41,476 bases of DNA, taken from contig QZKS01000023.1 of assembly GCA_003599865.1 (NCBI GenBank), positions 1 to 41,476 on the forward strand, in the 5' to 3' direction. The notes beneath the pieces are model-generated. The model saw nothing but the letters and a program-made list of their open reading frames with translations. It did not search any database and had not been told where the DNA came from. Both the position numbers and the translations under genes were made by a program. This document shows, one piece after another, positions 1 through 41,476 of the stretch; the stretch's first letter is position 1, and each line of letters begins with the position of its first letter. This DNA is from Desulfobacteraceae bacterium (GTDB taxonomy: Bacteria > Desulfobacterota > Desulfobacteria > Desulfobacterales > SURF-7).

Positions 1-244
1 ACTATTATTTTTCTATCTGTGAGGCAGGCTTTGCCAAGCATGTACTTTTTGCTGGAAATCCTATTGACAGTCCATGTTTTTTCATCCATCATGCAAAGGT
101 TTAAAAACAAGTGAATTCGCATCAGTTTCAGCCGCTCTATCAACACATTTCTTTTTTTCCGATGCATCACGGGCGTCCATCCAGCAGTTCGGTTTTATCA
201 TCCGGTAGACGTTATAAACAATAACAACTAAAGAAAGTAACATC

Positions 245-1903
245 ATGAGTTTTGAAAATTTTGATTTAGATCCTGCTTTAATGAAAGCGATCAATGACCT
301 TGGATTTGTTGATCCCACCCCGATCCAGATAGAAGCCATTCCCGAAATTATTTCAGGAGATAAGGATTTTATCGGACTGGCGCAAACCGGAACCGGAAAA
401 ACAGCGGCATTTGGATTGCCGATGGCACAGCGCATTGATTTTCGTTCCAACCATGTACAGGGACTGATTCTTTGCCCAACCCGGGAGTTGTGTGTACAGA
501 TTGCAAATGATATCAATTCGTTTTGTAAATATTTGCCCAGTGCCAGGATCGTTGCCGTATATGGCGGCGCAAGCATGGAGAACCAGCGGCGGCAGATCAA
601 GGGAGGAGCCCATATTGTTGTGGCCACCCCGGGACGATTACTGGATTTTATCCGACGCAAAGTGATGGATTTGTCAAAAGTGGCCTATCTTGTGCTGGAT
701 GAGGCCGATGAAATGCTGAATATGGGATTTCAGGAAGACATTAACGCCATCCTGGATCAGACGCCAAAGGATAAGCGGATCTGGCTTTTTTCTGCAACAA
801 TGCCCAAAGAAGTATCCGTTATTGCCAAAAAATATATGCATGCCCCGCGGGAGGTGACCATTGGAAGAAAGAACAGCGGTGCGGAAAACATCAAACATAT
901 TTATTTTGTGGTCAAGGAAAAAAACAGGTATCAGGCCTTGAAACGAATCATCGACTTTCATCCGGATATTTATGGCCTTGTGTTCTGCCGTACACGCAAG
1001 GAGACTCAGGAGATCGCAGAAAAACTGATCAAAGACGGATACAATGCAGAATCTCTTCATGGAGACCTTTCCCAGCAGGTCAGGGATCAGGTGATGCGCC
1101 GGTACCGGGAAAAAGCAATTCAGGTATTGATTGCCACGGATGTTGCGGCAAGAGGAATCGATGTCCAGGACATATCCCATGTGATCAATTACAAACTTCC
1201 GGATGAAGCCGACAATTATACCCATCGAAGCGGAAGAACCGGTCGTGCCGGGAAATCCGGCATGTCCGTATCGATCATCAATACCAAAGAAACCGGCAAG
1301 CTCCGGAGTATTGAACATAAATCCGGGATTCAGTTCACGTATATGATGGTTCCCGAGGGGCGTGCCGTTTGTGAGAATCAGCTGTATGCCATGGTCAACA
1401 AGCTGGTGACGGTTGATGTGAATCATGCGGAAATCGGCAAATTTCTGCCGCCGGTTTACCACACCCTGAAAGATCTGACCAAGGAGGATCTGATACAGAG
1501 ATTTGTTTCTCTCGAGTTTAATCGTTTTTTGACATATTATAGAGACTCGACTGATATCAATGAGTCCGGCGCCAGGAAAGATATCGGGAAAAAAAAGGAA
1601 TCGCCTGAAAATCGGAAATTTCCGGAAAGTGTCCGCCGGTTTTTTATGAATGCCGGCCACATGGACCGCATTGATAAAGGAGCGGTTATTCGCACCATTT
1701 GCGAAAAATCAGGTATTCGGGCGGCTAAGATTGGGAAAGTCGAAATTCTTCGTGAATTTTCATTTGTGGAAATTGAAACAGGCGTTGCGGATAAAGTGCT
1801 CAAAGCCATGAAGGGGGCCAAGATCGATGGAAAAGCCATCAGTATCCAATATGCAGAAACAAAACCTTCGGCCAAAAACAAAAAGATGCGTAAAAAGAAG
1901 TAG
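245..1903 (+). CDS. deaD: DEAD-box ATP-dependent RNA helicase, CsdA/DeaD-like with DbpA-type RNA-binding tail
   Basis: ATP-dependent RNA unwinding in the cytoplasm, as in ribosome assembly and cold-adapted RNA remodelling for this family. The 552-residue protein shows all helicase motifs in order: Q motif (GFVDPTPIQ, about residues 20-28), motif I AQTGTGKT (46-53), PTREL, TPGR, DEAD (152-155), SAT (183-185), then the second RecA domain with ATDVAARGID and HRSGRTGRAG near residue 330. After a linker, residues about 465-540 form a DbpA-like RRM-type RNA-binding domain (pattern IGKVEIL...FSFVEI). This architecture favours the CsdA/DeaD group over the short RhlE group. The ATG at 245 is preceded by a purine-rich AAAGAAAG. 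It is a single gene converging on the minus-strand gene ending at 1974. The family call is secure; the exact paralogue name is an inference. Confidence 0.93.
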   Translation: MSFENFDLDPALMKAINDLGFVDPTPIQIEAIPEIISGDKDFIGLAQTGTGKTAAFGLPMAQRIDFRSNHVQGLILCPTRELCVQIANDINSFCKYLPSARIVAVYGGASMENQRRQIKGGAHIVVATPGRLLDFIRRKVMDLSKVAYLVLDEADEMLNMGFQEDINAILDQTPKDKRIWLFSATMPKEVSVIAKKYMHAPREVTIGRKNSGAENIKHIYFVVKEKNRYQALKRIIDFHPDIYGLVFCRTRKETQEIAEKLIKDGYNAESLHGDLSQQVRDQVMRRYREKAIQVLIATDVAARGIDVQDISHVINYKLPDEADNYTHRSGRTGRAGKSGMSVSIINTKETGKLRSIEHKSGIQFTYMMVPEGRAVCENQLYAMVNKLVTVDVNHAEIGKFLPPVYHTLKDLTKEDLIQRFVSLEFNRFLTYYRDSTDINESGARKDIGKKKESPENRKFPESVRRFFMNAGHMDRIDKGAVIRTICEKSGIRAAKIGKVEILREFSFVEIETGVADKVLKAMKGAKIDGKAISIQYAETKPSAKNKKMRKKK

Positions 1904-1973
1904 GGCAGAACCTGTGCGTTGATCGACAATCAAAAGGCCGGCAAGGATCAGTGATATCTTCGTTCAACATCCA

Positions 1974-2759
1974 TTATCGGATTTGTATCTGTTTTGATGG
2001 TATCCCGAATAAAAAAAACCTTACCCATGTAAAACCGAATTTCATCAGATGCACATCATCTTTTTGAAGTTGCTTTGCAAGTTTGGCTTTAACTTTATAC
2101 CGCTTCATAAAGCTGCTGTGAAAAATGAAATTTCGAAATTCATCCATGTTATAAACAGACATGAAAGCCATTTTCCCTTTTTTGCCATCAGGCCCCTCAT
2201 TGCCCCATGGGTCATTCCGGAAAAGCTCCTTTACGAGAGCCCATTCTGCCGTCATTTGATTATACTCGACAGCATCCTGGTCAACGGCCCATTCTTTCGG
2301 TGTGAATTGCTGATCTTCAAACCGGCCAAGACAGAAATCCGGGGGACGGAAAAAGTGAATCAGCTTTTTTGTTTTCTGATTTTCATGGGAAGTTAGAAGC
2401 CCCTGTTCCATCGGAAAGGTGCGGCAGGAATCCGGACGATCGGGATATACGGAGCATCCTTTGGCCGTCAGATAGGGGCATGTCCGTTCTGTATTATCCG
2501 ACATTTTCAGCAGGACAGATGGAAAATAATTTCCCGGCCGCATTACAATATCAACATAGCGTTCCAGAAACAGATCCGAGGTGATCCGGAGATTGTTTTT
2601 CAGGCGAATGACATCATACGGGTAAAGGTACAGATTCAGGTTTCGGCAGCATTGATTAAAGCAGGCGAGATCCGAATGACAACGAAAGGAAAATGTTTCA
2701 TTTTCCGAGATTCGAAGTCCGGAAAGCGCATCCAGTTTTTGAATATCGATTGATTTCAC
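1974..2759 (-). CDS. YkgJ-type CxxxCC cysteine-cluster protein (second of two)
   Basis: A 261-residue protein of the YkgJ/UPF0153 class, whose members carry a cysteine cluster thought to bind Zn or an Fe-S centre. No reaction is established. Visible features are an N-terminal FSFRCHSDLACFNQCC cluster, a central CPYLTAKGCSVYPDRPDSCR block typical of the family, and a later PDFCLGR cysteine. The likely start is GTG at 2757-2759, one base after the TGA of the upstream paralogue at 2761-2763, so translation is probably coupled. It is last in a three-gene minus-strand group (dGTPase, paralogue, this gene). A role in protein modification or metal handling is only a guess. The family call is good; the function is unknown. 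Confidence 0.8.
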   Translation of the reverse strand: MKSIDIQKLDALSGLRISENETFSFRCHSDLACFNQCCRNLNLYLYPYDVIRLKNNLRITSDLFLERYVDIVMRPGNYFPSVLLKMSDNTERTCPYLTAKGCSVYPDRPDSCRTFPMEQGLLTSHENQKTKKLIHFFRPPDFCLGRFEDQQFTPKEWAVDQDAVEYNQMTAEWALVKELFRNDPWGNEGPDGKKGKMAFMSVYNMDEFRNFIFHSSFMKRYKVKAKLAKQLQKDDVHLMKFGFTWVRFFLFGIPSKQIQIR

Positions 2760-2760
2760 G

Positions 2761-3345
2761 TCATTCCACCAGCATCTGGGCGATTGTTTTTTTGAATTTT
2801 TCCGTAATTCCGAGATGTTGTTTCATTTCATTTTCCAGATTCGCCATGGATGCATAAAACGGTGTCCGATCAAAAGGGATGTATGGTTTGCTGCCACATT
2901 GGATATCAAAGGCTTTACAACCAGGGCCATACGCGGTCTTTCTTCCCGGAGCATTCAATTCATGCGGGATTCCGTGCATTCTGCAAATCATGGGGCGGTG
3001 GTTGTAGATGACGCATAAACCGTCTTGATTCAGCGGGCACATCAATCGAACCCCCTTCCCCTGTTTCATTGCCTCGACGGATTTCCGGTGGACATCCCGC
3101 GCCCTTTTGTACAGGGATGTTGAAAGGTAGGGATCTGTTTTGCCGATTCCTTCCAGGACATAAAAATATTCCAAGTGGGTATGATGAAAAAAATGAGTCA
3201 GACAGCAATTTTCATCGCATCCGCTGCAGTGAAAATGGTAATGGTATGACGCCCTTTGATATGCCTGATCCATTTCCGAAAATACAGCCGCCAATCGATG
3301 AAAAAACGGGGTCAGAACCAAATGTTGTGTAGATGTTAGTTTCAT
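2761..3345 (-). CDS. YkgJ-type CxxxCC cysteine-cluster protein (first of two)
   Basis: A 194-residue protein of the same broad class as its downstream neighbour. It has a CSGCDENCC cluster at about residues 40-48, then CPLNQDGLCVIYNHRPMICR near the middle and a C-terminal GPGCKAFDIQCG. The spacing matches metal-binding YkgJ proteins. The two tandem copies are clearly different in sequence and length, so they are not a recent duplication. The ATG start lies 12 bases after the dGTPase stop, consistent with one transcript. Function is unknown; the presence of two paralogues suggests two distinct targets or partners. Confidence 0.8.
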   Translation of the reverse strand: MKLTSTQHLVLTPFFHRLAAVFSEMDQAYQRASYHYHFHCSGCDENCCLTHFFHHTHLEYFYVLEGIGKTDPYLSTSLYKRARDVHRKSVEAMKQGKGVRLMCPLNQDGLCVIYNHRPMICRMHGIPHELNAPGRKTAYGPGCKAFDIQCGSKPYIPFDRTPFYASMANLENEMKQHLGITEKFKKTIAQMLVE

Positions 3346-3357
3346 ACGGTTTTACAA

Positions 3358-4416
3358 CTAAACCAAAGGGGATGGGAGAAAAAGTTTTTCATACAGATTC
3401 ATCGCATAGCGGTCGGTCATGCTTGCAATAAAATCGCAGACAACTCTGTCCATGGGCTGCCCTTTTGAAATTTCAGCCATTTCCATGTTGATCAACTGGG
3501 TGGTAAACTGGTCTTCATTTTCCATGAAGTATGAATACAACTCTGAAAGTATTTTTTTTGCCTTTAAAAATTCCTTGTGGACCTGCGGGGACCGGTAAAC
3601 ATTATCGTATAAAAACTGTCTCAGCTGTAGCATGGCTGTGAGGATTTCATCACTCATCTGCAAGGTGATCTCACCGTCTTTTCCTCTGCTGGAAAATACG
3701 ATATCCCGGATCATGGTTGTTGCCCGTTCGGAATGGGTATTTCCCAGGATATTGTTGCACGATTGCGGGATCTGTTCCCTCTTGATGACACCGCTCCGGA
3801 CCGCATCGTCAAGGTCATGATTCAGATAGGCCATGATGTCGGAAATACGGACAACACGGCCTTCTATTGTGGCCGGCATATCTTTTGGATCTTGAGGGAT
3901 AATATCGCCAAAACCTTTTGAGTGTTTCAGTATCCCGTCCCGCACTTCACAGGTCAGATTGAGCCCCTTCCCTTTATTTTCCAGATAATCCACAACCCGT
4001 AAGCTTTGGTCGTTGTGAGAAAAAGCAGGGGAATAGATTTCTTTCAGAGCGATTTCACCGCCATGTCCAAAGGGCGTATGTCCGAGATCATGTCCCAGAG
4101 CGATCGCTTCCGCCAGATCCTCATTCAGCCTCATGGCTCTTGAAATGGTCCTGGCAATTTCAGAAACTTCCAGTGTATGGGTCAGGCGGGTGCGATAGTG
4201 ATCCCCGAGAGGGGAAAGGAAAACCTGGGTTTTGTGTTTTAATCTGCGAAACGCATTGGAATAGACGATTCGATCTCTGTCCCTTTGAAAGGCGGTCCGT
4301 ATCGGGCAAGGGTCTTCAGCAATTAATCGTCCACGGGATTTGGAGCTTTTGCATCCTGCAACAGCAAGAAAGCTTTCTTCGCGTTTTTCAAAATCGGCCC
4401 GAATCGACATGGTCAT
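3358..4416 (-). CDS. dgt: Deoxyguanosinetriphosphate triphosphohydrolase-like protein (HD domain)
   Basis: An HD-superfamily dNTP triphosphohydrolase: dNTP (typically dGTP) to deoxynucleoside plus triphosphate, influencing nucleotide pools. The 352 residues match the shorter dGTPase-like (type 2) family. Metal-ligand motifs are visible: H80 in RLTHTLEVSEIAR, H109-D110 in LGHDLGHTPFGHGGE, and a later ISDIMAYLNHDLDD supplying the last Asp. An N-terminal NAFRRLKHKTQVF block is also diagnostic. Two Met codons lie close together (residues 1 and 3); the second may be the true start. It begins a minus-strand operon with two cysteine-cluster proteins. Substrate preference cannot be read from sequence. 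Confidence 0.9.
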   Translation of the reverse strand: MTMSIRADFEKREESFLAVAGCKSSKSRGRLIAEDPCPIRTAFQRDRDRIVYSNAFRRLKHKTQVFLSPLGDHYRTRLTHTLEVSEIARTISRAMRLNEDLAEAIALGHDLGHTPFGHGGEIALKEIYSPAFSHNDQSLRVVDYLENKGKGLNLTCEVRDGILKHSKGFGDIIPQDPKDMPATIEGRVVRISDIMAYLNHDLDDAVRSGVIKREQIPQSCNNILGNTHSERATTMIRDIVFSSRGKDGEITLQMSDEILTAMLQLRQFLYDNVYRSPQVHKEFLKAKKILSELYSYFMENEDQFTTQLINMEMAEISKGQPMDRVVCDFIASMTDRYAMNLYEKLFLPSPLV

Positions 4417-4503
4417 GCTTATATAAAGAGTTCAAACTAAATTAAAAAATGTCATCATCAAACAGTCAACAGAAGATTTCTATTACTCACAGCATGAAAT
4501 AAT

Positions 4504-4540
4504 TGTAAAGAAATATTTGTGACTTTACATCTATTATAAT
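4504..4540 (+). promoter_or_regulatory. Inverted repeat and candidate -10 element in the divergent dgt / HsdR_N intergenic region
   Basis: TGTAAAG (4504-4510) and CTTTACA (4523-4529) form perfect 7-bp arms 12 bases apart. TATAAT follows at 4535-4540. The dyad would cover the -35 region of a promoter reading rightward, a classic operator position. No good -35 hexamer is seen at 16-18 bp. The intergenic region (4417-4625) otherwise contains only AT-rich sequence. Confidence 0.35.
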
Positions 4541-4625
4541 ATTCTCTACATAATTACAATGCGTGTCCATGAATGGATTGCGGAGGTGCTTTGTCTTCAA
4601 ACCATTATAATCCGGGTGCAAAGAA

Positions 4626-5186
4626 ATGACAGGTCATCATTTGGTGATGGGGACACTTACCGATTATCTTTCCGGTGGGTTGTTGGAGGATACACATGAT
4701 GAACGATACCGGCAGAAGCTAGCCAGGCTGCTGGTGGAGGAAAAAGGGTATGGTAAACCGGAAATACTTTCCCGCCATAAGCTTTTCGTACAGGCGGGCA
4801 CCCGAAAGGCCGTCATACGCGTGGACTTTTTAATTACCATCTTGAATAAAAAATGCATGTTGATCAAATATGCTCCGGGTTCCATTGTAACAAGACGCAG
4901 ATCGGCGCTTGCCATTTCAAGACTGGTTTCCGGATTTCAGGTTCCGATTGTGGTGGTCACAAACGGTCTGGATGCTGAAATTGTGAGCGGTTCTACCGGG
5001 GATGTTATGAGTACGGGTTTGCATTCCATACCGAGCAGAGATGAACTGGTAAAGATACGAAATACCCACCTTTGGCATCCGGTCTCAAAAGACCGTGCCG
5101 GGAGGGAATCAAGAATCGCATATGCATATGAGGTGGATGATGCTTGTCCGTGCGATGAAACCATTTGTCGCATTAATGAGTCATAA
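4626..5186 (+). CDS. Stand-alone type I restriction HsdR N-terminal-domain protein
   Basis: A 186-residue protein resembling the HsdR_N_2 family, a PD-(D/E)XK nuclease-like fold found both at the N-terminus of type I restriction subunits and as a small stand-alone protein. Visible are the opening HHLVMGTLTDYLSG, a basic middle, and the candidate nuclease core VRVDFLI...CMLIKYAPGS, where D then I-K could be the D...xK pair, followed by VPIVVVTNGLDAEI. The C-terminus has CPCDETIC cysteines. There is no helicase, methylase or specificity subunit nearby, so it is probably not a working restriction system. The start is ATG at 4626; a strong Shine-Dalgarno is not apparent. Function is unknown; DNA repair or nucleic-acid processing is a guess. 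Confidence 0.7.
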   Translation: MTGHHLVMGTLTDYLSGGLLEDTHDERYRQKLARLLVEEKGYGKPEILSRHKLFVQAGTRKAVIRVDFLITILNKKCMLIKYAPGSIVTRRRSALAISRLVSGFQVPIVVVTNGLDAEIVSGSTGDVMSTGLHSIPSRDELVKIRNTHLWHPVSKDRAGRESRIAYAYEVDDACPCDETICRINES

Positions 5187-5293
5187 CGGAATCTTATTGT
5201 GGCAGCAATCAGGTGGTCAACGTCCTTGTCCGGTATCTTGCTGTAAAGGTTGCCGGAAATTAAAAGTGGAAGCTTGATACAGGATTATAGGCG

Positions 5294-5794
5294 ATGCAGA
5301 AAGAGTATTTCATGGAAATTGCCATTACACAGGCTGAAGCAGCGCTGTCTAAAGGTGAGTTTCCGGTTGGGTGCGTGATTGCAGACCAACGTGAGGTTAT
5401 TGCGACAGGGGCAAGACAGGGGTCGGCCGGCGGCAGACCGAACGAGGTGGATCATGCGGAAATCCTTGCTCTCAGAAATCTTTCGGTACAGGATAGACAG
5501 GTGGACAAAAATGAGCTGACCATCTTCAGTACAATGGAACCCTGCCTGATGTGTTTTGGAGCAATTATTCTAAGCGGGATTCCGAAAATAGTATATGCAT
5601 TTGAGGATGTAATGGGCGGCGGTCTGAGCTGTAATCTGATTAATCTGAAACCATTATACCGAAATGCACGAGTGCAAATCTTTCCCAATGTCCTTCGGGA
5701 GAAGAGCCTCATGTTGTTCAGGCGATTTTTTCAAAATCCCAAAAACGATTACTGGAAGGGCAGCCTTTTGGCGCGGTATACACTGGAACAATAA
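5294..5794 (+). CDS. Nucleoside/tRNA-adenosine deaminase family protein (TadA-like)
   Basis: A zinc-dependent deaminase of the cytidine-deaminase fold, 166 residues. Zinc and proton-shuttle motifs are intact: HAE (in VDHAEILAL) and PCLMC (in MEPCLMCFGAI). The N-terminal EFPVGCVIA matches TadA and guanine-deaminase relatives. The likely activity is A34-to-I editing of tRNA or deamination of a free base or nucleoside. The C-terminal part (VMGGGLSCNL...) departs from canonical TadA, so the substrate is uncertain. The ATG at 5294 has AGGA ten bases upstream. It lies 107 bases after the HsdR_N gene and may share its transcript. Confidence 0.8.
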   Translation: MQKEYFMEIAITQAEAALSKGEFPVGCVIADQREVIATGARQGSAGGRPNEVDHAEILALRNLSVQDRQVDKNELTIFSTMEPCLMCFGAIILSGIPKIVYAFEDVMGGGLSCNLINLKPLYRNARVQIFPNVLREKSLMLFRRFFQNPKNDYWKGSLLARYTLEQ

Positions 5795-5920
5795 TACTTA
5801 TAAATTCATCCGGTTGACTTGCGTGTTAAATTGCATTATGGTGAAAAAAAGGGACTCGTTTCCGGTCTTGTTCCAGAAGGATTTGGATAGACAGTAACAC
5901 GATGGCCGGATTTTACGGAA

Positions 5921-6379
5921 ATGGAAAAAACAGTTCGTCAACGACAGTTATCTATGGTTTTATACAATATGAGCAGAAAGCAGATTGTTGCAGAGATAAA
6001 CGAAATTCTGGATGAGATGTCAAGGGAAAGACTCCTTGTTTTGCTGAAACAGCTGAGAAAGACGCCATCAAAGTGGAAACGCAAATATCCGAGACAGACC
6101 TGTTCCATATCCGTTGATTTTGACACCCACGATTATTCCAAAGAAAAACCCATCAAGAATATCAGTGCAAACGGAGCTTATATTGAAGCGGGAGAACCTT
6201 TTTCCATCGGACAGTCGATCATAATCTGGCTGACCATTCCAGGTGAAAAATTGTCACCGCTTAAAATATCAGCGGTTGTTGCACGGAGGGATCAAGGTGG
6301 TGTGGGGGTAAAGTTTGAGAATTTATCTGAGATGCAGAAAAAGCTGTTAGCGGGTTTTGAAAATTTGAAACATGATTGA
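5921..6379 (+). CDS. PilZ domain protein, probable c-di-GMP receptor
   Basis: A 152-residue cytoplasmic protein. The first 50 residues are helical and charged; the rest is a PilZ domain. c-di-GMP-binding signatures are visible: a basic RKYPR segment (RxxxR-like) at the domain start and NISANGAYIEAGE (the D/NxSxxG motif), then a beta-rich half ending GVGVKFENLSE. PilZ proteins sense cyclic di-GMP and switch motility, adhesion or polysaccharide output; the target here is unknown. It stands alone between the deaminase and infC. A GGCCTGG/CCAGGC-type hairpin follows its stop directly. Confidence 0.85.
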   Translation: MEKTVRQRQLSMVLYNMSRKQIVAEINEILDEMSRERLLVLLKQLRKTPSKWKRKYPRQTCSISVDFDTHDYSKEKPIKNISANGAYIEAGEPFSIGQSIIIWLTIPGEKLSPLKISAVVARRDQGGVGVKFENLSEMQKKLLAGFENLKHD

Positions 6380-6383
6380 AATG

Positions 6384-6404
6384 GCCTGGTTTTTTAAACC
6401 AGGC
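6384..6404 (+). terminator. Hairpin directly after the PilZ gene
   Basis: GCCTGGTTT (6384-6392) and AAACCAGGC (6396-6404) form a perfect 9-bp stem with a 3-base loop, 4 bases after the stop codon. No T-run follows, so it may be a weak terminator or an mRNA 3' stabiliser. Confidence 0.5.
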
Positions 6405-6547
6405 ACGGATTACCATCACTAAAACCCTTTCTTGTGGTTTGGAAAACATACCAGATTTCTATTCGAAAAAAAGAGATCGTGTTTCCGGGCAAACAGATCG
6501 GGGTAGAACCATACGTTTCAGAATTCAGTATATAGTTCATTTTTTTC

Positions 6548-6576
6548 TTGCATTTATTGATTTATCTATATAGATT
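6548..6576 (+). promoter_or_regulatory. Candidate promoter of the infC operon
   Basis: TTGCAT at 6548-6553 and TAGATT at 6571-6576 are 17 bases apart, each a partial match to sigma-70 hexamers, in the AT-rich gap upstream of infC. This would leave a leader of roughly 80 bases before the infC start. The call is weak, based on spacing and position. Confidence 0.3.
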
Positions 6577-6649
6577 GTCGGCTTATCATATTTGCAGGGT
6601 ATCACGGGTTACCACTGGATATCAGCAAGTTGTTTTATTAATAAATACG

Positions 6650-6665
6650 AGGAGGTGCTGGTATA
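6650..6665 (+). promoter_or_regulatory. Perfect Shine-Dalgarno and AUA start of infC
   Basis: AGGAGG (6650-6655, extended to AGGAGGTG) lies 7 bases before AUA at 6663. No standard start codon lies in frame at comparable spacing, so this site decides the infC start. Confidence 0.75.
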
Positions 6666-7187
6666 AAAAGACCAAAGCAGAGCGGTATTAAGGTAAACGT
6701 TAATCGAAATATCCGAGCAAGGGAAGTAAGGGTCATTGATCCTGATGGAAACCAGTTAGGTGTGCTTGCTATCCATAAAGCACTTGCAACCGCAGGTGAC
6801 TTTAATCTTGACTTGGTCGAGGTATCACCAACGGCCAATCCACCGGTTTGCAAGATAATGGATTATGGTCGATATAAGTATGAGGTTACGAAAAAGCAGC
6901 AAGAGGCTAAAAAGAAACAGAGTTCCTTTCAGGTAAAGGAGATCAAATTACGGCCGAAAACAGAGACCCATGATCTGCAGACCAAAATTGGTCATATTAA
7001 AAAGTTTCTTGGCAAAAAGGACAAGGTCAAAGTAACGGTTGTTTTTCGGGGGCGTGAAATAACATTATCCCAAAAAGGTCGTGACCTTTTGGAACAGATC
7101 GCACAAGAGACGGATGATCTGGCTGTTGTGGAGCAGTATCCAAAATTTGAAGGGCGCACGATGATTATGATCCTTTCACCGAAATAA
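6663..7187 (+). CDS. infC: Translation initiation factor IF-3 with a probable AUA start codon
   Basis: IF-3 binds the 30S subunit and proofreads start codon and initiator tRNA selection. Recognisable blocks are RAREVRVIDPDGNQLG, LDLVEVSPTANPPVCKIMDYG and, in the C-domain, KEIKLRPKTETHDL and VTVVFRGRE. The first in-frame ATG (6762) would delete much of the N-domain, including RAREVRVID. Upstream in frame there is no ATG, GTG or TTG at a sensible distance. AUA at 6663-6665 lies 7 bases after a perfect AGGAGG (6650-6655) and gives a normal 174-residue IF-3 beginning with KRPKQSGIKV after the initiator. Rare start codons are an established way for IF-3 to repress its own synthesis (AUU in E. coli). 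Identity is certain; the AUA start is strongly supported but inferred. Confidence 0.93.
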   Translation: MKRPKQSGIKVNVNRNIRAREVRVIDPDGNQLGVLAIHKALATAGDFNLDLVEVSPTANPPVCKIMDYGRYKYEVTKKQQEAKKKQSSFQVKEIKLRPKTETHDLQTKIGHIKKFLGKKDKVKVTVVFRGREITLSQKGRDLLEQIAQETDDLAVVEQYPKFEGRTMIMILSPK

Positions 7188-7214
7188 CCATCTTCCTTTT
7201 TTCAGGTTATTTTT
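7182..7214 (+). terminator. Weak terminator overlapping the infC stop
   Basis: AAATAACC (7182-7189, including the TAA stop) pairs with GGTTATTT (7205-7212), with T's running to 7214. The stem is AT-rich, so termination would be partial; readthrough into rpmI-rplT is expected. Confidence 0.45.
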
Positions 7215-7236
7215 CTGTTTACATACATTCCTCGAG

Positions 7237-7296
7237 TGGCGTGATGCGATTGTTTCGATATTCACGCCATCTGTATTTGTATGTGGCGGCTTTTTT
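7237..7296 (+). promoter_or_regulatory. Candidate attenuator between infC and rpmI (competing hairpins)
   Basis: TGGCGTGA (7237-7244) pairs with TCACGCCA (7262-7269). The 3' arm of that stem (CGCCA, 7265-7269) can instead pair with TGGCG (7284-7288), which is followed by GC and six T's (7291-7296), a terminator-like structure. The two folds are mutually exclusive. L20 autoregulation of rpmI-rplT is established in E. coli (translational) and B. subtilis (leader termination); linking this element to L20 is an inference. Confidence 0.45.
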
Positions 7297-7417
7297 GTCT
7301 GTAAAAGACCTCCATATCAAGAATAGATGATAAAGTATTTTGTCGGAATTACGTATTATCGTGGTGATGAGATGATAACGAATGTGTAAATGATCATAGG
7401 GTGTTACAGGAGATGAT

Positions 7418-7434
7418 CCGCATGGATGGTGCGG
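7418..7434 (+). promoter_or_regulatory. Small hairpin just upstream of the rpmI ribosome-binding site
   Basis: CCGCA (7418-7422) and TGCGG (7430-7434) form a 5-bp stem with a 7-base loop, 24 bases before the rpmI ATG. It could be part of a translational operator for L20; no direct proof. Confidence 0.3.
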
Positions 7435-7458
7435 CACAATAGATTCAAGGAGAAAAAA

Positions 7459-7656
7459 ATGCCAAAAATAAAAACAAACAGGGCTGCGGCAAAACGTTTT
7501 AAAAAAACAGGAACAGGGAAATTTGTATACCGGAAATCACATGCCAGTCATATTCTGACCAAAAAAACCACCAAAAGAAAACGGAGCCTCAGGAAGGGTC
7601 ATATTATCGATAAGGCAAACACAAAAGAGATTAAACTCCTCCTTCCCAATGGATAA
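7459..7656 (+). CDS. rpmI: Large ribosomal subunit protein bL35
   Basis: A 65-residue very basic protein starting [20 protein letters not shown], the diagnostic bL35 N-terminus, with the [13 protein letters not shown] block further on. The start is ATG at 7459, behind AAGGAG; a longer in-frame reading from 7426 would add residues not seen in bL35 and is rejected. It lies 63 bases before rplT, in the standard infC-rpmI-rplT order, but is separated from infC by an unusually long 271-base gap rich in hairpins. Confidence 0.97.
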
Positions 7657-7719
7657 TGGGTTTTTGGGACGAGTGTAAAACCGGTCTTTATATTTGAAGA
7701 CTGAACAAGGAGAATCGTT

Positions 7720-8070
7720 ATGCGAATAAAAAGAGGTTTCAAAGCAAGAAGAAGAAGAAATAAGGTCTTGAAACTTGCAAAAGGATTTCGGGGCGGCCGG
7801 AGCAAATTATTCCGTACAGCGGCAGACTCGGTTGATAAAGCGTTAATGTATGCATTTCGGGATCGAAAGGTCCGGAAACGGGATTTCAGACAACTTTGGA
7901 TTGCAAGAATTAACGCCGCTGCAAGAATGAACAATATGTCCTATAGTCAATTCATTCATGGTTTGAAACTCGCTGATATTGAAATTGATCGAAAGGTTTT
8001 GGCGGATCTTGCCATATCCGATCCTGCCGGTTTTTCAGAAATTGCGGCTCTATCGGCAAGGCAAAATTGA
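7720..8070 (+). CDS. rplT: Large ribosomal subunit protein bL20
   Basis: bL20, 116 residues, binds 23S rRNA early in 50S assembly and in several bacteria represses its own operon. Diagnostic segments are an N-terminal arginine-rich tail ([20 protein letters not shown]), [17 protein letters not shown] and a C-terminal [15 protein letters not shown]. The ATG at 7720 is preceded by AAGGAGAATCGTT, a good ribosome-binding site. It is third in the infC operon and is followed 97 bases later by pheS. Confidence 0.98.
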
Positions 8071-8167
8071 TTTTATCAATAATGATGGGTGAAGTGGTCC
8101 ACAACATCCCGGGGAAGGGTTCTTTCTGAAAAACGGGATTTTATAGAGAGTTGATTGAATATTATCC

Positions 8168-9175
8168 GTGGAAAATACAATAGAACAGATTCGGGAAAAT
8201 GCGCTGACTGAGATTGAAAATGCCTCCAGTGCAGATGAACTGAAGGCGCTTTCTGTAAAATATGTTGGTCGAAAAGGGCATATTACGCTGTTTTTGAGAA
8301 ACATATCCAGCCTGCCGGAAGAACACAGACCTTCGGCTGGAAAGGCGGCCAATGTCACCAGGCAGCTTGTTGAAGCACGAATCAAAGAAATGATTCAGCA
8401 GATTGAGGACGCGGAAGCTATTTCTTCGGGAAGCATTGATGTATCCTTGCCCGGCCGCCTGGCCAAACAGGGTTCCCTTCACCCGGTTTCACGGATTAAT
8501 CAGCAGATCAGCGATATATTCAAGCGGCTTGGCTTTGATATTGCCGAAGGGCCGGAAGTTGAGACGGATTATTATAATTTTGAAGCACTGAATTTTCCAA
8601 AAAATCATCCTGCCAGGGATATGCAGGATACTTTCTTTGTTTCCGATGATATTGTGTTGCGCACACATACCTCCCCGCTTCAAATTCGGATCATGGAAAA
8701 AGAGCGTCCGCCCATTCGGGTGATTATGCCGGGAAGGGTTTATCGGTGTGACTCGGATCTTACACATACACCCATGTTTCATCAGGTTGAAGGGCTGGTC
8801 GTAGACAAGAATATAGGATTCAGTGATCTGAAAGGGGTTTTAACAACCCTTGTTCATCAGATTTTTGATGAAGAGATTTCCCTTCGATTTCGACCCAGTT
8901 TTTTTCCTTTTACCGAACCCAGCGCAGAAGTGGATATCCTTTGTGTCATATGCAGAGGCAAGGGATGTCGTGTGTGTTCACAAACTGGATGGCTTGAGGT
9001 TCTTGGCTCAGGAATGGTTCATCCCGCGGTGTTTGAAAACGTCAATTATGATACTTCACAATATTCGGGTTTTGCTTTTGGTATGGGAGTAGAGCGAATT
9101 GCCATGCTGAAATACGGAATTGATGATCTCAGGAAGTTTTTTGAAAATGACTATCGGTTTTTAAGGCAGTTTTAA
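8168..9175 (+). CDS. pheS: Phenylalanine-tRNA ligase alpha subunit
   Basis: Catalytic alpha subunit of the (alpha-beta)2 PheRS, charging tRNA-Phe. The 335 residues comprise an N-terminal coiled coil (about residues 1-90) that contacts tRNA and a class II catalytic core. Visible motifs are PGRVYRCDSDLTHTPMFHQVEG (shortened here: motif 2 region), FRPSFFPFTEPSAEVDI and motif 3 GMGVERIAML. A four-cysteine group CVICRGKGCRVC precedes GWLEVLGSGM, as in many bacterial PheS proteins. The start is GTG at 8168 with only a weak purine-rich site upstream. The stop is one base before the pheT ATG, so subunit synthesis is probably coupled. Confidence 0.97.
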   Translation: MENTIEQIRENALTEIENASSADELKALSVKYVGRKGHITLFLRNISSLPEEHRPSAGKAANVTRQLVEARIKEMIQQIEDAEAISSGSIDVSLPGRLAKQGSLHPVSRINQQISDIFKRLGFDIAEGPEVETDYYNFEALNFPKNHPARDMQDTFFVSDDIVLRTHTSPLQIRIMEKERPPIRVIMPGRVYRCDSDLTHTPMFHQVEGLVVDKNIGFSDLKGVLTTLVHQIFDEEISLRFRPSFFPFTEPSAEVDILCVICRGKGCRVCSQTGWLEVLGSGMVHPAVFENVNYDTSQYSGFAFGMGVERIAMLKYGIDDLRKFFENDYRFLRQF

Positions 9176-9176
9176 A

Positions 9177-11591
9177 ATGAAATTCAGTTTAAGCTGGTTG
9201 CAGGAATATCTCCCCATAGAGATGACCACGGAAGAGCTTGCGGAAGGGTTGACCATGGCCGGCCTGGAAGTGGATTCTGTAACGGATCGATACGCCTATC
9301 TGGATAGTGTCCTGACAGGCAAAATTGTTGAGATAAAACCCCATCCCAATGCGGAAAAACTGAAAGTCTGCCTGGTTGATACCGGTGACGAAAAACGGAC
9401 AATTGTTTGTGGAGCCCCGAACGCTGAACTGGGGATGATCACGGCGTGTGCACTGCCCGGAACCGTTTTTCCGAACGGGGCGGTTCTTGAAAAAGGGTTT
9501 ATTCGCAATCAGGAATCATCCGGAATGCTGTGCAGTAAATCCGAACTGGGAATCGGTTTGGATGCTGCCGGAATTATTTCCTTGCCGCCGGATACCATTG
9601 TCGGACAAAAACTGGCAGGCGCACTCGGGATTTCTGATATGGTCTTTGAGGTCGATCTCACACCCAACCGGCCTGATTGTCTGGGCATTATCGGTATCGC
9701 CCGGGAGATTGCGGCAATACAAGGCAGTCGGTTGCAATATCCGGACATCGAATCTTTTTGTCCCGGTCAATCGATTGCAAAATACACATCTGTGGAGATT
9801 CAAAATCCGGATCTTTGCCCCCGATATTCAGCAGGTCTTTTGCTGGATGTTTCTGTGGGACCATCACCCTTCTGGCTTCAGGACAGGCTGCTGTCCATTG
9901 GGTTGAGGCCGATTAACAACCTTGTGGATGTCACCAACTTTGTGATGATGGAAACCGGACAGCCCCTTCATGCTTTTGATTTTGATATGCTTTCTGAAAA
10001 GCGGATCGTCGTGAGGGCAGCTGAAAAAGGAGAGATTTTCACAACCCTGGATAACAAGGAAAGATCCCTTCTACCCGGTATGCTGTTAATCTGTGATGCG
10101 GAAAAGCCGATTGCCTTAGCCGGCGTCATGGGCGGAATGAATTCTGAAATCAGTGAAAAAACAATCAACGTTCTGATCGAGAGTGCTTGTTTCAATCCTG
10201 GTTCCATTCGAAAGACATCAAAGACACTTGGGCTGAATACAGATGCCTCCTTTCGTTTTGAGAGAGGGGTTGATCCCGGAGGCACGGTGCGTGCTCTGAA
10301 ACGGGCGGCTTTGTTAATGAAAGGCGTTGCCGGCGGCCGAATTGTGGATGGTGTGGTGGATGAGAACCCGATTCCGGCGTCGGAATCGGTAATACAGCTG
10401 AGTATGAGAACGACCAATCGGCTGCTTGGGATGCACTTTGATCAGGAAACAATTGCCGCACATTTATCATCGATCGATTTTTCCGTTAACACAATAAATG
10501 AAGACTCTCTTGAAGTCACGGTTCCCTCTTTTCGTGTTGATGTGTCAAGGCATGAGGACCTCGTTGAGGAAATTGCCAGACTTTCCGGATACAATAATAT
10601 TCCGACAACATTTCCGCTGATACCGGCGGATACAAAGCCGCTTCCGAAACGGCTGACAATAAAGGATCAGATTAAGAGTCAGTTCGTCGGATATGGATTC
10701 ACAGAGGTAATTAATTACAGCTTTGCCAAGCGTTCCGCTGCCGATCAATTGCGGCTGAAATCCGATGATCCCGGAAGAAGTGTCATGGAGATACTGAATC
10801 CCCTGTCGGAAGATCAGGCGGTGATGAGAACTTCTCTTATACCCGGCCTTCTGGAGACAGCATATCGAAATGTGTCTCATCAGATTAAAAATTTGAAATT
10901 ATTTGAAACAGGGAAAGTTTTTTTTAATACACGAGGAAAGAGTTTTCAACCGCAGGAAGTTGAACAGTTATCCTGTCTATGGACAGGAAAAAGGGTTGAA
11001 AGCTCGTGGTATGGAAATGATTCCGATTGTGATTTTTTTGATTTAAAGGGTGCGGCAGAGGGGCTTTTTCATTCATTGCGGCTGGAAAAAATCCGCTTTA
11101 CCGCTCTTCCTCTGGAGAAATGCTCCTATCTAAAACCGGGTCATTCCGCTGAGATTTATATAGAAGGGGAGCCTGTCGGAACCATTGGGGAAGTCCATCA
11201 TGAGGTGTTGAGCAACTATAACCTCAAGCAGGCTGTTTATACAATGGAGTTAAACCTGGACCTGCTGATTCCCCGGATACCGGAAATCAGGAAATATAAA
11301 TCCCTGCCCAAATATCCTTCGGTTTCAAGGGATATTACCATTATCGTAGACCGTGGCATTGAAGCCCAGTCAGTTATGGATGCTCTTGAAAAGATAGATG
11401 AAAAAATTCTTGAAAAAACAAAATTATTTGATGTCTATGCGGGTGGAAAACTTCCTTCGGGCAAAAAAAGTTTATCCTTGCGATTGACGTATCGATCCAC
11501 TGAAAAAACACTGGAGGATGACTTTGTGAATGACATTCACCGTCAGATTTCCAGCGTACTGATTCGAACCTTTAATGCAACGTTACCCTGA
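9177..11591 (+). CDS. pheT: Phenylalanine-tRNA ligase beta subunit
   Basis: Beta subunit of PheRS, 804 residues, the normal bacterial length. Domain order can be followed: an N-terminal tRNA-binding OB/EMAP-like domain (about 40-150, with IVCGAPNAELG), the B3/B4 editing region (about 150-390, with DLTPNRPDCLG and TNFVMMETGQPLHAFD), the B5 DNA-binding-like domain (about 400-475), the inactive catalytic-like core (about 480-700, with INYSFAKR and LNPLSEDQAVMRTSL), and a C-terminal ferredoxin-fold anticodon-binding domain (about 710-803, from YPSVSRDITIIV). The start is ATG at 9177, one base after the pheS stop. A MerR-type gene follows, with no ihfA between. Confidence 0.97.
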   Translation: MKFSLSWLQEYLPIEMTTEELAEGLTMAGLEVDSVTDRYAYLDSVLTGKIVEIKPHPNAEKLKVCLVDTGDEKRTIVCGAPNAELGMITACALPGTVFPNGAVLEKGFIRNQESSGMLCSKSELGIGLDAAGIISLPPDTIVGQKLAGALGISDMVFEVDLTPNRPDCLGIIGIAREIAAIQGSRLQYPDIESFCPGQSIAKYTSVEIQNPDLCPRYSAGLLLDVSVGPSPFWLQDRLLSIGLRPINNLVDVTNFVMMETGQPLHAFDFDMLSEKRIVVRAAEKGEIFTTLDNKERSLLPGMLLICDAEKPIALAGVMGGMNSEISEKTINVLIESACFNPGSIRKTSKTLGLNTDASFRFERGVDPGGTVRALKRAALLMKGVAGGRIVDGVVDENPIPASESVIQLSMRTTNRLLGMHFDQETIAAHLSSIDFSVNTINEDSLEVTVPSFRVDVSRHEDLVEEIARLSGYNNIPTTFPLIPADTKPLPKRLTIKDQIKSQFVGYGFTEVINYSFAKRSAADQLRLKSDDPGRSVMEILNPLSEDQAVMRTSLIPGLLETAYRNVSHQIKNLKLFETGKVFFNTRGKSFQPQEVEQLSCLWTGKRVESSWYGNDSDCDFFDLKGAAEGLFHSLRLEKIRFTALPLEKCSYLKPGHSAEIYIEGEPVGTIGEVHHEVLSNYNLKQAVYTMELNLDLLIPRIPEIRKYKSLPKYPSVSRDITIIVDRGIEAQSVMDALEKIDEKILEKTKLFDVYAGGKLPSGKKSLSLRLTYRSTEKTLEDDFVNDIHRQISSVLIRTFNATLP

Positions 11592-11630
11592 ACATTTGGG
11601 AATCCGTTGGTACAAGAATCCGGTAGCTGT

Positions 11631-11981
11631 ATGGAAAAGGCAGAAAACACAAAACTCACTTTGCCGGACAAGCTATATTTCAGAATTGGGGAAGTCAGCA
11701 GCTTGACGGGACTGGAGGCTTATGTTCTTCGGTTTTGGGAGACCGAATTCAAAGGAATCAACCCAAAACGGACAGAATCAGGACAGCGACTGTATCGCAA
11801 AGAAGATGTGGAGCTGATTTATCAGATTAAACACCTTCTTCATGAAAAAAAATTTACAATTCGGGGTGCAAAGCAGTATCTGAGTGCGAAACGGAAAGAA
11901 AAAAAGGAAAAATCAATTTCCATTACTTTTGAAGAAATCACTTCCGAGTTGTATATCATGAAAGAAATCCTGAATTCATAA
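11631..11981 (+). CDS. MerR-family transcriptional regulator
   Basis: A 116-residue DNA-binding protein with an N-terminal MerR winged helix: YFRIGEVSSLTGLEAYVLRFWETEF, read in two halves, carries the helix-turn-helix and the R-F/Y-W-E signature, followed by RLYRKEDVELIYQIKHLL and FTIRGAKQYL. The C-terminal part is a short charged coiled coil without effector-domain cysteines, so it is not a metal sensor. Small MerR proteins of this type commonly follow pheT or ihfA. The start is uncertain: ATG 11631 is preferred on family length, but a TTG at 11607 would add eight residues; neither has a strong Shine-Dalgarno. The target is unknown. Confidence 0.85.
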   Translation: MEKAENTKLTLPDKLYFRIGEVSSLTGLEAYVLRFWETEFKGINPKRTESGQRLYRKEDVELIYQIKHLLHEKKFTIRGAKQYLSAKRKEKKEKSISITFEEITSELYIMKEILNS

Positions 11982-12051
11982 AATCTTTTTCATCCATCAA
12001 GGCATTTATTTCGATCAAATAATATTGCCATTCATGGGATGAGTTTTTCAG

Positions 12052-12080
12052 TTGACAAGCATTTTTTTTTATAATAATAA
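12052..12080 (+). promoter_or_regulatory. Candidate promoter of the tRNA-Gly / rimP-nusA transcript
   Basis: A consensus TTGACA at 12052-12057 is followed by a T9 run and ATAATAATAA (12071-12080), which offers several -10 options, though the perfect TATAAT at 12070 is too close (12 bases). The tRNA begins at 12097, a suitable distance. Confidence 0.5.
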
Positions 12081-12096
12081 GTTTAAGCTTGGATAA

Positions 12097-12172
12097 GCGG
12101 GCATAGCTCAGTTGGTAGAGTACAAGCTTCCCAAGCTTGGTGTCGCGAGTTCGAGTCTCGTTGCCCGCTCCA
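12097..12172 (+). tRNA. tRNA-Gly, anticodon CCC
   Basis: A complete 76-base cloverleaf: acceptor GCGGGCA/TGCCCGC, D arm with AGCTCAGTTGGTAGAG, anticodon stem CAAGC/GCTTG around loop TTCCCAA (anticodon CCC, reading GGG), T arm CGAGTTCGAGTCTCG, discriminator U and genomically encoded CCA. It sits directly upstream of rimP, the place occupied by the initiator tRNA gene metY in E. coli. Confidence 0.95.
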
Positions 12173-12310
12173 TTTATGCCTTTTCCAGGGGTGGGTGGTT
12201 TTGATTAAGGGTAGATTTTTTGTAAATTACACTGAAAGTGTGTATTTATGGTTATTTTCATGATCAGATAAATTTCATTTCGGTTGAATAATCTACCTAA
12301 AGCGTGAGGA

Positions 12311-12338
12311 AACGGGCAAGAAGCCCGTTTTTTGTTTT
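12311..12338 (+). terminator. Strong intrinsic terminator between tRNA-Gly and rimP
   Basis: AACGGGC (12311-12317) and GCCCGTT (12323-12329) form a 7-bp GC-rich stem with a 5-base loop, followed by a T-run to 12333 and four more T's after a G. It should end most tRNA transcripts or act as an attenuator of the rimP-nusA operon. Its presence argues against a rimP start upstream at 12304. Confidence 0.8.
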
Positions 12339-12354
12339 AAAGACTGGGGTTGGC

Positions 12355-12891
12355 TTGAAAGCAAAAAAAAATAAAAAGAAGCGTCCCGTTACGGAAATTG
12401 GCGTAAAAGCGGTTTTTCCAAAGAAGTCCGAGGAGGTTGTGGCCCAGGTACAAAAAATTGCCGGGCCTTTATGTCAGGCAGAGGGGATGGAATTGGTTCA
12501 TGTTGAATATCAAGGTGAACCAAGTGGGCTGATTTTGAGGATTTATATTGATAAATCAGACGGTGTAACCCTGGAGGACTGTGTGCGGATCAGCCGCCAG
12601 TTGAATGATCTTTTGGATATTCATTTGGAAGGCAGCAATGCATACAACCTTGAGATATCTTCACCGGGCAGTGACAGGCCCCTATCCCGGCTGGAGGACT
12701 ATGAACGGTTTAAAGGTGAGATCGCCAGGATAAAAACCATCGAACCTTTTGATGGGATCAGGAATTTCAAGGGTGTATTAATGGGAACATCAGATGATAA
12801 AATAAACATCATGGTGGAAAATCGAGTCTTCTCCATTCCTCATAAAGGGATCTGGCGGGCAAGGCTTGTTGATTACAACGGAGATAAATAA
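12355..12891 (+). CDS. rimP: Ribosome maturation factor RimP
   Basis: Needed for 30S subunit maturation. Core segments are recognisable: MELVHVEYQGEPSGLILRI, YIDKSDGVTLEDCVRISRQL and LEISSPGSDRPL, the last being the family hallmark, followed by a C-terminal SH3-like domain. The start is uncertain. The frame stays open back to GTG 12304, but that would place the terminator hairpin inside the gene. TTG 12355 follows a GGGG tract and yields 178 residues with a lysine-rich extension. GTG 12439 would give a more usual short N-terminus but sits only two bases after AGGAGG. The stop overlaps the nusA ATG (TAATG). Confidence 0.88.
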   Translation: MKAKKNKKKRPVTEIGVKAVFPKKSEEVVAQVQKIAGPLCQAEGMELVHVEYQGEPSGLILRIYIDKSDGVTLEDCVRISRQLNDLLDIHLEGSNAYNLEISSPGSDRPLSRLEDYERFKGEIARIKTIEPFDGIRNFKGVLMGTSDDKINIMVENRVFSIPHKGIWRARLVDYNGDK

Positions 12892-14360
12892 TGCTGATAA
12901 CGGACATAAAACGTGTTATTGAGCAGGTCAGTCGGGACAAGGGAATTGCTGTTGAGGTTTTGGCCAAAACACTGGAAGAGGCTCTGAAATCTGCTGCAAG
13001 GAAAAAGTTTGGAAATCAGATCGATATTGAAGCACATTATAGTCCGGAAAGTGGTGAAATCGAGGTTTTTCAGTTTAAAGAGGTCGTCGAAACAATAACA
13101 AATCCGGACGTCCAGATCAGTTTGGAAGAAGGCCGTGAACTGGATCCGGAGTGTGAAGTCGGAGATAGTCTCGGCACCAAGATGGATACCGGCAGTTTCG
13201 GAAGGATTGCTGCCCAGTCAGCCAAGCAGGTGATCATTCAAAAAATGAAAGATGCTGAAAAAGATGCCATTTATTCCAGCTTCATTGACCGAAAAGGCGA
13301 GATCATCAACGGAATTGTTCAACGAATTGATCGTGGCGATATCATAGTCAATATCGGACAGACAGAAGCGATTCTCCCGCAGCGGGAGCAGCTTCCCAAG
13401 GAGGCATATCGGCGGGGAGATCGAATCCGGGCCAATATTATGAAGGTTCTGTCTGATTCCCGCGGGCCTCAGATTGTCCTATCCCGAACTCATCCGGATT
13501 TTCTAATCAATTTATTTAAGACAGAGGTTCCTGAAATCAGTGAAGGTATAGTTACCATTCAAGGTGCAGCCCGGGAGGCGGGCAACCGGGCGAAAATTGC
13601 CGTTGGTTCGAGTGATTTTGACATTGATCCGGTAGGTGCATGTGTTGGCATGAAAGGGAGCCGGGTTCAGAATGTGGTTCAGGAGCTTCGGGGTGAAAAG
13701 ATCGACATTATTCCCTGGCATGTGGATGCGGCTAAATTTGTTTGCAATGCATTGGCTCCGGCGGAGATTTCCCGGGTAATTATCGATGAGGAAAACAACT
13801 CCATGGAAGTCATTGTTCCGGATGAATTTCTTTCGGTAGCCATCGGGAAACGGGGCCAAAATGTTCGTCTGGCATCCAAATTGACCGGATGGCATCTTGA
13901 TGTACAGAGTGAATCCGTATACAGCCAGGCGATGAAAGAAGGTTATGACTCACTCATGGGAGTCTCAGGTGTTAGCATTGGGCTTGCTGATATTTTATAT
14001 GAAAAAGGTTTTTTTTCTGCTGAAGAGCTTGGAAATGCCGCAATTGAGGATTTAATTCAGATTCGAGGGATTGATGGAGAGGAAAAAGCCCGGGAACTGA
14101 TTCACAATGCAAGGTTGGCAGTTGAACATGCAAAGACAAAGGCGGTAACAGTATCAAAAGAGGAAGGCGGAAAAAATGAACCGGTTGCCAATGGTGAAAA
14201 CCTGACTGCTCAAACAGAAGCAGCCGTTTCTGAAATCGAGCCATCAGGGGATAGTGAAGTCGTACCGGCTGATGAAGATTCCGCAACGGATATGAATACA
14301 AACGATCCTGGACAAGAGGCCGATGCCTCAACGGATACAGCAGAGACAGATAAAGAATAG
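12891..14360 (+). CDS. nusA: Transcription termination/antitermination factor NusA
   Basis: RNA-polymerase-binding factor controlling pausing, termination and antitermination. The 489 residues show the NusA N-terminal domain (1-130), S1 domain (about 135-200, from EIINGIVQRIDRGD), and two KH domains (GMKGSRVQNVVQEL near 255 and AIGKRGQNVRLASKL near 315). One helix-hairpin-helix-like C-terminal repeat follows (FFSAEELGN...IRGIDGEEKA), then an acidic, low-complexity tail of about 65 residues rich in E, D, T and S. E. coli NusA has two acidic repeats; here one plus the disordered tail is seen. Translation is coupled to rimP by a one-base overlap. Confidence 0.97.
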   Translation: MLITDIKRVIEQVSRDKGIAVEVLAKTLEEALKSAARKKFGNQIDIEAHYSPESGEIEVFQFKEVVETITNPDVQISLEEGRELDPECEVGDSLGTKMDTGSFGRIAAQSAKQVIIQKMKDAEKDAIYSSFIDRKGEIINGIVQRIDRGDIIVNIGQTEAILPQREQLPKEAYRRGDRIRANIMKVLSDSRGPQIVLSRTHPDFLINLFKTEVPEISEGIVTIQGAAREAGNRAKIAVGSSDFDIDPVGACVGMKGSRVQNVVQELRGEKIDIIPWHVDAAKFVCNALAPAEISRVIIDEENNSMEVIVPDEFLSVAIGKRGQNVRLASKLTGWHLDVQSESVYSQAMKEGYDSLMGVSGVSIGLADILYEKGFFSAEELGNAAIEDLIQIRGIDGEEKARELIHNARLAVEHAKTKAVTVSKEEGGKNEPVANGENLTAQTEAAVSEIEPSGDSEVVPADEDSATDMNTNDPGQEADASTDTAETDKE

Positions 14361-14488
14361 CATCGTATTGATAAAAGAAACACTATAAAATTTGAGAAAA
14401 GACAATCAATAGATCCTTTGTACCCGGATTTGACAACTGAATATAGTATTATTGAAGTCCTTTTTGCAATCGAGTTAAAGGGGGATGA

Positions 14489-17284
14489 ATGGCAAAAATC
14501 AGGTTTTATGAGCTTGCCAGAGATTTGAACATGACCAACAAAATCCTGCTCAGTAAGATCAAGGATTTGGATGTTGATGTAAAAAGTCATATGAGCTCTC
14601 TTGATGACAGGGATGTATCGTTAATTAGGTCCCATGTCCTTGGTACGAAAGAGTTGAATAAAATTGAAGAGAGCCGTGTAAAACCGACAGTGATCAGGCG
14701 GCGCAGAAAGGCTGTATCGGAAACGGAAGAGTTTGTCGAGTTGGATGCATTTCCGGATGAGACGCTGGAAACACCGGAAACCGATGAGACACAATTGGAA
14801 CCGGAAGAAAAAACAGCGGATTCTCAGAAAGAAACAATACCTGTTGCAGCATCCGAAGTTGAACCGTCTGCAGAAAAACAAGACGTATCATCCCCCCTTT
14901 CAGCTGAAACCGAATCCATGGAAGCGGTTGTGCCTTCTGAAGAAGTTGTTTCAACGGAAGAACCTGTTGCAATGGAAACTTCAGTCATTGCTCAAGATAC
15001 AATCCTCGAGGAAAAACCGGAAATCAAGGATGCGCCTTCCTTAGATGAGATATCTGAGAAAGCGGAAGATGCGGTAGAAATCGAAAAAGATAAGGCTGCT
15101 GAAGAAAAACCGACTAAGACAAAAAAATCCAATAAAAAATCCAAAAAACAGGCGGCTGCCAAAATTATCAAACTTCCCGTTCCGCCTCCTGAAGCAATCG
15201 ATGAAATCACGATAATCACGGAAAACAGGATGCAAAGGGAAATGCCTTCCGGAAGAGATGATTCTCCTGATATCATCATTGATCCGACATTGGAAGAAAA
15301 GCCTGCACCGGGGAAAGAAATAAAGAAATCGAAAAAGAAACAGAAACATGTCGATCCGGAACAGGATACCAAGTTTTTTAAGAAGAAAATTTCTTTCCGC
15401 CGTAAAGAAGTCGTGGAAGGAAACGCCTTATATGGAGGGGTCAGGGCTCGGGGAAGAAAAGGGAAAAAAGGTGCCAAGACCAAACAAACCATTGGTGAAA
15501 AAACGCAGATTACAACGCCCAAAGCCATTAAGAGAAGGATCAAGATTGATGATACCATTATTCTTTCCGATCTTGCAAAAAGGATGGGAATTAAAGCCAA
15601 TGAAATGATTCAGAAGCTGATGATGCTGGGTGTAATGGCAACGGTAAACCAGACAATTGACTTTGATACGGCTGAATTGGTTGCTGCAGAATTTGAATAT
15701 GAGATCGAAAGAGCTTCTTTTGAAGAGGGAACTTTCTTGAAAATTGATAGGGATGAGGATCCTGACAAACAGATTGGCCGGCCTCCGGTTGTCACGATTA
15801 TGGGGCATGTTGATCATGGAAAAACCTCTTTGCTGGATGTGATTCGGAAATCAAGTGTTACCGATAATGAAGCCGGCGGAATCACACAGCATATAGGCGC
15901 ATATAATGTTCAAACCGACAAGGGGCGGATCGTTTTCCTGGATACACCGGGGCACGAAGCCTTTACTGCGATGCGCTCACGGGGCGCGATGGTGACGGAT
16001 CTTGTTGTTCTTGTAGTTGCTGCAGATGATGGTGTCATGCCCCAGACAATTGAGGCGATCAATCATTCAAAAGCTGCGGATGTTCCGATCATTGTTGCCA
16101 TCAATAAAATCGATAAACCGGATGCAGATCCGGACAGGGTTAAACGTGAGTTGTCGGAGCAGGGGATCGTTGCCGAAGATTGGGGCGGAAATACCATTTT
16201 TGTTAATGTTTCGGCAAAACAGAAAATCGGCATCGATGATCTCCTGGACATGATCCTGCTTCAGGCGGAGGTCTTGGAACTGAAGGCCAATCCCAATAAA
16301 CCGGCATGGGGACATGTTATTGAGGCCAAACTTGATTCCGGCCGAGGCCCTGTTGCAACCGTTCTGATTTTGGAAGGAACATTGCATGCCGGAGATCCGG
16401 TCGTTTGCGGCATTCATTATGGAAAAGTACGTGCCATGCTCAATGACAGTGGAGAACATATTGATGAGGCCGGACCGTCGATACCGGTAGAAATTCTGGG
16501 GTTGAACGGTGTTCCTGTTGCCGGAGATGAGATGGTTTCGATTGATGATGAAAAGAATGCAAAACAGGTCAGCGCGCACAGGGCACAGAAACAGCGCTCC
16601 AAAGAACTTGCGAAGTCAAGCAGGTTAAGTCTTGAAGGCCTTTTTGAGAGACTGGAAGAGGGAACATTAAAGGAGTTGAACCTGATCATCAAGGCGGATG
16701 TCCATGGTTCCATAGAAGCACTCAAAGATTCTCTGACAAAACTTTCCGGTGATGAGGTTAAAATTAATGTCGTTCATGCTGCAACCGGTACGGTAACAGA
16801 GTCGGATGTATCTCTTGCAGCAGTATCCAATGCCATTATTCTCGGTTTTAATGTTCGTCCGGGCGGCAAGGTTCAGGAATATGCCGCAGAGGAGAATGTT
16901 GATATTAAATTTTATGACATCATTTACAACGCTATTAAAGATATCAAGGATGCAATGGTTGGAATGATGGATTCAACATTTGAAGAAAAAATTCTGGGAA
17001 GAGCGGAAGTGCGGGAGGTTTTTGTAATTCCCAAAAAGGGTATGATCGCAGGTTCTTATGTGACCAATGGAAAGATAGTGAGAGGACAGCATGCGCGTTT
17101 GCTCCGGGATGGGGTTGTCATCTATGATGGGAAAATTGCTTCCCTGCGAAGATTCAAGGATGATGCCAAGGAGGTTATGGCCGGGTATGAATGCGGAATC
17201 GGGATTGAAAATTTTAATGATATTAAATTGAATGATGAAATCGAGTGTTATTATCTGGAAGAAATCAGGCCAACCATGGAGTAA
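14489..17284 (+). CDS. infB: Translation initiation factor IF-2
   Basis: GTPase that brings fMet-tRNA to the 30S subunit and drives subunit joining. The 931 residues have an N-terminal IF2_N helix domain ([13 protein letters not shown]), a long charged, repetitive linker (about 70-350, rich in E/P/K) and a second IF2_N domain (about 355-405). The G domain follows: GHVDHGKT at 439-446, then [17 protein letters not shown] and an SAK motif, and after it beta-barrel domains II-IV with GRAEVREVF. The ATG at 14489 follows AAGGGGG. The 128 bases after nusA contain an isolated TTGACA (14430) but no well-spaced -10, so a separate promoter is not claimed. Confidence 0.98.
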
Positions 17285-17317
17285 GTCAGATGAACGTTAT
17301 AAATTGTGTGAACGTAC

Positions 17318-17605
17318 ATGGTTGTCGGAATCGGTAAAATCGTTTTCAGGCTTCATGAATGCCATAGCCTGAAAGCCAAAAGAAAAATTGTTAAGGCGAT
17401 TACCAGTCGTTTGGGCAACAGCTTTAATGCGTCTGTAGCAGAAGTGGACTTAAATGATGTTCATCAGAGAGCGGAAGTCGGATTTGCATTGGTAGGCAAC
17501 GATCGCAGCGTAATCAATTCAAAAATAGATAAAATATTTAATATGGCGGAAGATCTTGGATTGGCTGAAATCATCGATACGGAGATGGAGATATTTAACG
17601 TATGA
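17318..17605 (+). CDS. YlxP/DUF503 family protein
   Basis: A 95-residue protein matching DUF503 (YlxP): MVVGIGKIVFRLHECHSLKAKR, read in parts, has the family's opening MVVG and H-SLK-KR motif, followed by FNASVAEVD and a closing IDTEMEIF. It is conserved between infB and rbfA in many bacteria, and a role in ribosome assembly or RNA binding is presumed from position only. Its last codons overlap the rbfA start (ATGA). Confidence 0.9.
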   Translation: MVVGIGKIVFRLHECHSLKAKRKIVKAITSRLGNSFNASVAEVDLNDVHQRAEVGFALVGNDRSVINSKIDKIFNMAEDLGLAEIIDTEMEIFNV

Positions 17606-17979
17606 AACCCTTTTCTAGAGCAGACAGGGTATCCGGTCAAATTCAGAAGAATCTATCCGACCTTTTACGAAAAAACATAAACGATCCTCGTCTTGAGATG
17701 GTTACCATCACCGGCGTAAAAATGTCAAAGGATCTGAAATTCGCATACATCTATTTTTCCGTATCAGGGGCTGATTCTGATAAAATAGAGATGTCTCAAA
17801 AAGCGGAAAAAGGCTTTAAGAGTGCACTCGGGTTTATCAAGCGTACTCTTGCCGGTCAGCTTGGGTTAAGATATATGCCGGATCTTCGATTCCAATATGA
17901 CCAGTCTTTTGATTATGGGGACAAGATCGATTTTGTGTTGAAAAATATAAAAAATGGAACAGATAGTAGATCATCTTAA
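17602..17979 (+). CDS. rbfA: 30S ribosome-binding factor RbfA
   Basis: A KH-like protein that binds 16S rRNA near helix 1 during late 30S maturation and cold adaptation. The 125 residues show RVSGQIQKNLSDLL, NDPRLEMVTITGVKMSKDLK and YIYFSV, then RYMPDLRFQYDQSFDYGDKI, the RbfA signature near the end. The start ATG overlaps the YlxP stop by four bases; the 3' end overlaps nrnA by 26 bases, so the three are tightly coupled. Confidence 0.96.
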   Translation: MKPFSRADRVSGQIQKNLSDLLRKNINDPRLEMVTITGVKMSKDLKFAYIYFSVSGADSDKIEMSQKAEKGFKSALGFIKRTLAGQLGLRYMPDLRFQYDQSFDYGDKIDFVLKNIKNGTDSRSS

Positions 17980-18928
17980 AAAAAGCACTAACATTCTCTT
18001 GTTAACACATGTTCGGCCGGATGGTGATGCAATTGGGGCGATGGTATCCATGGGGCTTGCCTTGCTTTCTCTGGGTAAACAGGCAACTTTGTACAACGAA
18101 GATGAAGTGCCGAAATCGTTTCAGTTCCTGCCATATTCGGAAAATATTATTCAGCATATTGATGACATTACGGTATTTGATACAGCACTTGTTCTGGATT
18201 GTGGGGATTTGGAGAGGATTGGTGAAAAGGCGGTTGAAGTTGGTAGAATTCCGGTCATTATCAATCTTGACCATCATATCACCAATACCGGTTTCGGAAC
18301 ATTTAAAATTGTGGATCCGTCGGCATGTGCGACAGCTGAAATCGTTTATCGTTTGATTAAACAATTGAATGTATCCATCACCAGGTCAATGGCCTTTTCC
18401 ATATATACCGGAATCATGACCGATACCGGTTCATTTCGGTTTTCCAATACAAACCAGGAAGCGTTTTCCATTTGTGAAGAAATGGTTGGCCTGGGGGTTG
18501 ACCCGAACTATGTGGCAGGCCATGTTTCCGTAGCCTATTCTCTCAGCAGAATAAAGCTTTTGAATATGGTTCTCGAGTCCATTGAGGTATCCAAAAACGG
18601 CAAGTTGTCTATTATGGCCTTGACCCAGGAAATGCTGAACAAAACCGGTTCTAAACCGGAAGATCTGGGCAGGCTGATTAATTATGCAAGGCATATTGAA
18701 GATGTGAAGGTGGCGGCATTGATTTTTGAAAGCAATAACGGCTGTACGGATTCACCGGACAGCAAGCATCAATTTCACATCAGTCTTCGTTCAGACGGAT
18801 CGGTGGATGTGGCCGGCATTGCGGCGTCATATGGAGGCGGCGGTCATAAAAGCGCTGCAGGATTCAATGTGGTTTCATCTTTGTCGGAAATAAAAGAAGA
18901 AATACTGCGTTTGGCCGACAATTTTTAA
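17954..18928 (+). CDS. nrnA: DHH-family nanoRNase / pAp phosphatase
   Basis: A 324-residue DHH-DHHA1 phosphoesterase that degrades 2-5-nucleotide RNAs and dephosphorylates pAp in characterised relatives. Metal motifs are THVRPDGDAIGAM (the DxD of motif I), LDCGDLERIG, NLDHHITNT (DHH) and TDTGSFRF; the DHHA1 domain ends in GGGGHKSAAGF. The ATG at 17954 lies inside the end of rbfA. Its position within a ribosome-biogenesis and RNA-decay operon containing pnp fits a role in finishing RNA turnover, although E. coli-type Orn is not excluded elsewhere in the genome. pAp removal would also matter to a sulfate assimilator or a PAPS-using sulfotransferase. Confidence 0.93.
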   Translation: MEQIVDHLKKSTNILLLTHVRPDGDAIGAMVSMGLALLSLGKQATLYNEDEVPKSFQFLPYSENIIQHIDDITVFDTALVLDCGDLERIGEKAVEVGRIPVIINLDHHITNTGFGTFKIVDPSACATAEIVYRLIKQLNVSITRSMAFSIYTGIMTDTGSFRFSNTNQEAFSICEEMVGLGVDPNYVAGHVSVAYSLSRIKLLNMVLESIEVSKNGKLSIMALTQEMLNKTGSKPEDLGRLINYARHIEDVKVAALIFESNNGCTDSPDSKHQFHISLRSDGSVDVAGIAASYGGGGHKSAAGFNVVSSLSEIKEEILRLADNF

Positions 18929-18945
18929 ACCCGTTGAGACGTTAT

Positions 18946-19872
18946 ATGGAAATGGAATCAAGTGGGATCATTATCATTGATAAACCCGCAGGCATCACCT
19001 CCGCAAAGGTAATTGCTCTTTTAAAAAGAAAAGCAGGCTTGTGCAAGGTCGGGCATACGGGCACATTGGATCCGTTTGCGACAGGCGTGTTGATTTGCTG
19101 CCTGAATCAAGCAACAAGGCTTGCCCGTTTTTTTCTGCATGGCCATAAAAAATATCAGGGCACGCTGGTTCTGGGTATGGAGACGGATACGCTTGATATA
19201 ACGGGAAAGGTGACAGCGACCTGTGATCAGATCGATTTTCCGGTGAAACGGATTCAGGATGTTTTTCGGGGCTTTGTTGGCGAGATGGATCAGTCTCCGC
19301 CGGTTTATTCTGCATTGAAACATCATGGCGTGCCTTTATATAAGTTGGCGCGGGCGGGGAAACCTGTTCAGAAAGCTTCCCGTCGGGTAACGATTTCAAG
19401 CCTTGAGATTCTTCGGATCGATCTACCGAAGATTGATTTTCAGGTGGCATGCTCAGGGGGAACCTATATCCGGTCCCTTTGCGCCGATATCGGCGCGAAG
19501 CTTGGTTGCGGGGGATATCTTCAAAGGCTCCGAAGAATCGAGAGCTGCGGGTTTACGATTGATCAGTCCATTACACTGGAGAACATGGAAATCCTTGCTT
19601 CTCAAGGCAGACTGAACAGCAACATGATTTGTATGAGCGATGCCATCAGCACCATGAAAGGAATGATAGCGGATGAAATGGTTTCCCGGAAGATATTTTA
19701 CGGGCAGCCGATCAACGACTCCGATTTGACCGGCGACTGGATTGAGTCAGATACCAATGATCGATACAATGGTTTTATAAAAATTGTTGATATCAAAAAC
19801 AATCTACTCGCGGTTATGGAATCTGAAAAAGAAGACGGAACGTATGATTACTGTTGTGTTTTTCATCCCTGA
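18946..19872 (+). CDS. truB: tRNA pseudouridine-55 synthase
   Basis: Makes pseudouridine 55 in the T loop of tRNAs. About 308 residues, with N-terminal GIIIIDKPAGITS, the catalytic motif GHTGTLDPFATGVL (catalytic Asp in TLD), YQGTLVLGMETDTLD, the SPPVYSALK block and GGTYIRSLCADIG. The C-terminal part is a short PUA-like domain. The start is uncertain: TTG 18934, ATG 18946 or ATG 18952 are all in frame and none has a clear Shine-Dalgarno; 18946 is chosen. It follows nrnA by 17 bases. Confidence 0.95.
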   Translation: MEMESSGIIIIDKPAGITSAKVIALLKRKAGLCKVGHTGTLDPFATGVLICCLNQATRLARFFLHGHKKYQGTLVLGMETDTLDITGKVTATCDQIDFPVKRIQDVFRGFVGEMDQSPPVYSALKHHGVPLYKLARAGKPVQKASRRVTISSLEILRIDLPKIDFQVACSGGTYIRSLCADIGAKLGCGGYLQRLRRIESCGFTIDQSITLENMEILASQGRLNSNMICMSDAISTMKGMIADEMVSRKIFYGQPINDSDLTGDWIESDTNDRYNGFIKIVDIKNNLLAVMESEKEDGTYDYCCVFHP

Positions 19873-19953
19873 GTACCATAATATGAAGTCAAACTGTAAC
19901 AGATTGTTGTAAAATTTTTTATCAATAGATTTTTTAAGAGGAGGCTAAAGAAA

Positions 19954-20223
19954 GTGACGCTTACAACTAGTGACAAGAAGGATATGATTGATCGTTTTAA
20001 ACTGCATGATTCAGATACCGGATCTCCGGAGGTTCAGATTGCGCTTTTGACCAGTCGCATTACCTACCTCACCGATCATGTAAAAATTCATAAGAAAGAT
20101 CATCATTCCAGAAGAGGCCTGCTGATCCTGGTCGGGAGACGCCGAAGATTGTTAAATTATATCAAGAACAAGAATATCAATCGGTATCAAACCATTATAG
20201 ACGGCCTTAACATTAGAAGATAA
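19954..20223 (+). CDS. rpsO: Small ribosomal subunit protein uS15
   Basis: uS15, 89 residues, binds 16S rRNA helix 22 region and the central domain. Recognisable segments are [40 protein letters not shown], read in parts, and the closing LNIRR. The start is GTG at 19954 with a full AGGAGG at 19939-19944. The preceding 81-base AT-rich gap may carry its own control, as rpsO is autoregulated in E. coli, but no specific structure is claimed here. Confidence 0.97.
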
Positions 20224-20274
20224 AAAAGGTTTTCTGTAACAATCCGATAAACGCTAAAGCCCGGTGAATAATCT

Positions 20275-20297
20275 ATACCGGATAGGGGGTATTCCGG
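20275..20297 (+). promoter_or_regulatory. Alternative hairpins in the rpsO-pnp intergenic leader
   Basis: ATACC (20275-20279) can pair with GGTAT (20288-20292), or CCGGA (20278-20282) with TCCGG (20293-20297). In E. coli a hairpin at this place is cut by RNase III to allow pnp autoregulation; similarity of role here is only suggested by position. Confidence 0.3.
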
Positions 20298-20362
20298 CAG
20301 CATGGTTTATTGAAATCGGTTTTGGTTTGGTTAACAAATGCTGTCTAAAAAGGAGATTATAT

Positions 20363-22471
20363 ATGGAGATTTCATACAAAGCTGATATTGGAGGAAAACC
20401 CTTTGAGATTCAGGTTGGCAAACTTGCCAAACAGGCATCGGGCTCAGCTCTGGTACGGTTTGGAGAAACAATTGTTCTGGTTACAGTAGTTGCTGATAAA
20501 TCAGAAAAGGCAGGACTTGATTTTCTCCCCCTTTCCGTTGAGTATCAGGAAAAAATTTATGCCGCAGGAAGAATTCCCGGAAATTACTTTCGGCGTGAAG
20601 TCGGTCGTCCCAGTGAAAAAGAGATTCTGACCTGCCGATTGATTGATCGGCCCATTCGTCCTCTTTTCCCGAAAAATTACCACTATGAAACACAGGTGAT
20701 TGCAACCGTCTTATCCATGGATAAGGAAAACGATCCGGACGTGCTTGCCATGGTTGGAACTTCCGCTGCACTTGAGATTTCCGATATTCCCTTTAACGGA
20801 CCGATAGCGGCGGTTCGGGTTGCCCGGATAGACGGAACATTGATTGCAAATCCCACCCTTTCCCAGTGCAGGGAGGAAAACTGCGATATCAATATTGTGG
20901 TTGCCGGGTCCAAAACCGGTGTCGTCATGGTCGAGGGAGGCGGCAATATCGTCAGTGAAGCGGATATGCTGGAAGCCATTTATTTTGGTCATGAGGCCAT
21001 GCAGCCTCTGATTGATATCCAGATTAAAATAAAAGCGGAAGCAGGTGTTGAAAAACGGACATTAACGATTCCTGAAAAAGATGAGGACCTCATTGATCGA
21101 CTTGAAAAAGAAGCCAGGTCTAAAATCCGGGAAGCGATTGTCATTCCACAAAAAGAAAAGCGTGGAAAGGCTTTGCATGAGGTAAAAGCCAGGATCGTTG
21201 AGAGTCTCGGAGAAGGATATGCCGATCGAGCTGCGGAAATCAGCGGGATTCTGAGTGATATCCAGAAATCCGTCAGCCGCGATCTGATTTTAAAAGAAGG
21301 ACGAAGGATTGACAACAGGCGGTTTGATGAAATCCGGCCGATTTCCTGCGAGGTCGGTATTCTGCCGCGTCCTCATGGAAGTGCATTGTTTACCCGTGGT
21401 GAAACACAGGTGCTGGGTGTGTTAACCCTTGGTTCCGGGCAGGATGAGCAGCGCGTGGAGACGTTGAGCGGAGAAGAGTTCAAACCGTTCATGCTCCATT
21501 ACAATTTTCCGCCATATTCTGTGGGAGAGGTCAGAAGAGTCGGTGCACCCGGTCGTCGAGACATCGGCCATGGGAATCTGGCAACAAGAGCGATTGAAAA
21601 AGTGTTACCTCGCAAGGAAGAATTTGACTATACGGTTCGCCTTGTGTCGGAAGTGCTGGAATCCAATGGTTCGTCCTCCATGGGAACGGTTTGCTCGGGC
21701 ATCCTGGCATTGATGGACGGCGGGGTGCAGATCAAAGCACCGGTCTCCGGAATCGCCATGGGGCTGGTCAAGCAAGGCGATCAGACTGTGATTCTTTCCG
21801 ATATCCTTGGGGACGAAGATCATACCGGAGATATGGATTTCAAGGTTGCCGGAACCAGAGACGGCATTACAGCCCTGCAAATGGATATAAAAATCAATGA
21901 ATTATCCAAAGAAATTATGGAAAAGGCATTGGAGCAGGCAAAGCACGGACGGATGCACATTCTCAATAAGATGATGGAATCGCTGAGCAAATCCAGAAAT
22001 GAAATCTCTCCCTATGCGCCCAAAATTGTCACCCTGAAGATCAATCCGGACAAGATTCGGGATCTGATCGGCCCAGGCGGAAAAGTGATTCGTGCACTTC
22101 AGGCAGAGACCAATACACGCATCGAAGTGGATGATTCCGGTGAGGTGAAAATTTCTGCACTGAGCCAGGAGGAGGGTGATGCTGCCATGAAAATGGTCCA
22201 GGATATTGCCATGGATCCTGAGGTCGGCGCAATCTACGAAGGCAAGGTCATGAAAATTACCGATTTCGGTGCTTTTGTTCAGGTTAAGCCCGGCACGGAC
22301 GGTCTGGTTCATATTTCTCAGCTTGCCAGTCACCATGTGAAGAAAGTAACGGATGTCGTCAACGAAGGAGATATCGTCAAAGTCAAGGTTCTGGAGATCA
22401 CGCGGGACGGTAAAATTCGATTGAGCCTTAAGGATGCGCTGGAAGAAAAGAATGGAGAACAGCGTCAATAA
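20363..22471 (+). CDS. pnp: Polyribonucleotide nucleotidyltransferase (PNPase)
   Basis: Phosphorolytic 3'-5' exoribonuclease and degradosome component. The 702 residues contain two RNase PH domains (about 1-230 and 310-550, with FSPLFPK-like and [19 protein letters not shown] segments, read in parts), a linking alpha domain, a KH domain ([13 protein letters not shown] near 570) and a C-terminal S1 domain ([24 protein letters not shown], read in parts). The second RNase PH domain keeps [18 protein letters not shown], the catalytic Asp region. The start is ATG 20363 behind AAAGGAG; an in-frame upstream start at 20264 is rejected. The 3' end overlaps the next gene. Confidence 0.98.
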
Positions 22472-23720
22472 GACCGTCTTGACAAATGGCGTTAGAATCT
22501 TGACCCAGAAGGTCCCCCATGTGCGATCCGTCTCCATGGGGGTATGGGTAAATGCGGGTGCCAGGGATGAAAAGCCTGCTCAGAGCGGGCTTTCCCATTT
22601 TATTGAGCACATGATTTTTAAGGGAACCCGTAAACGAGATGCGCTTCTGATCGCAAAGGAGTTTGATGCCATCGGAGGCCAGACCAATGCATTTACCTCC
22701 ATGGAATGCACTTGTTATCATGCCAAAGTCTTGGATATGCACCTTTCTAAAATGGTGGATATCCTTTCGGATATTTTTCTGAACTCTGAATTCAACCCCA
22801 TAGAAGTCGAAAAAGAAAGGCCGGTTATTCTGCAGGAGATCGGTATGATTGAAGACTCTCCGGAAGAATGGGTGCATACGCTTCTATTGAAAAGTTTCTG
22901 GGGAGACCATCCGCTGGGACGATCCATTCTCGGAACCCCGGAAAATATTAACCGGTTTGATGCCGATACCATAAAAGATTTCCTGCGAAGCCAATACCAG
23001 CCGGATCATATTCTGATCTCTGCAGCTGGAAATATGGATCATGACCGATTCGTCGATCTGATTGCACCGGCTTTTGAAATCATCCCGCCTGGCCGGCAAC
23101 TGCCGGACCGTCTTCCACCGGACATCAATCCTGTCAATCAAATCTGTGAAAGGGATACGGAGCAGGTACATATCTGTCTGGGGACCACCGGCATTATCAC
23201 AACCGATCCGCGTCGTTATACATTATCCATAATGAACGCAATCCTTGGCGGAAACATGAGTTCCCGGCTTTTTCAGGAAATACGGGAACGAAGAGGCCTT
23301 GCCTATTCGGTATATTCATTTGCCTCATCCTATGAAGATACAGGGATGCTGGGGATTTATGCAGGGGTTTCCCCGGACAGGCCGGAGATGGTCATTGATC
23401 TTTTGATGGAGGAATTGAACAGACTGCGGGCGATTCCGATCGATTCATCCGATCTTATCAATGCAAAACAATACCTGTTTGGAAACATTTTGCTTTCATC
23501 CGAAAATACCGACAATCTGATGTCCCGGATTGCTCAGAATGAAATTGGTTTCGGGCAGGACATTCCGATTCAGCGGGTGTTGGATGAAATTGAATCCGTA
23601 ACCGAGGATCACGTTCAGGAGCTGGCTCAGTCTGTGTTACGGGAAAACAGGTTTGCCTTGAGTGTGCTTGGACCGTATTCAGCGGTGAATTCGGTTGCAA
23701 AACGAAATCTGGGGTTATAG
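22452..23720 (+). CDS. M16-family zinc metallopeptidase (pitrilysin/MPP-like)
   Basis: A 422-residue processing-peptidase-like protein. The inverted zinc motif HFIEH is present in [15 protein letters not shown], with the distal Glu in the region about 70 residues downstream, and the second M16 domain starts near residue 210 (with [13 protein letters not shown], the substrate R/Y motif). Members hydrolyse peptides in the cytosol or periplasm; no signal peptide is seen. The start ATG 22452 has GGAAG six bases upstream and overlaps pnp by 20 bases; 22434 is an alternative. The pnp-M16 pairing is conserved in several bacterial lineages, the reason unknown. Confidence 0.92.
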
Positions 23721-23763
23721 ATTCTTGGATGGATTACAGTATTATTTTGGGGAAGCATAAACA

Positions 23764-24219
23764 ATGGATACACCGACGATACGGTTTTTAAAGTTGCGCC
23801 CGCAACAGGATACGGATATTCCCCTTCCCCGGTATATGACCGGTCAATCAGCAGGGATGGACATCAGTGCCGCCATTGAACAGGATTTTACGCTGGAACC
23901 GGGCGCAATCAGCATGATTCCAACCGGATTTGCCATGGCTATTCCGGATGGATATGAGGCGCAGATCCGGCCCAGAAGCGGACTGGCGGTCAAGCATGGC
24001 ATCGGACTGATTAATTCACCCGGTACAATTGATTCAGATTACCGGGGAGAGGTGAAAATTGCGGTCATCAATCTGGGAAAAGAGCCCCATACGTTTCATC
24101 GCGGTGACCGGATTGCACAGATGATCATTCAAAGGGTTTATCAGGCGCGCGTTATTGCCGTTGAAAAGCTGGATGAAACAGATCGGGATACAGGCGGATT
24201 TGGTCATACCGGACGATAA
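23764..24219 (+). CDS. dut: dUTP diphosphatase (dUTPase)
   Basis: Hydrolyses dUTP to dUMP and pyrophosphate, giving the dTMP precursor and keeping uracil out of DNA. The 151-residue homotrimeric dUTPase has all five motifs: AGMDISAA (1), RPRSGLAVKHG (2), GTIDSDYRGE (3, with catalytic Asp), RGDRIAQMII (4) and GGFGHTGR (5). The ATG is at 23764; the walJ-like gene starts four bases after its stop. Confidence 0.97.
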   Translation: MDTPTIRFLKLRPQQDTDIPLPRYMTGQSAGMDISAAIEQDFTLEPGAISMIPTGFAMAIPDGYEAQIRPRSGLAVKHGIGLINSPGTIDSDYRGEVKIAVINLGKEPHTFHRGDRIAQMIIQRVYQARVIAVEKLDETDRDTGGFGHTGR

Positions 24220-24222
24220 CGA

Positions 24223-25014
24223 TTGAAAGAAAACGATCAAAATATCAGTATTCGTGTCTGCATGCTGGCCAGCGGAAGCAAGGGAAATGCAATTTATGTT
24301 TCCGATGGTACCACATCCATCCTTTTTGATGCCGGACTTTCCGGTAAAGAAATGGAACGCCGGATGACATCCAGAAAGATCTCTCCTTCCAGTATCAATG
24401 CCATCGTTGTTTCCCATGAGCATAGTGACCACATTCAGGGCGTGGGCATTCTTGCCCGACGCTATCAAATTCCCGTTTATATGAATCAGCAAACCCATGA
24501 GGCTGCAAAAAGCGCTCTTGGAAGCATTTCCGATTCCATCCATTTTGCCTGTGGTAACACGTTTGCCATCAATGATCTGATCATTCATCCGTTTTCCATC
24601 TCCCATGATGCAAATGATCCTGCCGGTTTTACGGTACAAAGGAATGGGGCAAAGCTGGGAATCGCAACCGATCTGGGGTTTGCAACGTCCATGGTGCGGG
24701 AACATTTGAAGGGATGTGATATTCTGATTATTGAAGCAAATCATGACTCACAGATGCTGACCCAGGGGCCTTATCCCTGGTCGCTTAAGCAGAGAGTCAA
24801 GAGCCGTTCCGGTCATCTTTCCAATGATGACACAAAAGAGCTTTTGATTGATGTGAGACATGATCAATTGAAACATGTCATACTCGCTCACCTGAGTGAA
24901 ACCAACAATACACATGAGAAAGCATTTTCAACCGTGATCCAGGCATTGAATGGAAGCAAAAGCGATCTGATTGTTGCAAGGCAGGATTGTTCAAGCAAAA
25001 TCATTCAGGTTTGA
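24223..25014 (+). CDS. Metallo-beta-lactamase-fold hydrolase, WalJ/YycJ family
   Basis: A 263-residue MBL-fold protein with the metal motif SHEHSDHIQG (HxHxDH), an N-terminal MLASGSKGNAIYV and the family-specific SLKQRVKSRSGHLSND and HVILAHLSETNN. WalJ/YycJ relatives are cytosolic and linked to DNA replication or repair coordination, with 5'-exonuclease activity proposed. The start is probably TTG at 24223, directly after dut; ATG 24262 is an alternative that would trim 13 residues just before the first strand. It is the last gene of the long operon. Confidence 0.88.
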   Translation: MKENDQNISIRVCMLASGSKGNAIYVSDGTTSILFDAGLSGKEMERRMTSRKISPSSINAIVVSHEHSDHIQGVGILARRYQIPVYMNQQTHEAAKSALGSISDSIHFACGNTFAINDLIIHPFSISHDANDPAGFTVQRNGAKLGIATDLGFATSMVREHLKGCDILIIEANHDSQMLTQGPYPWSLKQRVKSRSGHLSNDDTKELLIDVRHDQLKHVILAHLSETNNTHEKAFSTVIQALNGSKSDLIVARQDCSSKIIQV

Positions 25015-25035
25015 AGCATTTGAAACAGATGAAGG

Positions 25036-25085
25036 AAAATCGTCCTGAATATTATGATCGATATCTAGCCATTCAGGACGATTTT
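25036..25085. terminator. Bidirectional terminator between convergent walJ-like and DUF362 genes
   Basis: The arms at 25036-25050 and 25071-25085 are perfect 15-base inverted complements around a 20-base loop. The A-rich and T-rich outer ends (AAAAT and ATTTT) give U-runs on both strands. Confidence 0.85.
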
Positions 25086-25104
25086 AAGGGTTTATCATTC
25101 TGTT

Positions 25105-26235
25105 TTACTTCTTTTCTTTGGTTTTCGGAGGCAGATCTTCCAGTATATAGCTGCGTGTTCCAAGACCCAGTTGTTCCGCATAGTCAAGCTGTATCGTCCA
25201 ATCAACATAAGGATACAGGCCTTTGAATTTGTCCTCTCCTGCACCCCGGTTTTCCTTTAGACAGGAACCGGGCAGAGCGATTTCCCTGTTGACCAGATCA
25301 ACCGATGCCTGATCAATGGCGACCGGGTCTGTGGAAGCCAGGATGCCGATGTTCCGGACAAGGGGAGAATCATTGTGCCCGTAGCAATCACAGGCTGGGG
25401 AGATATCGGTGATAAAATTGACAAACAAGGCTTTTTGGGATTTGTTTTGCAATACACCCATCGTATATTCGGCCATATTTTCGAGAAAGACCGGAACGGA
25501 TTGGTTCCATTGAATCTGTATGGCGCTGTTGGGGCAAATCAGAATACATTCACCGCAACCGATACAGGTTTCCGGGTTAATCGATGCCTTTTTTTTCTCA
25601 ACCACGATCGCATGCTGTGAGCAATGAGGGACACAGTCTTCGCATCCGATACATTTTTTGGTAATCACTTTCGGACTGACTGACGAATGCTGGGCAAGTT
25701 TTCCTTTCCGGGAAGCGCATCCCATTCCAAGATTTTTAATTGTGCCGCCGAAACCGGATAGTTCATGTCCTTTAAAATGGGCAATGGAAATCAGCGCGTC
25801 GGCATTTACGATTTCCGACCCAATATATGCCTTCTTAAACCGTTTCTGATTGATTTCAACGGCAATTTCACTTTTTCCTCTTAATCCGTCGGCAATGATA
25901 ATCGGCGCATCCACAACCGAATAGGAGAAACCATTATGGATAGCGGTTTGCAGATGGTTGACGGAATCGCTGCGCGTTCCGGCATATACGGTATTGGCAT
26001 CGGTCAGGAAGGGATCTCCACCGGCTTTTCGAATGGTTTCGACAATTTTCCGGAAAAAGACCGGGCGGATATACGCGGTGTTTCCCAACTCGCCGAAATG
26101 AAGTTTTACGGCAACCAGATCACGCTTATGGACAACTTTTTCCAGACCCGCGATTTCCAGCAGCCTCCCAAGCTTGGAGAGCAGATTCTCTTTGGGGCCT
26201 GCACTTAAATCGGTAAAGTAAACAATGCTTTTCAT
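25105..26235 (-). CDS. DUF362 domain protein with two [4Fe-4S] ferredoxin motifs
   Basis: A 376-residue protein. The first ~190 residues are a DUF362 domain (VAVKLHFGELGNTAYIRP, then ISIAHFKGHELSGFGGTIKNLGMGC, read in parts). A bacterial 2[4Fe-4S] ferredoxin module follows (CIGCEDCVPHC and CIGCGECILIC), and then a DUF362 tail. It is probably cytoplasmic and redox-active; no substrate is known. Common in anaerobes. The ATG overlaps the stop of the broken nitroreductase (ATGA), so they were one transcript. Confidence 0.88.
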   Translation of the reverse strand: MKSIVYFTDLSAGPKENLLSKLGRLLEIAGLEKVVHKRDLVAVKLHFGELGNTAYIRPVFFRKIVETIRKAGGDPFLTDANTVYAGTRSDSVNHLQTAIHNGFSYSVVDAPIIIADGLRGKSEIAVEINQKRFKKAYIGSEIVNADALISIAHFKGHELSGFGGTIKNLGMGCASRKGKLAQHSSVSPKVITKKCIGCEDCVPHCSQHAIVVEKKKASINPETCIGCGECILICPNSAIQIQWNQSVPVFLENMAEYTMGVLQNKSQKALFVNFITDISPACDCYGHNDSPLVRNIGILASTDPVAIDQASVDLVNREIALPGSCLKENRGAGEDKFKGLYPYVDWTIQLDYAEQLGLGTRSYILEDLPPKTKEKK

Positions 26236-26787
26236 TTTTCCTCCTGTTCGATAGCCGGTGGGTTTTTATATCGATTGAGATACAGCTTTTCATATTGCAG
26301 TGTTCGTTTTGTGTGGGCCGGGAGTTTTTGATCGGGATATCCAATGGCAATAATCGATTCCACCCTCAAATGATCCGGTATTTCCAGCAGTCCGCGGATA
26401 TATTCCTCGGCAGATATGGAATCATCATACATCCGGTTTCGAATTTGTATCCAGCAGCTTCCAAGATCCCAGAGCCTGGGCGGCAAGCTGGATAAAAATG
26501 GATGCGATCGAAGCGTCTTCCACCCACACATCGCATTTTTGTTCATCCGCCAGGACCACGATTCCCAGGGCGGCATTTTTCAGAAAAGAAGAACCGTGTG
26601 GTTTTGACCGGGAGAGCTGTTCTAAAACAAGGGGGTCTGTTATCATGATAAATTCCCATGGATTGAATCCTCTGGATGAGGGCGCCCGAAGTGCCGCCTC
26701 CATAATTTTCTCAATTTTTTCCGGTTCAATGGGTTGATTCAGAAATTTTCGGATACTTCTCCGTTTTTCAATTAAAGAAAAAAACAC
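26232..26787 (-). pseudogene. Nitroreductase-family flavoprotein, frameshifted
   Basis: Two minus-strand frames together make one complete nitroreductase. The first (from ATG 26787) reads MFFSLIEKRRSIRKFL, ALRAPSSRGFNPWEF and AAQALG; the second continues LGSCWIQIRNRMYDD and IIAIGYPDQKL to a TGA at 26232. The joint lies at about 26463-26467, where removing one base restores A-L-G-L-G-S-C. The whole span is 556 bases, one more than a multiple of three, for an intended ~184 residues, the usual length of FMN-dependent nitroreductases. It may be a true pseudogene or a sequence error; the C-terminal frame is otherwise intact. The 4-base overlap with DUF362 suggests a former redox operon. Confidence 0.85.
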
Positions 26788-26871
26788 GAGATCCTCCTTT
26801 GTGGATCAATTCAATGCCTGAAAAGGTTGTGTTGATCGATTTCTCATTGAATGTAATCAGCAGAACTCACT

Positions 26872-26920
26872 TATGCCATATTTCCGGATGAGGGACAATG
26901 TTTAATCATATGTTGGCATA
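26872..26920 (-). terminator. Hairpin after the HTH/zinc-ribbon gene
   Basis: TATGCCA (26872-26878) and TGGCATA (26914-26920) are perfect arms, extendable through ATAT with a two-base bulge, lying just past the stop of the regulator on the minus strand. No clear U-run. Confidence 0.35.
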
Positions 26921-26921
26921 T

Positions 26922-27239
26922 TCAATCATCGATATTTTCTTGGCCGGATTTTTTGATTGAAATGATGCGATATGTGGCCGCTTCGATATGACCTTGCCGG
27001 CACTTGGGGCATCGGCCCGGCCGGGATAGTCTTTTTCTGTCTTTAAAGATGAAGTTGCAGATCATACACTGAAAGGGCGATACCAGGAGTTTCTTCTTCT
27101 GATTTTTCAATGTCTGCCGGATATGTTCAAGATGTTCAACGATCTCTTTTTCTTGGATCTTCAGTCTTTTAGACAGCTCTCTGGCGTTCATTTCTCTTTC
27201 TTCCAAGGCAGATATCAGTTGTTGTCTGACGGTTGGCAT
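26922..27239 (-). CDS. Predicted transcriptional regulator: N-terminal HTH plus C-terminal zinc ribbon
   Basis: A 105-residue protein. Residues 1-50 read as a winged helix (REMNARELSKRLKIQEKEIVEHLEHI, in parts). Residues 58-88 form a zinc ribbon (CMIC...CPKC). This matches the COG3357-type small regulator found widely in archaea and anaerobic bacteria. Divergent from the glycosyltransferase at 27395; co-directional with the nitroreductase and DUF362 genes, so it may control them. The ligand is unknown. Confidence 0.8.
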   Translation of the reverse strand: MPTVRQQLISALEEREMNARELSKRLKIQEKEIVEHLEHIRQTLKNQKKKLLVSPFQCMICNFIFKDRKRLSRPGRCPKCRQGHIEAATYRIISIKKSGQENIDD

Positions 27240-27394
27240 AATCAGCTGTTATAAATGAAGTTAAAAGATGGTTGCATGACTCTACCATAATTACCTTGAC
27301 ATTAAAGGTTTTTTTTCCCTATTGTTCATTCCGATTGAATTGTCATGAGATTCCGGCCATCACAGATGGACTTTTAATTGATAAGAATGAATCA

Positions 27395-28303
27395 ATGAAT
27401 AGCGTAAAGGTAACGGTTATCATTCCGGCATATAATGAAGCGGAAATCATTGGTGACCTTGTTGAAAAAATCAGAGCGCTTTATCCTGAATACCGGATAG
27501 TTGTGATTAATGACGGTTCAAGGGATAATACGGAAGAAGCAGCTGTTTCCGCAGGGGCGGAAGTTTTTAATCATCCCTATAATATCGGCAATGGAGCTGC
27601 AATTAAGAGCGGCATACGGATTGCTGATGGTGATATTTTTGTATTCATGGATGGAGATGGCCAACATGATCCGGAAGATATTGAAAAACTGGTAAAATAT
27701 ATTCCTGCATTTGATATGGTGGTTGGTGCCCGATCCTTTCAGGAAAATTCTTCTATCGGGCGTGCCCTTGGAAATCAGGTTTATAACTGGCTGGCTTCAT
27801 ATGTTGCAAAGTTTAATATTCAGGACCTGACATCCGGGTTTCGCGCAGTAAAGGCGGATGTTGCCCGTAATTTTTTATATATGCTGCCCAATACCTATTC
27901 CTATCCCACCACATTAACCCTGGGCATCTTACGGGGCGGATGGAGTGTAAGATATGAATCCATCAATGTAAAAAATCGTCAAACCGGAAAAAGTAATATC
28001 AATACATTCAAAGACGGCGTACGTTTTTTTATGATCATTACAAAAATCTGTACGCTGTATTCTCCCATGAGGGTCTTTCTGCCGGTGAGTCTGGGTATGT
28101 TCTCCATCGGTTTTTTTTATTATATATACACATTCATCACCCAGACCCGGTTCACCAACATGAGTGCACTTCTGTTTACGACATCCATTGTGATTTTTAT
28201 GATGGGACTGGTATCGGAACAGATCTGCCAGATGAGATCCGAAAGAAGGGGCAGTGATCGTATCATGGAAGACCTTCGGAAAAACGAAACAACCAAAACA
28301 TAG
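27395..28303 (+). CDS. Family 2 glycosyltransferase with two C-terminal membrane helices (dolichol-P-mannose synthase-like)
   Basis: About 302 residues. A GT2 domain occupies 1-230: TVIIPAYNEAE, INDGSRDNT, MDGDGQHDPEDI (DxD) and TSGFRAV. Two hydrophobic segments follow (MRVFLPVSLGMFSIGFFYY and LLFTTSIVIFMMGLV). Such proteins transfer a sugar from a nucleotide donor to a polyprenyl phosphate at the inner membrane face. An upstream in-frame start (27272) would add 41 non-conserved residues and is rejected. It opens the glycan locus. The sugar cannot be deduced. Confidence 0.88.
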   Translation: MNSVKVTVIIPAYNEAEIIGDLVEKIRALYPEYRIVVINDGSRDNTEEAAVSAGAEVFNHPYNIGNGAAIKSGIRIADGDIFVFMDGDGQHDPEDIEKLVKYIPAFDMVVGARSFQENSSIGRALGNQVYNWLASYVAKFNIQDLTSGFRAVKADVARNFLYMLPNTYSYPTTLTLGILRGGWSVRYESINVKNRQTGKSNINTFKDGVRFFMIITKICTLYSPMRVFLPVSLGMFSIGFFYYIYTFITQTRFTNMSALLFTTSIVIFMMGLVSEQICQMRSERRGSDRIMEDLRKNETTKT

Positions 28304-28420
28304 CGGCTGTTTATCCTGACATCATCAATTATGGCTCGGTTTTCGACTTTTGTGTTATTATTCAGGCTTGCCCAATATCTGAAATTCATATCTGATTTAC
28401 TACAGACCATCTATCCGTTC

Positions 28421-28466
28421 TTGACAGGCCCTCTACTTTTTAGTATGAGTAGAAAAACTACTCGTA
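28421..28466 (+). promoter_or_regulatory. Promoter with overlapping palindromic operator ahead of the winged-helix gene
   Basis: TTGACA (28421-28426) and TATGAG (28444-28449) are 17 bases apart. The -10 begins a dyad, TATGAGTAG (28444-28452), AAAAA, CTACTCGTA (28458-28466), matching at 8 of 9 positions. A Shine-Dalgarno AAAGGAG (28466-28472) follows at once. The geometry suggests autorepression. Confidence 0.55.
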
Positions 28467-28478
28467 AAGGAGATCTGA

Positions 28479-29024
28479 TTGAACGACCTGCTTTCCGGAA
28501 TTATCTCATCTAAGACGAGAATCAAGCTTCTGGTGCGTCTTTTTATCAATCCCATGGCCACATCCTACCTGCGTGAACTTTCAAAAGAATTCAATATATC
28601 AACCAATTCGGTTCGGGAAGAGTTGAACCAGCTGACCAAAACAAATCTACTGAAATCCCAGAAAAATGGGAGACAGGTTTATTATATGGCTAACCAGGAA
28701 CATCCTTTGTTTCCTGAGTTGCGGTCGATGATAAACAAGGTGGTTGGTTTGGATCAGGTCATTGACGGAATCGTCAACCGCCTTGGGGATCTGGAAGGGG
28801 CATATCTTCTGGATGATTATGCGGAAGGTAAGGATAGCGGAATTATTGATCTTTTATTGATTGGAAATATTGATCAATATCACCTGAATGATTTGAGCAG
28901 AAAAACAGAACGATATATAAAACGGAAGATTCGTCCGTTGGTATTTAGTAAAGAAGAATACCAAGAGCTGCTACCCACGTTGGAGAAAAGAGCACGCTTG
29001 TTGATTTGGGAAGCTAAAAAATAA
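28479..29024 (+). CDS. Winged-helix regulator with degenerate nucleotidyltransferase-like domain
   Basis: 181 residues. An N-terminal ArsR/MarR-like winged helix (about 1-75: YLRELSKEFNISTNSVREELNQL, read in parts) is followed by a region resembling MNT-type nucleotidyltransferases (about 85-170). The usual GS..G...SDIDLL signature is eroded to EGKDSGIIDLLLIG, lacking the GS and one acidic ligand, so catalysis is unlikely. The start is TTG 28481-centred (28479-28481), six bases after AAAGGAG. Proteins of this type often precede exopolysaccharide loci in deltaproteobacteria. Probably controls the downstream glycan cluster and itself; both are inferences. Confidence 0.75.
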   Translation: MNDLLSGIISSKTRIKLLVRLFINPMATSYLRELSKEFNISTNSVREELNQLTKTNLLKSQKNGRQVYYMANQEHPLFPELRSMINKVVGLDQVIDGIVNRLGDLEGAYLLDDYAEGKDSGIIDLLLIGNIDQYHLNDLSRKTERYIKRKIRPLVFSKEEYQELLPTLEKRARLLIWEAKK

Positions 29025-29142
29025 CCTGATTTTCAGACTAATTTGGAATTGTTTGGTATACAATATTATTGTAATTTTTTATGGTTACGCTTGATTGTCT
29101 ATGTAACCTAAAGGGCGAAGCTGGGTTTTGAAACTATGTTGT

Positions 29143-29653
29143 GCGGCCTTTGAAAAACCAGCCAGATTGCCGGTTTCACAATTTACAGAAATTTTTTAAA
29201 TGACAACTGATCATTGATCTGGTTTTCCGGTTCCGGATCAGATTTGATCCGGAACTATTTCTGGAGCAGCAGACATTGAAAAAGCAATAGCGGCGGATAT
29301 GCATCCGCGCCTTCACTGGAAGTACCAACCGTATAATAACTATGAAGAATATCCTCAATTCTTTTCCAGTTGATGGCCCTATCGAGTTTTTCCATTGTTT
29401 TGAGGCTGCGGTTATGCTTCAAGGAGTTTTTAAGAGGGAGGTCGGCGAATCCTAAGTTTCGTTCTATTTTTTTGAATGCCATGAATTCCTCCAGATGATT
29501 GATTTTATGAGGAAAGCATGTCACAAATTAAATATAATTACAACTAATTTTACATAATTATATGATTTTTTTTGAAGATATTTTTTTTACCAGTGAGAAC
29601 CCGGTGTATGTTGAACCAGAATTTCGATTTTTTATGGGTTATGCAAAGGTCTC
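29143..29653 (-). mobile_element. Internally deleted IS5-like insertion sequence
   Basis: This lies in the 688-base gap (29025-29712). The ends are imperfect inverted repeats: positions 29143-29160 match the complement of 29636-29653 at 13 of 18 bases, sharing CCTTTG and AACC. Between them lies the 5' third of a transposase gene on the minus strand, with everything after it deleted up to the left end. At 511 bp it is a non-autonomous, MITE-sized derivative. A target duplication could not be fixed. The rest of the gap (29025-29142, 29675-29712) shows only AT-rich sequence. Confidence 0.65.
29183..29482 (-). pseudogene. IS5-family transposase N-terminal fragment with an amber mutation
   Basis: It starts MAFKKIERNLGFADLPL behind a strong GGAGG (ATG at 29480-29482). 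The reading NHS/HNRSLKTMEKLDRAINW...YPPLLLFQCLLLQK is a typical IS5 transposase N-terminus. Codon 76 is TAG (29255-29257) where relatives have TGG (W). The frame then continues FRIKSDPEPENQINDQLSFKKFL, read in parts, to a TAA at 29183. Both the nonsense codon and loss of the catalytic DDE region make it inactive. Confidence 0.8.
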
Positions 29654-29674
29654 AAACTAGTTATAACTCGTTTG
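29653..29674 (+). promoter_or_regulatory. 22-bp near-perfect palindrome upstream of aepX
   Basis: Ten of eleven base pairs match about a centre between 29663 and 29664; the outer arms are CAAAC/GTTTG and the core is AGTTATAACT. It directly abuts the outer end of the IS-like element and lies 39 bases before the aepX ATG, with possible -10 elements TATATT (29675) and TGTAAT (29681). A repressor-binding site is a reasonable guess. Confidence 0.45.
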
Positions 29675-29712
29675 TATATTTGTAATCGACCGTGCGGAGC
29701 TGCTTTTAAAAA

Positions 29713-31020
29713 ATGAAAAAAAACAAAACAGTATATGTCGGCATGAGTGCGGATTTAATACATCCCGGTCACTTGAATATTATTAAAAAGGCAAGGGAAC
29801 TGGGGGATGTCATCATCGGGCTGTTGACTGACGAAGCGATTGCCAGCTATAAGCGCATGCCGCACATGACATTTGATCAACGGCGGGAAGTAATTGAAAA
29901 TATCAAGGGAGTAAGCCAGGTGGTACCCCAGAAAACCCTTGACTATGTATTTAATCTGGAAAAAATCAAACCGGATTATGTACTCCACGGTGATGACTGG
30001 AAAGAAGGCGTCCAGCAAAAAACAAGGCAGCGGGTGATTGATACTCTGGCCCAATGGGGGGGAACGCTGATCGAAATCCCTTACACCAAAGGCATTTCTT
30101 CCACCCGGTTGCACGCCGCAATGAAAGAGGTGGGAACCACCCCGGAAGTACGCTTGAAATCACTTCGCCGGATGCTGCGGGTAAAGCCGTTGATACGGAT
30201 TATTGATATTCATAACGGGCTGTCCGGCCTCATCGTTGAAAATACCTGTATCGATACACCCGAAGGGCGGCGCGAATTCGACGGCATGTGGGGCAGCAGC
30301 CTGGCGGATGCTACGGCCAAGGGAAAACCCGATATCGAGGCGGTTGATGTCACCGCGCGTATTACCACCCTGAACGAAGTGCTTGAGGTCACCACAAAGC
30401 CGATTGTCTATGACGGAGATACCGGCGGCAGACCGGAACATTTTGTATTCACGGTTAAAACGCTGGAGCGCCTGGGCATCTCAGCGATCATCATTGAGGA
30501 TAAAGTCGGGTTGAAGAAAAATTCGCTGTTGGGTACGGATGCCGGGCAGATACAGGACAGCATTGAAAACTTCTGCCATAAAATACAAATCGGGAAAAGA
30601 GCCCAGGCAACCGATGATTTCATGATCATTGCCCGCATCGAGAGCCTGATTCTGGAACAGGGTATGGATGATGCCATAACCAGGGCAAAAGCATATATTG
30701 AGGCAGGCGCGGATGGCATCATGATCCACAGCCGGCAAAAAAATCCGGATGAAATTTTTGAATTCTGCCGGTTGTACAATCAGTTCACGGACCGCCGCCC
30801 CCTGGTGGTCGTACCCACTAGCTACAACCAGGTGACCGAAGACGAGCTGGCCGATAACGGCGTGAATATCGTCATATATGCCAATCATCTCCTGCGCAGT
30901 GCCTATCCGTCCATGCTCGAAACCGCCAGGGCCATTCTCACACATCGGTGCTCGGCTGAATGCGATGCCCGTATGCTACCGATCAAGGCGATCCTTGGCT
31001 TAATTCCGGGGGGAAAATAA
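29713..31020 (+). CDS. aepX: Phosphoenolpyruvate mutase fused to an N-terminal cytidylyltransferase domain
   Basis: A bifunctional 435-residue protein. Residues 1-135 form a nucleotidyltransferase of the glycerol-3-phosphate cytidylyltransferase type, with HPGH at 17-20 and ISSTRL at 128-133, both CTP-binding motifs. Residues about 150-435 are PEP mutase, which rearranges PEP to phosphonopyruvate, the first step of nearly all phosphonate synthesis. The hallmark [10 protein letters not shown] (262-271; E-D-K-five residues-S) is intact. It starts the phosphonate gene group, and its TAA overlaps the aepY ATG. The fused domain probably makes a CMP-phosphonate; in PntC-type enzymes this is known for 2-aminoethylphosphonate. 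Unusually GC-rich compared with the genes downstream. Confidence 0.95.
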
Positions 31021-32147
31021 TGATAGATCCAGGGCAACTGTTCAACGGTTTGCGGCAACACGGCATTGAGCTTTTTACCGGAGTGCCGGACTCACTTCTG
31101 AAGCATTTCTGTGCATATCTTGAGGATCACTGTGCCATCAATCAGCATGTTATTACAGCCAACGAAGGCAATGCCGTGGCCCTTGCCGCAGGATATCACC
31201 TGTCCACCGGAAGGGTAGCCGCCGTTTACATGCAGAACTCGGGACTGGGAAACGCGGTTAACCCGCTCATATCTCTTACTGCTCCCGAAGTTTATAATAT
31301 CCCATTGCTCCTGATCATCGGCTGGCGCGGGGAACCGGGTGTAAAAGACGAGCCCCAGCACATCAGGCAGGGCAGGATCACACCTGGTCAACTGGAACTT
31401 ATGGAAATCCCGTATTCAGTGCTGGATGCAGATTCCGACAGCCATCAGGTGCTGGACAGCATATTCGATAGGATTAAAAATACAAATGCGCCGGCTGCAC
31501 TGCTGGTTCGCAAAGGAACATTTACACCCTATAAAAGCATCCAAAAGCAAAATCTATTGTCCACACTCTCCCGTGAAGATGCCCTTACCCGGATTCTGAC
31601 ACTTGCCGGTGAAAACGCCCTGGTCATATCGACCACAGGTAAAACCTCACGCGAGGTTTTTGAAATCCGGGCCCGGCTCGGCCAGCCCCAGCGCGATTTT
31701 CTAACCGTAGGATCCATGGGGCATACGGCATCCATCGCCCTGGGTGTTGCACTGGGCAATCGGCAAAAACAAATTATCTGCATCGACGGTGACGGCTCCG
31801 CTCTGATGCACCTGGGATCACTGCCGGTGATCGGCAAGCTTAACCCTGAAAACCTTATCTACATACTGCTCAATAATGCCGCCCATGAATCTGTTGGCGG
31901 CCAGCCGACCGCAGCAGACCGGTTTGACTTTGCCGCCATGGCAAAAGCCTGCGACTTTAAATACCGTATGGCCGAAACCACCCGGCACCTGGAAGACTGC
32001 TGGTCCGATATCCGTCAGATACCCGGCCCGCACATGATTGAGGTGCGTATACGCACCGGTTCCCGCGATGATCTTGGCCGTCCATCCCGCACGCCTAAGG
32101 AAAACAAAAAAGCCTTCATGGAGGCGGCAATTGACCATTTGGTCTGA
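31020..32147 (+). CDS. aepY: Phosphonopyruvate decarboxylase
   Basis: A thiamine-diphosphate enzyme converting phosphonopyruvate to phosphonoacetaldehyde, the step that makes the unfavourable mutase reaction irreversible. 375 residues, with a catalytic Glu at 49 (ANEGNAVALAAG), the ThDP motif GDGS at 257-260 ending in NN at 285-286, and GWRGEPG and PQHIRQGRIT, typical of the family. The start is ATG 31020 (TAATG overlap with aepX), behind GGGGGG; an in-frame start at 30960 is rejected. Confidence 0.95.
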   Translation: MIDPGQLFNGLRQHGIELFTGVPDSLLKHFCAYLEDHCAINQHVITANEGNAVALAAGYHLSTGRVAAVYMQNSGLGNAVNPLISLTAPEVYNIPLLLIIGWRGEPGVKDEPQHIRQGRITPGQLELMEIPYSVLDADSDSHQVLDSIFDRIKNTNAPAALLVRKGTFTPYKSIQKQNLLSTLSREDALTRILTLAGENALVISTTGKTSREVFEIRARLGQPQRDFLTVGSMGHTASIALGVALGNRQKQIICIDGDGSALMHLGSLPVIGKLNPENLIYILLNNAAHESVGGQPTAADRFDFAAMAKACDFKYRMAETTRHLEDCWSDIRQIPGPHMIEVRIRTGSRDDLGRPSRTPKENKKAFMEAAIDHLV

Positions 32148-33249
32148 TTATAACCCGGTGCGCATCACTTCAGGCCCGGGTGCCATTGACCGGCTGTTTT
32201 TACTTGATCCACCGGTTATTACCGGTAACCGGATACTGATGGTCACCAGCGCAGGCTTTACTGCCCGGGGCGTGACAGAAAAAATCGAGGAAAAAGCAAG
32301 AAAAGCCGGCTTGGAAAACCCAATACGGGTCTTTGACGGGGTAACCGCCAACCCGGAACTCGATTTTCTGGACCGCATGACAATCACGTTGCGCAGGGAA
32401 GGCATCTCCGGCATCATTGCACTTGGTGGCGGCTCCGCGCTGGACACGGCAAAGATCTTCTCAGTGGCCCTGTCATCCGACCTGGAAATTCCCCTGGATA
32501 TGGTCTTAAGGCAAAAACAACCGCATGTCTGGAAAAATCACATACCAATAGTTGCCATACCCACCACAGCCGGTACAGGCGCGGAAGTCACTCCTTTTGC
32601 AACGGTATGGGACAGCAGAAACAAAAAAAAATACTCTGTTTCCGGGGAGCGGGTCTATCCAGACCACGCATTGCTCGATCCCGAACTGACATTGACGCTT
32701 CCCCCGAAGGAAACTCTCTATACCGGACTGGATGCCATTTCCCATGCACTCGAATCACTCTGGAACAAAAACCGCACGCCCGTGAGCGAAGCCCTGGCGT
32801 TGAAAGCCCTGACCCTGGCAAACAAAGCCCTTCCGGCCATCATAAACCAGCCGGACAGCCTTTATTACAGGGAGATGATGCAGCAGGCCGCTCTGATGGC
32901 AGGATTGGCCATCAGCCGTACCCGGACCGCCATCGCCCATGCCATATCCTACCCGGTGACCATGCGATTTGGTGTACCCCACGGCCTTGCATGCAGTTTT
33001 ACTTTGCCCGGACTTATAAAACACTATACCCACGCACTTGATCACGGTCCCATAAAAACGGTCATGCATGAAACTCTTAAAACCGTAGAAGAATTAAATT
33101 TAGAAAACGAAATGGCGACTTACATTGGAGAAGAAAATTTGTCAGAGTATATTGAAGAAATGTTTCATCCCGATCGTATCGGCAATTATTCAGGTATACT
33201 AACAGATGATGATATCTCCCGGTTGGTTTTGTTTAAAACTGAAAAATAA
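32131..33249 (+). CDS. Iron-type alcohol dehydrogenase, probable phosphonoacetaldehyde reductase
   Basis: A group III (Fe-dependent) alcohol dehydrogenase, about 372 residues. NAD-binding GGGSALDTAK, then TTAGTGAEVTPFA and metal-site residues in GLDAISHALE and AHAISYPV...GVPHG. Next to aepX and aepY it should reduce phosphonoacetaldehyde to 2-hydroxyethylphosphonate, as PhpC and FomC do; aminotransferase PhnW is absent here. The start is probably TTG 32131, six bases after GGAGG and 17 bases inside aepY. The last ~60 codons (after ~33060) turn sharply AT-rich, unlike the rest of the gene. Confidence 0.88.
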   Translation: MTIWSDYNPVRITSGPGAIDRLFLLDPPVITGNRILMVTSAGFTARGVTEKIEEKARKAGLENPIRVFDGVTANPELDFLDRMTITLRREGISGIIALGGGSALDTAKIFSVALSSDLEIPLDMVLRQKQPHVWKNHIPIVAIPTTAGTGAEVTPFATVWDSRNKKKYSVSGERVYPDHALLDPELTLTLPPKETLYTGLDAISHALESLWNKNRTPVSEALALKALTLANKALPAIINQPDSLYYREMMQQAALMAGLAISRTRTAIAHAISYPVTMRFGVPHGLACSFTLPGLIKHYTHALDHGPIKTVMHETLKTVEELNLENEMATYIGEENLSEYIEEMFHPDRIGNYSGILTDDDISRLVLFKTEK

Positions 33250-33356
33250 AAATTCTAGATGAAAAAAGTAAGTGATGCAACTATTTTGAAGTCCTTTTTG
33301 CTTTTCTGGAAAACTTTCGGACTTGATGACAACCCCCTTATACGAGATCTCATATT

Positions 33357-34295
33357 ATGATTAGTGAATTTGCAATTATCAGTGAAGATGCTGTCATTGG
33401 AAAAAATGTCAGGATTCATCCTCATGCAATTATTAATGCAGGGGTGTGTCTTCATGATGATGTGGAGATATTTTCCGGTGCAATTATTGGTCAATCTCGA
33501 ATCCATAAAAAAGTTCCTCAGGAGCTATCATTCTCAGAAAATCGAGTTGTCATCGGCCCCAATACCGTCATCGGACCATATTCCATCGTTTATGCTAATG
33601 TCAAAATCGGAGCAGATACCATTATTGATGGCAATTGCGAGATAGGCTATCCGACACCTTTGGCAGACGGACATCCTTTAATTATTGGACAAGGCACTTT
33701 AATCCGATCACATTCAGTTTTTTATGCCGGTTCCTGTTTTGGGACTCGTCTGGTGACCGGGCATCGTGCAACCGTCCGGGAAAAAACAATTGCTGGTGAG
33801 AACCTGCAGATCGGAACTTTATGTGATATTCAGGGGGACTGTGAAATAGGGGACTATGTTCGTTTTCATTCTAATGTGCATGTCGGGAAAAAATCGCGGA
33901 TAGGAAATTTTGTCTGGTTGTTTCCCTATGTTGTGCTGACCAATGATCCTACGCCGCCAAGCGAAACTTTGATGGGCGCAGTTATTGAGGATTATGCAGT
34001 TGTTGCGACCATGTCCGTGATTCTTCCGGGCGTTACCGTTGGAAGCCATTCGCTGGTTGGTGCTCACGCCCTAGTGACAAAGAACGTACCCAGGGGAATG
34101 ATCGTGGGCGGGGTGCCGGCAAGGGTGTTCGGTGAAGCATCATCCATGAAACTCAAAGATGGTTCCGGTCAATCGGCTTACCCCTGGACCGGGCATTTTC
34201 ATCGGGGATATCCAGAAAATATCACTAAAGAATGGAATAAAATGTCCTATCCTGAAGATTTTGAAAATTCGGAGGGAGGATATAATGGCCCATGA
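33357..34295 (+). CDS. Left-handed beta-helix (hexapeptide) acyltransferase
   Basis: 312 residues made largely of hexapeptide repeats (I-G-x-x-x-x), for example NTVIGPYSIVYANVKIG and IGTLCDIQGDCEIG. The C-terminal half has the sugar N-acyltransferase pattern GAVIEDYAVVATMSVILPGV and VPRGMIVGGVPARVFG, and the catalytic histidine is probably in RFHSNVHVG. It likely acetylates an amino-sugar nucleotide or a glycan; it could complete an Fdt-type 3-acetamido sugar. ATG 33357; followed by an acyltransferase remnant in another frame. Confidence 0.85.
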   Translation: MISEFAIISEDAVIGKNVRIHPHAIINAGVCLHDDVEIFSGAIIGQSRIHKKVPQELSFSENRVVIGPNTVIGPYSIVYANVKIGADTIIDGNCEIGYPTPLADGHPLIIGQGTLIRSHSVFYAGSCFGTRLVTGHRATVREKTIAGENLQIGTLCDIQGDCEIGDYVRFHSNVHVGKKSRIGNFVWLFPYVVLTNDPTPPSETLMGAVIEDYAVVATMSVILPGVTVGSHSLVGAHALVTKNVPRGMIVGGVPARVFGEASSMKLKDGSGQSAYPWTGHFHRGYPENITKEWNKMSYPEDFENSEGGYNGP

Positions 34296-34496
34296 CTTTG
34301 TGCGCCTGGAGATGAAAGATTTTGGGAACGGGGTGGTCAGTGCACATATCCCCTCCTCAGCACTGTTATTGAAGCGGTGGTCATCCAAAGCGTGTCACCC
34401 AACTCGTTGCTGTCTGGAAACCCAGCAACTATACATCAACACCTCATCTCAATCCCGAATTCATAGAAACGACCATAAGGAAAGCCTGATCCCAAA
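34296..34496 (+). pseudogene. Degraded hexapeptide acetyltransferase remnant
   Basis: No intact gene fits here. In the frame reading 34356-34466, VVIQSVSPNSLLSGNPAT strongly resembles the C-terminal acetyltransferase motif (VVTxSVPPNSLVxGNPA). Stops and frame changes surround it. An ATG at 34285 opens a 71-codon frame that does not resemble anything. This is probably the tail of an FdtC-like gene lost by decay. Confidence 0.5.
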
Positions 34497-34913
34497 ATGA
34501 TTTCTGTATACGATGCAAGCCTAATCCAGTTCCCCCAAATCCTTGATATTAGAGGCAACCTAACTTTTATCGAACAGGAACGCCATATCCCCTTCAAAAT
34601 TGCCAGAGTTTACTGGATCTATGATGTTCCAGGTGGCGAGCAACGAGGTGAGCATGCTTTTCGTGACCAGGAAGAAGTCATTATTGCCCTATCGGGCAGT
34701 TTTGACGTGTTTTTGGATGATGGTAATGCCCAAAAAATAGTTCACCTGAACCGGGCCTATCACGGCCTTTACGTTCCTCGGATGATCTGGCGGCGAATGC
34801 AGAATTTTTCCACCAATGCTGTAGCTTATGTGCTGGCAAATTATCCATTCACTACAGGAGATTATATCCGTGATTACAGAGAGTACAAAGCACTGATGCA
34901 AGAGGGAAAATGA
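34497..34913 (+). CDS. FdtA/WxcM-like sugar 3,4-ketoisomerase, copy 1 (variant active site)
   Basis: A 138-residue cupin of the FdtA/QdtA family, which isomerises dTDP-4-keto-6-deoxyglucose to the 3-keto sugar. Family blocks are DIRGNLTFIE, RVYWIYDVPGGEQRG, VFLDDGN and GLYVPRMIWRRMQNFS. The catalytic HxH pair of relatives is HAF here: H53 is kept but position 55 is Phe. Activity may be lost or altered. Its TGA overlaps the ATG of copy 2, so they are co-translated and may form a heterodimer. Confidence 0.85.
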   Translation: MISVYDASLIQFPQILDIRGNLTFIEQERHIPFKIARVYWIYDVPGGEQRGEHAFRDQEEVIIALSGSFDVFLDDGNAQKIVHLNRAYHGLYVPRMIWRRMQNFSTNAVAYVLANYPFTTGDYIRDYREYKALMQEGK

Positions 34914-35323
34914 CTATCACTATTCATGACTGTAAGCTAATTGAACTTCCACGCAAGTATGATCGCAGAGGATCTTTGACCCCCATCAGTAACCATCAGG
35001 AAATCCCATTTGATATTATCAGAACCTATTATCTGTATGATGTTCCAGGTGGTGAATCAAGGGGTGGACATGCCCACAGAGAACTTCAGCAATTAATGGT
35101 TTCAGTCATGGGAGCCTTTGATGTAATTCTTGATGATGGGCAGGAAAAAAAGATTGTACGGCTGGACCGTGCATACTTTGGATTATATATCCCTAAACTG
35201 ATTTGGCGGGAGTTGGTTAATTTTTCTTCAGGGGCCAATTGCCTGGTCCTGGCCTCGATGCCGTATGATGAAATGGAATATATCCGGTCGTATGATGAAT
35301 TTCAGATGCTTAAACGCGATTAA
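34910..35323 (+). CDS. fdtA: FdtA-like sugar 3,4-ketoisomerase, copy 2
   Basis: 137 residues, same family as copy 1 but with intact HAH (H54, H56) in PGGESRGGHAHREL, so this is the likely active isomerase. Makes dTDP-3-keto-6-deoxyhexose for the FdtB-type aminotransferase at 36657, en route to a 3-amino-3,6-dideoxyhexose such as Fuc3N or Qui3N. Which epimer is formed cannot be read. The ATGA overlap ties it to copy 1. The final residues (YIRSYDEFQMLKRD) match FdtA. Confidence 0.88.
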   Translation: MTITIHDCKLIELPRKYDRRGSLTPISNHQEIPFDIIRTYYLYDVPGGESRGGHAHRELQQLMVSVMGAFDVILDDGQEKKIVRLDRAYFGLYIPKLIWRELVNFSSGANCLVLASMPYDEMEYIRSYDEFQMLKRD

Positions 35324-35403
35324 ATCATTTTTTTAAACATTATGAATGAACAATAAGACTTTTGGTTTAATTATGATATTTTTTTGGAGATGAAATATTT
35401 TAT

Positions 35404-36660
35404 ATGACGAAACGCCGCATTTTATTTGAGTTAATACAATCAATTCAAATAAAAATTAAAAAAATTTCATTTTGGCTGTTTCGTAAATGGAATATACCAA
35501 TATCTATAGTGCGAACGCTAATAAACCCTTTCGGGTTTTCTATTTTACCCATTTGCTCATTTGAAAAATCCACTGATATTGTTCTATTAGAAAAAAGATG
35601 CAAATCATTTTCTTGCACTCCAAAAGAAGAAAATTCAAATAACAAAAAATTAGAGACTTTTTTCCCGGATATTTATGCGAGAAAATTTTCTTTTGCTACT
35701 ATAATTAGTTGTTATCAGTTTGCGATTAAATATAAAAACCAAATTCATATTCCTCAATATTATTTTGAAAATATCCCTCGTATAAGTTGCGGAGGGAATG
35801 GATTTTCAATATCAAGAAAGGGTTTCGGCATAATTAGAGAGAAATCGCCAATAAAAATAACTCATGGAATTGGTTTGATTGGATTAGGTTCTTCTAATTG
35901 GTATCATTGGTTGATAGAAATATTACCAGTTGTAATGTTAGCTGAAAAATTACCATTAGCATATAGGAATTATGCTTTTTTAGTACCGAATGAGTACAAT
36001 AAATATCAAACATTTCGTGATTCTCTTGATGCTTTAAAATCACATAGAAAAATAATAATATTGGGAAGCGATAAACAATATCAAGTCGAAAATTTTATAG
36101 CTATAGATATTCCAGTACATGGTCCATTCAATCTTATGAAAGGTAAGTGGCCAAGAATTTCAGATTACAGGCAAAATGAAAATGTTCTTATCGATTACCG
36201 TTTAAGAATTTTGAAAAATTATGGGATTGAAAATTTTAAACCAATTAAAAAAATTTTCCTGTCGAGAAAGAATAATCGCCGAAATTTTAATCAGATAGAT
36301 TTGGAAAGGATCGTAAAAGAAAATGGTTTTACCATTGTTTATCCTGAAATATTGTCTTTTTATGAACAAGTACGTTTGTTTAATTCCGCAAAATATATAG
36401 TTGGTGCATCAGGAGCAGCATGGGCTAACATCATTTTTTGTCAAAAAAACACATTTGGTTTAACCTGGATTTTTCCTGAATATAAGGAGTTCTGTGTTTA
36501 TTCCAATCTGGCTGCGATTGCAGGTATGAATCTTAGTTATTTTTTTACATCTACAGTCAAACCACTAAAAAGCACTGGTGAAGCCTATAGTATAGATTAT
36601 CTGGTGGATCAACAGGTTTTTATTAAAAAATTAAAATTATTTTTGGAAAACTCTGAATGA
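35404..36660 (+). CDS. Family 61 glycosyltransferase
   Basis: 418 residues with the GT61/DUF563 motif [13 protein letters not shown] at 164-176 and [13 protein letters not shown] near 335. GT61 includes O-GlcNAc and xylosyl transferases in plants; bacterial members are in polysaccharide loci with unknown acceptors. Strongly AT-rich and different in codon use from neighbours, pointing to acquisition. No membrane helix or signal peptide apparent. The stop overlaps the next ATG (ATGA). Confidence 0.8.
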
Positions 36661-37790
36661 ACATACCATTTCTGGACCTAAAAGCAGTCAATGCGCAATA
36701 TAGAGATGAGCTTATTAAGGCAGCGACTCGTGTCATCGATTCTGGCTGGTATATTCAGGGTCAGGAAGTCAAGGCATTTGAACAGGAGTTTGCTGATTAT
36801 TGCGGCACATGCTTCTGTGTGGGAGTGGGTAATGGTTTGGATGCTTTGATCCTTACCTTGCGGGCCTGGAAAGAATTAAAAAAACTAAAGGACGGCGATG
36901 AGGTCATGGTCCCGGCCAATACATATATTGCAACAATCCTTGCTATTACGGAAAATCGCCTGATTCCGCTGCTGGTAGAGCCGGATCCCAGGACTTATAA
37001 TCTTTCCCCGGCGAGGATGAAACAGGCAATAACGTCCAAAACCAGAGCTGTGATACCAGTGCACCTGTACGGGCGGCTTGCGGATATGCCAGATATTCGC
37101 GAGATCGCCCTCCGCCATGACCTGCTAGTTTTAGAAGATGCTGCTCAAGCTCATGGAGCAAGTCTGAACGGCCGGAAAGCTGGCAACTGGGGCCATGCCG
37201 CCGGGTTCAGCTTTTACCCGGGGAAAAATATAGGAGCACTTGGTGATGCTGGCGCGATAACCACCAGCGATGAAGAATTGGCACAAACTATCCGGGCATT
37301 GGGTAATTATGGTAGCCTTAAAAAGTATAAAAACCTGTATAAAGGATTGAACAGTCGCATTGATGAGATTCAAGCAGCGTTTCTTCGAATCAAACTGAAA
37401 TATCTGGACAAAGAGATCGAGGCAAGGCGTAATGTGGCCCGGACATACTTGGAAAATATATCTAACTCTCTTATAATACTTCCTAAATGGGAAAAAGAAG
37501 AGCAACATGTTTTCCATCTATTTGTCGTTCGTTGTACTATGCGAGATTCACTGCAGGCATATCTGCATCGACAGGGAGTGAAGACTTTAATTCATTACCC
37601 AGTTCCTCCACATTTACAGAAAGCTTATAGTGACTTACAGGATCTCAAATTGCCGTTAACAAAAAAGATACACAAAGAAGTTTTGAGTTTACCGATTAGT
37701 CCGTTAATCCAACAAAAGGAAGTTAATCAAATTACGGGTTTTTTGAATGAATTCTGCAAAATGGAAAAAAGATGGATTAAAAAGGTTTGA
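36657..37790 (+). CDS. fdtB: DegT/DnrJ/EryC1-type PLP sugar aminotransferase, FdtB-like
   Basis: 377 residues. PLP Lys is K190 in [26 protein letters not shown] and EDAAQAHGA provide other PLP contacts. With FdtA next door it should aminate dTDP-3-keto-6-deoxyhexose at C3. Overlaps the GT61 gene by four bases. More GC-balanced than the GT61 and sulfotransferase around it. Confidence 0.9.
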
Positions 37791-37839
37791 TTTTATATTT
37801 ACCTGTCAATTCTAATCTTTTTCGTCAGGAAAGAGAAAT

Positions 37840-38814
37840 ATGAATTCCTTGATTTTTATTGGAGGCGTTCCTAGATCAGGCACTTCTTTGGTTCAAAGAA
37901 TTTTAGATTTGCATAGTCAAATTTATGCGGGACCTGAATTCGACCATCTATTAAGTATTTGTAGTACCTATTTAAAAATGAAGGAAGGGATAGATAATGG
38001 ACGACAAGTTTTTTATTACAATGAAACAGATTTAAAAAAGTCGTTTTCAGAATTGATCAGTAGTTTTCTTGTTAAAAAAGCAAGTAAAGAAGGGGTACTG
38101 TATTTATCTGAAAAGACACCTTCCAATGTTTTAATTTTCAACGAACTAAAAGAATTATTTCCTAATGCAAAATTTGTATTTATTATCCGTGACCCTAGAG
38201 ATAGTATTTGCTCTTTTAAAGAAGTAGCAGAACGAGCCGATAGGTTTGGTGAGGAAGTTACAATCGGTCATGACTTGTTAATGGATTTAAAATTGATTGA
38301 TCAATATATTAAGTTTGGAAATAATTTTTATTTAAAAAATGAAAAGTCTTGCCATTTAGTGCAATATGAATCCTTAGTCACCTTTCCGTTAGAAACAATA
38401 CAAAGCCTTTGTAAATTTTTAGGAGTACTATTCGAATCTGGATTATTAGAATTGAATTCAAAAGAAAGTGATCTCTGTAAATTAATCAATGCTGAAAATC
38501 AAACTGTTAGGGCTTGGTTTGAAAAAGGAATGATAGCGGAAGGTATCAACAATGGTAGTGTAGAAAAATGGAAACAAAAATTAAAAAAAGAAGAAATAAT
38601 TTTAATAGAAAATTTTTTTTCGAGAAGAAACTATACTTGCTTCAAATCATATGCGTTTAAAAAACCAGGGATTATTGAAAAGCTCTTAATACTAAACTTT
38701 TATATAAAGTTTGGAATAGTTAATAAGTTAAAAAAAATTGGGAAAAAGAATATTACGAACCCATCTCAAAGAAACATTATGACTGAACAATCACCTACTG
38801 ACAATAATTGTTGA
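37840..38814 (+). CDS. PAPS-dependent sulfotransferase family protein
   Basis: 324 residues. 5'-phosphosulfate loop GGVPRSGTSLVQR at 8-20 and 3'-phosphate motif RDPRDS at 117-122 are both intact. Transfers sulfate from PAPS to a sugar or other acceptor; in a glycan locus a sugar hydroxyl is likely. The AT-rich composition suggests recent acquisition. The C-terminus ends MTEQSPTDNNC; the flippase frame continues in the same phase after its TGA. Confidence 0.85.
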   Translation: MNSLIFIGGVPRSGTSLVQRILDLHSQIYAGPEFDHLLSICSTYLKMKEGIDNGRQVFYYNETDLKKSFSELISSFLVKKASKEGVLYLSEKTPSNVLIFNELKELFPNAKFVFIIRDPRDSICSFKEVAERADRFGEEVTIGHDLLMDLKLIDQYIKFGNNFYLKNEKSCHLVQYESLVTFPLETIQSLCKFLGVLFESGLLELNSKESDLCKLINAENQTVRAWFEKGMIAEGINNGSVEKWKQKLKKEEIILIENFFSRRNYTCFKSYAFKKPGIIEKLLILNFYIKFGIVNKLKKIGKKNITNPSQRNIMTEQSPTDNNC

Positions 38815-38829
38815 AAATATCAGGTTCAT

Positions 38830-40296
38830 ATTATCGCATCCGCAAAAGATAAATCGCTAAAAACTAAAGCATTCGCTGGTCTGGTCTGGTCTGCTATTGA
38901 AAAAATTTCAACGCAAGGTGGACAATTCGTTATCAGTATTTTTTTGGCACGTCTTCTTATGCCTGAGGATTATGGAATGATTGGGATGCTTTCTATTTTC
39001 ATAGCTATCTCTCAAAGTCTTATTGACAGTGGGATGGGGACAGGCCTGATACAAAAAAAAAATAGAACAGATATTGATTTCTCAACAGTCTTCGTGTTTA
39101 ATTTTTTTGTAAGTATTGCCATCTATTTTCTATTATTTGTTAGCGCTCCTTTTATTGCTGATTTTTATAATATGCCAAAACTTGTAATTCTGACTAGAAT
39201 TTTAACTCTGAATATTATAGTCAATTCTTTTGCAATCATTCAAAGAACAAGACTTGTAATCAGTATCGATTTTAAAAATATTGCAAAAATTAATGTTGTA
39301 TCATTCTTTTGCGGAGGTTGTTTGGGCATTGTTTCCGCCTATAACGGTTTTGGTGTTTGGGCTTTGGTTATTATGACTCTTTCAAAAACAATAATCACTG
39401 TCGTAATGCTTTGGTTTTTAAACAGGTGGTCTCCTTCCTTTCAGTTTTCAAAACAATCTTTTAAAGAAATATTTGGTTTTGGCTCCAAACTTCTTATTGC
39501 TGGACTTTATGCCCAAATTTTCAACAATGCCTATAATATAGTTATCGGTAAGGTATACTCTGCCTCACAACTTGGATTTTACGCTAAAACAAAGTCGATT
39601 GCAGAAACAGCAGCTGGGACAATCACCGGTGTATTTTATCAGGTTACATATCCAATACTTACTTCTTTGAAAGATGATCAACAGCGTTTGTTATTTGTGT
39701 TTCGCAGGTTTGTTCGAATGTCTGCTTTTTTGGTCTTTCCAATGATGACGATACTTTCGTTGATCGCGGAACCTCTTATTACTTTAATTTTAACAGAAAA
39801 ATGGATACCGGTGGTTCCTTTGCTCCAATGGATGTATTTCGCACGAATTTTTTATCCTCTGAGTTCAATTAATATGAACATCCTAAACGCTATAGGTCGA
39901 TCTGACCTTTTTTTGAAGCTTGATTTATCCAAAGCACCATTGATTATCCTGGCTTTGGTGATAACAATTCCTTTAGGGGTGAAAGCTATGGTTATCGGGC
40001 ATGTGGTAACTTCATTTTTAGCATTTTTAATGAATTCCTATTTATCTGGGAGGTTGTTTGGATACGGACCATTGCAGCAATTTCGAGATATTTTAAAAAT
40101 CATTTTAGCAACGATAGGAATGGCTTTTACTGTTTTCGTGTGTAGCAATGGTATCGAGTCGGATGTTTTAAAGCTGTTTTATGGAATTGTTTCAGGAACA
40201 GCATCTTATTTGCTTTTTGCTTTTTTTTTGCGGATTCCTGAGCTTGATGAAGTTAAACAAACAGCCATTAAAATTTATAATCGATGCTTTTGCTGA
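38830..40296 (+). CDS. Polysaccharide flippase (Wzx/RfbX, MATE-like)
   Basis: A membrane protein exporting lipid-linked oligosaccharide units. The N-terminal KSLKTKAFAGLVWSAIEK and ARLLMPEDYGMIGML are typical Wzx, with about 12 hydrophobic segments over the ~488 residues. Homology requires translation from well before 38944 (TTG), but from 38815 onward no ATG, GTG or TTG is in frame. ATT at 38830 (six bases after AGG) is the best candidate. It follows the sulfotransferase TGA in the same frame. Confidence 0.85.
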   Translation: MIASAKDKSLKTKAFAGLVWSAIEKISTQGGQFVISIFLARLLMPEDYGMIGMLSIFIAISQSLIDSGMGTGLIQKKNRTDIDFSTVFVFNFFVSIAIYFLLFVSAPFIADFYNMPKLVILTRILTLNIIVNSFAIIQRTRLVISIDFKNIAKINVVSFFCGGCLGIVSAYNGFGVWALVIMTLSKTIITVVMLWFLNRWSPSFQFSKQSFKEIFGFGSKLLIAGLYAQIFNNAYNIVIGKVYSASQLGFYAKTKSIAETAAGTITGVFYQVTYPILTSLKDDQQRLLFVFRRFVRMSAFLVFPMMTILSLIAEPLITLILTEKWIPVVPLLQWMYFARIFYPLSSINMNILNAIGRSDLFLKLDLSKAPLIILALVITIPLGVKAMVIGHVVTSFLAFLMNSYLSGRLFGYGPLQQFRDILKIILATIGMAFTVFVCSNGIESDVLKLFYGIVSGTASYLLFAFFLRIPELDEVKQTAIKIYNRCFC

Positions 40297-40372
40297 TTTA
40301 GAATGCGTTTTATACTGAGGATAGTAATCACGGGATCTGTAAACAGATGACCGGCTATAAAGCAATGTTTTT

Positions 40373-41386
40373 ATGGATCATTACGCTAACCACATAAATA
40401 ATCCAATAGTTTCAATTTGCGTAATAACTTTTAATTCTTCAAAATTTGTTACAGAGACATTGAATAGCGCCTATAACCAAACCTATCAGAATATTGAACT
40501 AATAATTTCAGATGACTGTTCGATCGATAATACTTTGGAAATATGTAGAAAGTGGATAGATGAGAACGGCAGCAGATTTGTCCGTTGCGTCATACTTACA
40601 TCAATTAAAAATGAAGGAGTCACTATAAATTGCCGTAAATCAGTTGAAGTGAGTAACGGTGTTTTCTTAAAACATATTGCCGCTGATGACACACTGTGTC
40701 CGAATTGTATCAAAGATAATGTTAATTTTTGCATGACTCATCCATCTGCCCAGATAGTACATTCGGTTTCATATGTTTATAGAAATATAATTAATAAAGA
40801 GAATTTTTTGGAAATACGTAATGGGGCGCCGCATATTTTTCTATCGGATAAAATTCAAGCGAATGATCAATATAAGTACCTTTTGCGTCATTTCATCATA
40901 AGCACACCCACACTTTTTTTGAAAAAGGATTTGTATAATATTTATGATTACGATGTTGAAATTCGAGATATTGAAGACGTCCCCTTTGTTCTTAATTTAA
41001 CAAGGAATGGGATAAAGATATGGTTTATGAATATTCACACAGTAAACTATAGAATTCATGATGATTCAATATGCCATAATAAGCAACCCGGCAGGATATA
41101 TTCAAGATACTTTATAAAAAGGAGAGTCGTAAATAAAAAATACATACTTCCTTATATAAATCCTATCGAAAAGATATTCATGCATTTTGAATATTGCAGA
41201 ACGAAATTTATAACGAATCATAATTTAGATAGTAATACTTTATTAGTTCGGCTTTTTCTTTATCTTACAAGACTTCCTTTTAGAATGTTTGTATTTTATG
41301 ACCGTCGTATTATGCATTGTTATATTTCGAGGAAATATAAGAAGCAAGGTCGCCTAAAGCTTACGAATATGAACATAAATACCTGA
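40373..41386 (+). CDS. Family 2 glycosyltransferase
   Basis: 337 residues. GT2 pattern VSICVITFNSSKFV, NQTYQNIELIISDDCSIDNT and HIAADDTLCPN (acidic motif) cover residues 10-110; the remaining part is helical and basic. It would add a sugar to the growing repeat unit on the cytoplasmic face. Probably one transcript with the flippase, 76 bases upstream. AT-rich like the other late genes. Confidence 0.85.
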   Translation: MDHYANHINNPIVSICVITFNSSKFVTETLNSAYNQTYQNIELIISDDCSIDNTLEICRKWIDENGSRFVRCVILTSIKNEGVTINCRKSVEVSNGVFLKHIAADDTLCPNCIKDNVNFCMTHPSAQIVHSVSYVYRNIINKENFLEIRNGAPHIFLSDKIQANDQYKYLLRHFIISTPTLFLKKDLYNIYDYDVEIRDIEDVPFVLNLTRNGIKIWFMNIHTVNYRIHDDSICHNKQPGRIYSRYFIKRRVVNKKYILPYINPIEKIFMHFEYCRTKFITNHNLDSNTLLVRLFLYLTRLPFRMFVFYDRRIMHCYISRKYKKQGRLKLTNMNINT

Positions 41387-41431
41387 ATTTTGCACGTTGA
41401 ATCAAAATTAAAGAAGAAACCATCTGGGAAC

Positions 41432-41474
41432 CCTGTTATAAAGGGAGGTGACACCCTTCCACAATAACAACAGG
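41432..41474 (+). other. Nested hairpin at the window edge
   Basis: The outer arms CCTGTT (41432-41437) and AACAGG (41469-41474) enclose AAGGG (41441-41445) pairing with CCCTT (41454-41458) around an 8-base loop. The final AGGAG could be a ribosome-binding site of a gene outside the window. It is cut by the edge. Confidence 0.3.
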
Positions 41475-41476
41475 AG

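Follow-up and report, generated by a model that had tools for sequence, protein, structure and literature searches.

A Fom1-type cassette predicted to make CMP-2-hydroxyethylphosphonate beside polysaccharide genes in a Desulfobacteraceae bacterium

Results

The window analyzed here is a stretch of 41,476 nucleotides from a Desulfobacteraceae bacterium, which is a probable sulfate reducer. It carries a trio of adjoining phosphonate genes, followed by eight genes up to the end of the contig at position 41476, among polysaccharide genes (Table 1). The first gene of the trio, aepX (29713-31020), encodes a fused protein in which the domain models place PF01467 over residues 12-133 and PF13714 over residues 155-409. 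Its translation contains HPGH, GISSTRL and an intact EDKxxxxxNS, so that both marks of a bifunctional Fom1-type enzyme were found, namely an N-terminal PF01467 domain with an HxGH/GISSTRL-type motif and a C-terminal EDKxxxxxNS mutase.

Table 1. Features of the phosphonate trio and of the eight genes that follow it
Feature	Position	Strand	Models and motifs
aepX N-terminal cytidylyltransferase domain (Fom1 type; HPGH, GISSTRL)	29713..30138	+	PF01467, 5x3d phmmer E 1.4e-63
aepX C-terminal PEP mutase domain (EDKxxxxxNS)	30163..31011	+	TIGR02320; E262 D263 K264 N270 S271
Phosphonopyruvate decarboxylase (ThDP; Fom2/AepY type)	31020..32147	+	TIGR03297, PF02776, PF02775
Iron-type alcohol dehydrogenase, predicted phosphonoacetaldehyde reductase (FomC/PhpC role)	32131..33249	+	PF00465, PF25137; TIGR03405 below cut-off
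Hexapeptide-repeat acyltransferase	33357..34295	+	PF00132
FdtA-like sugar ketoisomerase	34497..34913	+	PF05523
Second FdtA-like sugar ketoisomerase	34910..35323	+	PF05523
Glycosyltransferase family 61	35404..36660	+	PF04577
DegT/DnrJ sugar aminotransferase, not AEP transaminase type	36657..37790	+	PF01041
Sulfotransferase	37840..38814	+	PF13469
Wzx-type polysaccharide flippase	38944..40296	+	PF13440; NF058658 match below cut-off
Family 2 glycosyltransferase, last gene before contig end	40373..41386	+	NF047683 match below cut-off

AepX scored 399.4 bits against the PEP mutase equivalog TIGR02320 (cut-off 319.55), and the decarboxylase scored 459.7 bits against TIGR03297 (cut-off 312.5). The dehydrogenase was above the cut-offs of PF00465 and PF25137, while with its best NCBIfam model, TIGR03405, it scored 340.2 bits and stayed below the cut-off (423.7); the next-best model gave 175.1. 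At the level of sequence, these scores exclude chance matches for the trio. The earlier note had described the trio as a cytidylyltransferase-PEP mutase fusion with intact EDK...S and HxGH/ISSTRL signatures, followed by a ThDP decarboxylase and an Fe-type dehydrogenase; the domain models and translations confirmed this description, the positions and the open frames. Across 40 aligned fused proteins, H17, H20, S129, S130, E262, D263, K264, N270 and S271 of AepX were invariant, and so were D201, H270 and H284 of the dehydrogenase across 17 aligned rows.

The aepX stop and the decarboxylase start overlap in the sequence TAATG (31018-31022), and the decarboxylase and dehydrogenase genes overlap by 17 bp (32131-32147). 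The dehydrogenase most likely starts at the TTG at 32131, six bases after a GGAGG (32120-32124), and not at the mechanically assigned TTG at 32038. The trio is an overlapping cassette, probably with translational coupling, and its genes appear to correspond to the first half of the fosfomycin pathway. A promoter scan found 15 promoter-like sites against 7.4 in shuffled sequences (sd 2.4). Five of the 15 lay in the gap upstream of aepX, one of those on the plus strand, and the scan was set aside as evidence.

The best sequence match of AepX in the PDB was 5x3d, whose entry title names the cytidylyltransferase domain of Fom1 in its HEP-CMP-bound form, and 93 of the 136 aligned residues were identical to Fom1. 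The structure prediction suggested earlier was carried out, and the AlphaFold2 model of AepX (mean pLDDT 85.9) superposed on 5x3d in Foldseek with an rmsd of 1.0 A across 126 columns and a TM of 0.96 normalized to the target length. Because the cytidylyltransferase domain matches that of Fom1, which was solved with CMP-2-hydroxyethylphosphonate (CMP-HEP), this compound is the likely product. By analogy with the same structure, we infer that AepX would show CTP-dependent activity on 2-hydroxyethylphosphonate (HEP). Strong homology supports the predicted mutase, decarboxylase and cytidylyltransferase roles, and the family of the dehydrogenase and the gene context point to aldehyde reduction and to the use of HEP.

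It had also been stated that no transaminase accompanies the trio. This holds for the 2-aminoethylphosphonate (AEP) type, as the best match to TIGR03301 in the genome (assembly 97.11% complete) reached 45.9 bits, the cut-off being 360.8; it does not hold for aminotransferases in general, since the DegT sugar aminotransferase is encoded nearby.

To describe the gene order in relatives, 518 stretches were collected from one genome collection (tblastn, E up to 1e-3; not all necessarily fused), and the best 80 of the 518, which are the nearest relatives and no random sample, were kept. They bear names from many bacterial phyla and include two archaeal records (L047, L049). In the 78 of the best 80 loci that the gene model could place, position +1 held the decarboxylase in 73 and position +2 the dehydrogenase in 66. 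Because the greedy gene model missed some PEP mutases and dehydrogenases, the final neighborhood table was counted on all ORFs. By this count, 67 of the 80 closest loci have a dehydrogenase no more than 10 kb from aepX, as do 46 of the 48 that exceed 20 kb in length, and an AEP-type class V aminotransferase was found near aepX in 0/80 of these closest loci.

Since these 80 loci are nearest relatives only, a PEP mutase sample even by phylum was drawn from 395 genomes of the phylum of the window, 395 of that of L027 and 398 of that of L004. It comprised 49 neighborhoods: 14 places outside the window scoring above 260 bits in the phylum of the window, all 10 in that of L027, and 25 of 28 in that of L004, where three further copies in already sampled genomes were left out. 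The EDK motif, as defined by our motif pattern, was present in 41 of the 49. A fused cytidylyltransferase occurred in 14 of these 41 loci, nine of them with a dehydrogenase (including the survey centers L162 and L167), four with an aminotransferase and one, L137, with neither. The other 27 EDK loci consisted of 14 with an aminotransferase, two with a dehydrogenase and 11 with neither, some of which lie at contig ends; in the two with a dehydrogenase (L172, L173), a stand-alone cytidylyltransferase adjoins it. When the comparison was confined to EDK-motif loci, with the survey centers and the window left out, dehydrogenase clusters carried a Fom1-type cytidylyltransferase in 9/9 cases (seven fused, two stand-alone) versus 4/18 for aminotransferase clusters, with a Fisher p of 1.5e-4 that is only rough because genomes of one phylum are related. 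Thus, in the even sample the dehydrogenase branch tracks the Fom1-type cytidylyltransferase family. Eight loci without the EDK motif were dropped, among them L149 and L150 with an aminotransferase and L188 with a weak dehydrogenase match and no Fom1-type cytidylyltransferase, the last of which counts against this reading.

Five aminotransferase-linked clusters, all in genomes of the phylum of L027 (L155, L157, L158, L159 and L210; four of the even sample plus L210), share with the window the fusion and the order of the first two genes, but their third gene encodes a class V aminotransferase and their cytidylyltransferases form a clade of their own (support 0.955). Nine sites (S12, A13, P18, T39, I43, A44, S45, K47 and D94) reached 90% conservation or more across 83 rows linked to a dehydrogenase, at least five of which are one locus reached twice (L024/L103, L027/L162, L004/L167, L040/L213 and L041/L216), and were absent from the five aminotransferase-linked rows. 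The window and Fom1 both have the dehydrogenase-type residue at all nine. Several of these sites adjoin the HxGH motif or fall in HGDDW, and they may contact the substrate. As the aminotransferase-linked domains are one clade of five, the nine sites may instead mark ancestry only. The stand-alone dehydrogenase-linked domains of L172 and L173 are without the pattern, and a few loci that have neither third gene show residues of both types (L211, L219).

A LicD-like or PF04464-like gene was found in 40 of the 48 long loci (more than 20 kb), and in 40/48 also within about 8 kb, using cleaned profiles at E up to 1e-5; some of the matches are weak or lie within large multidomain proteins. ORFs with the core motif, from 13 loci, went into the LicD profile, and the PF04464 profile was made with 19 proteins, 18 of which match PF04464. 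An earlier count of LicD from the single-linkage cluster 3 (35 loci) was rejected, as this cluster also holds family 2 glycosyltransferases and its profile matched the GT2 of the window; among 22 proteins picked from clusters 3 and 17 (47 in all), 14 were LicD, seven GT2 and one PF04464. A Pfam check of the best matches in the 48 long loci confirmed 19/19 LicD and 22/23 PF04464 assignments, and therefore at least 39 long loci stand. The aminotransferase-type control loci had such a gene in 2/14 cases versus the 40/48 (p 4e-6). In the even sample, it was found in 5/9 fused dehydrogenase-type loci (centers included), 0/2 with a stand-alone cytidylyltransferase, 0/5 fused aminotransferase-type loci and 0/11 others. 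Of the 62 loci that extend far enough to show the gene directly after the dehydrogenase, 28 have one of the two types there. LicD and PF04464 enzymes take CDP-activated donors, so CMP-HEP fits both families, and such a transferase is likely to be the step that moves HEP to the glycan in the relatives.

In the genome of the window, LicD (PF04991) and PF04464 gave 0 matches (97.11% complete), and custom profiles found neither in the window itself. Among four neighborhoods of its kin, L105 carries a PF04464 gene adjacent to its dehydrogenase, L106 has a LicD-like profile match, and L103 and L104 have neither. CDP-alcohol phosphotransferases (PF01066) were tried as the missing transferase; there are four matches in the genome, but no candidate was preferred, because the family occurs in 14/14 control genomes and none of the four lies on the contig of the window.

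Discussion

We propose that the cassette leads from PEP to CMP-HEP and then to transfer of the HEP phosphonyl group to a surface polysaccharide made by the downstream genes, a reading to which we give a probability of roughly 0.8 as a whole. The mutase domain of AepX would convert PEP to phosphonopyruvate, the ThDP enzyme would decarboxylate this to phosphonoacetaldehyde, and the Fe-type dehydrogenase would reduce the aldehyde to HEP. The N-terminal domain of AepX would then join HEP and CTP to give CMP-HEP, which may serve as the donor of the HEP phosphonyl group to the polysaccharide. For this last step the relatives are our guide, and both the enzyme and the attachment of HEP are putative here, as the genome is without LicD or PF04464 and the contig ends among polysaccharide genes. 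The sub-threshold TIGR03405 score of the dehydrogenase also counts against the reading, as do the 5/9 and 0/2 shares of transferase-bearing loci in the even sample. The earlier note had HEP activated as a CMP ester and placed on the glycan of the adjacent genes: the CMP-HEP part is well supported by homology, and the placement on the glycan is the part that we can only infer.

Fom1 acts in an antibiotic pathway together with Fom3 and Fom4. The enzyme, from the fosfomycin pathway of Streptomyces wedmorensis, has the same domain order as AepX, cytidylyltransferase then PEP mutase, according to Rice et al. 2019 (PMC6697681), and identical residues at the nine discriminating sites, but the trio of the window is followed by polysaccharide genes. 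The same paper describes the Pnt pathway, in which PntC likewise provides CMP activation of a phosphonate beside a PEP mutase, with proposed transfer to the cell surface. PntC, however, belongs to PF12804 and prefers AEP, whereas the domain of the window is PF01467 and stands with a dehydrogenase and without an AEP transaminase.

Instead of serving a glycan, CMP-HEP might be a step toward a small secreted phosphonate, in the manner of fosfomycin. This is how Fom1 uses it in Streptomyces (PMC6697681), Fom1 is the closest solved relative of AepX, and the genome of the window has neither known glycan transferase family. Against this, the eight genes that follow the trio gave no match to a radical SAM family as in Fom3, and the only genes of cupin type among them, as would be sought for the Fom4 epoxidase, are the two FdtA-like ones, whose fold we take to be cupin-type. 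The neighboring genes are those of a polysaccharide, and a LicD-like or PF04464-like gene accompanies most of the long loci of relatives, so that we consider a secreted product improbable.

The cassette may also have been acquired recently and be inactive, or its end product may not be made for lack of a transferase, no known one being present in the genome. Among 27 segments of 1500 bases, G+C was highest, at 0.525 and 0.543, in the two spanning most of the trio; the other segments ranged from 0.313 to 0.488. The closest proteins to AepX among the best 80 of 518 were from Silanimonas (79%), Marinospirillum (78%) and a Victivallaceae bin (78%), and the nearest relatives are, we presume, mostly gammaproteobacterial. 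Full-length aepX was present in 5 of 59 kin genomes, its own included, with one further fragment at a contig edge, and in 0/3 genomes of the same genus. It looks as if the trio was gained horizontally as a unit, which is the simple reading of these data. The three frames are open, though, with catalytic motifs intact and gene overlaps kept, and this makes an inactive or incomplete pathway unlikely in our view. Finally, it is very improbable that the product is CMP-AEP, with AEP from a transaminase encoded elsewhere and another role for the dehydrogenase: five loci do pair a fused PF01467 with a class V aminotransferase, but these are the separate clade that differs from the window at all nine sites, no PhnW/AepZ was above cut-off in the genome, and the dehydrogenase keeps its place at +2 in most of the modeled relatives among the best 80 of 518.

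The preferred reading, a CMP-HEP cassette serving a surface glycan, describes a sound and widespread cassette, and it is a known type of system with Fom1 as the precedent. The relatives among the best 80 of 518 include Desulfobotulus, Desulfamplus and Desulfuromusa, which we take to be anaerobic Gram-negatives. The view that such a fusion is little studied in this group was overstated, as Fom1 performs the same chemistry. PMC6697681 reports that Fom1 makes CMP-HEP, that 23.6% of 1485 PEP mutases with the EDK motif carry a fused PF01467, and that CMP activation is proposed for cell-surface phosphonate transfer. HEP on a marine polysaccharide and the dehydrogenase step are described in PMC9381506 and PMC8931226. 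With its elements reported in these three sources, the surface interpretation of CMP-HEP was foreseen. The open-licence PMC literature was searched for the cassette in Desulfobacter-named groups, with LicD, and for HEP-exopolysaccharide and CMP-HEP; among the papers listed, PMC6697681 was the one recognized as dealing with CMP activation. What this analysis adds is the split of the dehydrogenase and aminotransferase branches by cytidylyltransferase, together with the linked transferases; neither was found stated in the parts of PMC6697681, PMC9381506 and PMC8931226 that were consulted.

A wider suggestion, tentative and rather doubtful at present, is that the Fom1-type cytidylyltransferase/decarboxylase/dehydrogenase cassette is a mobile, phylum-spanning HEP module for surface glycans, distinct from the AEP (PntC) module, in which nine residues near conserved motifs predict HEP or AEP use. 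In the lineage of the window, its partner would then be a glycan transferase for CMP-HEP that belongs to neither the LicD nor the PF04464 family. The nine-site signature offers a direct mutational test of HEP versus AEP activation. If true, the cassette would allow HEP glycans to be predicted in many phyla, probable sulfate reducers among them, and so aid in naming the producers.

Fused cytidylyltransferase-PEP mutases lacking an adjoining decarboxylase or dehydrogenase were found in the neighbourhoods of AepX relatives L023, L044, L066, L104, L214, L215, L217 and L070 (the same locus as L212), and most of these fusions retained the HEP-type sites, the nine residues marking dehydrogenase-linked versus aminotransferase-linked domains. 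At L070, both partner genes are located about 8 to 9 kb from the fused gene. At L218, the single decarboxylase follows the second of two fusions. The radical SAM-SPASM fusion of L137 adjoins a PEP mutase gene, and the GISSTRL-type motif is gone from the cytidylyltransferase domain of that PEP mutase itself. Upstream of the cassette, the AMP-binding, LuxE-like and LuxC-like clusters were each present in 5 of the best 80 loci among 518 relatives.

Coordinates of features in the window and in related loci
Locus	Position	Feature
Window	28479-29024	Small winged-helix-like regulator gene, preceding the gap
Window	29025-29712	688-bp gap between aepX and the preceding gene
Window	34497-35323	Two side-by-side FdtA-like sugar ketoisomerases
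L013	6277-9984	AMP-binding, LuxE-like, LuxC-like genes immediately 5' of cassette, across L013 and L021
L021	7681-8733	Part of the same set as L013
L137	2979-4574	PF01467 cytidylyltransferase and radical SAM-SPASM protein in one polypeptide
L218	7287-11000	Near-tandem cytidylyltransferase-PEP mutase fusions

A hexapeptide acyltransferase gene lies near the paired ketoisomerases of the window, as does one for a DegT aminotransferase; together these genes suggest that the polysaccharide predicted to receive HEP also contains a 3-acylamino-3-deoxy sugar.
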